Origin: an uncultured Anaerolineales bacterium
Lineage (GTDB): Bacteria; Chloroflexota; Anaerolineae; Aggregatilineales; Aggregatilineaceae
Reading direction: 5' to 3'
Length of the DNA: 43,134 bases
Assembly: GCA_937135955.1 (NCBI GenBank)
Contig: CAKZOB010000071.1
Span: 1 to 43,134, forward strand
This document shows, in pieces, positions 1 through 43,134 of the stretch (the first letter of the stretch is position 1; every line of letters begins with the position of its first letter). The notes beneath the pieces were generated by a model, which had not been told where the DNA came from, searched no databases, and saw only the letters and a list, made by a program, of their open reading frames with translations. Both the position numbers and the translations under genes were made by a program.

Positions 1-126
1 GAGGCGGTGCAGATGGTGATCTGGGAACTGGCGACTGAGCTGCGCATTGCCATGTTTGCGGCGGGCGCGGGGTCAATCGCCGCTCTCAAGCAGACTCCCC
101 TGTACTGCAGTGACTCTCGCCCCTAG
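1..126 (+). CDS. fni: Type 2 isopentenyl-diphosphate delta-isomerase, C-terminal fragment (5' end outside window)
   Basis: The first frame is open from base 1 to a TAG at 124-126 and encodes 41 residues. The segment ELRIAMFAAGAGSIAALKQ resembles the C-terminal helix of FMN-dependent type 2 IPP isomerases, where an (E)ELR-x-AMF-x-x-G-A-x-x-x-x-L pattern is usual. That enzyme interconverts IPP and DMAPP for isoprenoid synthesis in the cytoplasm. Only the tail is visible, so no catalytic residue can be checked; related FMN-dependent TIM-barrel enzymes remain possible. Its stop overlaps the stop of the convergent lipoprotein gene through the shared CTAG. Confidence 0.55.
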   Translation, partial: EAVQMVIWELATELRIAMFAAGAGSIAALKQTPLYCSDSRP

Positions 127-617
127 GGAGAAGCGGATAGCAAGGATTCGGCCTTGCGCAGGGCGTCCCCGGCAGCGCGCACAGCCAGTAATCCTTGCTG
201 GATGACTTGCGGCGGGGGCTGAGGTCGCGGTGTGGCACACTCGGCCTGCCAGAGGTCGCGGCTGCGCGTCAACTCGATGGCCGCCTGACGCAGCGACTCA
301 GCCAGGTCGCGGTAGGTCGGGTCATCGGTAACGCTGATGCCCGCCGGATTGGGTACCTGGGGCAACGTTCCGCAGCGAACCGCCGCGCCACGTGCCAGCC
401 CTTCCCAGATCGCGGAAAGTGTTTGGTGCGCGGTGACCAGCGCCTCGTAGTCATGCTGTAAATCGAGCAGCAGCGGAGACTGAGTGGAAAAGGTCGGTGC
501 AGGGGGCGTGGACTGCAGCCGAGGCGTGGCTGTGGGGGCAGGATTTGTCTCTTTGCCGCACCCTGCCAGCACAACCATCAGCAATCCCAGAGCCAAGACG
601 TGCCTGCCTGAGGGCAT
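123..617 (-). CDS. Small predicted lipoprotein, unknown function
   Basis: The 164-residue product starts with a lipoprotein signal peptide: basic start MPSGRH, hydrophobic core LALGLLMVVLAGC, and a lipobox LAGC with the lipidated cysteine at residue 20. After it comes a Pro/Thr-rich linker, then a mostly helical region (about 45-160) with scattered cysteines (C82, C127). It is expected on the outer face of the cytoplasmic membrane. I recognise no catalytic domain. The ATG lies 2 bp after the hemW stop and its GTGGAG ribosome site sits inside the end of hemW, so the two genes are probably co-transcribed. Gene reality is well supported by the signal peptide; function is unknown. Confidence 0.75.
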   Translation of the reverse strand: MPSGRHVLALGLLMVVLAGCGKETNPAPTATPRLQSTPPAPTFSTQSPLLLDLQHDYEALVTAHQTLSAIWEGLARGAAVRCGTLPQVPNPAGISVTDDPTYRDLAESLRQAAIELTRSRDLWQAECATPRPQPPPQVIQQGLLAVRAAGDALRKAESLLSASP

Positions 618-619
618 GG

Positions 620-1834
620 TTAGATGAACTCCACGAATACGCGGTTAGCTACCAGATAGGCCCGCCGAGTCAGGCGGATGTGTCCGTCGGCGGTCTCTTC
701 GATCAGGCCGTGCCTCTGCAGACGCTGTAGCGCAGGGCCGAATGCTTCGTGGGGGGAAAAACCAAAACGTGCACGAAAGGCGGCGCTGTCAACGCCTTCT
801 TCCAGCAGGCGCAAACCCAGGATCATAGTGTCGGCCATTGCCTCTCGTCCTTCGACGGGCAGGGTCTCGGCGGTGGCGGCTGACAGGGGGAAGGGCAGCG
901 GCTCGCGTTGAGCATTGATGCGGGCGATGTAGGTAGCAGGGTCGGCGATGGTCTCGTAGCGCAACCCATTCGCGTAGCCGTGCGCGCCCGCGCCGAAGCC
1001 CAGGTACGGCTGATTGCGCCAGACGTGTAGATTGTGCTGACAGACGTGACCTGGTCTGGCCCAGTTGCTGATCTCGTAGTGCAGATACCCGGCGGCCTGT
1101 AGTGTATCGGCGGCCCAGTCGTACATGTCGGCGGCCAGGTCAGGGTCGGGCACCGGTATGCGCCCTTGCTGCAACCACGTGTGCAAAGGCGTGCCTTCCT
1201 CGAAGCTGAGGCTATACAGGGACAGGTGATCAGGCTCGCAGCGCAGGGCATGGTGCACGCTGCGTTGCCACATGGGCAGCGTCTGTCCGGGAATGCCGTA
1301 GATCAGGTCGAGGTTGATGCTGGTGAAACCCGCCTGGCGTGCCAGGTGCACGGTATGAGGTACGTCGTCGGGAGTATGACGACGGGCGAACAGGCGCAAC
1401 TCGTTTTCGTTAGCGGACTGCATGCCGATGCTCAGACGACTGACGCCCACACGGCGCAGATGGGCGAAGTAGGCGACGTCGGCATCGCCAGGGTTGACTT
1501 CGAAGGAAATCTCGGCTTCCGGGTCGAGGGAGAAGGCTTCGCGGCACGCCTCGATGATCTGTCCGACAGCCGGAACAGGCAGTTGACTGGGAGTGCCGCC
1601 GCCGAAATAGATCGAGAGCGCGGGAAGCTGGCGCTCTGCAGCCGCTCCTACCAGCCGGATTTCGCGCTGCAGAGCGCGCACATAGGCCGGGATGCGTGCC
1701 TTCATGCCAGCGTAGGTATTGAAGGCACAGTAGGTGCAGCGTGTGCGGCAGAAGGGGATATGCACGTAAAGAGCCAGCCGTTCACGGGAGGCTGTTGTAG
1801 CTGCAAGCGATGGAGCGGCAAGGGTCTCGATCAT
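620..1834 (-). CDS. hemW: HemW-like radical SAM protein (heme chaperone)
   Basis: The 404-residue protein is a radical SAM enzyme of the HemN/HemW family. The 4Fe-4S motif is CRTRCTYCAF, with cysteines 29, 33 and 36 after the YVHIPFC lead-in. The residue two after the last cysteine is Phe rather than Cys, which favours HemW over true oxygen-independent coproporphyrinogen oxidase HemN. GGGTPSQL follows about 60 residues later, and the C-terminal half (NLHVWRNQPYLGFGAGAHGY) is typical of the family. HemW is thought to bind heme and insert it into respiratory proteins. Length is normal. A short GC-rich hairpin (1840-1859) sits just upstream of the ATG and could mask ribosome access. It is the first gene of a minus-strand pair with the lipoprotein. 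Confidence 0.9.
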   Translation of the reverse strand: MIETLAAPSLAATTASRERLALYVHIPFCRTRCTYCAFNTYAGMKARIPAYVRALQREIRLVGAAAERQLPALSIYFGGGTPSQLPVPAVGQIIEACREAFSLDPEAEISFEVNPGDADVAYFAHLRRVGVSRLSIGMQSANENELRLFARRHTPDDVPHTVHLARQAGFTSINLDLIYGIPGQTLPMWQRSVHHALRCEPDHLSLYSLSFEEGTPLHTWLQQGRIPVPDPDLAADMYDWAADTLQAAGYLHYEISNWARPGHVCQHNLHVWRNQPYLGFGAGAHGYANGLRYETIADPATYIARINAQREPLPFPLSAATAETLPVEGREAMADTMILGLRLLEEGVDSAAFRARFGFSPHEAFGPALQRLQRHGLIEETADGHIRLTRRAYLVANRVFVEFI

Positions 1835-1862
1835 GGCGAACCCCGCCCCTCGACGGGGTCAA

Positions 1863-1891
1863 TTGCGAGATAGATCATCCCTCACTATAAT
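1863..1891 (+). promoter_or_regulatory. Promoter of the signalling operon
   Basis: TTGCGA (1863-1868) and a perfect TATAAT (1886-1891) are separated by 17 bp, in the divergent gap between hemW and the kinase gene. Transcription would begin near 1898, leaving a leader of about 50 nt. Based on match to the sigma-70 consensus only. Confidence 0.65.
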
Positions 1892-1950
1892 AGCGAAACA
1901 ACAATGCTCTTGCTGCACATCGTTGCAATGTCTCCTTCGGGGTGCCAGGG

Positions 1951-3855
1951 ATGGTTGATACGCATAAGTTTCCCACCAAACAGCCAGACAAATCCCAGGG
2001 CGAAAGTACATTACAGCCGGGATCGGTGCTGCAGGGACGCTATCGCATCACCGGTGTGATTGGGGTAGGCGGGATGGGGTCGGTCTATCAGGCCCGTGAC
2101 TTGCGCTTCCCGAACGTCACACGCTATGTGGCCGTTAAGGAAATGCTCAATCTCTCCACGGATCAGAGCATCCGCGAGATGACGCTCAAGACGTTCGAGC
2201 GTGAAAGCGATATGTTGGCGTCGCTCAGCCATCCGGCGGTACCCAAGATATACGAGTATTTCCCCAGCAAGACGCGCGCCTACCTGGTGATGGAATACAT
2301 CAACGGGCGCGATCTTGAGATGATCATCAACTCGGCCACAGATTTTTTGCCTGTGGAGACCGTGTTGCGCTGGGCGCTGGACCTGTGCGATGTGCTGGGC
2401 TACCTGCATTCGCAGCAACCGGAACCGATCATCTTCCGCGATGTCAAGCCCTCGAACATCATGGTGGACGAGCACGGGCAAATCCGGCTGGTGGACTTTG
2501 GCATCGCCAAGATATTCCAGGAAGGTCAGAAAGGCACCATGATCGGCACGGAGGGATATTCCGCGCCGGAACAGTACCGTGGGGAAGCCAGTCCGGCTAG
2601 CGATGTATACGGCATTGGGGCCACTCTGCATCATCTGCTCACCCGCCGCGATCCGCGCCTGGAGCCGCCTTTCACCTTTCACGAGCGGCCTATTCGCGAG
2701 GTCAACCCTGCTGTTCCGCCAGAGTTTGAAGCGATCATCATGAAAGCGCTGGAATTCAAGCCAGAGGATCGCTATCCCAACGCGGCGGTGATGAAGCAGG
2801 CGCTGGAACAACTGACGCACCCGGTGGCTCCCGCCATCAACGTCGGAGTGAAAGCAGTTCCCGAAGAGGGCGGGACAACCTGGGTGGGGGCAGAGGTCAA
2901 ACCGCTGTGGGTCTTCGAATGCGAAGACGAGATACGTTCCTCACCGACGGTATATCGCGGCGTGGTCTATGTGGGCGCACACGACAATAACCTCTATGCT
3001 GTCAATGCCAATGACGGCACATTCCGCTGGAAGTATCCTGCTGAGGGACGCATTGTAGCGACACCCGCTGTCGCGGAAGAGGAGAATCTGGTCGTCTTCG
3101 GTTCAACGGACAGCCTCTTCTACGCTGTAGATGTGCGGATGGGGCAGTTGCAGTGGACGGTGCGTGCTCAGGGGCCGGTGCTTTCGACGTGCAGTATTAT
3201 GCATGGGCACGCCTTCTTCGGCAGCGATGACGGCAATCTCTACGCGGTGCGGCTGGCGACGGGCCGCGTGCAGTGGAAGTTCGCCAGCGGTGGGGCGATC
3301 CGGTCGCGCCCGTTGATCGCCGGAGAGCTGATCGTCTTCGGCACGGAGATCGGGGACGTGGTCAGCACCGATCTGTCGGGACGGATGGTGTGGCGATTCC
3401 GGGCCAAGCGGGCAGTGTCCTCGTCTCCGCTGGAGCACGACGGCCTGGTGGTGTTCGGCTCGATGGACTGGCAGGTCTACGCGCTGGACATTGCGCGAGG
3501 CTGGAAGGTGTGGGAATTCCGCACCAGTAAGCCGGTCGTGTCGTCGCCTGCTTACGGCGACGGTAAAATCTATATCGGCTCGGTGGATGGGTCGCTCTAC
3601 GCGCTGGATTTGGCCACAGGTAAAGAACGCTGGCGTTTTGAGACTGAAGGGCAAATCACGTCCTCGCCCGCTTTTGCCAATGGTGCTGTGTATTTTGGCG
3701 GCGTAGATGGCTACGTGTACAGCGTGGATGCCAAGAACGGGCGTTTGCGCTGGAAGTTCAAGACAGGCGGGCCGGTGCCGGGGTCGCCTGCAGTAGTTGA
3801 CGGTGTGGTGTATATTGGTTCCATGGATCATGCGCTCTATGCGCTCAAGGCGTAG
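1951..3855 (+). CDS. Serine/threonine protein kinase with C-terminal PQQ-type beta-propeller
   Basis: An in-frame GTG at 1942 would give 637 residues; the ATG at 1951 is equally possible and is used here. Numbering below counts from the GTG. The N-terminal Hanks-type kinase domain (about 34-293) has the glycine loop GVGGMGSVY (41-49), catalytic Lys66 in VAVKE, the loop FRDVKPSN (Phe replaces the usual His of HRD, Asp167 kept), DFG at 185-187 and APE at 208-210. From about 320 to the end there are some eight repeats of the YAVNANDGTFRWKYPAEG type, i.e. a quinoprotein-like propeller. No transmembrane segment is visible between the domains, so the propeller is probably cytoplasmic and may act as a binding or sensing platform. 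First gene of an operon with PP2C, DnaJ-vWA, FHA and a response regulator. All catalytic residues are present, so an active kinase is expected. Confidence 0.93.
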   Translation: MVDTHKFPTKQPDKSQGESTLQPGSVLQGRYRITGVIGVGGMGSVYQARDLRFPNVTRYVAVKEMLNLSTDQSIREMTLKTFERESDMLASLSHPAVPKIYEYFPSKTRAYLVMEYINGRDLEMIINSATDFLPVETVLRWALDLCDVLGYLHSQQPEPIIFRDVKPSNIMVDEHGQIRLVDFGIAKIFQEGQKGTMIGTEGYSAPEQYRGEASPASDVYGIGATLHHLLTRRDPRLEPPFTFHERPIREVNPAVPPEFEAIIMKALEFKPEDRYPNAAVMKQALEQLTHPVAPAINVGVKAVPEEGGTTWVGAEVKPLWVFECEDEIRSSPTVYRGVVYVGAHDNNLYAVNANDGTFRWKYPAEGRIVATPAVAEEENLVVFGSTDSLFYAVDVRMGQLQWTVRAQGPVLSTCSIMHGHAFFGSDDGNLYAVRLATGRVQWKFASGGAIRSRPLIAGELIVFGTEIGDVVSTDLSGRMVWRFRAKRAVSSSPLEHDGLVVFGSMDWQVYALDIARGWKVWEFRTSKPVVSSPAYGDGKIYIGSVDGSLYALDLATGKERWRFETEGQITSSPAFANGAVYFGGVDGYVYSVDAKNGRLRWKFKTGGPVPGSPAVVDGVVYIGSMDHALYALKA

Positions 3856-3873
3856 CTCAGCCGGGGAGCAACC

Positions 3874-4902
3874 ATGAAATTCTTGCGGCGTGTTTTGGGG
3901 CTTTCGACGGATGCTGAGGCAGACGGGGCCGACAGCGCAGTGGACATTGTTCACGATGCTCAGGAGGTCGCCAGCCCTGCCCCGGAGCCTGTGATTGAAG
4001 GGCCGCGTCAGGAACAGGCGCGGCGCGCGGCTGTAGCTGAATTACAGGGCAGGGCGGCGTTGCTGGAAACCAGCGCCTATGTGGGGACGCGCCCGCTACC
4101 ACCTCTGGAAACCATTGTGCCCCGCCCCGGGGAGCGGATGCGGTTCGGGCAGTTGAGCGATCCCGGCATGGTGCGCAGCAATAACCAGGATGCCATCTTT
4201 GGGATGGTGGTGTCGAGCACGACTGATGATGCCTGGCCCGACATGGGTGTTTTTGTGGTGGCGGACGGTATGGGCGGGCACCAGGAAGGCGAGCGCGCCT
4301 CGACCGTCACTGTGCGCCTGGTAGCCGACCATGTCATTGACCGGATTCTGCGGCCCATGCTGGACAATCGCCTCAACGAGCCGGACCGTCTGCCGCTGGC
4401 CGATGTGCTGCGTGTGGCCGTGCAGGAAGCGAACGACGCCGTGAACCAGGAAATCCCAGAAGGTGGGACGACTGTCACAGCGACTGTCATCCTGGGCGAT
4501 CTGGCCTACGTGGCCCATGTGGGCGACAGCCGCGCCTATATGATCACCGACGATGGCATCGAGCAGATCACGCGCGATCATTCGCTGGTGCAGCGCCTGA
4601 TTGAACTGGATCAACTGACCGTGGAAGAAGCTGCCGAGCATCCGCAGCGCAACGTGTTGTACCGGGCGATCGGGCAGAGCGACAATCTGGACGTAGACGT
4701 CATCACACGCCGGATGCCACCGCGGGGGCAGTTACTGTTGTGTTCTGACGGGCTATGGAACATGGTGCCAGAGACGACTATCGAGGATGTAGTGCGCCGT
4801 CACAATGATCCGCAGCGTGCCTGCCACGAGCTGGTAGAGCTGGCCAACGACCGGGGTGGCCCCGACAACATCAGCGTCATCATCGTTCAAATGCCAGGGT
4901 AG
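3874..4902 (+). CDS. PP2C-family serine/threonine phosphatase
   Basis: The 342-residue protein begins 18 bp after the kinase with a GGGGAG ribosome site. Residues 1-85 are a low-complexity Ala/Glu-rich extension; the PP2C domain runs from about 90 to 340. Metal-binding motifs are intact: SNNQD near 102-106, VVADGMGGH near 128-136, HVGDSRAY in the middle, LCSDGLWNMV and the C-terminal GGPDNISVI. Such Mn/Mg-dependent phosphatases reverse phosphorylation by Hanks-type kinases, and its position directly behind the kinase gene indicates that it is the partner phosphatase. No membrane segment or sensor domain is visible. The role of the N-terminal extension is unknown. Confidence 0.93.
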   Translation: MKFLRRVLGLSTDAEADGADSAVDIVHDAQEVASPAPEPVIEGPRQEQARRAAVAELQGRAALLETSAYVGTRPLPPLETIVPRPGERMRFGQLSDPGMVRSNNQDAIFGMVVSSTTDDAWPDMGVFVVADGMGGHQEGERASTVTVRLVADHVIDRILRPMLDNRLNEPDRLPLADVLRVAVQEANDAVNQEIPEGGTTVTATVILGDLAYVAHVGDSRAYMITDDGIEQITRDHSLVQRLIELDQLTVEEAAEHPQRNVLYRAIGQSDNLDVDVITRRMPPRGQLLLCSDGLWNMVPETTIEDVVRRHNDPQRACHELVELANDRGGPDNISVIIVQMPG

Positions 4903-4940
4903 CAGGCCGGCTTTGCCCACGGTTGGGGGGAGATCGGTTA

Positions 4941-6428
4941 GTGGACGCTTCGCGCAATCTCTATGCCATCCTGGGGATTCCTCCAGAAGCTACAGCCGAC
5001 GATATACGCGAAGCCTATCGTATGATGGCGCGGCGGTTCCATCCGGACGCCAACCCGAACGAGGGCGCAGCGCTGCAATTCCGCAATATTGTCGCCGCCT
5101 ATGACATCCTGAGCGATCCTGGCGAGCGCCTGCGCTACGACGAAGCTCGGCACGCGCTGCGCAGCGAGCCGACGCCATTTTCGTTGCGCGTGATGCCCAG
5201 CAAACGGGTGTTAAGTGCGCTGGCCGAACCTCAGGTGCTCTATCTGTTGCTGGAAGTTATACCCGCGCGCCAGGCCGCAGCCGCTCAGCGACGCACTGCT
5301 CCCCTGAACTTGACCCTGGTGCTCGATCGCAGTACCTCTATGCGCGGGCAGCGGCTGGACAAGGTGAAGATCGCTGCCCATAACATCATCGAGCAGCTTT
5401 CGGCCCAGGACGTGATTTCGATTGTCACCTTCAGCGATCGCGCTGAGGTGTTGATCCCGGCCACGACAGTCACAGACAAGACCTCGCTGTGCGCTTCGGT
5501 CAGTATCATGAGCGCGGGAGGAGGCACAGAGATCTATCATGGTCTGGCGGCAGGCATCGCCGAGTGCCGACGCCATCTGGCCCCGCGCATGGTCAATCAC
5601 ATTATTCTGCTGACCGATGGCCGCACCTTTGGTGATGAAGAACGTTGCCTCGAACTGGCCCGCGAAGCCGCCGCCGAGGGGATCGGCATCAGCGCCATGG
5701 GCATCGGCGAAGAGTGGAACGATCAGTTCCTGGATGCTCTGGCGGCAGCGACTGGCGGAACCTCGGCCTATATCCAATCGCCGAAGGCTGTGTTGCAGTT
5801 CCTGGACGAACGGGTGCGTAGCCTGGGCAACGCCTTTGCTGAGCGGCTGCAATTGACCATCGCTCCCGATGCCGATGTGGTGCTGGAGTCAGTGTTTCGT
5901 CTGCAGCCAACGTCGCAGCCGATTGATGTATCGCCTCAGCCGATCCAACTGGGGACCCTGGAAAAGAGCCGCCCGGTCACAGTGCTGATCCAGCTTCAGA
6001 TGCCTCCCAGTACCAAGACCGGTTTTCGGACGGTAGCTCGTCTGGATGTGACGGGCGACGTGTTGTGGTCGGAGCGTCAGCAGCATAAGGCCATCAGCGA
6101 CATATCGGTCGAAATCGCCCACAATCCTCAGCCCGAAGAACCCCCGCTGGCGATCCTGGATGCGCTCGGCAAGCTGACCCTGTATCGGATGCAGCAGAAG
6201 GCAGAACAGGCGCTGAGCGATGGGCGAGTGCAGGACGCAAGCCGGCAACTGGAAAACCTGGCTACCCGATTGCTGGCAGCAGGGCATGAGGAACTGGCCC
6301 AGAAAGCCATCATCGAAGCACGGCGGGTTTCGCATACCCATGCCCTGTCGCAGGAGGGGCGCAAGTCTCTGAAGTTCCAGACGAGGCAATTGCTGGCGTT
6401 GCCAATGCCTGAGAGTGACAAGCGATGA
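4941..6428 (+). CDS. DnaJ domain-von Willebrand factor A domain fusion protein
   Basis: I place the start at GTG 4941, eight bases after GGGGGGAG; an in-frame TTG at 4923 is less likely. The 495-residue protein starts with a J domain (about 5-70) with the HPD triad at 34-36 in RRFHPDANPN, the motif that stimulates Hsp70 ATPase. A vWA domain follows (about 120-310) with MIDAS residues D129, S131 and S133 in LDRSTSM, GGGTEIYHG for the MIDAS Thr and LLTDGRTFGDE for the last Asp. The C-terminal 180 residues contain a beta-rich stretch then helices (LGKLTLYRMQQKAEQAL). It shares no linker with the usual DnaJ zinc-finger type chaperones. It lies between PP2C and FHA genes and overlaps the latter by ATGA. 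It may link Hsp70 recruitment to metal-dependent protein binding; the actual client is unknown. Confidence 0.88.
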   Translation: MDASRNLYAILGIPPEATADDIREAYRMMARRFHPDANPNEGAALQFRNIVAAYDILSDPGERLRYDEARHALRSEPTPFSLRVMPSKRVLSALAEPQVLYLLLEVIPARQAAAAQRRTAPLNLTLVLDRSTSMRGQRLDKVKIAAHNIIEQLSAQDVISIVTFSDRAEVLIPATTVTDKTSLCASVSIMSAGGGTEIYHGLAAGIAECRRHLAPRMVNHIILLTDGRTFGDEERCLELAREAAAEGIGISAMGIGEEWNDQFLDALAAATGGTSAYIQSPKAVLQFLDERVRSLGNAFAERLQLTIAPDADVVLESVFRLQPTSQPIDVSPQPIQLGTLEKSRPVTVLIQLQMPPSTKTGFRTVARLDVTGDVLWSERQQHKAISDISVEIAHNPQPEEPPLAILDALGKLTLYRMQQKAEQALSDGRVQDASRQLENLATRLLAAGHEELAQKAIIEARRVSHTHALSQEGRKSLKFQTRQLLALPMPESDKR

Positions 6429-6925
6429 AAACCTGCCCGTACTGCGGCTTTGACAACCGCGAGGGAGTCCTGTATTGCGAAGAATGCGGACACCCCTTCT
6501 ATAGCCAGAAGGACGCGGTAGAGACGACGCAGCTTTCCCAGGACGCGCACGAAGGCTTCAAAGGACGCATGACCTGGGGCACGGCGCGCTTCGAAGAAGG
6601 GGCTGTGCTGGTGATCCGCATTCGCGATGTGCCGGAGCCAATCACGCTCGAACCAGTGCGCGACATCATCATCGGGCGCAGAGATCCGCTGGGCGGCGAC
6701 CCGCCTGACCTCGATCTGTCGTCCTACGGCGCGGCAGAACTGGGCGTTTCGCGCCGCCATGCCCTGATCCGGCGCGGAGAAGACACCCTGACTCTGGTGG
6801 ATCTGGAGAGCACCAACGGGACGTTTCTCAACGGGCAGCGCCTGTTGCCGCATCAGCCCCGCGTGCTGCGCGATGGAGACGAAGTGCGCATGGGGCGATT
6901 TGTCTTCAACCTGTTCTTCAAGTGA
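6425..6925 (+). CDS. Zinc-ribbon and FHA-domain protein
   Basis: The 166-residue protein begins at an ATG that overlaps the preceding stop (ATGA), so it is translationally coupled. Residues 4-21 form a zinc ribbon (C4-x2-C7 and C18-x2-C21: CPYCGF ... CEECGHPF). An FHA domain covers about 75-165: IIIGRRDP, the phosphothreonine-binding VSRRHA, and LVDLESTNGTFLNG. FHA domains bind phosphothreonine peptides, so this is the expected reader of the kinase product in this operon. It carries no enzymatic domain and no membrane segment. It could be an adaptor that recruits phosphorylated partners. Confidence 0.92.
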   Translation: MKTCPYCGFDNREGVLYCEECGHPFYSQKDAVETTQLSQDAHEGFKGRMTWGTARFEEGAVLVIRIRDVPEPITLEPVRDIIIGRRDPLGGDPPDLDLSSYGAAELGVSRRHALIRRGEDTLTLVDLESTNGTFLNGQRLLPHQPRVLRDGDEVRMGRFVFNLFFK

Positions 6926-6950
6926 CTTGCTGTATCCTGGGGTAGAGACC

Positions 6951-7190
6951 ATGCACACTTTGCTGATCCATATCATGAACGAAGAGCCGATCGTGGCCGA
7001 GGTAGAACACCTCCCATCGCCGAGCGACCAGGCCCTCTTTTGCATCAGTCCGCGCCGGCGCGATGGGCGCGAACTGCACTATGTGTTACCAGAGGTGCAA
7101 ACAGTCATCATCCCTTGGCACCGGATCAGTTTCGTCGAAGTGCTACCTTCGGGCGAGGAAGAGGAAATCATCAGCCCGTTTGCCGATTGA
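6951..7190 (+). CDS. Small hypothetical protein of the signalling operon
   Basis: The ATG at 6951 follows GGGGTAGAG by 4 bases; the frame extends further upstream, but only into the FHA gene. The 79-residue product (start [13 protein letters not shown]) is acidic at its end ([11 protein letters not shown]) and looks like a compact beta-rich fold with no cysteine-pair motif, signal peptide or membrane segment. I do not recognise a family. It lies 25 bp after the FHA gene and 20 bp before the response regulator, so it belongs to the same transcript. Conserved spacing and a good ribosome site argue for a real gene. Confidence 0.7.
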
Positions 7191-7210
7191 TTCCACGGAG
7201 AGCGCTGTGT

Positions 7211-7951
7211 ATGGCGAGCAAACTACCACGTATTGCCCCACGTGAGGCCAAGCGTATTCTGGTGGTAGATGACGAAACCCGCATGATCGGCTTCATCCGC
7301 ATGAACCTGGAACTCGAAGGGTACCAGGTGCTCGAAGCGCACGATGGCTTAAAGGCGTTGGAGATGGTGCGCACCCAGTTGCCCGACCTGGTCTTGCTGG
7401 ACGTGATGATGCCGGGCCTGGATGGTTTCGAGACATTGCGGATGCTGCGCGAGTTTTCCAGTGTGCCGGTGATCATGCTCACGGCCAAGGGAGAAGAGGA
7501 GGACAAGGTTCGCGGCCTGGAACTCGGCGCGGATGACTACGTCACCAAGCCTTTCGGCTCGCGCGAACTGTCCAGCCGGGTGCGGGCCGTGCTGCGCCGG
7601 GCCGAAATGCCCAGTGTCTCGCCAGACAAAGCTATCCTGAAGATTGACGATCGGCTGAGCGTAGACTTCAACCGACGTGAAGTCATCGTGGAGGGTAAGC
7701 ATATCAAACTCCGCCCGACGGAGTATCGCTTGCTATACCATCTGATCGAGAACGCGGGCTGGACGGTGCCGCACGAGCAGTTGCTGGCGAAGGTGTGGGG
7801 CTATGAGTATCGCGACGAGACACACTACGTGCGGCTGTATGTGAACTACCTGCGCGAGAAAATCGAGGAAGACCCTTCTAACCCCAAGTACATCCTGACC
7901 GAGCGCGGTGTCGGCTACCGCTTTGTGGACTTTCGGCGCGAGCAGGAATAG
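7211..7951 (+). CDS. OmpR/PhoB-family response regulator
   Basis: I use ATG 7211, preceded by CGGAGAG; the frame is open further upstream but only across the preceding small gene. The 246-residue protein has a receiver domain (about 15-128) with acidic pocket D20-D21, phospho-acceptor D64 in LLDVMMPG, T91 and K113 (VTKPF). A winged-helix DNA-binding domain follows (about 145-240), ending in the family signature [12 protein letters not shown]. No histidine kinase gene is adjacent; the only kinase of the operon is Ser/Thr-type. It therefore either answers a distant histidine kinase or is modulated by the kinase/PP2C pair. Last gene before a strong terminator. Confidence 0.95.
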
Positions 7952-7973
7952 GCACAGCGCAAAGACAAACTAT

Positions 7974-8006
7974 CGGGCCAGAGCACCTCTCTGGCCCGTT
8001 GCTTTT
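7974..8006 (+). terminator. Rho-independent terminator after the signalling operon
   Basis: Perfect 10-bp stem CGGGCCAGAG (7974-7983) and CTCTGGCCCG (7989-7998), five-base loop, followed by TTGCTTTT. It lies 22 bp after the response-regulator stop and separates it from the convergent small gene. Confidence 0.9.
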
Positions 8007-8022
8007 CATGGCCGAGTATGCC

Positions 8023-8250
8023 TCAGCCCAGGTCTTCAATTTCCTGGGCGCGGTGAGTGCGCAGTACCTGCAAGGCGACTTCGGCAGAGCGACGCTGTGG
8101 CGCAGTCCAGCCGTCTTCGGTCGCCATGCGTATCAGGTGCGCGTAGATGGCGCGCTGCTCGTCACGTTCCAGCGTCTCCCAGGCCAGCAGCACCAGTTCG
8201 ACCTGCCGACTGAGCAGGTTGTTCCAAAACAGTTCCAGATCGTCCGCCAT
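8023..8250 (-). CDS. Small helical hypothetical protein downstream of add
   Basis: The best start is the ATG at 8250 (product begins MADDLELFWNNLLSRQVE, 75 residues), because GGAG lies 7 bases upstream. An ATG at 8262 would add four residues but overlaps that ribosome site. The protein looks all-helical, with a Leu/Glu-rich pattern and no signal peptide or cysteines. Its gene follows the add stop within 12 bp, so it is probably part of the pyrG-add transcript. I recognise no family. It may be a small regulatory or scaffold protein, but nothing in the sequence shows this. Confidence 0.6.
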   Translation of the reverse strand: MADDLELFWNNLLSRQVELVLLAWETLERDEQRAIYAHLIRMATEDGWTAPQRRSAEVALQVLRTHRAQEIEDLG

Positions 8251-8262
8251 CGCTTTCTCCAT

Positions 8263-11006
<2,744 letters not shown>

Positions 11007-11038
11007 CTATGCTGCTGAAGCCTGTGTCGAAGCGCCGG

Positions 11039-11410
11039 TCATATCAGTTTGGCCAGGTCGCTGGCAGCCCGTTTCATGTCCAGGAAGACCAACCCCAGCT
11101 TGGCGTTCTCGCGGACTAGCGCGGTCAGCACGGCTTCTTCTCCTACCGACATCAGGATGACGAAGCCGCTGTTTCCCCGAACGTAGACCTGCTCCAGCGT
11201 GCCACGTCCCAGCTCGCTGGCAATGCGTTCGCCAAGGGCGAGCATGGCTGCCGACATCGCCGAGACGCGATCCTCTTCGACTTCGGCAGGCAAAGCGGAG
11301 GCCATAATCAGGCCGTCAATGCTCACGACAGCCGAGGCTTCGATATCGGTGGTGGAAGTCTGCAGCTCGCGCAGGCGGTCAACCATCAGCTCAGTCCGCG
11401 ACCGTGCCAT
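11039..11410 (-). CDS. Roadblock/LC7-domain protein
   Basis: The 123-residue protein fits the Roadblock/LC7 (MglB-like) fold along its whole length: an N-terminal helix (LMVDRLRELQTSTTDIEAS), VVSIDGLIMAS, the helix MSAAMLALGERIASELG, and VRGNSGFVILMSVGEEAVLTALV. Such proteins form dimers and often act as GTPase-activating or scaffold partners of small Ras-like GTPases such as MglA. No GTPase gene is adjacent here. The ATG has AAAGGAG nine bases upstream. An inverted repeat lies over a TATACT box upstream (see separate entry). The product is cytoplasmic, without extra domains. Confidence 0.88.
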   Translation of the reverse strand: MARSRTELMVDRLRELQTSTTDIEASAVVSIDGLIMASALPAEVEEDRVSAMSAAMLALGERIASELGRGTLEQVYVRGNSGFVILMSVGEEAVLTALVRENAKLGLVFLDMKRAASDLAKLI

Positions 11411-11436
11411 GAGATATGCTCCTTTCGCAGGCCGGA

Positions 11437-11456
11437 GAACAGTATACTCACTGTTC
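11437..11456 (-). promoter_or_regulatory. Inverted repeat overlapping a -10-like box upstream of the Roadblock gene
   Basis: GAACAGT (11437-11443) and ACTGTTC (11450-11456) form perfect 7-bp arms around a 6-bp centre. On the minus strand a TATACT box (11446-11441) lies within it, about 30 bp upstream of the ATG. No good -35 box is seen. It could be a repressor site. Confidence 0.4.
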
Positions 11457-11601
11457 CGGAAGGTGCGCTTCTCTTCGCCCGCTTATTGTACTCTACCGCT
11501 GTGGGCTTGCAAACCGTCAGCGTGCGCGTGCAGGGTAATCGCATCAAAACCAGCTAGCAGACCCATGGGCAGAAGTAAACTCAGGTGTGATCTGCTGGTT
11601 G

Positions 11602-11644
11602 ACCTCACCCCCGCTTGGCGCTGGCGCGAGGCTGGGGGTGAGGT
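11602..11644. repeat. Intergenic hairpin with CCTCACCCCC arms
   Basis: ACCTCACCCCC (11602-11612) is the exact reverse complement of 11634-11644, around a 21-base GC-rich loop with further partial pairing. The ends resemble those of the composite repeat at 29365-29470, suggesting a dispersed intergenic repeat family. No T-tract, so not a typical terminator. Confidence 0.55.
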
Positions 11645-11695
11645 AAAGCGGCAAGCGGTTTGATGCAATCCCCCCTGATTCGTTCATTGATCTGC

Positions 11696-11724
11696 TTGAC
11701 TGACCCATGAAATTGCCCCATAAT
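11696..11724 (+). promoter_or_regulatory. Promoter of the lacI-type/ABC sugar operon
   Basis: TTGACT (11696-11701) and CATAAT (11719-11724) with a 17-bp spacer, each five of six to consensus. Transcription should begin near 11731, just before the operator at 11738. Confidence 0.75.
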
Positions 11725-11737
11725 ATGAGAAACGTTC

Positions 11738-11753
11738 TGTGAAACGATTTACA
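11738..11753 (+). promoter_or_regulatory. LacI/CcpA-type operator
   Basis: TGTGAAACGATTTACA is an imperfect 16-bp palindrome centred on CG, with 12 of 16 positions symmetrical, the form of operators of LacI-family repressors. It lies at about +8 to +23 of the predicted start site, where bound repressor would block transcription. Autoregulation by the adjacent regulator is the simplest reading. Confidence 0.6.
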
Positions 11754-11808
11754 GCAAAGCCAGTAATTACCGTCAACGGTTATTCGCCTTAGGATATAGG
11801 CGTTTAAG

Positions 11809-12819
11809 GTGGCTCAGAAAGTTACTTTACGCGACGTAGCTCGGCATGCAGGCGTGTCGGTCACCACCGTGTCGAATGTAGTGCGTGGCTGGCCGTACAT
11901 TGCCGAAGAGACGCGCCTGAAGGTCGAGCAGGCCATCCAGGAGTTAGGCTATGTGCCGCACCCCATTGCCAAATGGCTGCGCCGCGGTTACACGCAGACG
12001 ATTGGCTTTGTTGTCCCCGACGTAACCAATTCCCACTTCGCTGCTCTGGTAGATACTGTCGAGAATATCGCCCGCGAACATGGCTACAGCGTGCTGGTAC
12101 TCAACACGCACGAAGACGAATTGCGCGAGGCGGAAGGAGTGCGCCTGCTGACCAGCGGCCTGGGCGATGGCATCCTGCTGGTACAGACAGCCAACGCCCT
12201 GCAAAATGGTAGTCTGTTGCGTGACGTGACGATCCCCGTGGTGGCCATCGATCGTGTGCGCGAGACTTTCAATGGCCCGTTCTGCAATGTGGACAACTTT
12301 GCGATAACGCGGCTAGCAATGCAGCATCTCTACGACCTGGGCCATCGGCGCATTGCGCATCTGGCCGGGCCGTCCACCGCGCTTTCGGCGCAGGATCGGG
12401 CTGAGAGCTACCGGCAGTTCATCCGCGAGGCGGGATTGGAGTACGAATACCTTTCGACTAACCCCAGTCAGTGGTGCTCGGACGAAGGATACCGGGCTAT
12501 GCATCAACTTCTGGATGAATCGGTGCGCCCTACGGCTGTGTTTGTCAGCAACGACCGTATGGCTGCCGGGGCGATCCATGCCGCGATTGAACGAGGGCTG
12601 CGCGTGCCTGAGGATATCTCACTGGTTGGGGTAGACGATATCGAACTCAGTCGCCATATTACTCCCCCTTTGACCACTGTTCGTCAGCCGTTGGAGGAGA
12701 TGGCGCGTATCGGGGTCGAGATGTTGCTGAAGTTAATTCAGGAGGAGCCGTTGGAACAACCCCATGTATCGTTAGCCCCCTCCTTGATTGTACGTGAGTC
12801 AACCGCTCCGCCACGGTGA
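11809..12819 (+). CDS. LacI-family transcriptional regulator
   Basis: The 336-residue regulator starts at GTG 11809, nine bases after AGGATATAGG. The N-terminal helix-turn-helix is [20 protein letters not shown] (about 5-24), followed by the hinge helix [10 protein letters not shown], and a periplasmic-binding-type effector domain (about 60-335: [43 protein letters not shown]). It binds a sugar or sugar-phosphate and controls the downstream genes. It is the first gene of an operon with an ABC ATPase, permease and binding protein, and an operator-like palindrome lies in its own leader, so repression of the entire locus is likely. The effector sugar cannot be told from sequence. Confidence 0.93.
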
Positions 12820-12829
12820 AGGGACAACG

Positions 12830-14368
12830 ATGAATGATCACTTCCTGTTGCGCATGATAGATATTCACAAAGCATTTCCGGGGGTCAAAGCGCTTGATGG
12901 CGTTTCCTTTGACGTCCGTCCCGGCGAGATTCACGGTCTGGTAGGCGAGAACGGCGCGGGCAAGTCCACCCTGATCAAGATTCTGTCCGGGGCCTATCAG
13001 CCCGACAGTGGCGTGATCGAATGGGAAGGGCAGCGCGTTCACATCACTGGCCCGCTTCACGCCCAGCGCCTGGGCATAGCCACGATCTACCAGGAGTTCA
13101 ACCTCATCCCGCCGCTAACCATTGCCGAAAACGTGTTCATTGGGCGGGAACCTGGGCGCGGTGCTTTCCTTAGCTGGCCGACTCTCTATCGTCAAACGCG
13201 CGCTGTTATTGATCGGCTGGGCATAGACCTGGACCCACGGCGCATTGTGCGCACGCTCAGCGTCGCCGAGCAGCAAATGGTTGAAGTGGCGCGCGCCCTT
13301 TCGATGAAATCGCGCCTGATCGTGATGGACGAGCCGACGGCTACCCTCACCGAGAACGAAGTAGGACAGCTCATGTCTATCATGCGCGAACTGAAGGCGC
13401 AGGGGCTGAGCATCATTTTCATTTCGCACCACATCGAGGAAGCCCTGCAAATCTGCGATCGCATCACTGTCTTGCGTGATGGTCGTCTGGTGGGCACGCG
13501 CGCCATCAATGAAGTGACGCTGGACGAGATCATCCGCATGATGGTGGGGCGTTCCATGAGCGAGTTGTTCCGGCGCTCCACCACCTACGCCACCGATGAG
13601 GTGGCGCTGCGCGTGCGCAATCTGAGCCGTAGCGGTAATGCCCGCGACCCTAACGCCATCGTGTTGCACAACATTAACTTCGAAGTGCGGCGCGGCGAGA
13701 TTCTGGGCATCGCCGGGCTGGTCGGCGCGGGGCGTACTGAACTGGCGCGCGCCATCTTCGGCGTAGATCGCTTTTCTTCGGGGCAGATCGAAATAGATGG
13801 GCGTCCAGTCAAGATCCGTTCGCCGCGTGATGCCATTCGCTATGGTCTGGGATTGGTGCCCGAAGACCGCAAACAACAGGCGTTGTTTCTGCGCCTGGCG
13901 GTGCGTACCAATATGAGTCTGGCAGCACTTGGCAGGCTGGTTCGCTTTGTGGACTTCGTCAGTGCGCGCGCCGAAAATGAATTGATCGAGAGCTACCGCA
14001 AAGCGCTCAATATTCACATGACAGGCCCCGAGCAGCGCGTGGCCAATCTGAGCGGCGGCAATCAGCAGAAAATCGTCATCGCCCGTTGGCTGGCGCTCAA
14101 GCCCAAAGTGCTGATCGTGGATGAGCCGACGCGCGGCATTGACGTGGCCGCCAAGGCGGAAGTCCATCAGTTACTCGATGAGCTGGCCCGCCAGGGCATT
14201 GCCATTATCATGATCTCGTCCGAGCTTCCTGAGATTCTGAGCATGAGCGACCGCATCATCACTCTGCGCGAAGGACGCCAGACGGGCGAATTTCTGCGCG
14301 AGGAAGCGACGGAAGAGACGCTCATGCACGCGATGGCGCTAGAACAAACCCCTGTATCTGTTGCCTGA
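12830..14368 (+). CDS. Sugar ABC transporter ATP-binding protein (RbsA/CUT2 type)
   Basis: The ATG at 12830 follows AAGGGAC and lies 10 bp after the regulator stop; a longer in-frame GTG start is not needed. The 512-residue protein carries two fused ATPase domains, as in RbsA, XylG and MglA. Domain 1 has Walker A GENGAGKST (39-47), signature LSVAEQQMVEVA and Walker B LIVMDEPTATL. Domain 2 has the usual degenerate P-loop GLVGAGRTEL, signature LSGGNQQK and Walker B LIVDEPTRGID. It powers import of a monosaccharide with the following permease and binding protein. Substrate not assignable. Confidence 0.95.
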   Translation: MNDHFLLRMIDIHKAFPGVKALDGVSFDVRPGEIHGLVGENGAGKSTLIKILSGAYQPDSGVIEWEGQRVHITGPLHAQRLGIATIYQEFNLIPPLTIAENVFIGREPGRGAFLSWPTLYRQTRAVIDRLGIDLDPRRIVRTLSVAEQQMVEVARALSMKSRLIVMDEPTATLTENEVGQLMSIMRELKAQGLSIIFISHHIEEALQICDRITVLRDGRLVGTRAINEVTLDEIIRMMVGRSMSELFRRSTTYATDEVALRVRNLSRSGNARDPNAIVLHNINFEVRRGEILGIAGLVGAGRTELARAIFGVDRFSSGQIEIDGRPVKIRSPRDAIRYGLGLVPEDRKQQALFLRLAVRTNMSLAALGRLVRFVDFVSARAENELIESYRKALNIHMTGPEQRVANLSGGNQQKIVIARWLALKPKVLIVDEPTRGIDVAAKAEVHQLLDELARQGIAIIMISSELPEILSMSDRIITLREGRQTGEFLREEATEETLMHAMALEQTPVSVA

Positions 14369-14376
14369 GGAACATC

Positions 14377-15411
14377 ATGAACCAAGCTTTGCAGACACCT
14401 ACTTCTACTTTGTTGCGCATCACCCGTCGTCTCAACCTTATAGAGATCATAGGCCGTTTTGCACCGCTTTTGTTCCTGATCACCCTGGTAGTCGTCTTTG
14501 GCTCACTGGAGCCACGATTTCTCACCAAGCTGAACCTGCTCAACGTGTTGCGGCAGGTCTCTATCACCGGCCTGATTGCCATCGGCATGACCTATGTCAT
14601 CCTGACTTCTGGCATTGACCTGTCAGTTGGGTCGTTGCTGGCGTTCGCTGGTGTGGTTTCGGCAGCCGTCGCCAAGGGAGGCACGGGGACCTGGTTGCGC
14701 AGCACCACTGGCGAACAGGGGTACGGTGTGACGCTGGCCGTGCTCGCTGCCATCGGCATCGGAATCGCGGGAGGCTTGATCCAGGGCATCGCTATCACGC
14801 GCCTGGGCGTACCGCCCTTTGTGGTGACCCTGGGCGGCATGTCCGCTTTCCGTGGGGCGACGCTCCTGTTCTCCAATGGCGGGCCGATCAGTGGCTTTTC
14901 CAAGGATTTCCGCTATTGGGGCCAGGGCAAGGTCTTTGGTGATATCCCCATCCTGGCACTCGTTTTCCTGGGCTTTGCGCTTGTTGCTCACATCATCTTA
15001 CGTTACACGCGCTATGGGCGACATATCTACGCTGTGGGAGCGAATCCAGAAGCAGCGCGGTTGTCTGGCCTTAATGTCAAGCTGCTGATCACCAGTGTGT
15101 ACGTCATCGTGGGGTTCTTCTGCGGGTTGTCGGGCTATCTACTGGCTTCCCGTTTGAATTCTGCGGAGGCCGTGGCCGGTGTCGGCTACGAACTCACGGT
15201 GATCGCGTCCGTAGTGATTGGCGGCACCAGCCTGTTCGGCGGCGAGGGCGGCATCCCCGGCACAGTGGTTGGGGCATTGCTCATTGGTGTGTTGACCAAT
15301 GGCCTGGTGTTGATGAACGTCTCTACCTACATTCAGCAGATTATCATCGGGGCCATCATCGTACTGGCTGTCGCCTTCGACCGCTTCATTAAATCCAAGC
15401 GGCGGGTATGA
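14377..15411 (+). CDS. Sugar ABC transporter permease (RbsC/CUT2 type)
   Basis: The 344-residue integral membrane protein has eight or more hydrophobic segments, e.g. FAPLLFLITLVVVFGSL and VTLAVLAAIGIGIAGGLIQG. Family motifs include GMTYVILTSGIDLSVGS near 75-90 and VGANPEAARLSGLNV in the cytoplasmic coupling loop, and GGTSLFGGEGGIPGTVVGAL. It forms the membrane channel with the preceding ATPase, 8 bp away and with GAGG before the ATG. Length and topology fit RbsC/XylH-type permeases. Confidence 0.95.
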   Translation: MNQALQTPTSTLLRITRRLNLIEIIGRFAPLLFLITLVVVFGSLEPRFLTKLNLLNVLRQVSITGLIAIGMTYVILTSGIDLSVGSLLAFAGVVSAAVAKGGTGTWLRSTTGEQGYGVTLAVLAAIGIGIAGGLIQGIAITRLGVPPFVVTLGGMSAFRGATLLFSNGGPISGFSKDFRYWGQGKVFGDIPILALVFLGFALVAHIILRYTRYGRHIYAVGANPEAARLSGLNVKLLITSVYVIVGFFCGLSGYLLASRLNSAEAVAGVGYELTVIASVVIGGTSLFGGEGGIPGTVVGALLIGVLTNGLVLMNVSTYIQQIIIGAIIVLAVAFDRFIKSKRRV

Positions 15412-15503
15412 ATCGCGAGAGGAGGTGTACTGGCTGCAAACATCTTTGTGTCTTGCGCATATTGTTTACCTGTCAAGAATTCTGATTTCAAGGAGGAAAG
15501 AAC

Positions 15504-17354
15504 ATGAAACCCCGGATTTGGCTATACACGCTGATCTTGCTGGCAATGGTTCTGTCTCCGCTGACTGTTACTGCCCAGGAAGACAAGCCGCTGGTGATAG
15601 CGAGTTCGATGCCGGACATGGCGTTCCCGTTCTTTGTGCACATGCAGGCGCAGATTCGGGCGGAGGTAGCGGCGCAGGGCAACATCGAGTTGCTGGAGTT
15701 GGACGGGCAGGACAAGGTTGAGAAGCAGACGGCGGATGTGGAGGCGGCCATAGCCAAGGGAATAGACGCGCTGATCATCAGCCCGAAGCAGGTGGACGCG
15801 ATGGCGCCGGCGGTGCAGGAAGCGGTGGATGCGGGGGTGGTGGTGGTGACCATTGACCGTCGCATCGAGGGGGTAGAGGGCATCCTGGCGCATGTAGGTG
15901 CGGACAATGTGCGCGGAGGCGAGCTGCAGGCCGAGTGGGTGGTGGAGAACTACCCCGATGGTGCGCGGGTGTTCGTGCTGTTGGGGACGCCTGGGGCAGG
16001 GCCAGCCATTGACCGCGCGGCGGGGGTGCACAATGTGCTGGACCCGCTGAAGGACAAGTATCCGATTGTGTTTGAGCAGACGGCCAACTTCCGCCGCGAC
16101 GACGGGCTGAAGGTGACGGAAGCGGGTCTGGCGGGGTTGGACGAGCCGCCGGATGTGATCATTGCGGCCAACGATGACATGGCGCTGGGGGCGCTGGAAG
16201 CGGTCAAGGCGCTGGGGTTGGAAGACCGGATTGCGGTGATCGGCTTCGATGCGCTGCCGGAGGCGATTGCGTCGGTGCGCGATGGTGGGCTGGCGGGCAC
16301 GATCGAGCAGCATCCTGGCGGGCAGAGCCGCACTGCGGTGCAGATTGTGGTCAACTACCTGCGCAAGGGCCAGAAGCCCGAAAGCGATGTCGTCCTGCTT
16401 GAGCCGGTCATGATCACCAAGGACAACCTCAGCGAAGCGGAGCGCATCGGCGAGGTGGAGCCGGTCGAAGAGGCCAAGCCGCTGGTGATAGCGAGTTCGA
16501 TGCCGGACATGGCGTTCCCGTTCTTTGTGCACATGCAGGCGCAGATTCGGGCGGAGGTAGCGGCGCAGGGCAACATCGAGTTGCTGGAGTTGGACGGGCA
16601 GGACAAGGTTGAGAAGCAGACGGCGGATGTGGAGGCGGCCATAGCCAAGGGAATAGACGCGCTGATCATCAGCCCGAAGCAGGTGGACGCGATGGCGCCG
16701 GCGGTGCAGGAAGCGGTGGATGCGGGGGTGGTGGTGGTGACCATTGACCGTCGCATCGAGGGGGTAGAGGGCATCCTGGCGCATGTAGGTGCGGACAATG
16801 TGCGCGGAGGCGAGCTGCAGGCCGAGTGGGTGGTGGAGAACTACCCCGATGGTGCGCGGGTGTTCGTGCTGTTGGGGACGCCTGGGGCAGGGCCAGCCAT
16901 TGACCGCGCGGCGGGGGTGCACAATGTGCTGGACCCGCTGAAGGACAAGTATCCGATTGTGTTTGAGCAGACGGCCAACTTCCGCCGCGACGACGGGCTG
17001 AAGGTGACGGAAGCGGGTCTGGCGGGGTTGGACGAGCCGCCGGATGTGATCATTGCGGCCAACGATGACATGGCGCTGGGGGCGCTGGAAGCGGTCAAGG
17101 CGCTGGGGTTGGAAGACCGGATTGCGGTGATCGGCTTCGATGCGCTGCCGGAGGCGATTGCGTCGGTGCGCGATGGTGGGCTGGCGGGCACGATCGAGCA
17201 GCATCCTGGCGGGCAGAGCCGCACTGCGGTGCAGATTGTGGTCAACTACCTGCGCAAGGGCCAGAAGCCCGAAAGCGATGTCGTCCTGCTTGAGCCGGTC
17301 ATGATCACCAAGGACAACCTCAGCGAAGCGGAGCGCATCGGCGAGGTGCAATAA
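15504..17354 (+). CDS. Sugar ABC transporter substrate-binding protein with two identical binding domains
   Basis: The ATG follows AAGGAGGAAAGAAC, a very strong ribosome site. Residues 1-25 are a signal peptide (basic start, core LYTLILLAMVLSPLTV, likely cleaved after TVTA); there is no lipobox cysteine. Residues 28-318 form a type I periplasmic-binding protein of the RbsB family (VIASSMPDMAFPFF, IDALIISPKQ, VVVTIDRRIEGV, IIAANDDMALGALEAVKALG, IAVIGFDALPEAI). Residues 325-615 repeat it without a single change, joined by the short linker EPVEEA. Usual members have one domain and about 320 residues, so this 616-residue protein is a tandem dimer. It should capture the sugar outside the membrane for the upstream ATPase and permease. 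A good terminator follows. Confidence 0.93.
   Translation: MKPRIWLYTLILLAMVLSPLTVTAQEDKPLVIASSMPDMAFPFFVHMQAQIRAEVAAQGNIELLELDGQDKVEKQTADVEAAIAKGIDALIISPKQVDAMAPAVQEAVDAGVVVVTIDRRIEGVEGILAHVGADNVRGGELQAEWVVENYPDGARVFVLLGTPGAGPAIDRAAGVHNVLDPLKDKYPIVFEQTANFRRDDGLKVTEAGLAGLDEPPDVIIAANDDMALGALEAVKALGLEDRIAVIGFDALPEAIASVRDGGLAGTIEQHPGGQSRTAVQIVVNYLRKGQKPESDVVLLEPVMITKDNLSEAERIGEVEPVEEAKPLVIASSMPDMAFPFFVHMQAQIRAEVAAQGNIELLELDGQDKVEKQTADVEAAIAKGIDALIISPKQVDAMAPAVQEAVDAGVVVVTIDRRIEGVEGILAHVGADNVRGGELQAEWVVENYPDGARVFVLLGTPGAGPAIDRAAGVHNVLDPLKDKYPIVFEQTANFRRDDGLKVTEAGLAGLDEPPDVIIAANDDMALGALEAVKALGLEDRIAVIGFDALPEAIASVRDGGLAGTIEQHPGGQSRTAVQIVVNYLRKGQKPESDVVLLEPVMITKDNLSEAERIGEVQ
15584..16457 (+). repeat. 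Perfect direct repeat, copy 1 (874 bp)
   Basis: Identical base for base to 16475-17348 (offset 891 bp, 297 codons). It covers the whole mature binding domain of the substrate-binding protein. The two copies are separated by 17 bp (16458-16474) that match neither the sequence before copy 1 nor that after copy 2. Confidence 0.97.
16475..17348 (+). repeat. Perfect direct repeat, copy 2 (874 bp)
   Basis: Second copy of the repeat at 15584-16457, in frame with the first. It ends 6 bp before the end of the gene: only one further codon (CAA) and the TAA stop follow. Confidence 0.97.
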
Positions 17355-17363
17355 GGTTTGACA

Positions 17364-17411
17364 GGGATGATGGGGTACAGGCCATGCCTGGCTCCGTCAT
17401 CCCTTTTTTTT
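17364..17411 (+). terminator. Rho-independent terminator after the sugar transporter operon
   Basis: A 13-bp stem (17364-17376 with 17391-17403, two or three G-U pairs) begins GGGATGA and ends TCATCCC, with an inner CAGGC/GCCTG stem, followed by eight T (17404-17411). It starts 9 bp after the binding-protein stop. Confidence 0.93.
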
Positions 17412-17517
17412 GACACCGGACGGTCTATTGTTGTTGTCTGAGACCGGCATCGGGATCGAGGGCGGATGGTCAGGCCGCCGTTGTTTCATCCTGACCCTGT
17501 ATACTAAGGGGTAATAG

Positions 17518-18738
17518 ATGGACGGTAAGAACGTTCGCCAACTCACCACTCAAGCTCTGGAACAGGGCGCGGGGATCGTGCGCCTGTGGCCTACGTGGGT
17601 TCCGCGTGTCTTCTGCGTCCCCGGACGTCGCCTGCGTCTGCATCCCGACGATCTATACGCGCTGGGTGGGCATCGCGGCGGCATTGACGAGCGCTGGTTT
17701 TCGTCCACCACGCCCGCCGACAATGGCCCCGGCACGCCCGAAGACGAGGGGCTGAGCTATATCTACGTGGACGATAAGCAAAAGGTGACCCTGCGCGACG
17801 CCCTGGACGAGATGAAGGTGGAGTTCCTGGGGCAAGATGTGGTGGACAAGTACGGCGGTTGGGTGATGTACAGCAAGTTCTTCGACAACATGTACCCGCT
17901 GCCTCATCACCTGCATCAGACTGATGAGAAAGCCGCCGACGTAGGGCGTGTGGGCAAGCCCGAAGCCTATTTCTTCCCCGCGCAGTACAACTTCGCGCTG
18001 AACACCTATCCCTACACTTTCTTCGGCTTGGAGCCGGGCACGACTGTGGAGCAGGTGGTGGATTGCCTGAAACGCTGGAGCGAAGGAGACAACGGCATCC
18101 TTGGTCTGTCGAAGGCCTATCGGCTCCAGGTTGACACCGGCTGGTATGTTCCCCCTGGAATCCTGCATGCGCCGGGGACGCTGTGCACCTACGAACCGCA
18201 ACGGGCCAGCGACGTGTTCTCGATGTGGCAATCGCTGGTGGCGGACTATCAGGTCATTGACCGTTCGTTGCTGGTCAAGGATGTGCCGCCCGATAAGCAC
18301 TACGACTACGACTATCTCATCTCCCTATTGGACTGGGAAAGCAACACCGATCCACAGTTCAAGGAACATCATTTCCTCACACCTCTACCGGCGGGCGATC
18401 CCCAGGCCATGAAGAGCGAAGGGTATCTGGACGAATGGATCGTCTATGGTAGTGAGTGGTTCAGCGCCAAGCGGCTGACTGTCCTGCCAGGGCGCACTGT
18501 CACCATCAAAGACCCGGTAGCCTATGGCCTGATCTGTGTACAGGGCTACGGGCGTTTTGGGCCACACCCGATTTCCAGCCCCACGATGATCCGCTTCGGG
18601 CAGATGACCGAGGACGAGTTCTTCGTCACTGTCAAGGCGGCGCAGCAGGGTGTGACCATCACCAACCTGAGCACGACCGAGCCGCTGGTGATCCTCAAGC
18701 ACTTCAACCCCGGTCATCCGGAAATGCCCGGCAAGTGA
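17518..18738 (+). CDS. Cupin protein resembling class I mannose-6-phosphate isomerase
   Basis: The 406-residue protein starts at ATG 17518 after AAGGGG. Two stretches recall zinc-dependent phosphomannose isomerases: PHHLHQTDEKAADVG (H130, H131, H133, like the LHP(N)DE-x-A motif) with Glu149 in GKPEAYF, and GWYVPPGILHAPG (207-219, H217), like the VPAGTLHA metal-site strand. Between them is a helical insertion (EPGTTVEQVVDCLKRW), as in that family. The C-terminal third (DEWIVYGSEWFSAKRLTV ... VQGYGRF) is a second cupin barrel. It follows the sugar transporter after a terminator, so it has its own transcription start or read-through. A role as isomerase for the imported sugar is plausible, but the substrate is unknown and it is too divergent to name manA. 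Confidence 0.65.
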   Translation: MDGKNVRQLTTQALEQGAGIVRLWPTWVPRVFCVPGRRLRLHPDDLYALGGHRGGIDERWFSSTTPADNGPGTPEDEGLSYIYVDDKQKVTLRDALDEMKVEFLGQDVVDKYGGWVMYSKFFDNMYPLPHHLHQTDEKAADVGRVGKPEAYFFPAQYNFALNTYPYTFFGLEPGTTVEQVVDCLKRWSEGDNGILGLSKAYRLQVDTGWYVPPGILHAPGTLCTYEPQRASDVFSMWQSLVADYQVIDRSLLVKDVPPDKHYDYDYLISLLDWESNTDPQFKEHHFLTPLPAGDPQAMKSEGYLDEWIVYGSEWFSAKRLTVLPGRTVTIKDPVAYGLICVQGYGRFGPHPISSPTMIRFGQMTEDEFFVTVKAAQQGVTITNLSTTEPLVILKHFNPGHPEMPGK

Positions 18739-18781
18739 TCGGGCAGGTATCAGCGCGCATGTAATCAACCGCCTGGCTGCC

Positions 18782-18818
18782 AGAGACTCCCGGAGTCCGC
18801 GAGACTTCGGGAGTCTCT
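18782..18818. repeat. Large hairpin after the cupin gene
   Basis: AGAGACTCCCG (18782-18792) is the exact reverse complement of 18808-18818, and the 15-base loop can pair further (AGTC with GACT). No T-tract follows on either side, so it is either a factor-assisted terminator or an intergenic palindrome. The rest of 18739-18937 shows no gene. Confidence 0.6.
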
Positions 18819-18937
18819 CCGGTAGGTCGCTGCAACCCATGCCTGGTCCCTTGTCCGGCAGCCTGCAGCGGGTTTTCACGCTCCGTGGTACAAAGATAAC
18901 AGCGAATCAGAATCAGATAGCTCTGAAAGGCCAGAGG

Positions 18938-19411
18938 ATGAGTCTTGAAGTTGCCATTCCGGGGTGGAAAGTTTTGCACCTTGAACACGTGCTGTTCGAT
19001 CTGAACGGCACGCTGGCCTGTGAAGGCCGAATCGCCCCCACTACACGCGAACGCCTGGTGGCCCTGGGCAGGCAGGTGACGCTGCATGTGATGTCAGCCG
19101 ATACTTATGGCACGCTCGAACGCGAAGTAGCGGGATTGCCGTTGCAGCTTCACCGGGTGGAGGCCGGCCTGGGGGCAGCGCAGAAGCTGGCCGTACTGCG
19201 TCAATTGGGCGCGGCAGTGACGGCAGCCGTGGGCAATGGTCACAACGATGTGGAAATGTTGCGCGAGGCGGCGCTGGGGATTGTCGTCCTGGGGCCAGAA
19301 GGGGCGGCTGTTCAGGCGCTGCTGGCAGCGCATGTGGTCTTCAACGCTCCCGACGATGCGCTCGACGCGCTGCTCAAGCCGCGCCGGTTGGTTGCCACTT
19401 TGCGCGGCTGA
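18938..19411 (+). CDS. Small HAD-superfamily protein (soluble P-type-ATPase-like)
   Basis: I use ATG 18938 (product begins MSLEVAIPGWKVLHLEH, 157 residues), preceded by GAAAGG; the frame is open upstream but without coding character. Motif I is FDLNGTLA with nucleophile Asp21; the usual second Asp is Asn, as in soluble relatives of P-type ATPases. The C-terminal motif GNGHNDVEMLREAALGI matches the GDGxND hinge of P-type ATPases. There is no cap domain and no membrane segment. It may be a phosphatase acting on a small molecule; the substrate is unknown. It is short of typical HAD enzymes (200+ residues) but complete for this subgroup. Confidence 0.75.
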   Translation: MSLEVAIPGWKVLHLEHVLFDLNGTLACEGRIAPTTRERLVALGRQVTLHVMSADTYGTLEREVAGLPLQLHRVEAGLGAAQKLAVLRQLGAAVTAAVGNGHNDVEMLREAALGIVVLGPEGAAVQALLAAHVVFNAPDDALDALLKPRRLVATLRG

Positions 19412-19463
19412 GATGGTACCAGAGACAGTTGCGCGCAGTCTGGATTGCATTAGGATCAAGAAA

Positions 19464-19485
19464 AGCGTGACCTGCGGGTTACGCT
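19464..19485 (+). other. Leader hairpin upstream of the pseudo-receiver gene
   Basis: AGCGTGACC (19464-19472) pairs with GGTTACGCT (19477-19485) with one G-U pair around a TGCG tetraloop. No T-tract follows. It lies 35 bp before the start codon and may be a leader structure. Confidence 0.35.
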
Positions 19486-19519
19486 GTAGTGTATGCACAA
19501 GACTGGCTGGAAGGTACCG

Positions 19520-20698
19520 ATGCTCCCACGAATCGTTGTAGTTGATCCCACTCCCACTCTGGCTCGGATCGCGCGCGGCGTGCTGGCTTTGCTGGGCAAA
19601 GCATACGTGCTGATCGAGGTTCCCTCGGCAGAAGCCGCGCTGAACGAGGTCGCTGAAGGCCGTGTAGCACTGGTGCTGGCCGTTTATCAGTTGCCCGATC
19701 TCGATGGTGTGCAGTTTTGCCGGCGCGTTCACGAAACTGCGCCGACCGTTCCCGTCATCGTGCTGGCCGACGCTGACGATCCGCTACCATCGCCTGAGGT
19801 CATTGCTGGAGCGCCATGCCGTCTGTATGTGCGCCCAGTGGCAGAGGCATTTCTGCGCGGACTGCGGGCGACGCTCGAAGGAGAGACCGCAGCAGTGCTG
19901 GACGCGGCGGCACCAGTGACCGACGACACGCTGGGGCCAGTTCCTTCCGCCGATGTGGATGCGATGCGCGGCCCTGTGGCCGCGATGATGCGTGACGTGG
20001 GCGCATTGGGAGCGCTGGTGGCCGATCGCACAGGGCGTATCCTTTTCGAACTGGGAGCGACTGGCGCGCTGGACCGTGCTGCGCTGGTGGCAATGGCCGG
20101 GGCAGCGCTGACGCGGACTGCTCCTATGGGATCGCTAGTGGGTGGCAACGCCTGGACGATGCACTATTACGACGGAGATCGCTTCGATGTGTTCGTCCTG
20201 GCGCTGGGGTTGCATTACTTCCTGGCGCTGGTCTTCGACGGCGCGAATCGCAGCGCCTTTGGACCGGTGACCATGTATGGTCGGCGCGTCGCGGATCAAC
20301 TCATCCGCACGCTGGGAGAGGCGGCCTACCGCATTACGCTCCCGTCACAGCCTGACGGCGTGGGGGGCGGAGGGGCGACGTCCCACACGGGACAGCCCGA
20401 TAACCCTACGCGCTCCAAAGTGCGTCGTGGGGAGCGAGCTACACCTGCCAAGGCCGCGCCGGTCGTTGAAACTGCAGCCGACTCCGGCCCCCGTCGCTCG
20501 CAAAGGGGAGATAAGTCCGCTCAGGCTCCGCTACCCATTGACCTGGAAGCGCTGTTTGGTCAGGCAGTGGACGAAGAACTGGCCGAGCGCCTGTTCGATC
20601 CCGATGAGTTGAAGCAGCTCGCCGCTTCGCTGGGGGGCGACGACCCCGAACAAGTTGGCTACGATGATGTCCGGGACCTGGACATCTTCAACGAATAG
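19520..20698 (+). CDS. Pseudo-receiver protein with a Roadblock-like domain
   Basis: ATG 19520 is preceded by GGAAGG at 6 bases and is preferred to an in-frame ATG at 19493. The 392-residue protein begins with a receiver-like fold (about 3-118): RIVVVDPTP, LVLAVYQLPDLDGVQFC, VPVIVLADADD, CRLYVRPVAEAFL. The phospho-acceptor position is Val55 instead of Asp, the switch Ser/Thr is Ala83 and the conserved Lys is Arg105, so phosphorylation is not expected. Residues about 145-270 (MRDVGALGALVADRTGRILFE ... YGRRVADQLIRTL) resemble a Roadblock/LC7 domain. A disordered Gly/Pro/Arg-rich linker and an acidic C-terminal helix follow. Probably a signalling scaffold; partner unknown. Confidence 0.7.
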   Translation: MLPRIVVVDPTPTLARIARGVLALLGKAYVLIEVPSAEAALNEVAEGRVALVLAVYQLPDLDGVQFCRRVHETAPTVPVIVLADADDPLPSPEVIAGAPCRLYVRPVAEAFLRGLRATLEGETAAVLDAAAPVTDDTLGPVPSADVDAMRGPVAAMMRDVGALGALVADRTGRILFELGATGALDRAALVAMAGAALTRTAPMGSLVGGNAWTMHYYDGDRFDVFVLALGLHYFLALVFDGANRSAFGPVTMYGRRVADQLIRTLGEAAYRITLPSQPDGVGGGGATSHTGQPDNPTRSKVRRGERATPAKAAPVVETAADSGPRRSQRGDKSAQAPLPIDLEALFGQAVDEELAERLFDPDELKQLAASLGGDDPEQVGYDDVRDLDIFNE

Positions 20699-20756
20699 TG
20701 GCTCAGCGTGCCCAAACGATGCGCAGCACGACGGTCGAGAATGTGGCGAATGGCAC

Positions 20757-20804
20757 TTGCACGCCGGGGAGAGCTTCACTAAAGTAAGGGATGTTGGCGT
20801 GCAA
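20757..20804 (+). repeat. Inverted repeat in the gap before fhs
   Basis: TTGCACGCC (20757-20765) is the exact reverse complement of 20796-20804, around a 30-base loop. It lies about 120 bp before the fhs start. I see no known riboswitch and no gene in 20699-20925. Confidence 0.4.
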
Positions 20805-20925
20805 ATAGAGCGCAATTGTGCTGGTCACGACGCACTCTATGGCTCACAACTCCCCGCCGCAAGTTGACTCTAGCACGCAGACATGGAAAGCATGATCTTG
20901 ATTAGCCGCTTACGGAGAATGCCTT

Positions 20926-22695
20926 ATGACCCCACCTCATGTTCCCAGCGATCTTGAGATCGCCCAGGCTGTCAAACCTCGTCCGATTCTTGAGATCGCC
21001 GAAAAGCTAGGTCTTGAGCAAGACGACTTAGACCTGTACGGAGCCTATAAGGCAAAGGTTCACCTGGCGGTGCTGGAGAAGTTCAAAGACCGGCCCCAGG
21101 GGAAATACATTGACGTGACAGCCATCACCCCCACTCCCCTGGGCGAGGGCAAGACCACAACCAGCATCGGCCTGACACAGGCTTTGGGGCGACTTGGGCA
21201 CAACGCCGTCATCTGTATTCGCCAGCCGAGCATGGGGCCGACCTTTGGCATCAAAGGCGGGGCGGCAGGCGGTGGTTACAGCCAGGTCATCCCCATGGAG
21301 GACTTCAACCTGCACCTGACTGGCGATATTCATGCTATCAGTGTGGCGCACAACCTGGTAGCTGCGGCCATTGACAGCCGTATGTATCACGAAAGTCGCC
21401 AGAGCGATGAAGCTCTCCAGAAGCGCGGCATTACGCGCCTGGATATCGATCCGGCCACCATCACCTGGAATCGCGTGGTGGACGTATGCGACCGGTCGCT
21501 GCGGCAGATCAAAATAGGTTTTAATGACGACAAACTGGCCGACGGGTCGCCCAGCCCCATCTTTCCTCGGTCAACAGGTTTTGACATTGCCGTCGCCAGC
21601 GAGCTGATGGCTATTTTGGCGCTGACCACTGGCCTGAAAGACCTGCGGCAGCGGGTAGGGCGGGTGGTCATCGGTAGTTCCCGCGCGGGCAAGCCCATCA
21701 CCCTGGAAGACCTGGGCGTGGCCGGAGCCGTGACGGTGTTGTTGCGCGATGCCCTGATGCCCAACCTGCTTCAGACTCTGGAAGGGCAACCGGCCTTCGT
21801 GCATGCCGGGCCGTTCGCCAACATCGCGCACGGCAACAGCAGCATCCTGGCCGATCAGATTGCATTGCGCCTGGCCGACTATGTAGTCACGGAGAGCGGC
21901 TTCGGCGCGGATATCGGCATGGAGAAGTTCTTCAACATTAAGTGCCGCTACTCCGGTCTGATTCCCAACGCCGTGGTCGTGGTGGCGACGATTCGCGCCC
22001 TGAAGATGCACGGTGGCGGGCCTAAGGTGACGCCAGGGATGCCCCTCGACGAAGCCTACACGTCCGAGAATCTGGAGTTGCTGGAAAAAGGCGGAGCCAA
22101 TCTGGCCCACCATATTCAGATTGCTCGCAAGTTTGGCGTGCCGGTGGTGGTCGCCGTCAATCGCTTCGCGTCCGACACGCCGGCGGAGGTGGCGCTGGTG
22201 AAGCGCATCGCAGAGGAGGCGGGCGCAGAAGCGGCGGTGATGTCCGATCACTGGGCGCGCGGGGGCGAGGGGGCACTGGAACTGGCCGAAGCGGTCGTGG
22301 CCGCCTGCAACAAGCCCAGCAATTTCCGTTTCCTGTACGATCTCAACCTGTCCATCAAGCAAAAGATCGAGATCATTGCCAGGGAAATCTACGGCGCAGA
22401 TGGGGTCACCTATGAGCCACTGGCCGAAAAGCAACTCGCTTTCTATGAGGAGGCTGGTTTCGGTAACCTGCCGATCTGCATGGCCAAGACGCACCTGAGC
22501 CTGAGCCACGATCCTAACCTGAAAGGTGTACCCAAGGGCTTTGTGATCCCGGTGCGCGAGGTACGCGCGAGCGTCGGCGCGGGCTTCGTCTATCCGTTGG
22601 TAGGGACGATGAGCACTATGCCCGGTCTGCCGACCTATCCGGCCTTCATGAGCATTGACATTGACGAGAACGGCAAGATTGTCGGGCTGTTCTGA
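20926..22695 (+). CDS. fhs: Formate-tetrahydrofolate ligase
   Basis: The 589-residue protein is a full formyltetrahydrofolate synthetase, slightly longer than the usual 550-560. The ATP-binding P-loop is [16 protein letters not shown] (about 69-84); [23 protein letters not shown] and [20 protein letters not shown] are family signatures. It ligates formate to tetrahydrofolate with ATP, feeding purine synthesis and one-carbon metabolism; in acetogenic organisms it belongs to the Wood-Ljungdahl methyl branch. The ATG has GGAG ten bases upstream. Neighbours on both sides are unrelated, so it is probably transcribed alone. Confidence 0.97.
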
Positions 22696-22735
22696 GGCAC
22701 AGGCTGGCCTGGGTCATTGACGCTGTGGTATGATA

Positions 22736-22763
22736 CGTACACCGGGAACATCCCCGGTGTACG
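22736..22763 (+). terminator. Hairpin after fhs, possible terminator
   Basis: CGTACACCGGG (22736-22746) and CCCGGTGTACG (22753-22763) form a perfect 11-bp stem with a 6-base loop, followed by CTTTCT. An extended -10-like TGGTATGAT (22726-22734) lies directly upstream, so the hairpin may instead mark the leader of the next gene. Confidence 0.5.
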
Positions 22764-22801
22764 CTTTCTGGTCGGAGCGATGGCTGAAGAAGACAGTTGC
22801 C

Positions 22802-23899
22802 ATGGCTGCTTCTGAGATCGAGCAACGCATCCAGCGAGCGCTCAAGGCGCTGCGGGCCGGAGACAAAGAACAGGCTCGCTCTATTCTGCTCAGTGTGGTA
22901 GACGAGCAGGAAGACAACGAGCGCGCCTGGCTATACCTGAGCGCGGCGGTGGAAACGCTCGAAGAACAGCAAATCTGCCTGGAGAATGTGCTGGCGATCA
23001 ACCCGGCCAACGAAAAGGCCCGTCAGGGGCTGGAGCGCGTCAATAAGGCACTGGCCGCCCGGCGATCCGGGCCGACGGCATCCGCGGCTCCAGCGCCTTC
23101 TCCATCGCCATTTGTGACAACGGACTTTTCGTCGCCTGCGCCTCCGTCCGCGAAAAGTCCGTTCGTCGAGGATGTGACAGCCGAACAGAGCGCATCGGGC
23201 GCGTGGTTCGCCGCTGGGCCGTTTGTCGAGCAGCCATCTCTGCCGACGGAACCCGATCCCTACGTGCCTGCGACCAGCGTAGACTGGGCGCGCGACGATC
23301 GCCCCGCAGTCTATGGCAGCGGGCGGCATGTTGAACTGCCCTCCGATCAGGACTATGAAGAGTGGGTGCGCAGCCTCAACCTGGGCGGCGCTGGCGCACG
23401 CGCCGCTGAATCGCAAGAGTCAGCTTCTCCCTGGGCTTCTGGTGGGGGTTGGGCATCCGGCACAGCGAGTTCACCTTTCACTCTGGACGAAGACAGCCGG
23501 CGCAACCGCGATGCGGAGAGGGGCCGTCAGCAAGGGGCTGCTGGTGATACCTCGTTCGAAGAGTCGCTGCGCAGCACTATTTCCTTTGATGAGGAGATCG
23601 AAACAGCGGCCCAGGACAATGAACCAAGCTGGCCTCCGTTCTGGCGCGAGACCCCTGATGAGGTCATCGAACCATCTGCCGCAGAATTGTCGAGAGGCGA
23701 GCGCATCTCGGAGGTGGGGGGCACCCGTTCAAGGACAGGCGAGCCAGAGGTTTCTGACCCGGCGAGCTACTACGCTCTCATCCCCGATGACATCGAGGTC
23801 GTGACGGGTGTGTCTGGCTGGCGTGCAGCAATCTATTTGCTGGGAATTGCGCTTCTGCTGGTGTTGAACGCGCTGTCCTTCGGGTACCTGTTGCGCTAG
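22802..23899 (+). CDS. TPR-like protein with C-terminal membrane anchor
   Basis: I use ATG 22802 (product begins MAASEIEQRIQRALKAL, 365 residues); 24 codons upstream are open but hold a hairpin. Residues 1-90 are helical and TPR-like: ALRAGDKEQARSILLSVVDE, ERAWLYLSAAVETLEEQQIC, ENVLAINPANEKARQGLERV. A long Ser/Pro/Ala-rich, probably disordered stretch (about 90-325) follows, with repeated SPF motifs. The last 25 residues form one transmembrane segment (AAIYLLGIALLLVLNALSFGYLL), so the TPR part faces the cytoplasm as a tail-anchored protein. No catalytic domain is visible. Confidence 0.72.
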   Translation: MAASEIEQRIQRALKALRAGDKEQARSILLSVVDEQEDNERAWLYLSAAVETLEEQQICLENVLAINPANEKARQGLERVNKALAARRSGPTASAAPAPSPSPFVTTDFSSPAPPSAKSPFVEDVTAEQSASGAWFAAGPFVEQPSLPTEPDPYVPATSVDWARDDRPAVYGSGRHVELPSDQDYEEWVRSLNLGGAGARAAESQESASPWASGGGWASGTASSPFTLDEDSRRNRDAERGRQQGAAGDTSFEESLRSTISFDEEIETAAQDNEPSWPPFWRETPDEVIEPSAAELSRGERISEVGGTRSRTGEPEVSDPASYYALIPDDIEVVTGVSGWRAAIYLLGIALLLVLNALSFGYLLR

Positions 23900-23927
23900 G
23901 AAGGGTGCGGGTCATCCAGACTATCGG

Positions 23928-23959
23928 AGCGGCGTTGGCTGAGCCACGCCGCTTTTGTT
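23928..23959 (+). terminator. Rho-independent terminator after the TPR-like gene
   Basis: GCGGCGTTGGC (23929-23939) pairs with GCCACGCCGC (23943-23952) with one bulged T, followed by TTTTGTT. It lies about 30 bp after the stop. Confidence 0.75.
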
Positions 23960-24018
23960 GCCGGGGCCAGACCGTGAAATGATCATGGCTGTAGCATGTT
24001 GCTGGAGCGAGGATCGCG

Positions 24019-25254
24019 ATGCCTGAGTTCTTCGAGGTCAAACCGCCCGACGAAGCCTGGGCCTGGTGGTGGCAGCATGTCACTCACCGGACGCAGAGCG
24101 AACGGGTGAGCGCCTATGAGGCTTTGGGGCGGGTCACGGCGGAGGCGGTGCACAGTCCGGAGGCGCTGCCTGCTTTCCGGCGGGCGGCGGTAGACGGGTA
24201 CGCTGTACGTGCCGCCGATACGTTTGGCGCGTCGGACACGTTGCCTGCTTATCTGGACGTGATAGGTGAAGTGCCTATGGGTCAGGAGGCCCGGCAGGCC
24301 CTGGCAACAGGGCAGGCCTTGCTCATTCACACTGGCGGGATGGTGCCTGCCGCTGCAGATGCTGTGGTCATGGTGGAGCACACGCAGCGTTTCGACGAGC
24401 GCTCAATCGAGGTCTTGCGCCCTGTGGCCCCTGGCGAGAACGTGATTCAGGTGGGCGAAGACGTGGAGCAGGGGGCACAGGTACTTCACGCAGGCCATAC
24501 GATTCGCCCTCAGGACATCGGCGCGTTGTTGGCGCTGGGAATGGTACAGGACGTGCCAGTACGCCGCCGACCTCTGGTGAGCATCTTCTCGACTGGCGAC
24601 GAGGTGGTCGCTCCAGCCACTGCGCCGTTGCGTCCCGGTCAGGTGCGCGACATCAACGGCGGGACGATTCAGGCGCTCTGTCTGGGGGCGGGGGCGCAAA
24701 CCCGTCTGCATGGCATCATCCGCGACGATGCGGAAGCGCTCTACGCGGCCCTATCAGCCGCCCTGCCCACCGCCGATATGCTGGTGGTGACGGCGGGCAG
24801 CAGCGTCAGCACCCGCGACATGACGGCGGACACCTTCAATCGCCTGGGATCGCCGGGCGTGTTGGTACACGGGGTGGCGGCCCGGCCTGGCAAGCCGACT
24901 ATCCTGGCTGTTGTAGAGGGCAAGCCAGTGATCGGGTTGCCCGGCAACCCGGTCTCGGCCATGGTGATGTTCATGCTGTTCGGCGTGCCGGCGATCGCTG
25001 GCCTGATGGGAGCCGCTGTGCCGCGCTCCCGACGTGTTGCGGTGCGGGTGACGGCCAACGTGCCTTCGGCTGCCGGGCGTGAGGACTATGTGCCGGTGCG
25101 CCTGGTCGAACGCGGCGGGGAAGTGTGGGCACAGCCGATCTTCGGCAAGAGCAATCTGATCTTCACCCTGGTCGCTGCCGATGGGCTGCTGAGGGTGCCG
25201 ATGAACGCAACCGGTTTGCGTGAAGGTGCCTGGGCGGAAGTGATCTTGTTCTGA
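24019..25254 (+). CDS. moeA: Molybdopterin molybdotransferase MoeA
   Basis: The 411-residue protein has all MoeA segments: EALGRVTAEAV and FRRAAVDGYAVRAADT near the N-terminus, the central MogA-like domain with FSTGDEVV, TAGSSVSTRDMTAD and the substrate loop GLPGNPVSAMVMF, and a C-terminal beta-barrel. MoeA inserts molybdate or tungstate into adenylylated molybdopterin in the cytoplasm. The ATG follows AGGATCGCG. A second MoeA gene follows after 12 bp, so both are in one operon. Having two homologues often reflects one for Mo and one for W, which fits the aldehyde oxidoreductase downstream in this window. Confidence 0.95.
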   Translation: MPEFFEVKPPDEAWAWWWQHVTHRTQSERVSAYEALGRVTAEAVHSPEALPAFRRAAVDGYAVRAADTFGASDTLPAYLDVIGEVPMGQEARQALATGQALLIHTGGMVPAAADAVVMVEHTQRFDERSIEVLRPVAPGENVIQVGEDVEQGAQVLHAGHTIRPQDIGALLALGMVQDVPVRRRPLVSIFSTGDEVVAPATAPLRPGQVRDINGGTIQALCLGAGAQTRLHGIIRDDAEALYAALSAALPTADMLVVTAGSSVSTRDMTADTFNRLGSPGVLVHGVAARPGKPTILAVVEGKPVIGLPGNPVSAMVMFMLFGVPAIAGLMGAAVPRSRRVAVRVTANVPSAAGREDYVPVRLVERGGEVWAQPIFGKSNLIFTLVAADGLLRVPMNATGLREGAWAEVILF

Positions 25255-25266
25255 AGGCAGGAAGCT

Positions 25267-27186
25267 GTGGACAGCGAACGCACGATTTACCTGGAAGATA
25301 TTCCCATGGGCGAGGCGCTGGCTCGCCTGCGCGCCGCTCTGGAAGCGGTTGGCAAATGGGCGCCACTGCCTGCTGAGTTGGTGTCGCTCGACGAGGCGCT
25401 GGGGCGTGTGACCGCCGAGCCAGTATGGGCGCGCATCAGTGCGCCTCACTATCATGCGGCGGCTATGGATGGCTATGCCGTGCGCGCTGCCGACACGCGC
25501 GGAGCGACGGAGACGCGCCCCGTGCGTCTGCATGTGCCGGAGCAGGCGCAGCCAGTGAACACCGGCGCACCGCTCCCTGAGGGGACTAATGCGGTCATCA
25601 TGGTGGAGGATACGCAGGCGGTCGGCGATGATGCGATCGAGATTCGCGCGCCCGTGGTGCCCTGGCAACATGTGCGCATGATGGGCGAAGACATAGTGGC
25701 GACCGAGCTGGTCTTGCCCGCCAACCATGTATTGCGCCCGTACGATTTGGGAGCGATCGCCGGCTGCGGCCATGTGCAGGTATCGGTGCGACGACTGGCG
25801 CGGGTGGCTATTTTGCCTACCGGCTCAGAACTGGTGCCGCCGACGACCTCGCCGCGCCCCGGCGAGGTGATCGAATACAACAGCGTAGTGCTCGGCGCGC
25901 AGGTGCGGCAGGCGTGGGGAACGTTCACGCGCTGGCCGATGCTCCCCGACGATCTGGAGGCGCTCAAGGCGGCGATCGTGGAGGCGACGGCGGATCACGA
26001 TCTGGTGCTGGTGCTGGCAGGATCGTCGGCGGGGACGCGCGACTTCACCGCGCGCGCCGTACGCGAGACAGGTGCCTTGCTGGTGCATGGCGTGGCAGTG
26101 CGCCCCGGTCACCCGGTGATCATGGGCATGGTCAACGATACCCCCGTGATCGGCGTGCCAGGTTACCCGGTCTCGGCGGCGCTCACTGGCGAACTGTTCA
26201 TCCGGCCATTGCTCTATCGCTGGGCCGGTCAACCAGCGCCACGTCAGGAACGCATCAGGGGCACGCTAACGCGCAAGCTCACGTCGCCGACGGGAGACGA
26301 TGACTTCGTGCGCGTCGCGGTGGGGCAGGTGGGCGAGCGCACCCTGGTGACACCACTATCGCGCGGGGCTGGTGTGATCACCTCGCTGGTGCGGGCCGAT
26401 GGGCTGCTACACGTGCCGCGCTTCAGCGAAGGGCTGGATGCTGGCAGCGACGTAGAAGTGCTGCTCTACCGTTCGCGCGAAGAGATCGAGCAAACGGTGG
26501 TCGCTGTGGGCAGTCATGACCCCATGCTCGATCTGTTGGGGCAATTCCTGGCCGTGCGCTTTCCCGGCTACCGGCTGGTATCGGCCAATGTGGGCAGTTT
26601 GGGGGGATTGGTAGCGCAGCGGCGCGGGGAAGCGCATCTTTCGGGCACGCACCTGCTCGATCCGGAGACGGGCGAGTACAACGTCTCCTACATCAGGCGC
26701 ACGCTTGGCAATCTACCGGTACAGGTGGTGACGTTCGTGCACCGCGAGCAGGGATTGATCGTTGCGCCGGGCAACCCGCTGGGTATCCGCTCGTTCGACG
26801 ATTTACCGCGTGTGCGCTATGTGAATCGGCAACGCGGAGCGGGGACGCGGGTGTTGCTGGACTATGAGTTGCAGAGGCGCGGCATCTCACCAGAGCAGAT
26901 CGAAGGCTACGACCGCGAGGAATTCACCCATCTGGCGGTAGCGGCGGCGGTTGCTTCCGGCAGCGCAGACTGCGGCCTGGGTATCCGCAATGCGGCGATG
27001 GCGTTAGAATTAGATTTCGTGCCGGTGGGCTACGAACGCTACGACCTGGTTATCCCGCGCGCATTCCTGGACTTGCCGATGATTCAACACGTGCTGAGCC
27101 TGCTGCACGATGATGAATTCCGGGCGGCAGTGGCAGCACAGCCCGGGTATGAGATAACAGAGATGGGGCGCACAGTGTCGCTCTAG
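25267..27186 (+). CDS. MoeA fused to a C-terminal periplasmic-binding-like domain
   Basis: The 639-residue protein begins at GTG 25267 after GGAAG. Residues 1-405 are a second MoeA: DEALGRVTAEPV, YHAAAMDGYAVRAADT, LPTGSELVPP, SSAGTRDFT and GVPGYPVSAALTGELF. From about 415 comes a binding-protein-like domain, as in MoeA/LysR-substrate-binding fusions and PBP-like molybdate-related proteins: SHDPMLDLLGQFLAVRFPGYRL, VGSLGGLVAQRRGEAHLSGTHL, VNRQRGAGTRVLLDYELQRRG, GSADCGLGIRNAA. The C-terminal domain probably binds a ligand such as molybdate, tungstate or pterin and regulates the enzyme part. It lacks a signal peptide, so it is cytoplasmic. Confidence 0.9.
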   Translation: MDSERTIYLEDIPMGEALARLRAALEAVGKWAPLPAELVSLDEALGRVTAEPVWARISAPHYHAAAMDGYAVRAADTRGATETRPVRLHVPEQAQPVNTGAPLPEGTNAVIMVEDTQAVGDDAIEIRAPVVPWQHVRMMGEDIVATELVLPANHVLRPYDLGAIAGCGHVQVSVRRLARVAILPTGSELVPPTTSPRPGEVIEYNSVVLGAQVRQAWGTFTRWPMLPDDLEALKAAIVEATADHDLVLVLAGSSAGTRDFTARAVRETGALLVHGVAVRPGHPVIMGMVNDTPVIGVPGYPVSAALTGELFIRPLLYRWAGQPAPRQERIRGTLTRKLTSPTGDDDFVRVAVGQVGERTLVTPLSRGAGVITSLVRADGLLHVPRFSEGLDAGSDVEVLLYRSREEIEQTVVAVGSHDPMLDLLGQFLAVRFPGYRLVSANVGSLGGLVAQRRGEAHLSGTHLLDPETGEYNVSYIRRTLGNLPVQVVTFVHREQGLIVAPGNPLGIRSFDDLPRVRYVNRQRGAGTRVLLDYELQRRGISPEQIEGYDREEFTHLAVAAAVASGSADCGLGIRNAAMALELDFVPVGYERYDLVIPRAFLDLPMIQHVLSLLHDDEFRAAVAAQPGYEITEMGRTVSL

Positions 27187-27195
27187 CAGGTCATC

Positions 27196-27627
27196 TCAAG
27201 GGGTTGCTGGTAGCCCGGTGCGCATGGCGGCCAGCCAACTTTCCGGAATGCGCGTGACCTGTCCTGCGCGGTTGATGCAGATGTGCTTGGAGTAACCGGT
27301 CACGCACACCTGACCTGTGGCAGCGTCTACGATCTCATAGCCGAAGGTGAGACCCCGGCTGCGCAGTTCTTCGATCCAGCAGCGCGCGGTGATCTCCTGA
27401 GCGTAGCGCGTGGGGATCAGGTAGCGCGCATGTACTTCGGCGACGGTCAGCCAGTAGCCGCTGCGCTCGAATTCGGCGTAATCTGCGCCGCGCACGCGCG
27501 AATAGTGGCTGCGCGCTTCCTCGAAATAGACGATATAGTTGGAGTGATGGGTAATGCCCATGGCGTCCGTCTCAGCATAGCGGACGCGAAATGTGGTCTC
27601 GGAAACAAAGCGATCGTGCGGGGCCAC
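27196..27627 (-). CDS. Acyl-CoA thioesterase (YbgC/4-hydroxybenzoyl-CoA thioesterase family)
   Basis: The 143-residue hot-dog-fold protein starts at GTG 27627, with AAGGAG about 6 bases upstream. The active-site segment is RYAETDAMGITHHSNYIVYFEEAR, Asp21 being the predicted catalytic residue, followed by YLIPTRYAQEI. Members hydrolyse short or aromatic acyl-CoA thioesters. Substrate is not assignable. It converges on the moeA fusion gene and is divergent from the pseudouridine synthase gene. A predicted promoter lies at 27667-27695. Confidence 0.9.
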   Translation of the reverse strand: MAPHDRFVSETTFRVRYAETDAMGITHHSNYIVYFEEARSHYSRVRGADYAEFERSGYWLTVAEVHARYLIPTRYAQEITARCWIEELRSRGLTFGYEIVDAATGQVCVTGYSKHICINRAGQVTRIPESWLAAMRTGLPATP

Positions 27628-27661
27628 CGGTTGCTCCTTCTGTGGTGGGATAGATTCCAGT

Positions 27662-27695
27662 CCCGCATTCTAGCGGGCGAAGGGAGCATACGCAA
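27662..27695 (-). promoter_or_regulatory. Promoter of the thioesterase gene, -10 box inside a palindrome
   Basis: On the minus strand, TTGCGT (27695-27690) and TAGAAT (27672-27667) are 17 bp apart. The TAGAAT box is exactly framed by CCCGC and GCGGG (27662-27677), which could serve as an operator. Confidence 0.5.
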
Positions 27696-27728
27696 TGGCC
27701 GGGCGGGTGCGCTGACGGAGCGGGAGAA

Positions 27729-28646
27729 GTGGCGGAATCTTACGAAATGGTCGAATTGACGGCGGAAAGCGCCGGTGAGCGGCTGGATAAGTACCTGGCT
27801 GCCTGCGTTGACTATCTATCGCGCGCGCAGATTCAGGCGTTGATTCGTCAGGGACTGGTGACCGTCAATGGCGGGCCGGCTAAAGCCTCGCTGCGCCTGG
27901 AAGGGGGTGAGATCATCCGGCTGCTGGTGCCCCCGCTGGAAGTACCCGCCGAACCGGAGCCGGAGACGATTCCTCTGCAGGTGCTTTATGAAGATGAGCA
28001 TGTGGCGGTAGTAGACAAACCGGCGGGGATGGTGGTGCACCCTGCCTTCGGGCATCAATCGGGCACACTGGTCAATGCGGTGCTGGCGCGCTGGCCACAG
28101 ATCGCCGACTTCGCCGAACCGGGCCGCGCAGGCATCGTGCACCGGCTCGACAAAGACACGTCGGGCGTCATCCTGATCGCCAAGACCCCGCTGGCGCTCA
28201 ACAGTCTGCGGGCGCAGTTCAAGGCCCGGCAGGTGCAGAAGCGCTATCTGGCACTGGTGGAGGGCATTCCTGGCACGTCGGAAGGGGTGATCAATGCGCC
28301 GATTAGCCGCGATCCCAAACGCCGCAAGCAGATGGCTGTGCTGCGTGAAGGACGCGAGGCCATCACCGAATTCCGGCTGTTGGAAGTATTCGCTGCTCAC
28401 AGCCTGTTGGCAGTTTGGCCGAAAACGGGCCGGACACATCAGATTCGCGTGCACCTGGCTTTCATCGGTCATCCTGTTGTGGGCGATACCGTGTATGGCA
28501 GGCGCAGGCAGACGTTAAGGCTGTCGCGTCACTTTCTGCACGCCGCTTCTGTGACTTTCACTTTGCCTGGAACAGACACTCAGATCACTGTCGAGGCACC
28601 GCTCCCCGCCACACTACAACAGGTTCTCGACTCGCTCCGGCGCTGA
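27729..28646 (+). CDS. RluD-family 23S rRNA pseudouridine synthase
   Basis: The 305-residue protein starts at GTG 27729 after GGAGCGGGAGAA. An N-terminal S4 RNA-binding domain (about 10-70: GERLDKYLAA, LSRAQIQALIRQGLVTVNG) precedes the RluA-type synthase domain with catalytic Asp141 in HRLDKDTSG, and the later GRTHQIRVHL motif. It isomerises uridine to pseudouridine in ribosomal RNA; RluD itself acts on helix 69 of 23S rRNA, but the site here is inferred only from family. Length is normal. Confidence 0.93.
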   Translation: MAESYEMVELTAESAGERLDKYLAACVDYLSRAQIQALIRQGLVTVNGGPAKASLRLEGGEIIRLLVPPLEVPAEPEPETIPLQVLYEDEHVAVVDKPAGMVVHPAFGHQSGTLVNAVLARWPQIADFAEPGRAGIVHRLDKDTSGVILIAKTPLALNSLRAQFKARQVQKRYLALVEGIPGTSEGVINAPISRDPKRRKQMAVLREGREAITEFRLLEVFAAHSLLAVWPKTGRTHQIRVHLAFIGHPVVGDTVYGRRRQTLRLSRHFLHAASVTFTLPGTDTQITVEAPLPATLQQVLDSLRR

Positions 28647-28704
28647 GTGGCTCAGCTAGCCTGGGACTTTTCATAAGAATTCACTGAGAGTCTCTGCGTC
28701 GGGC

Positions 28705-28734
28705 TTGGCAGGGTCGTAGCAGACGTTCTACGAT
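28705..28734 (+). promoter_or_regulatory. Predicted promoter of the selenoprotein-like gene
   Basis: TTGGCA (28705-28710) and TACGAT (28729-28734) with an 18-bp spacer; start near 28741, leader about 45 nt. Match to consensus only. Confidence 0.45.
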
Positions 28735-28785
28735 TCTCAAGGAGCGATCTCTGGGAGCTGTACAGCTTAACGCGCGGGAGGAGCG

Positions 28786-29262
28786 ATGACAGAAGAGACG
28801 AGCATTCTCGAAGCGCCCGATTTCACTCTAGACGATGTCCACGGTCGCCCCGTGAAGCTGAGCGACTTTCGTGGACAAAAGCATGTGGTGCTGGTCTTCA
28901 ATCGCGGCTTTATGTGACCATACTGCCGCGCGCATATGGCGCAGTTGCGCCAACACTATGACGAGATCAAAGCCCGTCAGGCCGAGGTGCTGATTGTCGG
29001 ACCGGAGAAACCGGAGGTTTTCCGGCGTCATTGGGAGCAACAACAGTTGCCATTCGTCGGCCTGCCCGATCCCGATCATCGCGTTGCCAGATTGTATGGG
29101 CAACAGGTACGCCTGCTCAAGCTGGGACGGATGCCCGCCATGGTCGTGATAGACAAAGAGGGGCGAGTGCATTACCGCCATCATGGCCAATCTATGAAGG
29201 ACATCCCGCCGGTCGAAGATGTGCTGGCAGTGCTCGATGGTCTGAAGCAGGCCAACGAGTGA
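28786..29262 (+). CDS. Predicted selenoprotein: AhpC/TSA-type peroxiredoxin-like protein with UxxC motif
   Basis: The frame starts at ATG 28786 after GGGAGGAG and is interrupted by one TGA (28915-28917, codon 44), then continues open to 29262, giving 158 residues. Both sides belong to one thioredoxin-fold protein: before [24 protein letters not shown] and [10 protein letters not shown]; after it, [44 protein letters not shown] and [15 protein letters not shown]. Relatives have NRGFWCPYC at this site, so TGA replaces the first (peroxidatic) Cys of CPYC, with the resolving Cys47 kept. A hairpin at 28937-28952 fits a bacterial SECIS. Reading as selenocysteine is therefore likelier than a dead gene. 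The function would be thiol peroxidase or disulfide reductase. No selA, selB, selC or selD gene lies in this window. Confidence 0.8.
28915..28917 (+). other. In-frame TGA, probable selenocysteine codon
   Basis: Codon 44 of the gene at 28786-29262, at the peroxidatic position of the CxxC motif (here UPYC). No other stop interrupts the frame. Confidence 0.75.
28937..28952 (+). promoter_or_regulatory. Candidate bacterial SECIS hairpin
   Basis: TGGCGC (28937-28942) pairs with GCGCCA (28947-28952) around an AGTT loop. The loop begins 25 bases after the TGA and has G at its second position; bacterial SECIS models ask for a G among the first loop bases and a loop some 16-37 bases after UGA. It lies in the coding region, as expected in bacteria. 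Confidence 0.6.
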
Positions 29263-29298
29263 GATCGGGCTACACTGAAGCAGGGCTGGCGTAGCTGG

Positions 29299-29331
29299 GC
29301 GAGGTGCGCTTGCACCTCGCACGGGTGCGAG
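29299..29331 (+). other. Two overlapping, mutually exclusive hairpins
   Basis: GCGAGGTGC (29299-29307) pairs with GCACCTCGC (29312-29320); alternatively CTCGCAC (29316-29322) pairs with GTGCGAG (29325-29331). The arms share 29316-29320. No T-tract follows. It lies 36 bp after the selenoprotein-like gene. Confidence 0.5.
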
Positions 29332-29364
29332 CAAAGGTTGACAGCGGCTTTGCTGTGCCCGATG

Positions 29365-29470
29365 ACCCTCATCCCGCAGCGTGGGAAAAGGGGAGCGCTC
29401 GCGCGAGAGACAATAAGTCCCCTCGCCCCGCGACGCAGTCGCGAGGGAGAGGGGTTTCGGGAGTGAGGGG
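29365..29470. repeat. Composite palindromic intergenic repeat
   Basis: Outer arms CCCTCA (29366-29371) and TGAGGG (29464-29469) enclose a strong hairpin in which CCCCTC (29419-29424) pairs with GAGGGG (29449-29454) and CGCGAC (29429-29434) with GTCGCG (29438-29443). The palindrome CTCGCGCGAG lies at 29398-29407. The ends resemble the hairpin at 11602-11644; it looks like a dispersed repeat or MITE-like remnant. Confidence 0.5.
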
Positions 29471-29631
29471 CAGCAGACTGCTGCAAATTGCCTGTCACAT
29501 TTTGCACAGACCCGCTCGCGCGGGGGATTTGACAAGAAGGCGCGTTTAAGGCACCATTAACGCGCTTTGAGATGGATTGACACCCCGATCCGCCGCGAGT
29601 CCGGCGTGATTTCCCCGAACGAGGAGACCCC

Positions 29632-30468
29632 ATGCGCGAGATTACCATCGCAACGGTGCAGATGAAACCGGCTTTGGGCGAGCCAGAAGACAACCTGGTC
29701 AAGATGTCAGACTTCGTCTCTAAGATCGCTTCGCAGCAGAAGGTAGACCTGATTGTCTTCCCAGAGCTGGTCACCAGCGGGTTCGAACTGGGCGTGCGTT
29801 TCACCGAGCTAGCCCAGCGTATTCCTGGCCCTTCTGTGAACCTGATGGCGCAGCGTGCTGCGGAGTTCGGCGTCTACATCGCTTTTGGCATGGTCAGCAA
29901 GGAGAGGGTAGAAAGCATACTCTTCAACTCCGCTGTGCTGGTTGGCCCAGATGGGGAGCTGGTCGGCAGCTACAACAAGGTTCATCTGCGCGGCGAGGAA
30001 CGCATGGCTTTCCGGGAAGGATTCCGCCTGCCGGTCTTCGAGACTGAGATCGGCAACATCGGTCTCATGCTGGGCTGGGACCTGGCGTACCCGGAAGTTG
30101 CCCGCTCTCTCACCCTGGACGGCGCAGAGTTGATCTGCGCGATGGCCAACTGGGAAAAGACGCAGATCGAAGAATGGCGCACCTATGTGCGGGCGCGTGC
30201 CTATGAAAATGCGGTGTTTGTGGCCGCGGCCAACCGCGTAGGCGATGACGTGACGCTCAGCTTTGGGGGCGAGAGCCTGATTGTGGGGCCGCGCGGCAAG
30301 ATTCACGCTTCGCTGGCCGACGAGAAAGAGCCGGAGAGCGGCGAGCCGCGTGAGGGTTATTGCGTGGCCCGTGTTGATCTAGACGAAGTGCGCAAGAGCC
30401 GCGAAGAGTTCCAGACTCTGCAGACGCGCCAGCCAACCGTCTACCGGGCGTTGGTGCGGCGCTATTGA
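29632..30468 (+). CDS. Carbon-nitrogen hydrolase (nitrilase) family protein lacking the catalytic cysteine
   Basis: The 278-residue protein starts at ATG 29632 after GAGGAGA and has the full nitrilase alpha-beta fold. The catalytic Glu45 (FPELVTSG) and Lys116 (YNKVHLRGEE) are present. In the third motif, which normally reads ICWDLxFPE, the sequence is LGWDLAYPE: the nucleophile Cys is Gly148 (codon GGC). No other cysteine is suitably placed; C167 in LICAMANW lies about 20 residues on. It therefore should not hydrolyse amides or nitriles by the usual thioester route. It may be a pseudoenzyme that binds ligand, or a recent loss-of-function allele. A TTGACA box at 29529-29534 has no good -10 partner. 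Confidence 0.88.
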   Translation: MREITIATVQMKPALGEPEDNLVKMSDFVSKIASQQKVDLIVFPELVTSGFELGVRFTELAQRIPGPSVNLMAQRAAEFGVYIAFGMVSKERVESILFNSAVLVGPDGELVGSYNKVHLRGEERMAFREGFRLPVFETEIGNIGLMLGWDLAYPEVARSLTLDGAELICAMANWEKTQIEEWRTYVRARAYENAVFVAAANRVGDDVTLSFGGESLIVGPRGKIHASLADEKEPESGEPREGYCVARVDLDEVRKSREEFQTLQTRQPTVYRALVRRY

Positions 30469-30512
30469 GGGTGAGCAGTATGCTGGACACGAGGCGGCGG
30501 AGGGGCTGACCA

Positions 30513-30734
30513 ATGGGCGAACAGCAGCCGGGCGAGCAGCCGATTGAATATGTTGGCGCGCCAAGTGAATTCGCGGAGGCAGCGGAAGCGCCAGAGTGGG
30601 TGCAGACGGCGACGAAGGTGCTGTTCTTTCTGCCCGCGGCCCTGGTGACGGCAACGACCATTCCGATTATCGTGATCACTCTGGCGCTGCTCTGCGCGGC
30701 GTGTCTGTGCGTCTTTGCGGGCATGCTGGTGTAA
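30513..30734 (+). CDS. Small single- or double-pass membrane protein
   Basis: The 73-residue product starts at ATG 30513, preceded by GGAGGGG. Residues 1-30 are polar and acidic ([16 protein letters not shown]), followed by hydrophobic stretches [16 protein letters not shown] and [20 protein letters not shown], ending in the membrane. I do not know a family. It lies 44 bp after the nitrilase-like gene and may be co-transcribed with it. Confidence 0.6.
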
Positions 30735-30826
30735 TTCTGATCTGGTGTGAGCATGAGACTTCGCCCGGCGTGCAGAGGGGACGTCGGGCGGATTCTTGGT
30801 ATGCGAAGTAAGCAAAGAGATGCATT

Positions 30827-31864
30827 ATGGATCGCATTGATCTGCGCAGCGACACCGTGACCTGGCCGACGCCGGAAATGCGCCAGGCTATGACCGAGGC
30901 GGCTGTGGGCGATGATGTGTTCGGCGAAGACCCAACGGTCAATGCGCTGCAGGAGGAGGCGGCGCGGCGGCTGGGCAAAGAAGCGGGGTTGTTCGTCGCC
31001 AGCGGCACTATGGGTAACCTGGTGGCGATCCTGGCTCATTGCGGGCGCGGCGACGAGGTGATCCTGGGCGACAGGGCGCACACCTTCGTCTACGAAGCGG
31101 GCGGGATCGCGGCGTTGGGGGGAATTCACCCGCACCCTGTGCCGGTGCAACGCGACGGCACGCTGCCCTTGGAAGTGATCCGGGCGGCCATCCGGCCCGA
31201 CAACGTGCATATGCCAGTGACACGACTGATAGCCCTGGAAAACACGCAGGGCACAGTGGGCGGTGTGCCGCTGACCAAAGAGTATACGGACGCGGTGGGC
31301 GAAATAGCCCGCGCCCATGGTTTGGCATTGCACATTGATGGAGCGCGCATTTTCAACGCAGCAACGGCGCTCAACTGCGACGCGGCAGAGCTGGTGGCGG
31401 CTGCCGATAGCGTTACGTTCTGTCTATCCAAAGGGCTGTGCGCGCCGGTGGGGTCGGTGCTGGTCGGTTCACACGGATTCATCGCCCGCGCGCGTCGTGT
31501 TCGCAAGATAGTCGGCGGGGGGATGCGTCAGGCGGGGATTCTGGCTGCGGCTGGCCTGATCGCCCTGGAGAAGATGACGGGCCGACTGGCCGAAGACCAT
31601 GCCAACGCGCGTCGCCTGGCCGAAGGGTTGGCTGCGCTGCCGCAGTTTGAGGTAGACCTGGCGCAGGTGCAGACCAATATGGTCTTCTTCTCGCTCAGGC
31701 CGGAGGTGCCGATCACGGCGTTTGAGCTGGCCGAGCGACTCAAACGGCACAATGTGTGGATCATGTGCATGGATGAACGCCGTTTCCGGGCAGTGACGCA
31801 TTACTGGATTCGCCCGGAGCATATCGAGCAGACACTTGCTGCTATTCAGCAGGAAATGCCATGA
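30827..31864 (+). CDS. Low-specificity threonine aldolase
   Basis: The 345-residue PLP enzyme begins [18 protein letters not shown], the signature start of threonine aldolases, with [13 protein letters not shown] soon after. The PLP site has [10 protein letters not shown] (Asp171 and Arg174) and the Schiff-base lysine K202 in [13 protein letters not shown]. It cleaves threonine or allo-threonine to glycine and acetaldehyde. Ribosome site is weak (AAGAG). Its stop overlaps the start of the next gene by ATGA, so the two are translationally coupled. Length is normal for LtaE/GlyI-type enzymes. Confidence 0.95.
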
Positions 31865-32646
31865 GCGAAGATCCGCGCTGGCCCGCCGGTCCAGGCAACG
31901 CCGAGCCGGAAAGCCCGCGTCGCCCGATGCAACCGCGCCTGCGTCGGCGTGTGCCGTGGGGGACTCCGCAGGCAATTCCCAGAGTTTCCGGTGATTGGGA
32001 CACAGAATACGAGGACGGCGCGCCGCGCAGCCGTCGGCAAGACCTCGATCCGATCCTGGGCTATATTCTGGCGATGGCTCTGAGTGTGGGCCTGACACCG
32101 CTGCCCGCCAATACGCGCTACGTAGTACTGTGGGCAGTGATGGCGGTTATGGGTGGGATGGCCTTCTTGCTGGGCACAGGCATTCGGCTGAAAGTGACCG
32201 ATCCGGGTGACTTGCTGTGGGGGCTGGGGCTGGGGCTGTTCACCGGCGGCGCGTTGATGCTGGCGGGCACGGATGCCCTGGCGACAGCAGCCGAGCGCCT
32301 GTTTGCTGAGGGCAATCCAGAGAATCCGTTGTTGGATACCTGGATTTTCCAGGCAGCCGCTTTCACTATGCCCGTGGCCGAGGCGTTGTTCTTCCGGGGA
32401 GCCATGCAGCGCGCCTATTCATTGCCGGTGGTGGCTGTGCTGGCCACTTTGTGGTCAGTGTTGATGTTCTTCCCCAACCTGCATCTGAGCGACACACCCG
32501 CCGTGGGACTGGTATTCGGTTCGGCCATCGCCTTGCTCAATTTCCTCTACGGCTACGTGCATTGGCGGCACGGCCTGGCGGCCAGCTTCTTTTGCCAGGT
32601 CGCGGCGGGCACGCTGTTGCTGCTCGTGCCGCGGCTGCTCACCTGA
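31861..32646 (+). CDS. CPBP-like intramembrane protease homologue with degenerate motif
   Basis: The 261-residue protein has a polar Arg/Pro-rich head (1-62) and then about seven hydrophobic segments. The CPBP/Abi motifs are recognisable: motif 1, normally EExxxR, is AEALFFRG (Glu174 kept, second Glu replaced by Ala, Arg179 kept); motif 2 FxxxH is FPNLH (F204, H208); a late HWRHGLAASFFCQV resembles motif 3. These proteins are membrane-embedded glutamic-type endopeptidases. With one motif-1 Glu missing the activity is uncertain. It is coupled to the threonine aldolase gene. Confidence 0.65.
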   Translation: MSEDPRWPAGPGNAEPESPRRPMQPRLRRRVPWGTPQAIPRVSGDWDTEYEDGAPRSRRQDLDPILGYILAMALSVGLTPLPANTRYVVLWAVMAVMGGMAFLLGTGIRLKVTDPGDLLWGLGLGLFTGGALMLAGTDALATAAERLFAEGNPENPLLDTWIFQAAAFTMPVAEALFFRGAMQRAYSLPVVAVLATLWSVLMFFPNLHLSDTPAVGLVFGSAIALLNFLYGYVHWRHGLAASFFCQVAAGTLLLLVPRLLT

Positions 32647-32656
32647 GGGGTGCTGC

Positions 32657-33982
32657 TCACAGACCGCGTCGCTCCCAAATGCGCAATCGCTCCAGCCGGC
32701 AGGTGGCCGGTACACTCCGCGCGTAACAGAAGAAAGCCAGTGAACCGGTGCTGAAGGTACGATCAGTGAAGTTTGCCACCGTCTCGCCGTTGATGCTCAG
32801 GGTGATCTCTCCTGTGACGGTCGTCTCGACGGCCAGCGTGTTGGTGGCTGCGCCCGTGCGGATGGCCGGATGCGGTGTCCAGTCCCGAATTTCACGCCGG
32901 TTGGCGTTGCGCAGGATCACCGCAACCCGATAGCGCCCATCGTTGGAGATGCCGAAGTAGATGAAGTTGAAGTCATCCTGGTAATGAAACCACAGGCCAT
33001 AGCGGGCCTCCTGGACGCCTTCTTCGACCAGCCTGACCTCAGCCTCGACGCGGTAGTCGGCAAAGCGGGCGTTTTCGACTGAACCCCACGAGAGGGCGTA
33101 GTCCCGTTGAGCGATCTCGGTCAACTGGATTTCGTAGGCTCCTTCAACGACCTGATTGCGGAAGGTGCGATCCTGGCCTTCGTACCAGGTCAGTTGACTC
33201 TGGCCGCCGCTGAAATCCTCGTCGGCGATGAGCGCATATTCGCGGGCGCCTGGGGTGGGAGACGGGGTTGGGAGACTGGCGACCTCTGTCGCCGAAAGAA
33301 GCGCGACATCAAAGACAACGTTCAATCTGCCGTCAGCGGAGCGTTCCGATGCCATGCCAGCGTCCCAGTCGTCTGCCGCGCGCAAGGTCACCAACGCCTG
33401 CCCGATGATCTCTGTGCTGGCGAACCACTCGAACAGCGCTCCGGCGGAGCCGCTGACAATGGCAGCCAGGGGATCGTCGATCCGTTCGGTGCTCAACCAC
33501 TCGCGGAAGCCAATGCCCAGGCTGGCTGCCAGCGCCTGCAGACCATAGGCTTCGGTGGCCTCGTAGCGTAAGGGTATCACTGCCAGCACCCACAGGATTA
33601 GTTCGGAGGACTCCGGTTGGAGCGTGATTTCCAGCGGCCAGGCGCTCAAGTCGAATTGCTCGGCTATTTCTCCAGGACGGTTAGCCGGATAGACCAGATA
33701 GGAATACGTTCCGGAGGGATCGGCCAGCACTGCGAAAAGCTGCACGGGCTGGTCGCCGGTCTCGGTCAGCAGGGTTATAACCGGGACGGTGACGCGCAGC
33801 CGCGGCCCTTCCGACAGCACATCGTTAACCTGAAAGACCTCTGTGTTGGGGGTCGCGGGTATCAAGGCAGGGGTCGGGGGGGATGTGGGGTTGTCGGTGG
33901 CGCATCCAGTGAGCAAGGCCAGCAAGCCAATGGCTGCCAGGCAGAGGTTTACCGTGCGCGAGGTGATGGATAGGTCGCTCAT
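32657..33982 (-). CDS. Lipoprotein with C-terminal LamG/DUF1080-like domain
   Basis: I choose ATG 33982 (441 residues) because the signal peptide then starts at residue 1: MSDLSITSRTVNLCLAAIGL then LALLTGC, lipobox LTGC. A TTG at 34015 would overlap the preceding gene. The N-terminal 250 residues have a DUF-like composition, with pieces such as LRVTVPVITLLTETG and AADDWDAGM. Residues about 255-440 look like a concanavalin-type beta-sandwich (DEDFSGGQSQLTWYEGQDR, YRVEAEVRLVEEG, YGLWFHYQDDFNFIYFGI, LSINGETVANFTD), as in 3-keto-disaccharide hydrolase-like or LamG domains. It should be anchored on the outside, binding or sensing a glycan. It is 13 bp from the upstream large gene and probably co-transcribed. 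Confidence 0.75.
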   Translation of the reverse strand: MSDLSITSRTVNLCLAAIGLLALLTGCATDNPTSPPTPALIPATPNTEVFQVNDVLSEGPRLRVTVPVITLLTETGDQPVQLFAVLADPSGTYSYLVYPANRPGEIAEQFDLSAWPLEITLQPESSELILWVLAVIPLRYEATEAYGLQALAASLGIGFREWLSTERIDDPLAAIVSGSAGALFEWFASTEIIGQALVTLRAADDWDAGMASERSADGRLNVVFDVALLSATEVASLPTPSPTPGAREYALIADEDFSGGQSQLTWYEGQDRTFRNQVVEGAYEIQLTEIAQRDYALSWGSVENARFADYRVEAEVRLVEEGVQEARYGLWFHYQDDFNFIYFGISNDGRYRVAVILRNANRREIRDWTPHPAIRTGAATNTLAVETTVTGEITLSINGETVANFTDRTFSTGSLAFFCYARSVPATCRLERLRIWERRGL

Positions 33983-33995
33983 GGGCGTCGTCGGC

Positions 33996-36900
33996 TCAGC
34001 TATGTTTGCGGGCAAAGTACCCGTGAATCCAGCGCAATGCTTCCAGAGCGCTCTCCGGCTGACGCCGACCTGTTTCCAGTTGGCGACCGAGCGGGCTGTT
34101 GGTCAGGGCACGCTCGGCGGCGGCCTCGGCCATCAGCCGGATCACCTGGGCCAGGTGATGGCAGTCCGCCGGTAAGACCGGTTCGAGTTGCCGTTGATGG
34201 TAGAGCGAGAGGGTCTGCCAGTGACTGGTCAACTCGGCGCGCAACGTCTCCGGCTCGATTCGCAGCAAGTCTCTGGCTTCGAAAGCGCTCAACAGGTTTT
34301 CGAGCAGATGACAGGTGCTGGTAGTTTCCGATAACAGGATGGCTGCAGAGCGCGATCCAAACAGGTGAGCCATGCTTTCGCGTTGCAGATCGAGCGGGCT
34401 TAGCTGTTGCTGGCCAAGGTAGCCGCCCAGGAACAGCAACAATTCCAGGCCCGTGTGCGGCACGGCGTCGTTGCTGATCAGCAGCACGTCGGAGGGACGG
34501 CGACGCGCATTGGCGGTGGCAGCGTACAGGGCTGTTACCAACCGCCCAATCGCCAGGAAATTCTCGGCCATGCGCGCCCGGTCGTATTCGGACAGGTTGC
34601 CGGTCAGTGTGTCCAGTTCGCGGCGCAGACGGTGCAGCGGCGGGCGCTCTTTTTCGGCGTGATACACGGCGGCGATATCGGTGAGCAGGCGAGCCGCGAT
34701 GTGAATCTGTTCGGCGAAACCCAGCAGATCGCTGCCACCCATGGCCAGGCGTAGCAGCCAGGTAGCCCGCAGCATCTCGCCCACCTGCTTGCCTAGCGCG
34801 CTTTCCAGAAACTTCACAATAGCAGGCAGATCTGAAAGAGGGACGCCGCGCGCGTAGCGGCGCAGCAATTCTCTGGCGGCGTCGGTTGCTTCGCTATCCC
34901 AGGTGATGGCGGGCCACATGCGCGCGATGTTCTTCGCCCCTTCGAGGCCGGCGTTGAGCAGATGATCCACCAGCGCGGCACCGACGCGCAGCGCGTCAAG
35001 CGTCTGCCGATGCCGGGCATAGTAGGCGAGCAGTTGCAGGACATTGGCTGTGCCCACAGTGTCGATCAGGTGATGATCGTTGAAGATCATGGTGGTGAGG
35101 CGGCGGGCGGCATAATCCTGATCGTCCGCCCACTGACGGCTGGTGAGGGCGCTCACATAGATCATGCAGCGCGGTTCCGGAGCCAGACGGCTGCCTTCCA
35201 GATGGGTGAGAGCCTGCGTCAACGCATCTGGTGAGAGCGCCAGGTGCAGGAATAGTTCTCCGGCCAGCGCAGTGAACTCTGTCAGGTGCTGCGGGCCAAA
35301 AAACTGCTCCTGATAGAATTCCAATAGTTCGACGGCGTCATAGTAAGCGCCAGTCTGCAACAACAGTTGGACGAGCACCCGCGGTCCGGGGGGAGCCAAC
35401 GTCCGCAAGCGTGTGAACTCGCAGAGTTCGTGCACGACCTGATGGATCATGTTCACATAGCGATCGGCCTGCGGCGACTGAGCCATGACCATCAGCGCCA
35501 GCAGCGAAGGTGTATCTACCAGTTGAGTGCGCTGCAGATAGACGGCGCATTCAACCAGGCGAGCCAGTACCGGCATGCGGAAGCCGTCCCCGAAAGGACG
35601 CGCGCCCTCATCCAGCACACGCGGGCGGATGGGTGGGCACTGGCCAGGTTGCAGATAGGAGATAGCCGTCTGCGTGGCGGGCGGAAGCTGCCGCACGAAG
35701 TCCTGTTCGAGCAATAGTCGGTGGAAGTCTCCCGCGGGCAGGCCATAGACCGCCAGCAGAAAGAGGCTGTGTGCCAGGCGTGGAGACTGACAGGCGGCAC
35801 TCAGCGACTCGCGGACGACGTCTGGAATGATGGACGCAAGTCCCAGCACTGCCGGTGCTGCGGGTATCTGTTCGAAAAATGCGACGGCTTCGTCTATGGC
35901 ACCAGCCGAAAGCCAGGTGCGGACCCGGACCCGCGCGGCTTCCTGTAACACAGCGCGCCACTGCCCGCGCGCGGTCTCCGGCACGCGCAACATCCACCGT
36001 TCCAGCAACCTGAAGACCATGTCTGCCTGGCCTGCGGCGATGGCGTCGCTCAGATAGCGAGCCAATTGCTCGGCCAGCGCAGGCCGCGTGGCGCAAATGG
36101 CCGGGATGACATCGGTGCTGTCGGTCTCCTGCAACGCCAGCGCGAAGGCCAGCAGATGGCGGCTATAGAGCCAGCGCAGTTCGTCGGTGAGGGTGGGGTC
36201 GTTGCGCAGAATTTCGGCGACCAGAGCGCGGTCGGCGGGCTGACTTTCCTGCACGACCTGATCCAGGGCCGCGCGGCGGGCAGTCCAGGCGAGCGTCTGC
36301 GCCAGGCTGTCGGATCGGCGAGCGTGCCAGGCGACCGCGGTAGCCAGACGATCAATTTCTTCGACCGCCAGTCCAGGGTCCAGCCGCAGTTGGGACACAA
36401 TGTAGTGGCTGTAAGGGTGCGCGACCGCTGGCGTGAGCAGTGCGGTGTTCTTCCAGTCGAAGACGACGTGTTGCGGAGGCGTTGTCCGCTGGCTCAGGAA
36501 CTTGATGTCACCGCGTGTGACCATGGGATCGCTGGCGTGCAGGGCAAAGGTGATTTCGGTGCGCGCTGGCGTTGGCAGCAGGCTCAGCAAGCCCCACAGG
36601 AAATTGAGGCGTTGTTCGGCAGAGGCTGGGCTGTTGACAATGGCCACGGGCCAGCGTTCGATCAGGGCGGCCAGCAATCCCTCGACGGTGGTGAAAGAGT
36701 CCCCGCACGCGCTGAGCAGGGCGTTGATGGCGGCGATGCGCGCGTCTTCGTCGGGTGGAGGGGGGCAGTGCAAAGCAAAGGGTTGCAGGTCGGTGCGCAC
36801 CGCGTTGAAAGATGGCATTTCCATGAGCGCCAGCGACCGGAATGCCAGCACATTACCGCCGAGCGCGTCGAGCGCCTGCCGGGGGGCGAGGACGAACAAC

Positions 36901-37175
36901 AATTGTGGCAGGCCCGCGTCGTTGCGCTGAGCTTTCACCAGAGCAAAGCTATCGCCTGAACCACGAAAGAGACCCAGTGAAGCCGGCATTTCGGCAGTGG
37001 CTTCAGAGCGCAGAGGAGGGAGCAGAGCAGCCAGACGCAGCCACTCGGCAGCCAGTTCGGCTGTGACGCCAGGCGTGCGGGCGACAATGCCCGGATTGGC
37101 CGAGGGGCGGTTGCCTGGCAACAACAGATTGCCGAAATAGAAGCGTTCCAGGTAGAAAATCCGTGGCTCGTCCAA
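33996..37175 (-). CDS. Large helical protein, GAP1-like (GTPase-associated protein) family
   Basis: The 1059-residue protein starts at TTG 37175; a stop two codons upstream fixes the earliest start. The first 250 residues have beta-rich pieces (FGNLLLPGNRPSANPGIVARTPG, FALVKAQRNDAGLPQLLFVLA) and EQRLNFLWGLLSLLPTPARTEITFALHASDP, which resembles the GAP1 N/M-terminal region of proteins associated with GTPase-linked systems. The remaining 750 residues are Leu/Ala-rich and almost entirely helical, like tandem helical repeats. There is no signal peptide. I can name no function with confidence; a scaffold or regulatory protein is plausible. A lipoprotein gene follows directly. Divergent from the recombinase gene. 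Confidence 0.55.
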   Translation of the reverse strand: MDEPRIFYLERFYFGNLLLPGNRPSANPGIVARTPGVTAELAAEWLRLAALLPPLRSEATAEMPASLGLFRGSGDSFALVKAQRNDAGLPQLLFVLAPRQALDALGGNVLAFRSLALMEMPSFNAVRTDLQPFALHCPPPPDEDARIAAINALLSACGDSFTTVEGLLAALIERWPVAIVNSPASAEQRLNFLWGLLSLLPTPARTEITFALHASDPMVTRGDIKFLSQRTTPPQHVVFDWKNTALLTPAVAHPYSHYIVSQLRLDPGLAVEEIDRLATAVAWHARRSDSLAQTLAWTARRAALDQVVQESQPADRALVAEILRNDPTLTDELRWLYSRHLLAFALALQETDSTDVIPAICATRPALAEQLARYLSDAIAAGQADMVFRLLERWMLRVPETARGQWRAVLQEAARVRVRTWLSAGAIDEAVAFFEQIPAAPAVLGLASIIPDVVRESLSAACQSPRLAHSLFLLAVYGLPAGDFHRLLLEQDFVRQLPPATQTAISYLQPGQCPPIRPRVLDEGARPFGDGFRMPVLARLVECAVYLQRTQLVDTPSLLALMVMAQSPQADRYVNMIHQVVHELCEFTRLRTLAPPGPRVLVQLLLQTGAYYDAVELLEFYQEQFFGPQHLTEFTALAGELFLHLALSPDALTQALTHLEGSRLAPEPRCMIYVSALTSRQWADDQDYAARRLTTMIFNDHHLIDTVGTANVLQLLAYYARHRQTLDALRVGAALVDHLLNAGLEGAKNIARMWPAITWDSEATDAARELLRRYARGVPLSDLPAIVKFLESALGKQVGEMLRATWLLRLAMGGSDLLGFAEQIHIAARLLTDIAAVYHAEKERPPLHRLRRELDTLTGNLSEYDRARMAENFLAIGRLVTALYAATANARRRPSDVLLISNDAVPHTGLELLLFLGGYLGQQQLSPLDLQRESMAHLFGSRSAAILLSETTSTCHLLENLLSAFEARDLLRIEPETLRAELTSHWQTLSLYHQRQLEPVLPADCHHLAQVIRLMAEAAAERALTNSPLGRQLETGRRQPESALEALRWIHGYFARKHS

Positions 37176-37320
37176 AGTCTTCTACCCGCCGAGGTGATGC
37201 CCGCGCGGAATTCTTCGCCTATTGTACAGGATGCGGCGCGCTTGGGCGAAGTGATAATTGGGTATGCCTGTAGCGCTTATGATAGAATAGCCGCCTGGCC
37301 AATGGGGTAGGAGGGCTGCT

Positions 37321-38310
37321 GTGGACGACGATCGAATCGTCGAAATGCCGCGGGAAGACAGCGCAGTGTTGTGGACGGGCGAGTTGCCTTTCACACAACA
37401 TCCCGCAGTCGTCTATCTGGCGAGCCTGTCCGAGGGATCGCGGCGGACAATCTTTCAGGCGCTGGATACTATGGCGCGCTTGCTATCGGGTGGGCGACTG
37501 GGAGCATTCATGCTCAACTGGGCAGCGCTGCGCTACGAACACACCGCGGCCATTCGCGCGTTGCTGGCGGAACGGTACAAGCCGGCGACAGCCAACAAGA
37601 TGCTGTCGGCTCTGCGCCAGGTGCTCTACCACGCCTGGCAGTTGGGACAACTCAGCGCCGAAGATTATCAGCGTGCGCGTTCGGTGCGCAGTGTGGTGGG
37701 CGATGTATTGCCAGCCGGGCGCGATCTGGGTGCGGGCGAACTGGCGGCGCTGATGGCAGCCTGCGAAGCCGATCCCTCTCCGGCGGGCGCGCGCGATGCG
37801 GCGATTATCGCGCTGATGTACGCAACGGGCGTGCGTCGCTCGTCCGTGGTGCGCCTGAACCTGTCCGATTACGACCCGGCGACGGGCACGCTGCGTGTGC
37901 GACAGGCCAAGCGTAACAAAGAGTACCTGGCCTATGTGGCGCAGGATGGTGCACAACGGGCCATGGCCGACTGGCTGGCCGTGCGCGGATCAGAGGCGGG
38001 GCCGCTGTTCTGGCCGATCACCAAGGGGGGCGACCTGATTCCGCGCCGGATGAGCACACAGGCCATCTACAACCTGCTGATCAAGCGCGCGCAGCAGGCG
38101 GGCGTGCAGCACGTTTCGCCGCACGACCTGCGTCGCACGCTGGCAGGCGATCTGCTGGATGCCGGAGCCGACATTGTCACTGTACAGCGCATTCTGGGGC
38201 ACGCCAGCGTAGACACCGCCGCCCGTTACGACCGTCGGCCCGAAGAAGTCAAGCGCAAAGCGGCGACGCTGATCCACGTGCCGTATCGGGGACGTCGCCC
38301 CGAGCGTTGA
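37321..38310 (+). CDS. Tyrosine recombinase (XerC/D-like phage integrase family)
   Basis: The 329-residue protein begins at GTG 37321 after AGGAGGG. An N-terminal SAM-like core-binding domain (about 25-120) precedes the catalytic domain, with ATGVRRSSVV (Arg172), Lys197, HDLRRT (His268, Arg271), LGHASV (His294) and the nucleophile Tyr303 in ARYDRR. All catalytic residues are intact. It cuts and joins DNA by a phosphotyrosine link. It could be a chromosomal-dimer resolvase or an orphan integrase; no att site, transposase or phage gene lies next to it. A TAGAAT-like box at 37283-37288 may be part of its promoter. Confidence 0.9.
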   Translation: MDDDRIVEMPREDSAVLWTGELPFTQHPAVVYLASLSEGSRRTIFQALDTMARLLSGGRLGAFMLNWAALRYEHTAAIRALLAERYKPATANKMLSALRQVLYHAWQLGQLSAEDYQRARSVRSVVGDVLPAGRDLGAGELAALMAACEADPSPAGARDAAIIALMYATGVRRSSVVRLNLSDYDPATGTLRVRQAKRNKEYLAYVAQDGAQRAMADWLAVRGSEAGPLFWPITKGGDLIPRRMSTQAIYNLLIKRAQQAGVQHVSPHDLRRTLAGDLLDAGADIVTVQRILGHASVDTAARYDRRPEEVKRKAATLIHVPYRGRRPER

Positions 38311-38317
38311 CGGGGCG

Positions 38318-38884
38318 TCAGCGCTGCGCCAGCAGGAATTCGCGCAGAGCGGCCAGGGCGCGAGCGCGCATCGAGATGGTCATCTTGGCCTCGCGGGGCA
38401 TCTCGCCATAGGTGATGTCGTAGCCGTCGGGCTGGAAGATGCTGTCCCAGCCAAAGCCGTATGTGCCGCGCGGCTCGCGGGTGATAGTGCCGGTGGCCTG
38501 ACCCGTGAATGTGTGCAATTCCTGCCCGTCGTACAGGCACAGCACCACGGTTGCTACTGCGCGCCGGTCGTCCCAGGCATCGAGTTGACGGCACAACCCC
38601 TCTTCGCCAACTGCCCCCAGCACCCATTTGATCAGCGCGCCGGGGAAGCCTTTCCAGGCTACAACCGCCAGCCCTGTATCCTCGACCAATACAGCCTGCG
38701 TATCCAGCATGTCATAGGCAGCGCGGGCTTTGTGTGCAGCCACCTGAACCGGATCGAGCGACTGGATTTCGGGCACGTCGAGCGCCAGCCGTTCGACCTC
38801 GACACCGCAAGAGGTCAGGCCGTCGCGGATTTCGCGGAATTTTTCTTCATTGGACGACACAAAAGTTATGTGTGTGATGGGCAT
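38318..38884 (-). CDS. HAM1/RdgB-like non-canonical purine NTP pyrophosphatase
   Basis: ATG 38884 (product begins MPITHITFVSSNEEKF, 188 residues) has GGAG about 6 bases upstream; the frame stays open further upstream but only through the AOR promoter. HAM1 motifs: FVSSNEEKFREI (like SxNxxKxxE), LVEDTGLAVVAWKGFPGALIKW (like EDSGL...PG) and GTYGFGWDSIFQPDG. It hydrolyses dITP, ITP and XTP to monophosphates and so keeps deaminated purines out of nucleic acids. Slightly archaeal-like in sequence. It converges on the recombinase gene (7 bp gap). Confidence 0.9.
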   Translation of the reverse strand: MPITHITFVSSNEEKFREIRDGLTSCGVEVERLALDVPEIQSLDPVQVAAHKARAAYDMLDTQAVLVEDTGLAVVAWKGFPGALIKWVLGAVGEEGLCRQLDAWDDRRAVATVVLCLYDGQELHTFTGQATGTITREPRGTYGFGWDSIFQPDGYDITYGEMPREAKMTISMRARALAALREFLLAQR

Positions 38885-39002
38885 GAGAACTCCTGTATAG
38901 GGCGAGATACGCTCCGCGCGCCCATTGTAGCAGCCGCGCAACGAATGCCAACCCCTGCGGTGCCAAATGATACTTTTTCGCCGGATGTTCAGTACCGCAG
39001 GC

Positions 39003-39031
39003 CTGACACCGTCTTCGAGTTCGGGTATCAT
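39003..39031 (+). promoter_or_regulatory. Promoter of the aldehyde oxidoreductase gene
   Basis: CTGACA (39003-39008) and TATCAT (39026-39031) with a 17-bp spacer, each five of six to consensus. Start near 39038, leader about 43 nt. Supports the ATG at 39081. Confidence 0.7.
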
Positions 39032-39080
39032 GAAGAAAAACAATGGTTGCGAGCGTTTGATCTCAGGAGAGACAAAACTC

Positions 39081-41252
39081 ATGAAGGCGTTGACCACTGA
39101 GGAACTCAAGCAGGCGCATAGAGTCCTGGCCGAGTTTACCTATGAACTTCAGCCGGTTCAGTACGGCTATGCCAACCGGACGCTGTACGTTGACCTGAGC
39201 ACCAACACGATCCGCAGCAAGCCAGTCACGCAACAGATGAAAGATGTCTTCACCGGCGGCAAGGGGTTCTGCTTGTGGCTGTTGTGGAATGGTACTTCGC
39301 CCTCTACACGCTGGGACGATCCGGAAAACGAGATCGTGATCGCGGGGGGGCCAATTGGCGGCATCACGGCCTATCCAGGGTCGGGGAAGTCCACCGTAGT
39401 GACCATTTCCCCGCTGACTGACTCCGTTATTGACAGCAACGCAGGCGGTTACTTCGGCCCCTATCTCAAGTTCTCCGGTTGGGATGCGCTGGAGATTCAG
39501 GGAATTGCCGAGCGCGACGTGATCATCGTCATTGATGGCGACGAGGGGCGGGTCACTATCGAGGAAGCGCCGCTCGAAGAAATCAACACGCACCTGATCG
39601 GGCGTCAACTGACCGAGATGTACGCCAGGGACGAGCGCGATAAGCGCAGTGTGTCGGTCGTTTCGGCGGGGCAGGGGGCGGAGTATTCGCGTTATGCCGG
39701 ACTGAATTTTAGCTGGTACGACGTGCGTCGCCAGGAAGTGCGCGTCAAACAGGCCGGGCGCGGTGGATCGGGGCGCGTGTTCCGTCACAAGCGTATCAAG
39801 GCGATCGTGGTGCGTTACAGCCAGATGCGCGGCGATAGCAATCACCCGGCCAACATGGAGTTGATCCGCAAGGCGGGGGCGCGCATCAACAAAGAGATCG
39901 CCGAGCTGGACAGCAAACAGAACAACATGCGCAAGGTGGGGACTGGTTACCTGCCACCGATTATGAACGAATTCGATTTGTTGCCAGTGCACAATTTCCG
40001 CTATGGTTCGCATCCTCAGGCTCAGAACCTGGACACATCCGTCTGGGAGAAACTCTATACCCAGGGGATGCCCGACGGTTGCTGGTATGGGTGTACCCTG
40101 TCCTGCGCCCATGGCGTGGATCACTTTCATCTGCGCACCGGCCCATACAAGGGGCAGGTGGTGCTGGTAGATGGGCCGGAATACGAGACGATCGCTGGCA
40201 CGGGGTCGAATATCGGTGTGTTCGATCCACTCGCGGTGATCGAGATCAACTTCTACTGCGATACCTACGGCATTGACACGATCTCGTTCGCTAATTCAGT
40301 CGCCTTCGCCATGGAATGCTTTGCCGAAGGGATCATTGACGAGGAGATCACTGGCGGTCTCAGACTCACCTGGGGCAACGCCGAAGCTGCGCTGGAACTG
40401 CTGCACCAACTGGCGCGGGGTGAAGGATTCGGCCACATCGTGGGACAAGGGGTGCGCTATATGAAGCGCCTGTTCGTCGAGCAGTACGGGGCCGATCCGC
40501 AGTTCGTCCAGGATATTGGCATGGAAGTGAAGGGGATGGAAATCTCCGAGTACATCACCAAGGAGTCACCGGCGCAGCAGGGCGGCTACGGTATGGCGCT
40601 CAAAGGCGGGCAGCACGACGAAGCCTGGCTGATCTTCATGGACATGGTCAAGAAGGAACTGCCCACTTTCGAGGCCAAGGCAGAGGCGTTGCACTACTTC
40701 CCCTTGTGGCGGACATGGTTCAGCCTGCATGGCCTGTGCAAGTTGCCCTGGAACGACATCACGCCAGCTAACAACAGTCAGACGGCAGAGCCGAACAAAG
40801 TGCCGGAGCACGTGGAAAATTACTGCTGGCTCTATGAAGGGTTATCTGGCAAGCCCACGCGCCCCGAAGACTTGATCGCCCAATCAGAGCGGGTGTACAA
40901 CTTCCAGCGCCTGTTTGCTCTGCGCCTGGGTTTTGGTACGCGCGAACACGACTACCTGCCCTACCGGGCCATGGGACCGGTGACCGAAGACGAGTATCAG
41001 TCACGTGCTGAGCGCTACGACTGCCAACTGCGCGAAGAGGTGGGCGTAGACCCGGTGCAGATGACCGTCGCCGAAAAGATCGCGGCTCTGCGCGCCTACC
41101 GCGAAGAGCGCTACGAGCAGCTCATGGACGCCGTCTACAAGCGGCGGGGCTGGACGCCTGACGGCATTCCTACGCTCAGGAAGGTGCGCGAACTGGGCAT
41201 TGATTTTCCGGAGGTTGTGGCGTTACTCAAAGAGCACGGCGTCGAGGAATAG
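39081..41252 (+). CDS. Aldehyde:ferredoxin oxidoreductase family protein (tungsten-pterin enzyme)
   Basis: I use ATG 39081, nine bases after AGGAGAG; upstream open frame overlaps the promoter. The 723-residue protein has the family N-terminal domain (NRTLYVDLSTNTI, VFTGGKGFCLWLLW, AGGPIGGITAYPGSGK, NAGGYFGPYLKFSGWDAL) that binds the bis-pterin. Probable 4Fe-4S ligands are C334, C338 and C342 (CWYGCTLSC) with C553 (LHGLCKLPW). YGIDTISFANSVAFAMEC and MKGxEIxxY-like EVKGMEISEY follow. AOR enzymes oxidise aldehydes or related compounds with ferredoxin; the substrate here is unknown. The length is typical of the larger family members (BamB- or WOR-like). The two moeA genes supply a matching cofactor route. 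No ferredoxin gene is adjacent. Confidence 0.92.
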   Translation: MKALTTEELKQAHRVLAEFTYELQPVQYGYANRTLYVDLSTNTIRSKPVTQQMKDVFTGGKGFCLWLLWNGTSPSTRWDDPENEIVIAGGPIGGITAYPGSGKSTVVTISPLTDSVIDSNAGGYFGPYLKFSGWDALEIQGIAERDVIIVIDGDEGRVTIEEAPLEEINTHLIGRQLTEMYARDERDKRSVSVVSAGQGAEYSRYAGLNFSWYDVRRQEVRVKQAGRGGSGRVFRHKRIKAIVVRYSQMRGDSNHPANMELIRKAGARINKEIAELDSKQNNMRKVGTGYLPPIMNEFDLLPVHNFRYGSHPQAQNLDTSVWEKLYTQGMPDGCWYGCTLSCAHGVDHFHLRTGPYKGQVVLVDGPEYETIAGTGSNIGVFDPLAVIEINFYCDTYGIDTISFANSVAFAMECFAEGIIDEEITGGLRLTWGNAEAALELLHQLARGEGFGHIVGQGVRYMKRLFVEQYGADPQFVQDIGMEVKGMEISEYITKESPAQQGGYGMALKGGQHDEAWLIFMDMVKKELPTFEAKAEALHYFPLWRTWFSLHGLCKLPWNDITPANNSQTAEPNKVPEHVENYCWLYEGLSGKPTRPEDLIAQSERVYNFQRLFALRLGFGTREHDYLPYRAMGPVTEDEYQSRAERYDCQLREEVGVDPVQMTVAEKIAALRAYREERYEQLMDAVYKRRGWTPDGIPTLRKVRELGIDFPEVVALLKEHGVEE

Positions 41253-41308
41253 CGGCGCAGGCATCTAGGAACACAGCCTGCTGGTTGTTCTGGATCGCCA
41301 ATCAAAAG

Positions 41309-41330
41309 AGCCTCCCCTGAGTGGGAGGCT
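41309..41330. terminator. Bidirectional terminator between the AOR gene and tRNA-Phe
   Basis: AGCCTCCC (41309-41316) pairs with GGGAGGCT (41323-41330) around a 6-base loop. On the minus strand it is followed by CTTTTGATT, on the plus strand by TTCCTG. It most likely ends the tRNA transcript and may help end the AOR transcript. Confidence 0.8.
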
Positions 41331-41336
41331 TTCCTG

Positions 41337-41409
41337 TGCCGAGGCCCAGACTTGAACTGGGGACTCCTTGATTTTCAGTCAAGTGCTCTACCAACTGAGC
41401 TACCTCGGC
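41337..41409 (-). tRNA. tRNA-Phe (anticodon GAA)
   Basis: 73-nt cloverleaf on the minus strand. Acceptor GCCGAGG pairs with CCTCGGC, discriminator A; D-arm GCTC...GAGC with AGTTGGTAGA, anticodon stem CTTGA/TCAAG with loop CTGAAAA and GAA anticodon, T-arm CCCAG/CTGGG with TTCAAGT. CCA is not encoded. Strong promoter upstream and terminator downstream. Confidence 0.97.
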
Positions 41410-41434
41410 GTGTGTTCCAATCGGAACATCCCGT

Positions 41435-41462
41435 ATTCTAGCGTGTTTTCGCCTGCTGTCAA
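41435..41462 (-). promoter_or_regulatory. Promoter of tRNA-Phe
   Basis: On the minus strand TTGACA (41462-41457) and TAGAAT (41440-41435) are 16 bp apart; start near 41428. A short inverted repeat GTTCC-AATC-GGAAC (41414-41427) lies in the 5' leader. Confidence 0.85.
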
Positions 41463-41521
41463 CGGTGCAGTGGCCTTTTTGGGGCCAGATTTCTGAGCAC
41501 AGCGCTCTCAGCATTCTCTAA

Positions 41522-41550
41522 CCGACACACCCCAGGGCTTTTGTTACGAT
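41522..41550 (+). promoter_or_regulatory. Promoter of the SRPBCC-crtI-like pair
   Basis: CCGACA (41522-41527) and TACGAT (41545-41550) with a 17-bp spacer and an extended -10 TG at 41542-41543. Start near 41557, about 30 nt before the ATG. Confidence 0.55.
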
Positions 41551-41586
41551 CTGCATGGCTTTCTCGCGCAGTTCGTGGACAGAGCT

Positions 41587-42045
41587 ATGGGTGGATCACA
41601 GCGCCTGGTGTTCGAGTATCGTTCCGTGATAGCGGCTCCGGCGGAGCGTGTGTGGGCATTTCATCAGTCCCCAGACGCCCTTCGTCACCTGACTATGCCG
41701 CCGATGCGCACACAGATTGTGCGCGATGATCGTCGCTCTCTTATCAGCGGAGAACTGGAGTTCCTGCTGCGGTTAGGGCCGCTATCGGTACGCTGGGTGG
41801 CCGCTCATGCGTCGGGGCCGGAGCCTATGTCTTTCGTGGATCGTCAGGTTGTCGGACCACTGGCTTTCTGGGAGCACGAACACGTCATGCGCCCTTGTGA
41901 AGGCGGTACCGAATTGCTTGACCGGATCACCTTCTCGTATCGCTCTGGTCTGCGATATGCGTGGACGCGCCTGATCTTCAGTCGTCCGGCCTTGCGCACA
42001 CTGTTCGCATACCGACACTGGCGAACTCGTCGCGCGGTGAGGTGA
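41587..42045 (+). CDS. SRPBCC (START-like) domain protein
   Basis: ATG 41587 is preferred (152 residues, start MGGSQRLVFEYRSVIAAP); a GTG at 41575 is possible, and ribosome signals are weak. The sequence FEYRSVIAAPAERVWAFHQSPDALRHLTMPPM and the later DRITFSYRSGLRYAWTRLIF are typical of the SRPBCC/polyketide-cyclase-like helix-grip fold, which binds hydrophobic ligands. It resembles cell-division-inhibitor-type SRPBCC proteins. It lies 6 bp before the CrtI-like gene, so they form an operon; a role in carotenoid or lipid handling is an inference. Confidence 0.75.
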   Translation: MGGSQRLVFEYRSVIAAPAERVWAFHQSPDALRHLTMPPMRTQIVRDDRRSLISGELEFLLRLGPLSVRWVAAHASGPEPMSFVDRQVVGPLAFWEHEHVMRPCEGGTELLDRITFSYRSGLRYAWTRLIFSRPALRTLFAYRHWRTRRAVR

Positions 42046-42051
42046 AGCAAA

Positions 42052-43134
42052 ATGGGACAGAAGACGGCAGAGCACCATGTCGTTGTGATTGGTGCGGGTA
42101 TTGGCGGTCTGACCGCTGCTGCATTAATCGCTCAGGCTGGATACCGCGTGACGGTGCTGGAGGCGGGGGCGTATCCTGGCGGTTCGGCGGGGACGTTTTA
42201 CCACAAAGGATTCCGCTTCGATGCTGGAGCAACGCTGGCAGGGGGATTCCAGCCCGGTGGCCCTCATGCACTGGTAGGTGAACGGTTGCAGATACAGTGG
42301 CCAGTGCGTCCGGCTGAAGCAGCGTGGATGGTACACCTGCCAGAAAAGCGGGTACTTCTTAGCCGGGATCGTCAGAGTCTGCTTGACCTTTTCCCGCATA
42401 GCGCCAGGTTTTGGGGAGAACAGGCACACCTGGCCGACCGAGTCTGGATGCTGGCTGCTGAAGCGTTGCCCTGGCCTCCGGGCGACTGGCGTGAACTGAT
42501 GCGCCTGAGTGGAATCGGGCTGCGACACCTGCCGGCGGCGCTCGACCTGTTGCCGCTAGCGTTTCATTCGGCGGCCCAATGGTTGGCGCGTCACCGCCTG
42601 GCCGATGACTGTGTCTTTCGGCGTATGATTGATGCGCAGTTGCTGATCTCGGCTCAGGCGGTGGCATCGGAGGCCAATGCCCTTTACAGCGCCATAGCGC
42701 TCGATTTGCCGCGGCAAGGGGTATACCATGTCGAAGGAGGCATGGGCGGCATTGCTCAAACACTGGCGGGCAAAGTGCGCGAATTGGGCGGTGAGGTGCA
42801 TTATAAGCGCAAAGCGACACGAATTGTGGTACATGATGGTCGCGTAAGCGGTGTGCAGATGGAAGTGCGGCGTCGTTCGGAAGAATACCTGCCCGCCGAT
42901 TTCGTGGTCGCCAATGTCACGCCGTGGTCGTTAGACCAGCTACTGGCGGAAGATAGCCCGCCCGCGCTACGCCGAGAAGTGGCTGGGCGGGCGATGGGGT
43001 GGGGCGCTTTCGTACTGTATGTCGGGCTTGATGCCCGCGCCGTCCCCGCCGATCTACCCGATCACCATCAAATCATCACCGATAGGGAAGGGCCGCTGGG
43101 CGAGGGCAGGAGCGTCTTTCTTTCGCTCTCGCCC
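42052..43134 (+). CDS. CrtI/CrtD-like FAD-dependent desaturase, N-terminal part (cut by window end)
   Basis: The frame is open from ATG 42052 (GAGGTGAA upstream) to the window end, 361 codons. Residues 9-38 hold the dinucleotide-binding fold VVVIGAGIGGLTAAALIAQAG ending in a Glu for the FAD ribose (VTVLEA), and GGSAGTF and FRFDAGATLA follow, as in phytoene desaturases, carotenoid isomerases and related NAD(P)/FAD oxidoreductases. YHVEGGMGGIAQTLAGKVRELGGEVHY and FVVANVTPWS are later signatures. It may act in carotenoid synthesis, but the C-terminus needed to place it in CrtI, CrtD, CrtO or CrtISO is missing. Confidence 0.8.
   Translation, partial: MGQKTAEHHVVVIGAGIGGLTAAALIAQAGYRVTVLEAGAYPGGSAGTFYHKGFRFDAGATLAGGFQPGGPHALVGERLQIQWPVRPAEAAWMVHLPEKRVLLSRDRQSLLDLFPHSARFWGEQAHLADRVWMLAAEALPWPPGDWRELMRLSGIGLRHLPAALDLLPLAFHSAAQWLARHRLADDCVFRRMIDAQLLISAQAVASEANALYSAIALDLPRQGVYHVEGGMGGIAQTLAGKVRELGGEVHYKRKATRIVVHDGRVSGVQMEVRRRSEEYLPADFVVANVTPWSLDQLLAEDSPPALRREVAGRAMGWGAFVLYVGLDARAVPADLPDHHQIITDREGPLGEGRSVFLSLSP

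Follow-up and report, generated by a model that had tools for sequence, protein, structure and literature searches.

The gene at 28786–29262 on the forward strand of the analysed window, a 43,134-nucleotide stretch of DNA from an uncultured Anaerolineales bacterium, almost certainly encodes a thioredoxin-fold, peroxiredoxin (Prx)-like selenoprotein in which UGA codon 44 is read as selenocysteine (Sec). It is strongly supported that this is a real selenoprotein gene of an already known family and that its apparent break is the Sec codon. By its PF00578 domain, its motif and its SECIS element, the predicted product can, with strong support, be assigned to the UxxC Prx-like thiol:disulfide oxidoreductase type.

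Reading frame and conservation of the TGA codon

The frame opened at ATG 28786, immediately 3' of the purine-rich GGGAGGAG (28776–28783, forward strand), which was read from the sequence as a likely ribosome-binding site. It ended at the terminal TGA at 29260–29262, and its sole internal stop was the TGA at 28915–28917, as the preliminary description had noted for an otherwise intact gene of 158 codons. Translation with TGA as U yielded 158 residues with a single internal U at position 44, within FNRGFMUPYCRAHM. The second Cys of the motif had been described as kept, and all 86 dereplicated sequences indeed had Cys at position 47 (28924–28926). The Pfam domain AhpC-TSA (PF00578) spanned the TGA, covering residues 9–130 with 99 bits (cut-off 26, E 2.4e-28), and the Redoxin domain also spanned it (87.4 bits, cut-off 26.6). 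ORF calling that stops at TGA returned a 108-aa ORF from the internal ATG of Met51 (28936–29262, forward strand), and a gene caller of this kind would report the selenoprotein gene as a 43-codon fragment followed by this ORF. The upstream gene, named RluD-like by eye, also ended in TGA (28644–28646). Since TGA terminates both this gene and the selenoprotein gene, the genetic code is taken not to be reassigned. A survey of in-frame TGA codons in the window returned eight places with a Cys nearby under a loose filter, and the one at 28915 belonged to the selenoprotein gene.

Codon 44 was TGA in 110 of 110 sequences, which comprised the window, 29 loci from the class and the best 80 of 342 relatives. 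After removal of sequences with at least 95% identity, 86 remained, all with TGA at this codon. The relatives were collected by scanning contigs, and the best 80 of 342 loci were kept; the scan did not select for TGA, because one of its two patterns demands Cys codons at the place of codon 44. With the relatives limited to the best 80 of 342, Cys forms at a greater distance may have been missed. The titles of 18 of these 80 loci named deltaproteobacterial groups, and other titles named GN15, KSB3, Armatimonadetes, Clostridia and Actinobacteria; the conservation of TGA is therefore not confined to one lineage. The closest named relatives in the same set were Anaerolineae and other Chloroflexota assemblies. 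Sequencing error as the source of the TGA could be rejected, and the earlier argument that a chance mutation would be unlikely held up well, since the same codon recurred in all of the sequences read.

Of 396 genomes drawn from the class, 130 had a match at E ≤ 1e-20. With a stricter threshold of E ≤ 2.6e-40, picked after the class-draw results had been seen, 116 genomes remained, and the best match carried at least one internal TGA in 115 of them and none in the remaining genome, G289; here TGA was counted anywhere inside the match, and its exact position was verified for part of the matches. In a draw of 400 genomes of the phylum, which overlaps the class draw, 44 genomes matched at E ≤ 1e-30, and at least one internal TGA, again counted anywhere inside the match, was present in 46 of 47 rows and absent from G289. 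The alignment of homologues proposed in the preliminary description as a check on TGA/TGC/TGT exchange thus gave TGA at codon 44 in 109 of 109 loci and TGC in one further homologue, that of G289 (locus L062), with the motif FNRGLVCPFC. In the hairpin register described below, this single sequence formed only three of six pairs; its codons there were CTG ACT CAA CTT CGG, and the otherwise frozen codons were lost.

The SECIS hairpin and the selenocysteine machinery

A SECIS hairpin, TGGCGC-AGTT-GCGCCA, was located at 28937–28952 on the forward strand with its loop at 28943–28946, as indicated by folding, pair counts and the conservation of loop and codons. The hairpin was separated from the TGA by 19 bases, and its loop followed the TGA by 25 nt. 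Across 30 sequences (the window and 29 class loci), all 180 of 180 cells held standard pairs. Two of the six pairs showed compensatory changes on both sides; these fell in three cells, two with GC to CG and one with GC to AU. Among 500 shuffles, none reached the observed paired percentage, the number of cells changed on both sides or the covariation score, while five reached the number of compensated pairs and 62 the number of further pair types. All six slid registers fell below the true register on paired cells and covariation, and RNAalifold recovered the same stem. When the register was held fixed in the best 80 of 342 relatives, all six pairs formed in 71 and four or five pairs in nine; the loop was AGTT in 75 of these 80. 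The codons under the hairpin were nearly frozen in the 86 dereplicated sequences: Leu54 was TTG in 83 of 83, compared with 220 of 1164 at other Leu codons; Gln53 was CAG in 82 of 82 (389 of 579 elsewhere); and Ala52 was GCG in 83 of 84 (223 of 794 elsewhere). These SECIS letters are conserved across distant phyla.

The available text of PMC13188914 limits bacterial SECIS elements to a loop of 3–9 nt, an upper stem of 4–16 bp, a G as the first or second base of the loop, a distance of 16–37 nt from the UGA and an MFE of at most -7.5 kcal/mol. The present hairpin lay within each of these limits as given there, with a loop of 4 nt, a stem of 6 bp, a spacing of 25 nt and an MFE of -12.0; the second base of its loop was G, followed by U. 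Taken by itself, the window hairpin was no more stable than its shuffles in three of the four stretches folded (z -0.28, -0.27 and -0.13; -0.33 in a separate folding), and it surpassed them in the stretch 28900–28975 (z -3.09). That the lone hairpin rarely surpasses shuffles is attributable to the G+C-rich sequence. The Rfam scan of 28700–29400 returned no match of SECIS type; matches to RsmV (19.7 bits against 100, E 0.002), AgvB and SBWMV1_UPD-PKb were below their gathering scores and were taken as chance.

The bacterium's own genome assembly consisted of 4,278,773 bases in 93 contigs, with a completeness of 100. On contig C29, selA (240–1577; 546.2 bits, cut-off 267.9), selB (1581–3467; 347.7 bits, cut-off 242.25) and tRNA-Sec (3700–3797; 67.6 bits, gathering score 47) were adjacent in a row, and ARAGORN assigned the anticodon tca to the tRNA. 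A match to selD over the cut-off of 125 bits was not found in this assembly; the best match had 67.7 bits, on C24, and the second-best had 50 bits, on C73, and was HypE-like by eye. The search for the Sec machinery that had been suggested earlier was therefore positive for selA, selB and tRNA-Sec, and for selD it was negative in the assembly, although selD was present in G232, a genome of the same genus, at C4:82168–83103. The gene adjacent to selD in G232 matched contig C61 of the own assembly from base 274 onward. In C61:1–273 no recognisable selD start was found, and one 30-base block resembled an intergenic stretch of G232. It is likely that selD was lost to an assembly gap.

In the class draw, selD exceeded the cut-off in 325 of 396 genomes; in many of the listed rows, selD carried an in-frame TGA of its own. 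Within the same draw, 108 of the 116 genomes that carried a close homologue had selA, compared with 212 of the 280 others (Fisher p 3.6e-5). Seven of the eight homologue-bearing genomes without selA had selB over the cut-off, and in seven selD matched strongly (E 1.3e-67 or better); each of the eight had at least one of these two genes, and all were incomplete or fragmented assemblies. The Sec trait was common in the class, with selA matches at E ≤ 1e-40 in 320 of 396 genomes. Two selA matches per genome were observed in most of the listed genomes of the g138 genus and in G289, which could represent a split or interrupted selA.

Three readings in which UGA 44 would not be decoded as Sec were weighed against this evidence. 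A decaying pseudogene with a chance nonsense TGA, from which only a truncated piece would be made, for instance from the internal ATG at 28936, would accord with the 108-aa ORF that a gene caller would see and with the lack of the gene at the syntenic place in G232, by which the gene must be dispensable. However, the identical TGA in all 109 related loci (29 from the class and the best 80 of 342 relatives), the intact frame after it, the frozen hairpin codons and the compensatory changes make such decay highly improbable. Still more improbable is a reassignment of TGA to an ordinary amino acid, which would leave the codon unremarkable. The frame is open under any code that reads TGA as a residue, but TGA serves as the stop of this gene and of the RluD-like gene before it, the residue always stands where a CxxC motif has its Cys, and the genome has a tRNA-Sec whose anticodon is tca. 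Slightly more weight, although still very little, may be given to a strain that has selA, selB and tRNA-Sec but lacks selD, in which no selenophosphate would be made and UGA would act as a stop. This would explain why no selD exceeded the cut-off; against it stand the division of the assembly into 93 contigs, the end of C61 only 273 bases before the gene that adjoins selD in G232, and the retention of selA, selB and tRNA-Sec and of two more redoxin genes that carry a TGA and a hairpin. That the gene encodes a selenoprotein is regarded as almost certain.

Active-site register, fold and family assignment

The preliminary description had placed the TGA at the peroxidatic Cys, and the alignments did not bear this out. 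In four phmmer alignments, the residue opposite Sec44 was the Thr or Ser of the T/SxxC motif, and the peroxidatic Cys faced Cys47. The 3drn alignment had Ser at the peroxidatic Cys position facing Cys47, and an alignment with the Bcp-like protein and the TxxU peroxiredoxin of the own genome gave the same register for Sec44 and Cys47. By these alignments, Sec44 does not occupy the peroxidatic position but takes the place of Thr in the peroxiredoxin TxxC. Peroxiredoxins follow the pattern PxxxTxxC. Here Arg40 stood in place of its Pro, without exception across the 86 dereplicated sequences. For Sec peroxiredoxins the corresponding pattern in the available text of PMC13188914 is PxxxTxxU. Arg115 was invariant in 30 sequences, yet lay one place off the catalytic Arg of peroxiredoxins in the AhpE alignment.

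The Cys version of the protein was modelled with AlphaFold2 from 30 sequences, giving a mean pLDDT of 89.8. Foldseek comparison against the PDB was led by Bcp/PrxQ and AhpE peroxiredoxins, the closest solved folds, with TM-scores by query of about 0.81–0.87 for the first eight matches; ResA followed from rank 9 (0.71–0.74). Unlike UPYC, the site of Bcp/PrxQ and AhpE is TxxC with a peroxidatic Cys and holds no CxxC pair at that place. ResA/TlpA thiol-disulfide oxidoreductases have CxxC at the same place as UPYC, but their TM-score to the model was lower, and the ResA NCBIfam model gave 51.8 bits against a cut-off of 170.

Among selenoprotein models, PrxU (NCBIfam NF040737, TxxU) shares the fold superfamily and a Sec in the active-site loop; in the present protein, by contrast, Sec takes the position of Thr, and the peroxidatic position is held by Cys. 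Identity as a Sec-peroxiredoxin of this type was ruled out by the Sec44 register and by a PrxU score of 22.3 bits, for which the cut-off is 270. The best NCBIfam match was the SelL-related redox protein (NF040769; E 3.1e-26), and membership was rejected at 92.1 bits against a cut-off of 120. The Prx-like UxxC selenoprotein family has been in print since 2005 (PMC1088965). According to the available text of these sources, it was named 'Prx-like protein' in the Sargasso Sea set (PMC1088965) and 'Prx-like 1' in the GOS set (PMC2398784), and later lists give a Prx-like thiol:disulfide oxidoreductase with PF00578 and UxxC/UxxU (PMC9312934, PMC13188914). The earlier remark that the family has Sec forms in other bacteria agrees with these accounts. 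Syntrophus aciditrophicus appears in the accessible listing of the family (PMC1794560), and a Syntrophus locus (L102) was among the homologues in the best 80 of 342 relatives. With the listed type, as far as the lists describe it, the present gene shares PF00578, a thioredoxin-like UxxC instead of TxxU and a bacterial SECIS after the UGA; no separating feature was found in this comparison of domain, motif and SECIS. The lists give WP_010940744.1 as an example of the family. The earlier reading as a UxxC Prx-like selenoprotein is thus upheld by the multi-phylum TGA, the SECIS covariation, the frozen codons and the presence of selA, selB and tRNA-Sec.

Decoding of UGA by SelB and Sec-tRNA via a hairpin is an established bacterial pathway. 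In the proposed mechanism, SelB with selenocysteyl-tRNA would bind the hairpin 25 nt downstream of the UGA, and codon 44 would be decoded as Sec instead of stop, as the codon, the hairpin and the machinery genes suggest. The product would carry a Sec44-Pro-Tyr-Cys47 redox site arranged like the thioredoxin CxxC. Judging from the motif and the family, Sec44 would most likely act as the nucleophile that attacks a disulfide (or a peroxide); Cys47 would resolve it through a selenenylsulfide, which a cellular reductant would then reduce. The main activity is probably thiol/disulfide exchange rather than peroxidase activity. A selenoprotein that acts mainly as a peroxidase, with hydroperoxide reduction by Sec44, would fit the Bcp/PrxQ and AhpE peroxiredoxins at the top of the fold matches, and several other Sec-containing thioredoxin-fold proteins are peroxidases. 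Arg40 and Sec44 in place of the Pro and Thr of PxxxTxxC, together with the thioredoxin-like UxxC layout, speak against this activity, which is possible but the less likely of the two.

Locus history and meaning for the family

In G232, the flanking genes lay together on contig C42, with 172 bases between the matched pieces, compared with 979 in the window (28547–29525), and no match to the selenoprotein gene was found in that genome at E ≤ 1e-20. Since G232 lacks the gene between matched flanks, the gene was gained or lost within the genus. Pieces of the window at about 29319–29486 matched several other places in G232, and there seems to be a dispersed repeat beside the gene. When the ORFs surrounding the best 80 of 342 relatives were clustered, no neighbour was common to most loci; apart from the gene's own cluster, the largest on the same strand covered 15 of 80. 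A cluster of 63 loci consisted of minus-strand ORFs, many of them overlapping the gene, and was set aside as a probable clustering artefact.

Two further TGA genes were found in the same genome. On C64 (L018:1228–1842, minus strand), a peroxiredoxin with FTFV-U-PTE matched PrxU with 370.1 bits (cut-off 270); it has Sec at the peroxidatic position (TxxU), and its hairpin loop is again AGUU. On C16 (L017:1321–1956, plus strand), a redoxin with U-P-P-C had a hairpin with the loop GUU and, by eye, a lipoprotein-like N-terminus; no NCBIfam model exceeded its cut-off for this protein.

With this gene, a group that has been little described gains a well-supported UxxC selenoprotein. The finding is otherwise of modest interest, and what most deserves attention is that Cys forms are nearly absent. 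As 115 of the 116 close class-draw homologues carried an internal TGA, and protein and SECIS have been kept together across phyla, even to the individual loop letters, it may tentatively be proposed, although this is rather unlikely, that the Sec form is near-obligate and very old in this Prx-like branch and that Cys cannot easily replace Sec. If so, the reason why Sec is required could be tested on this family; and if the scarcity of Cys forms survives unbiased sampling, it would be a good family in which to ask what Sec does beyond Cys.
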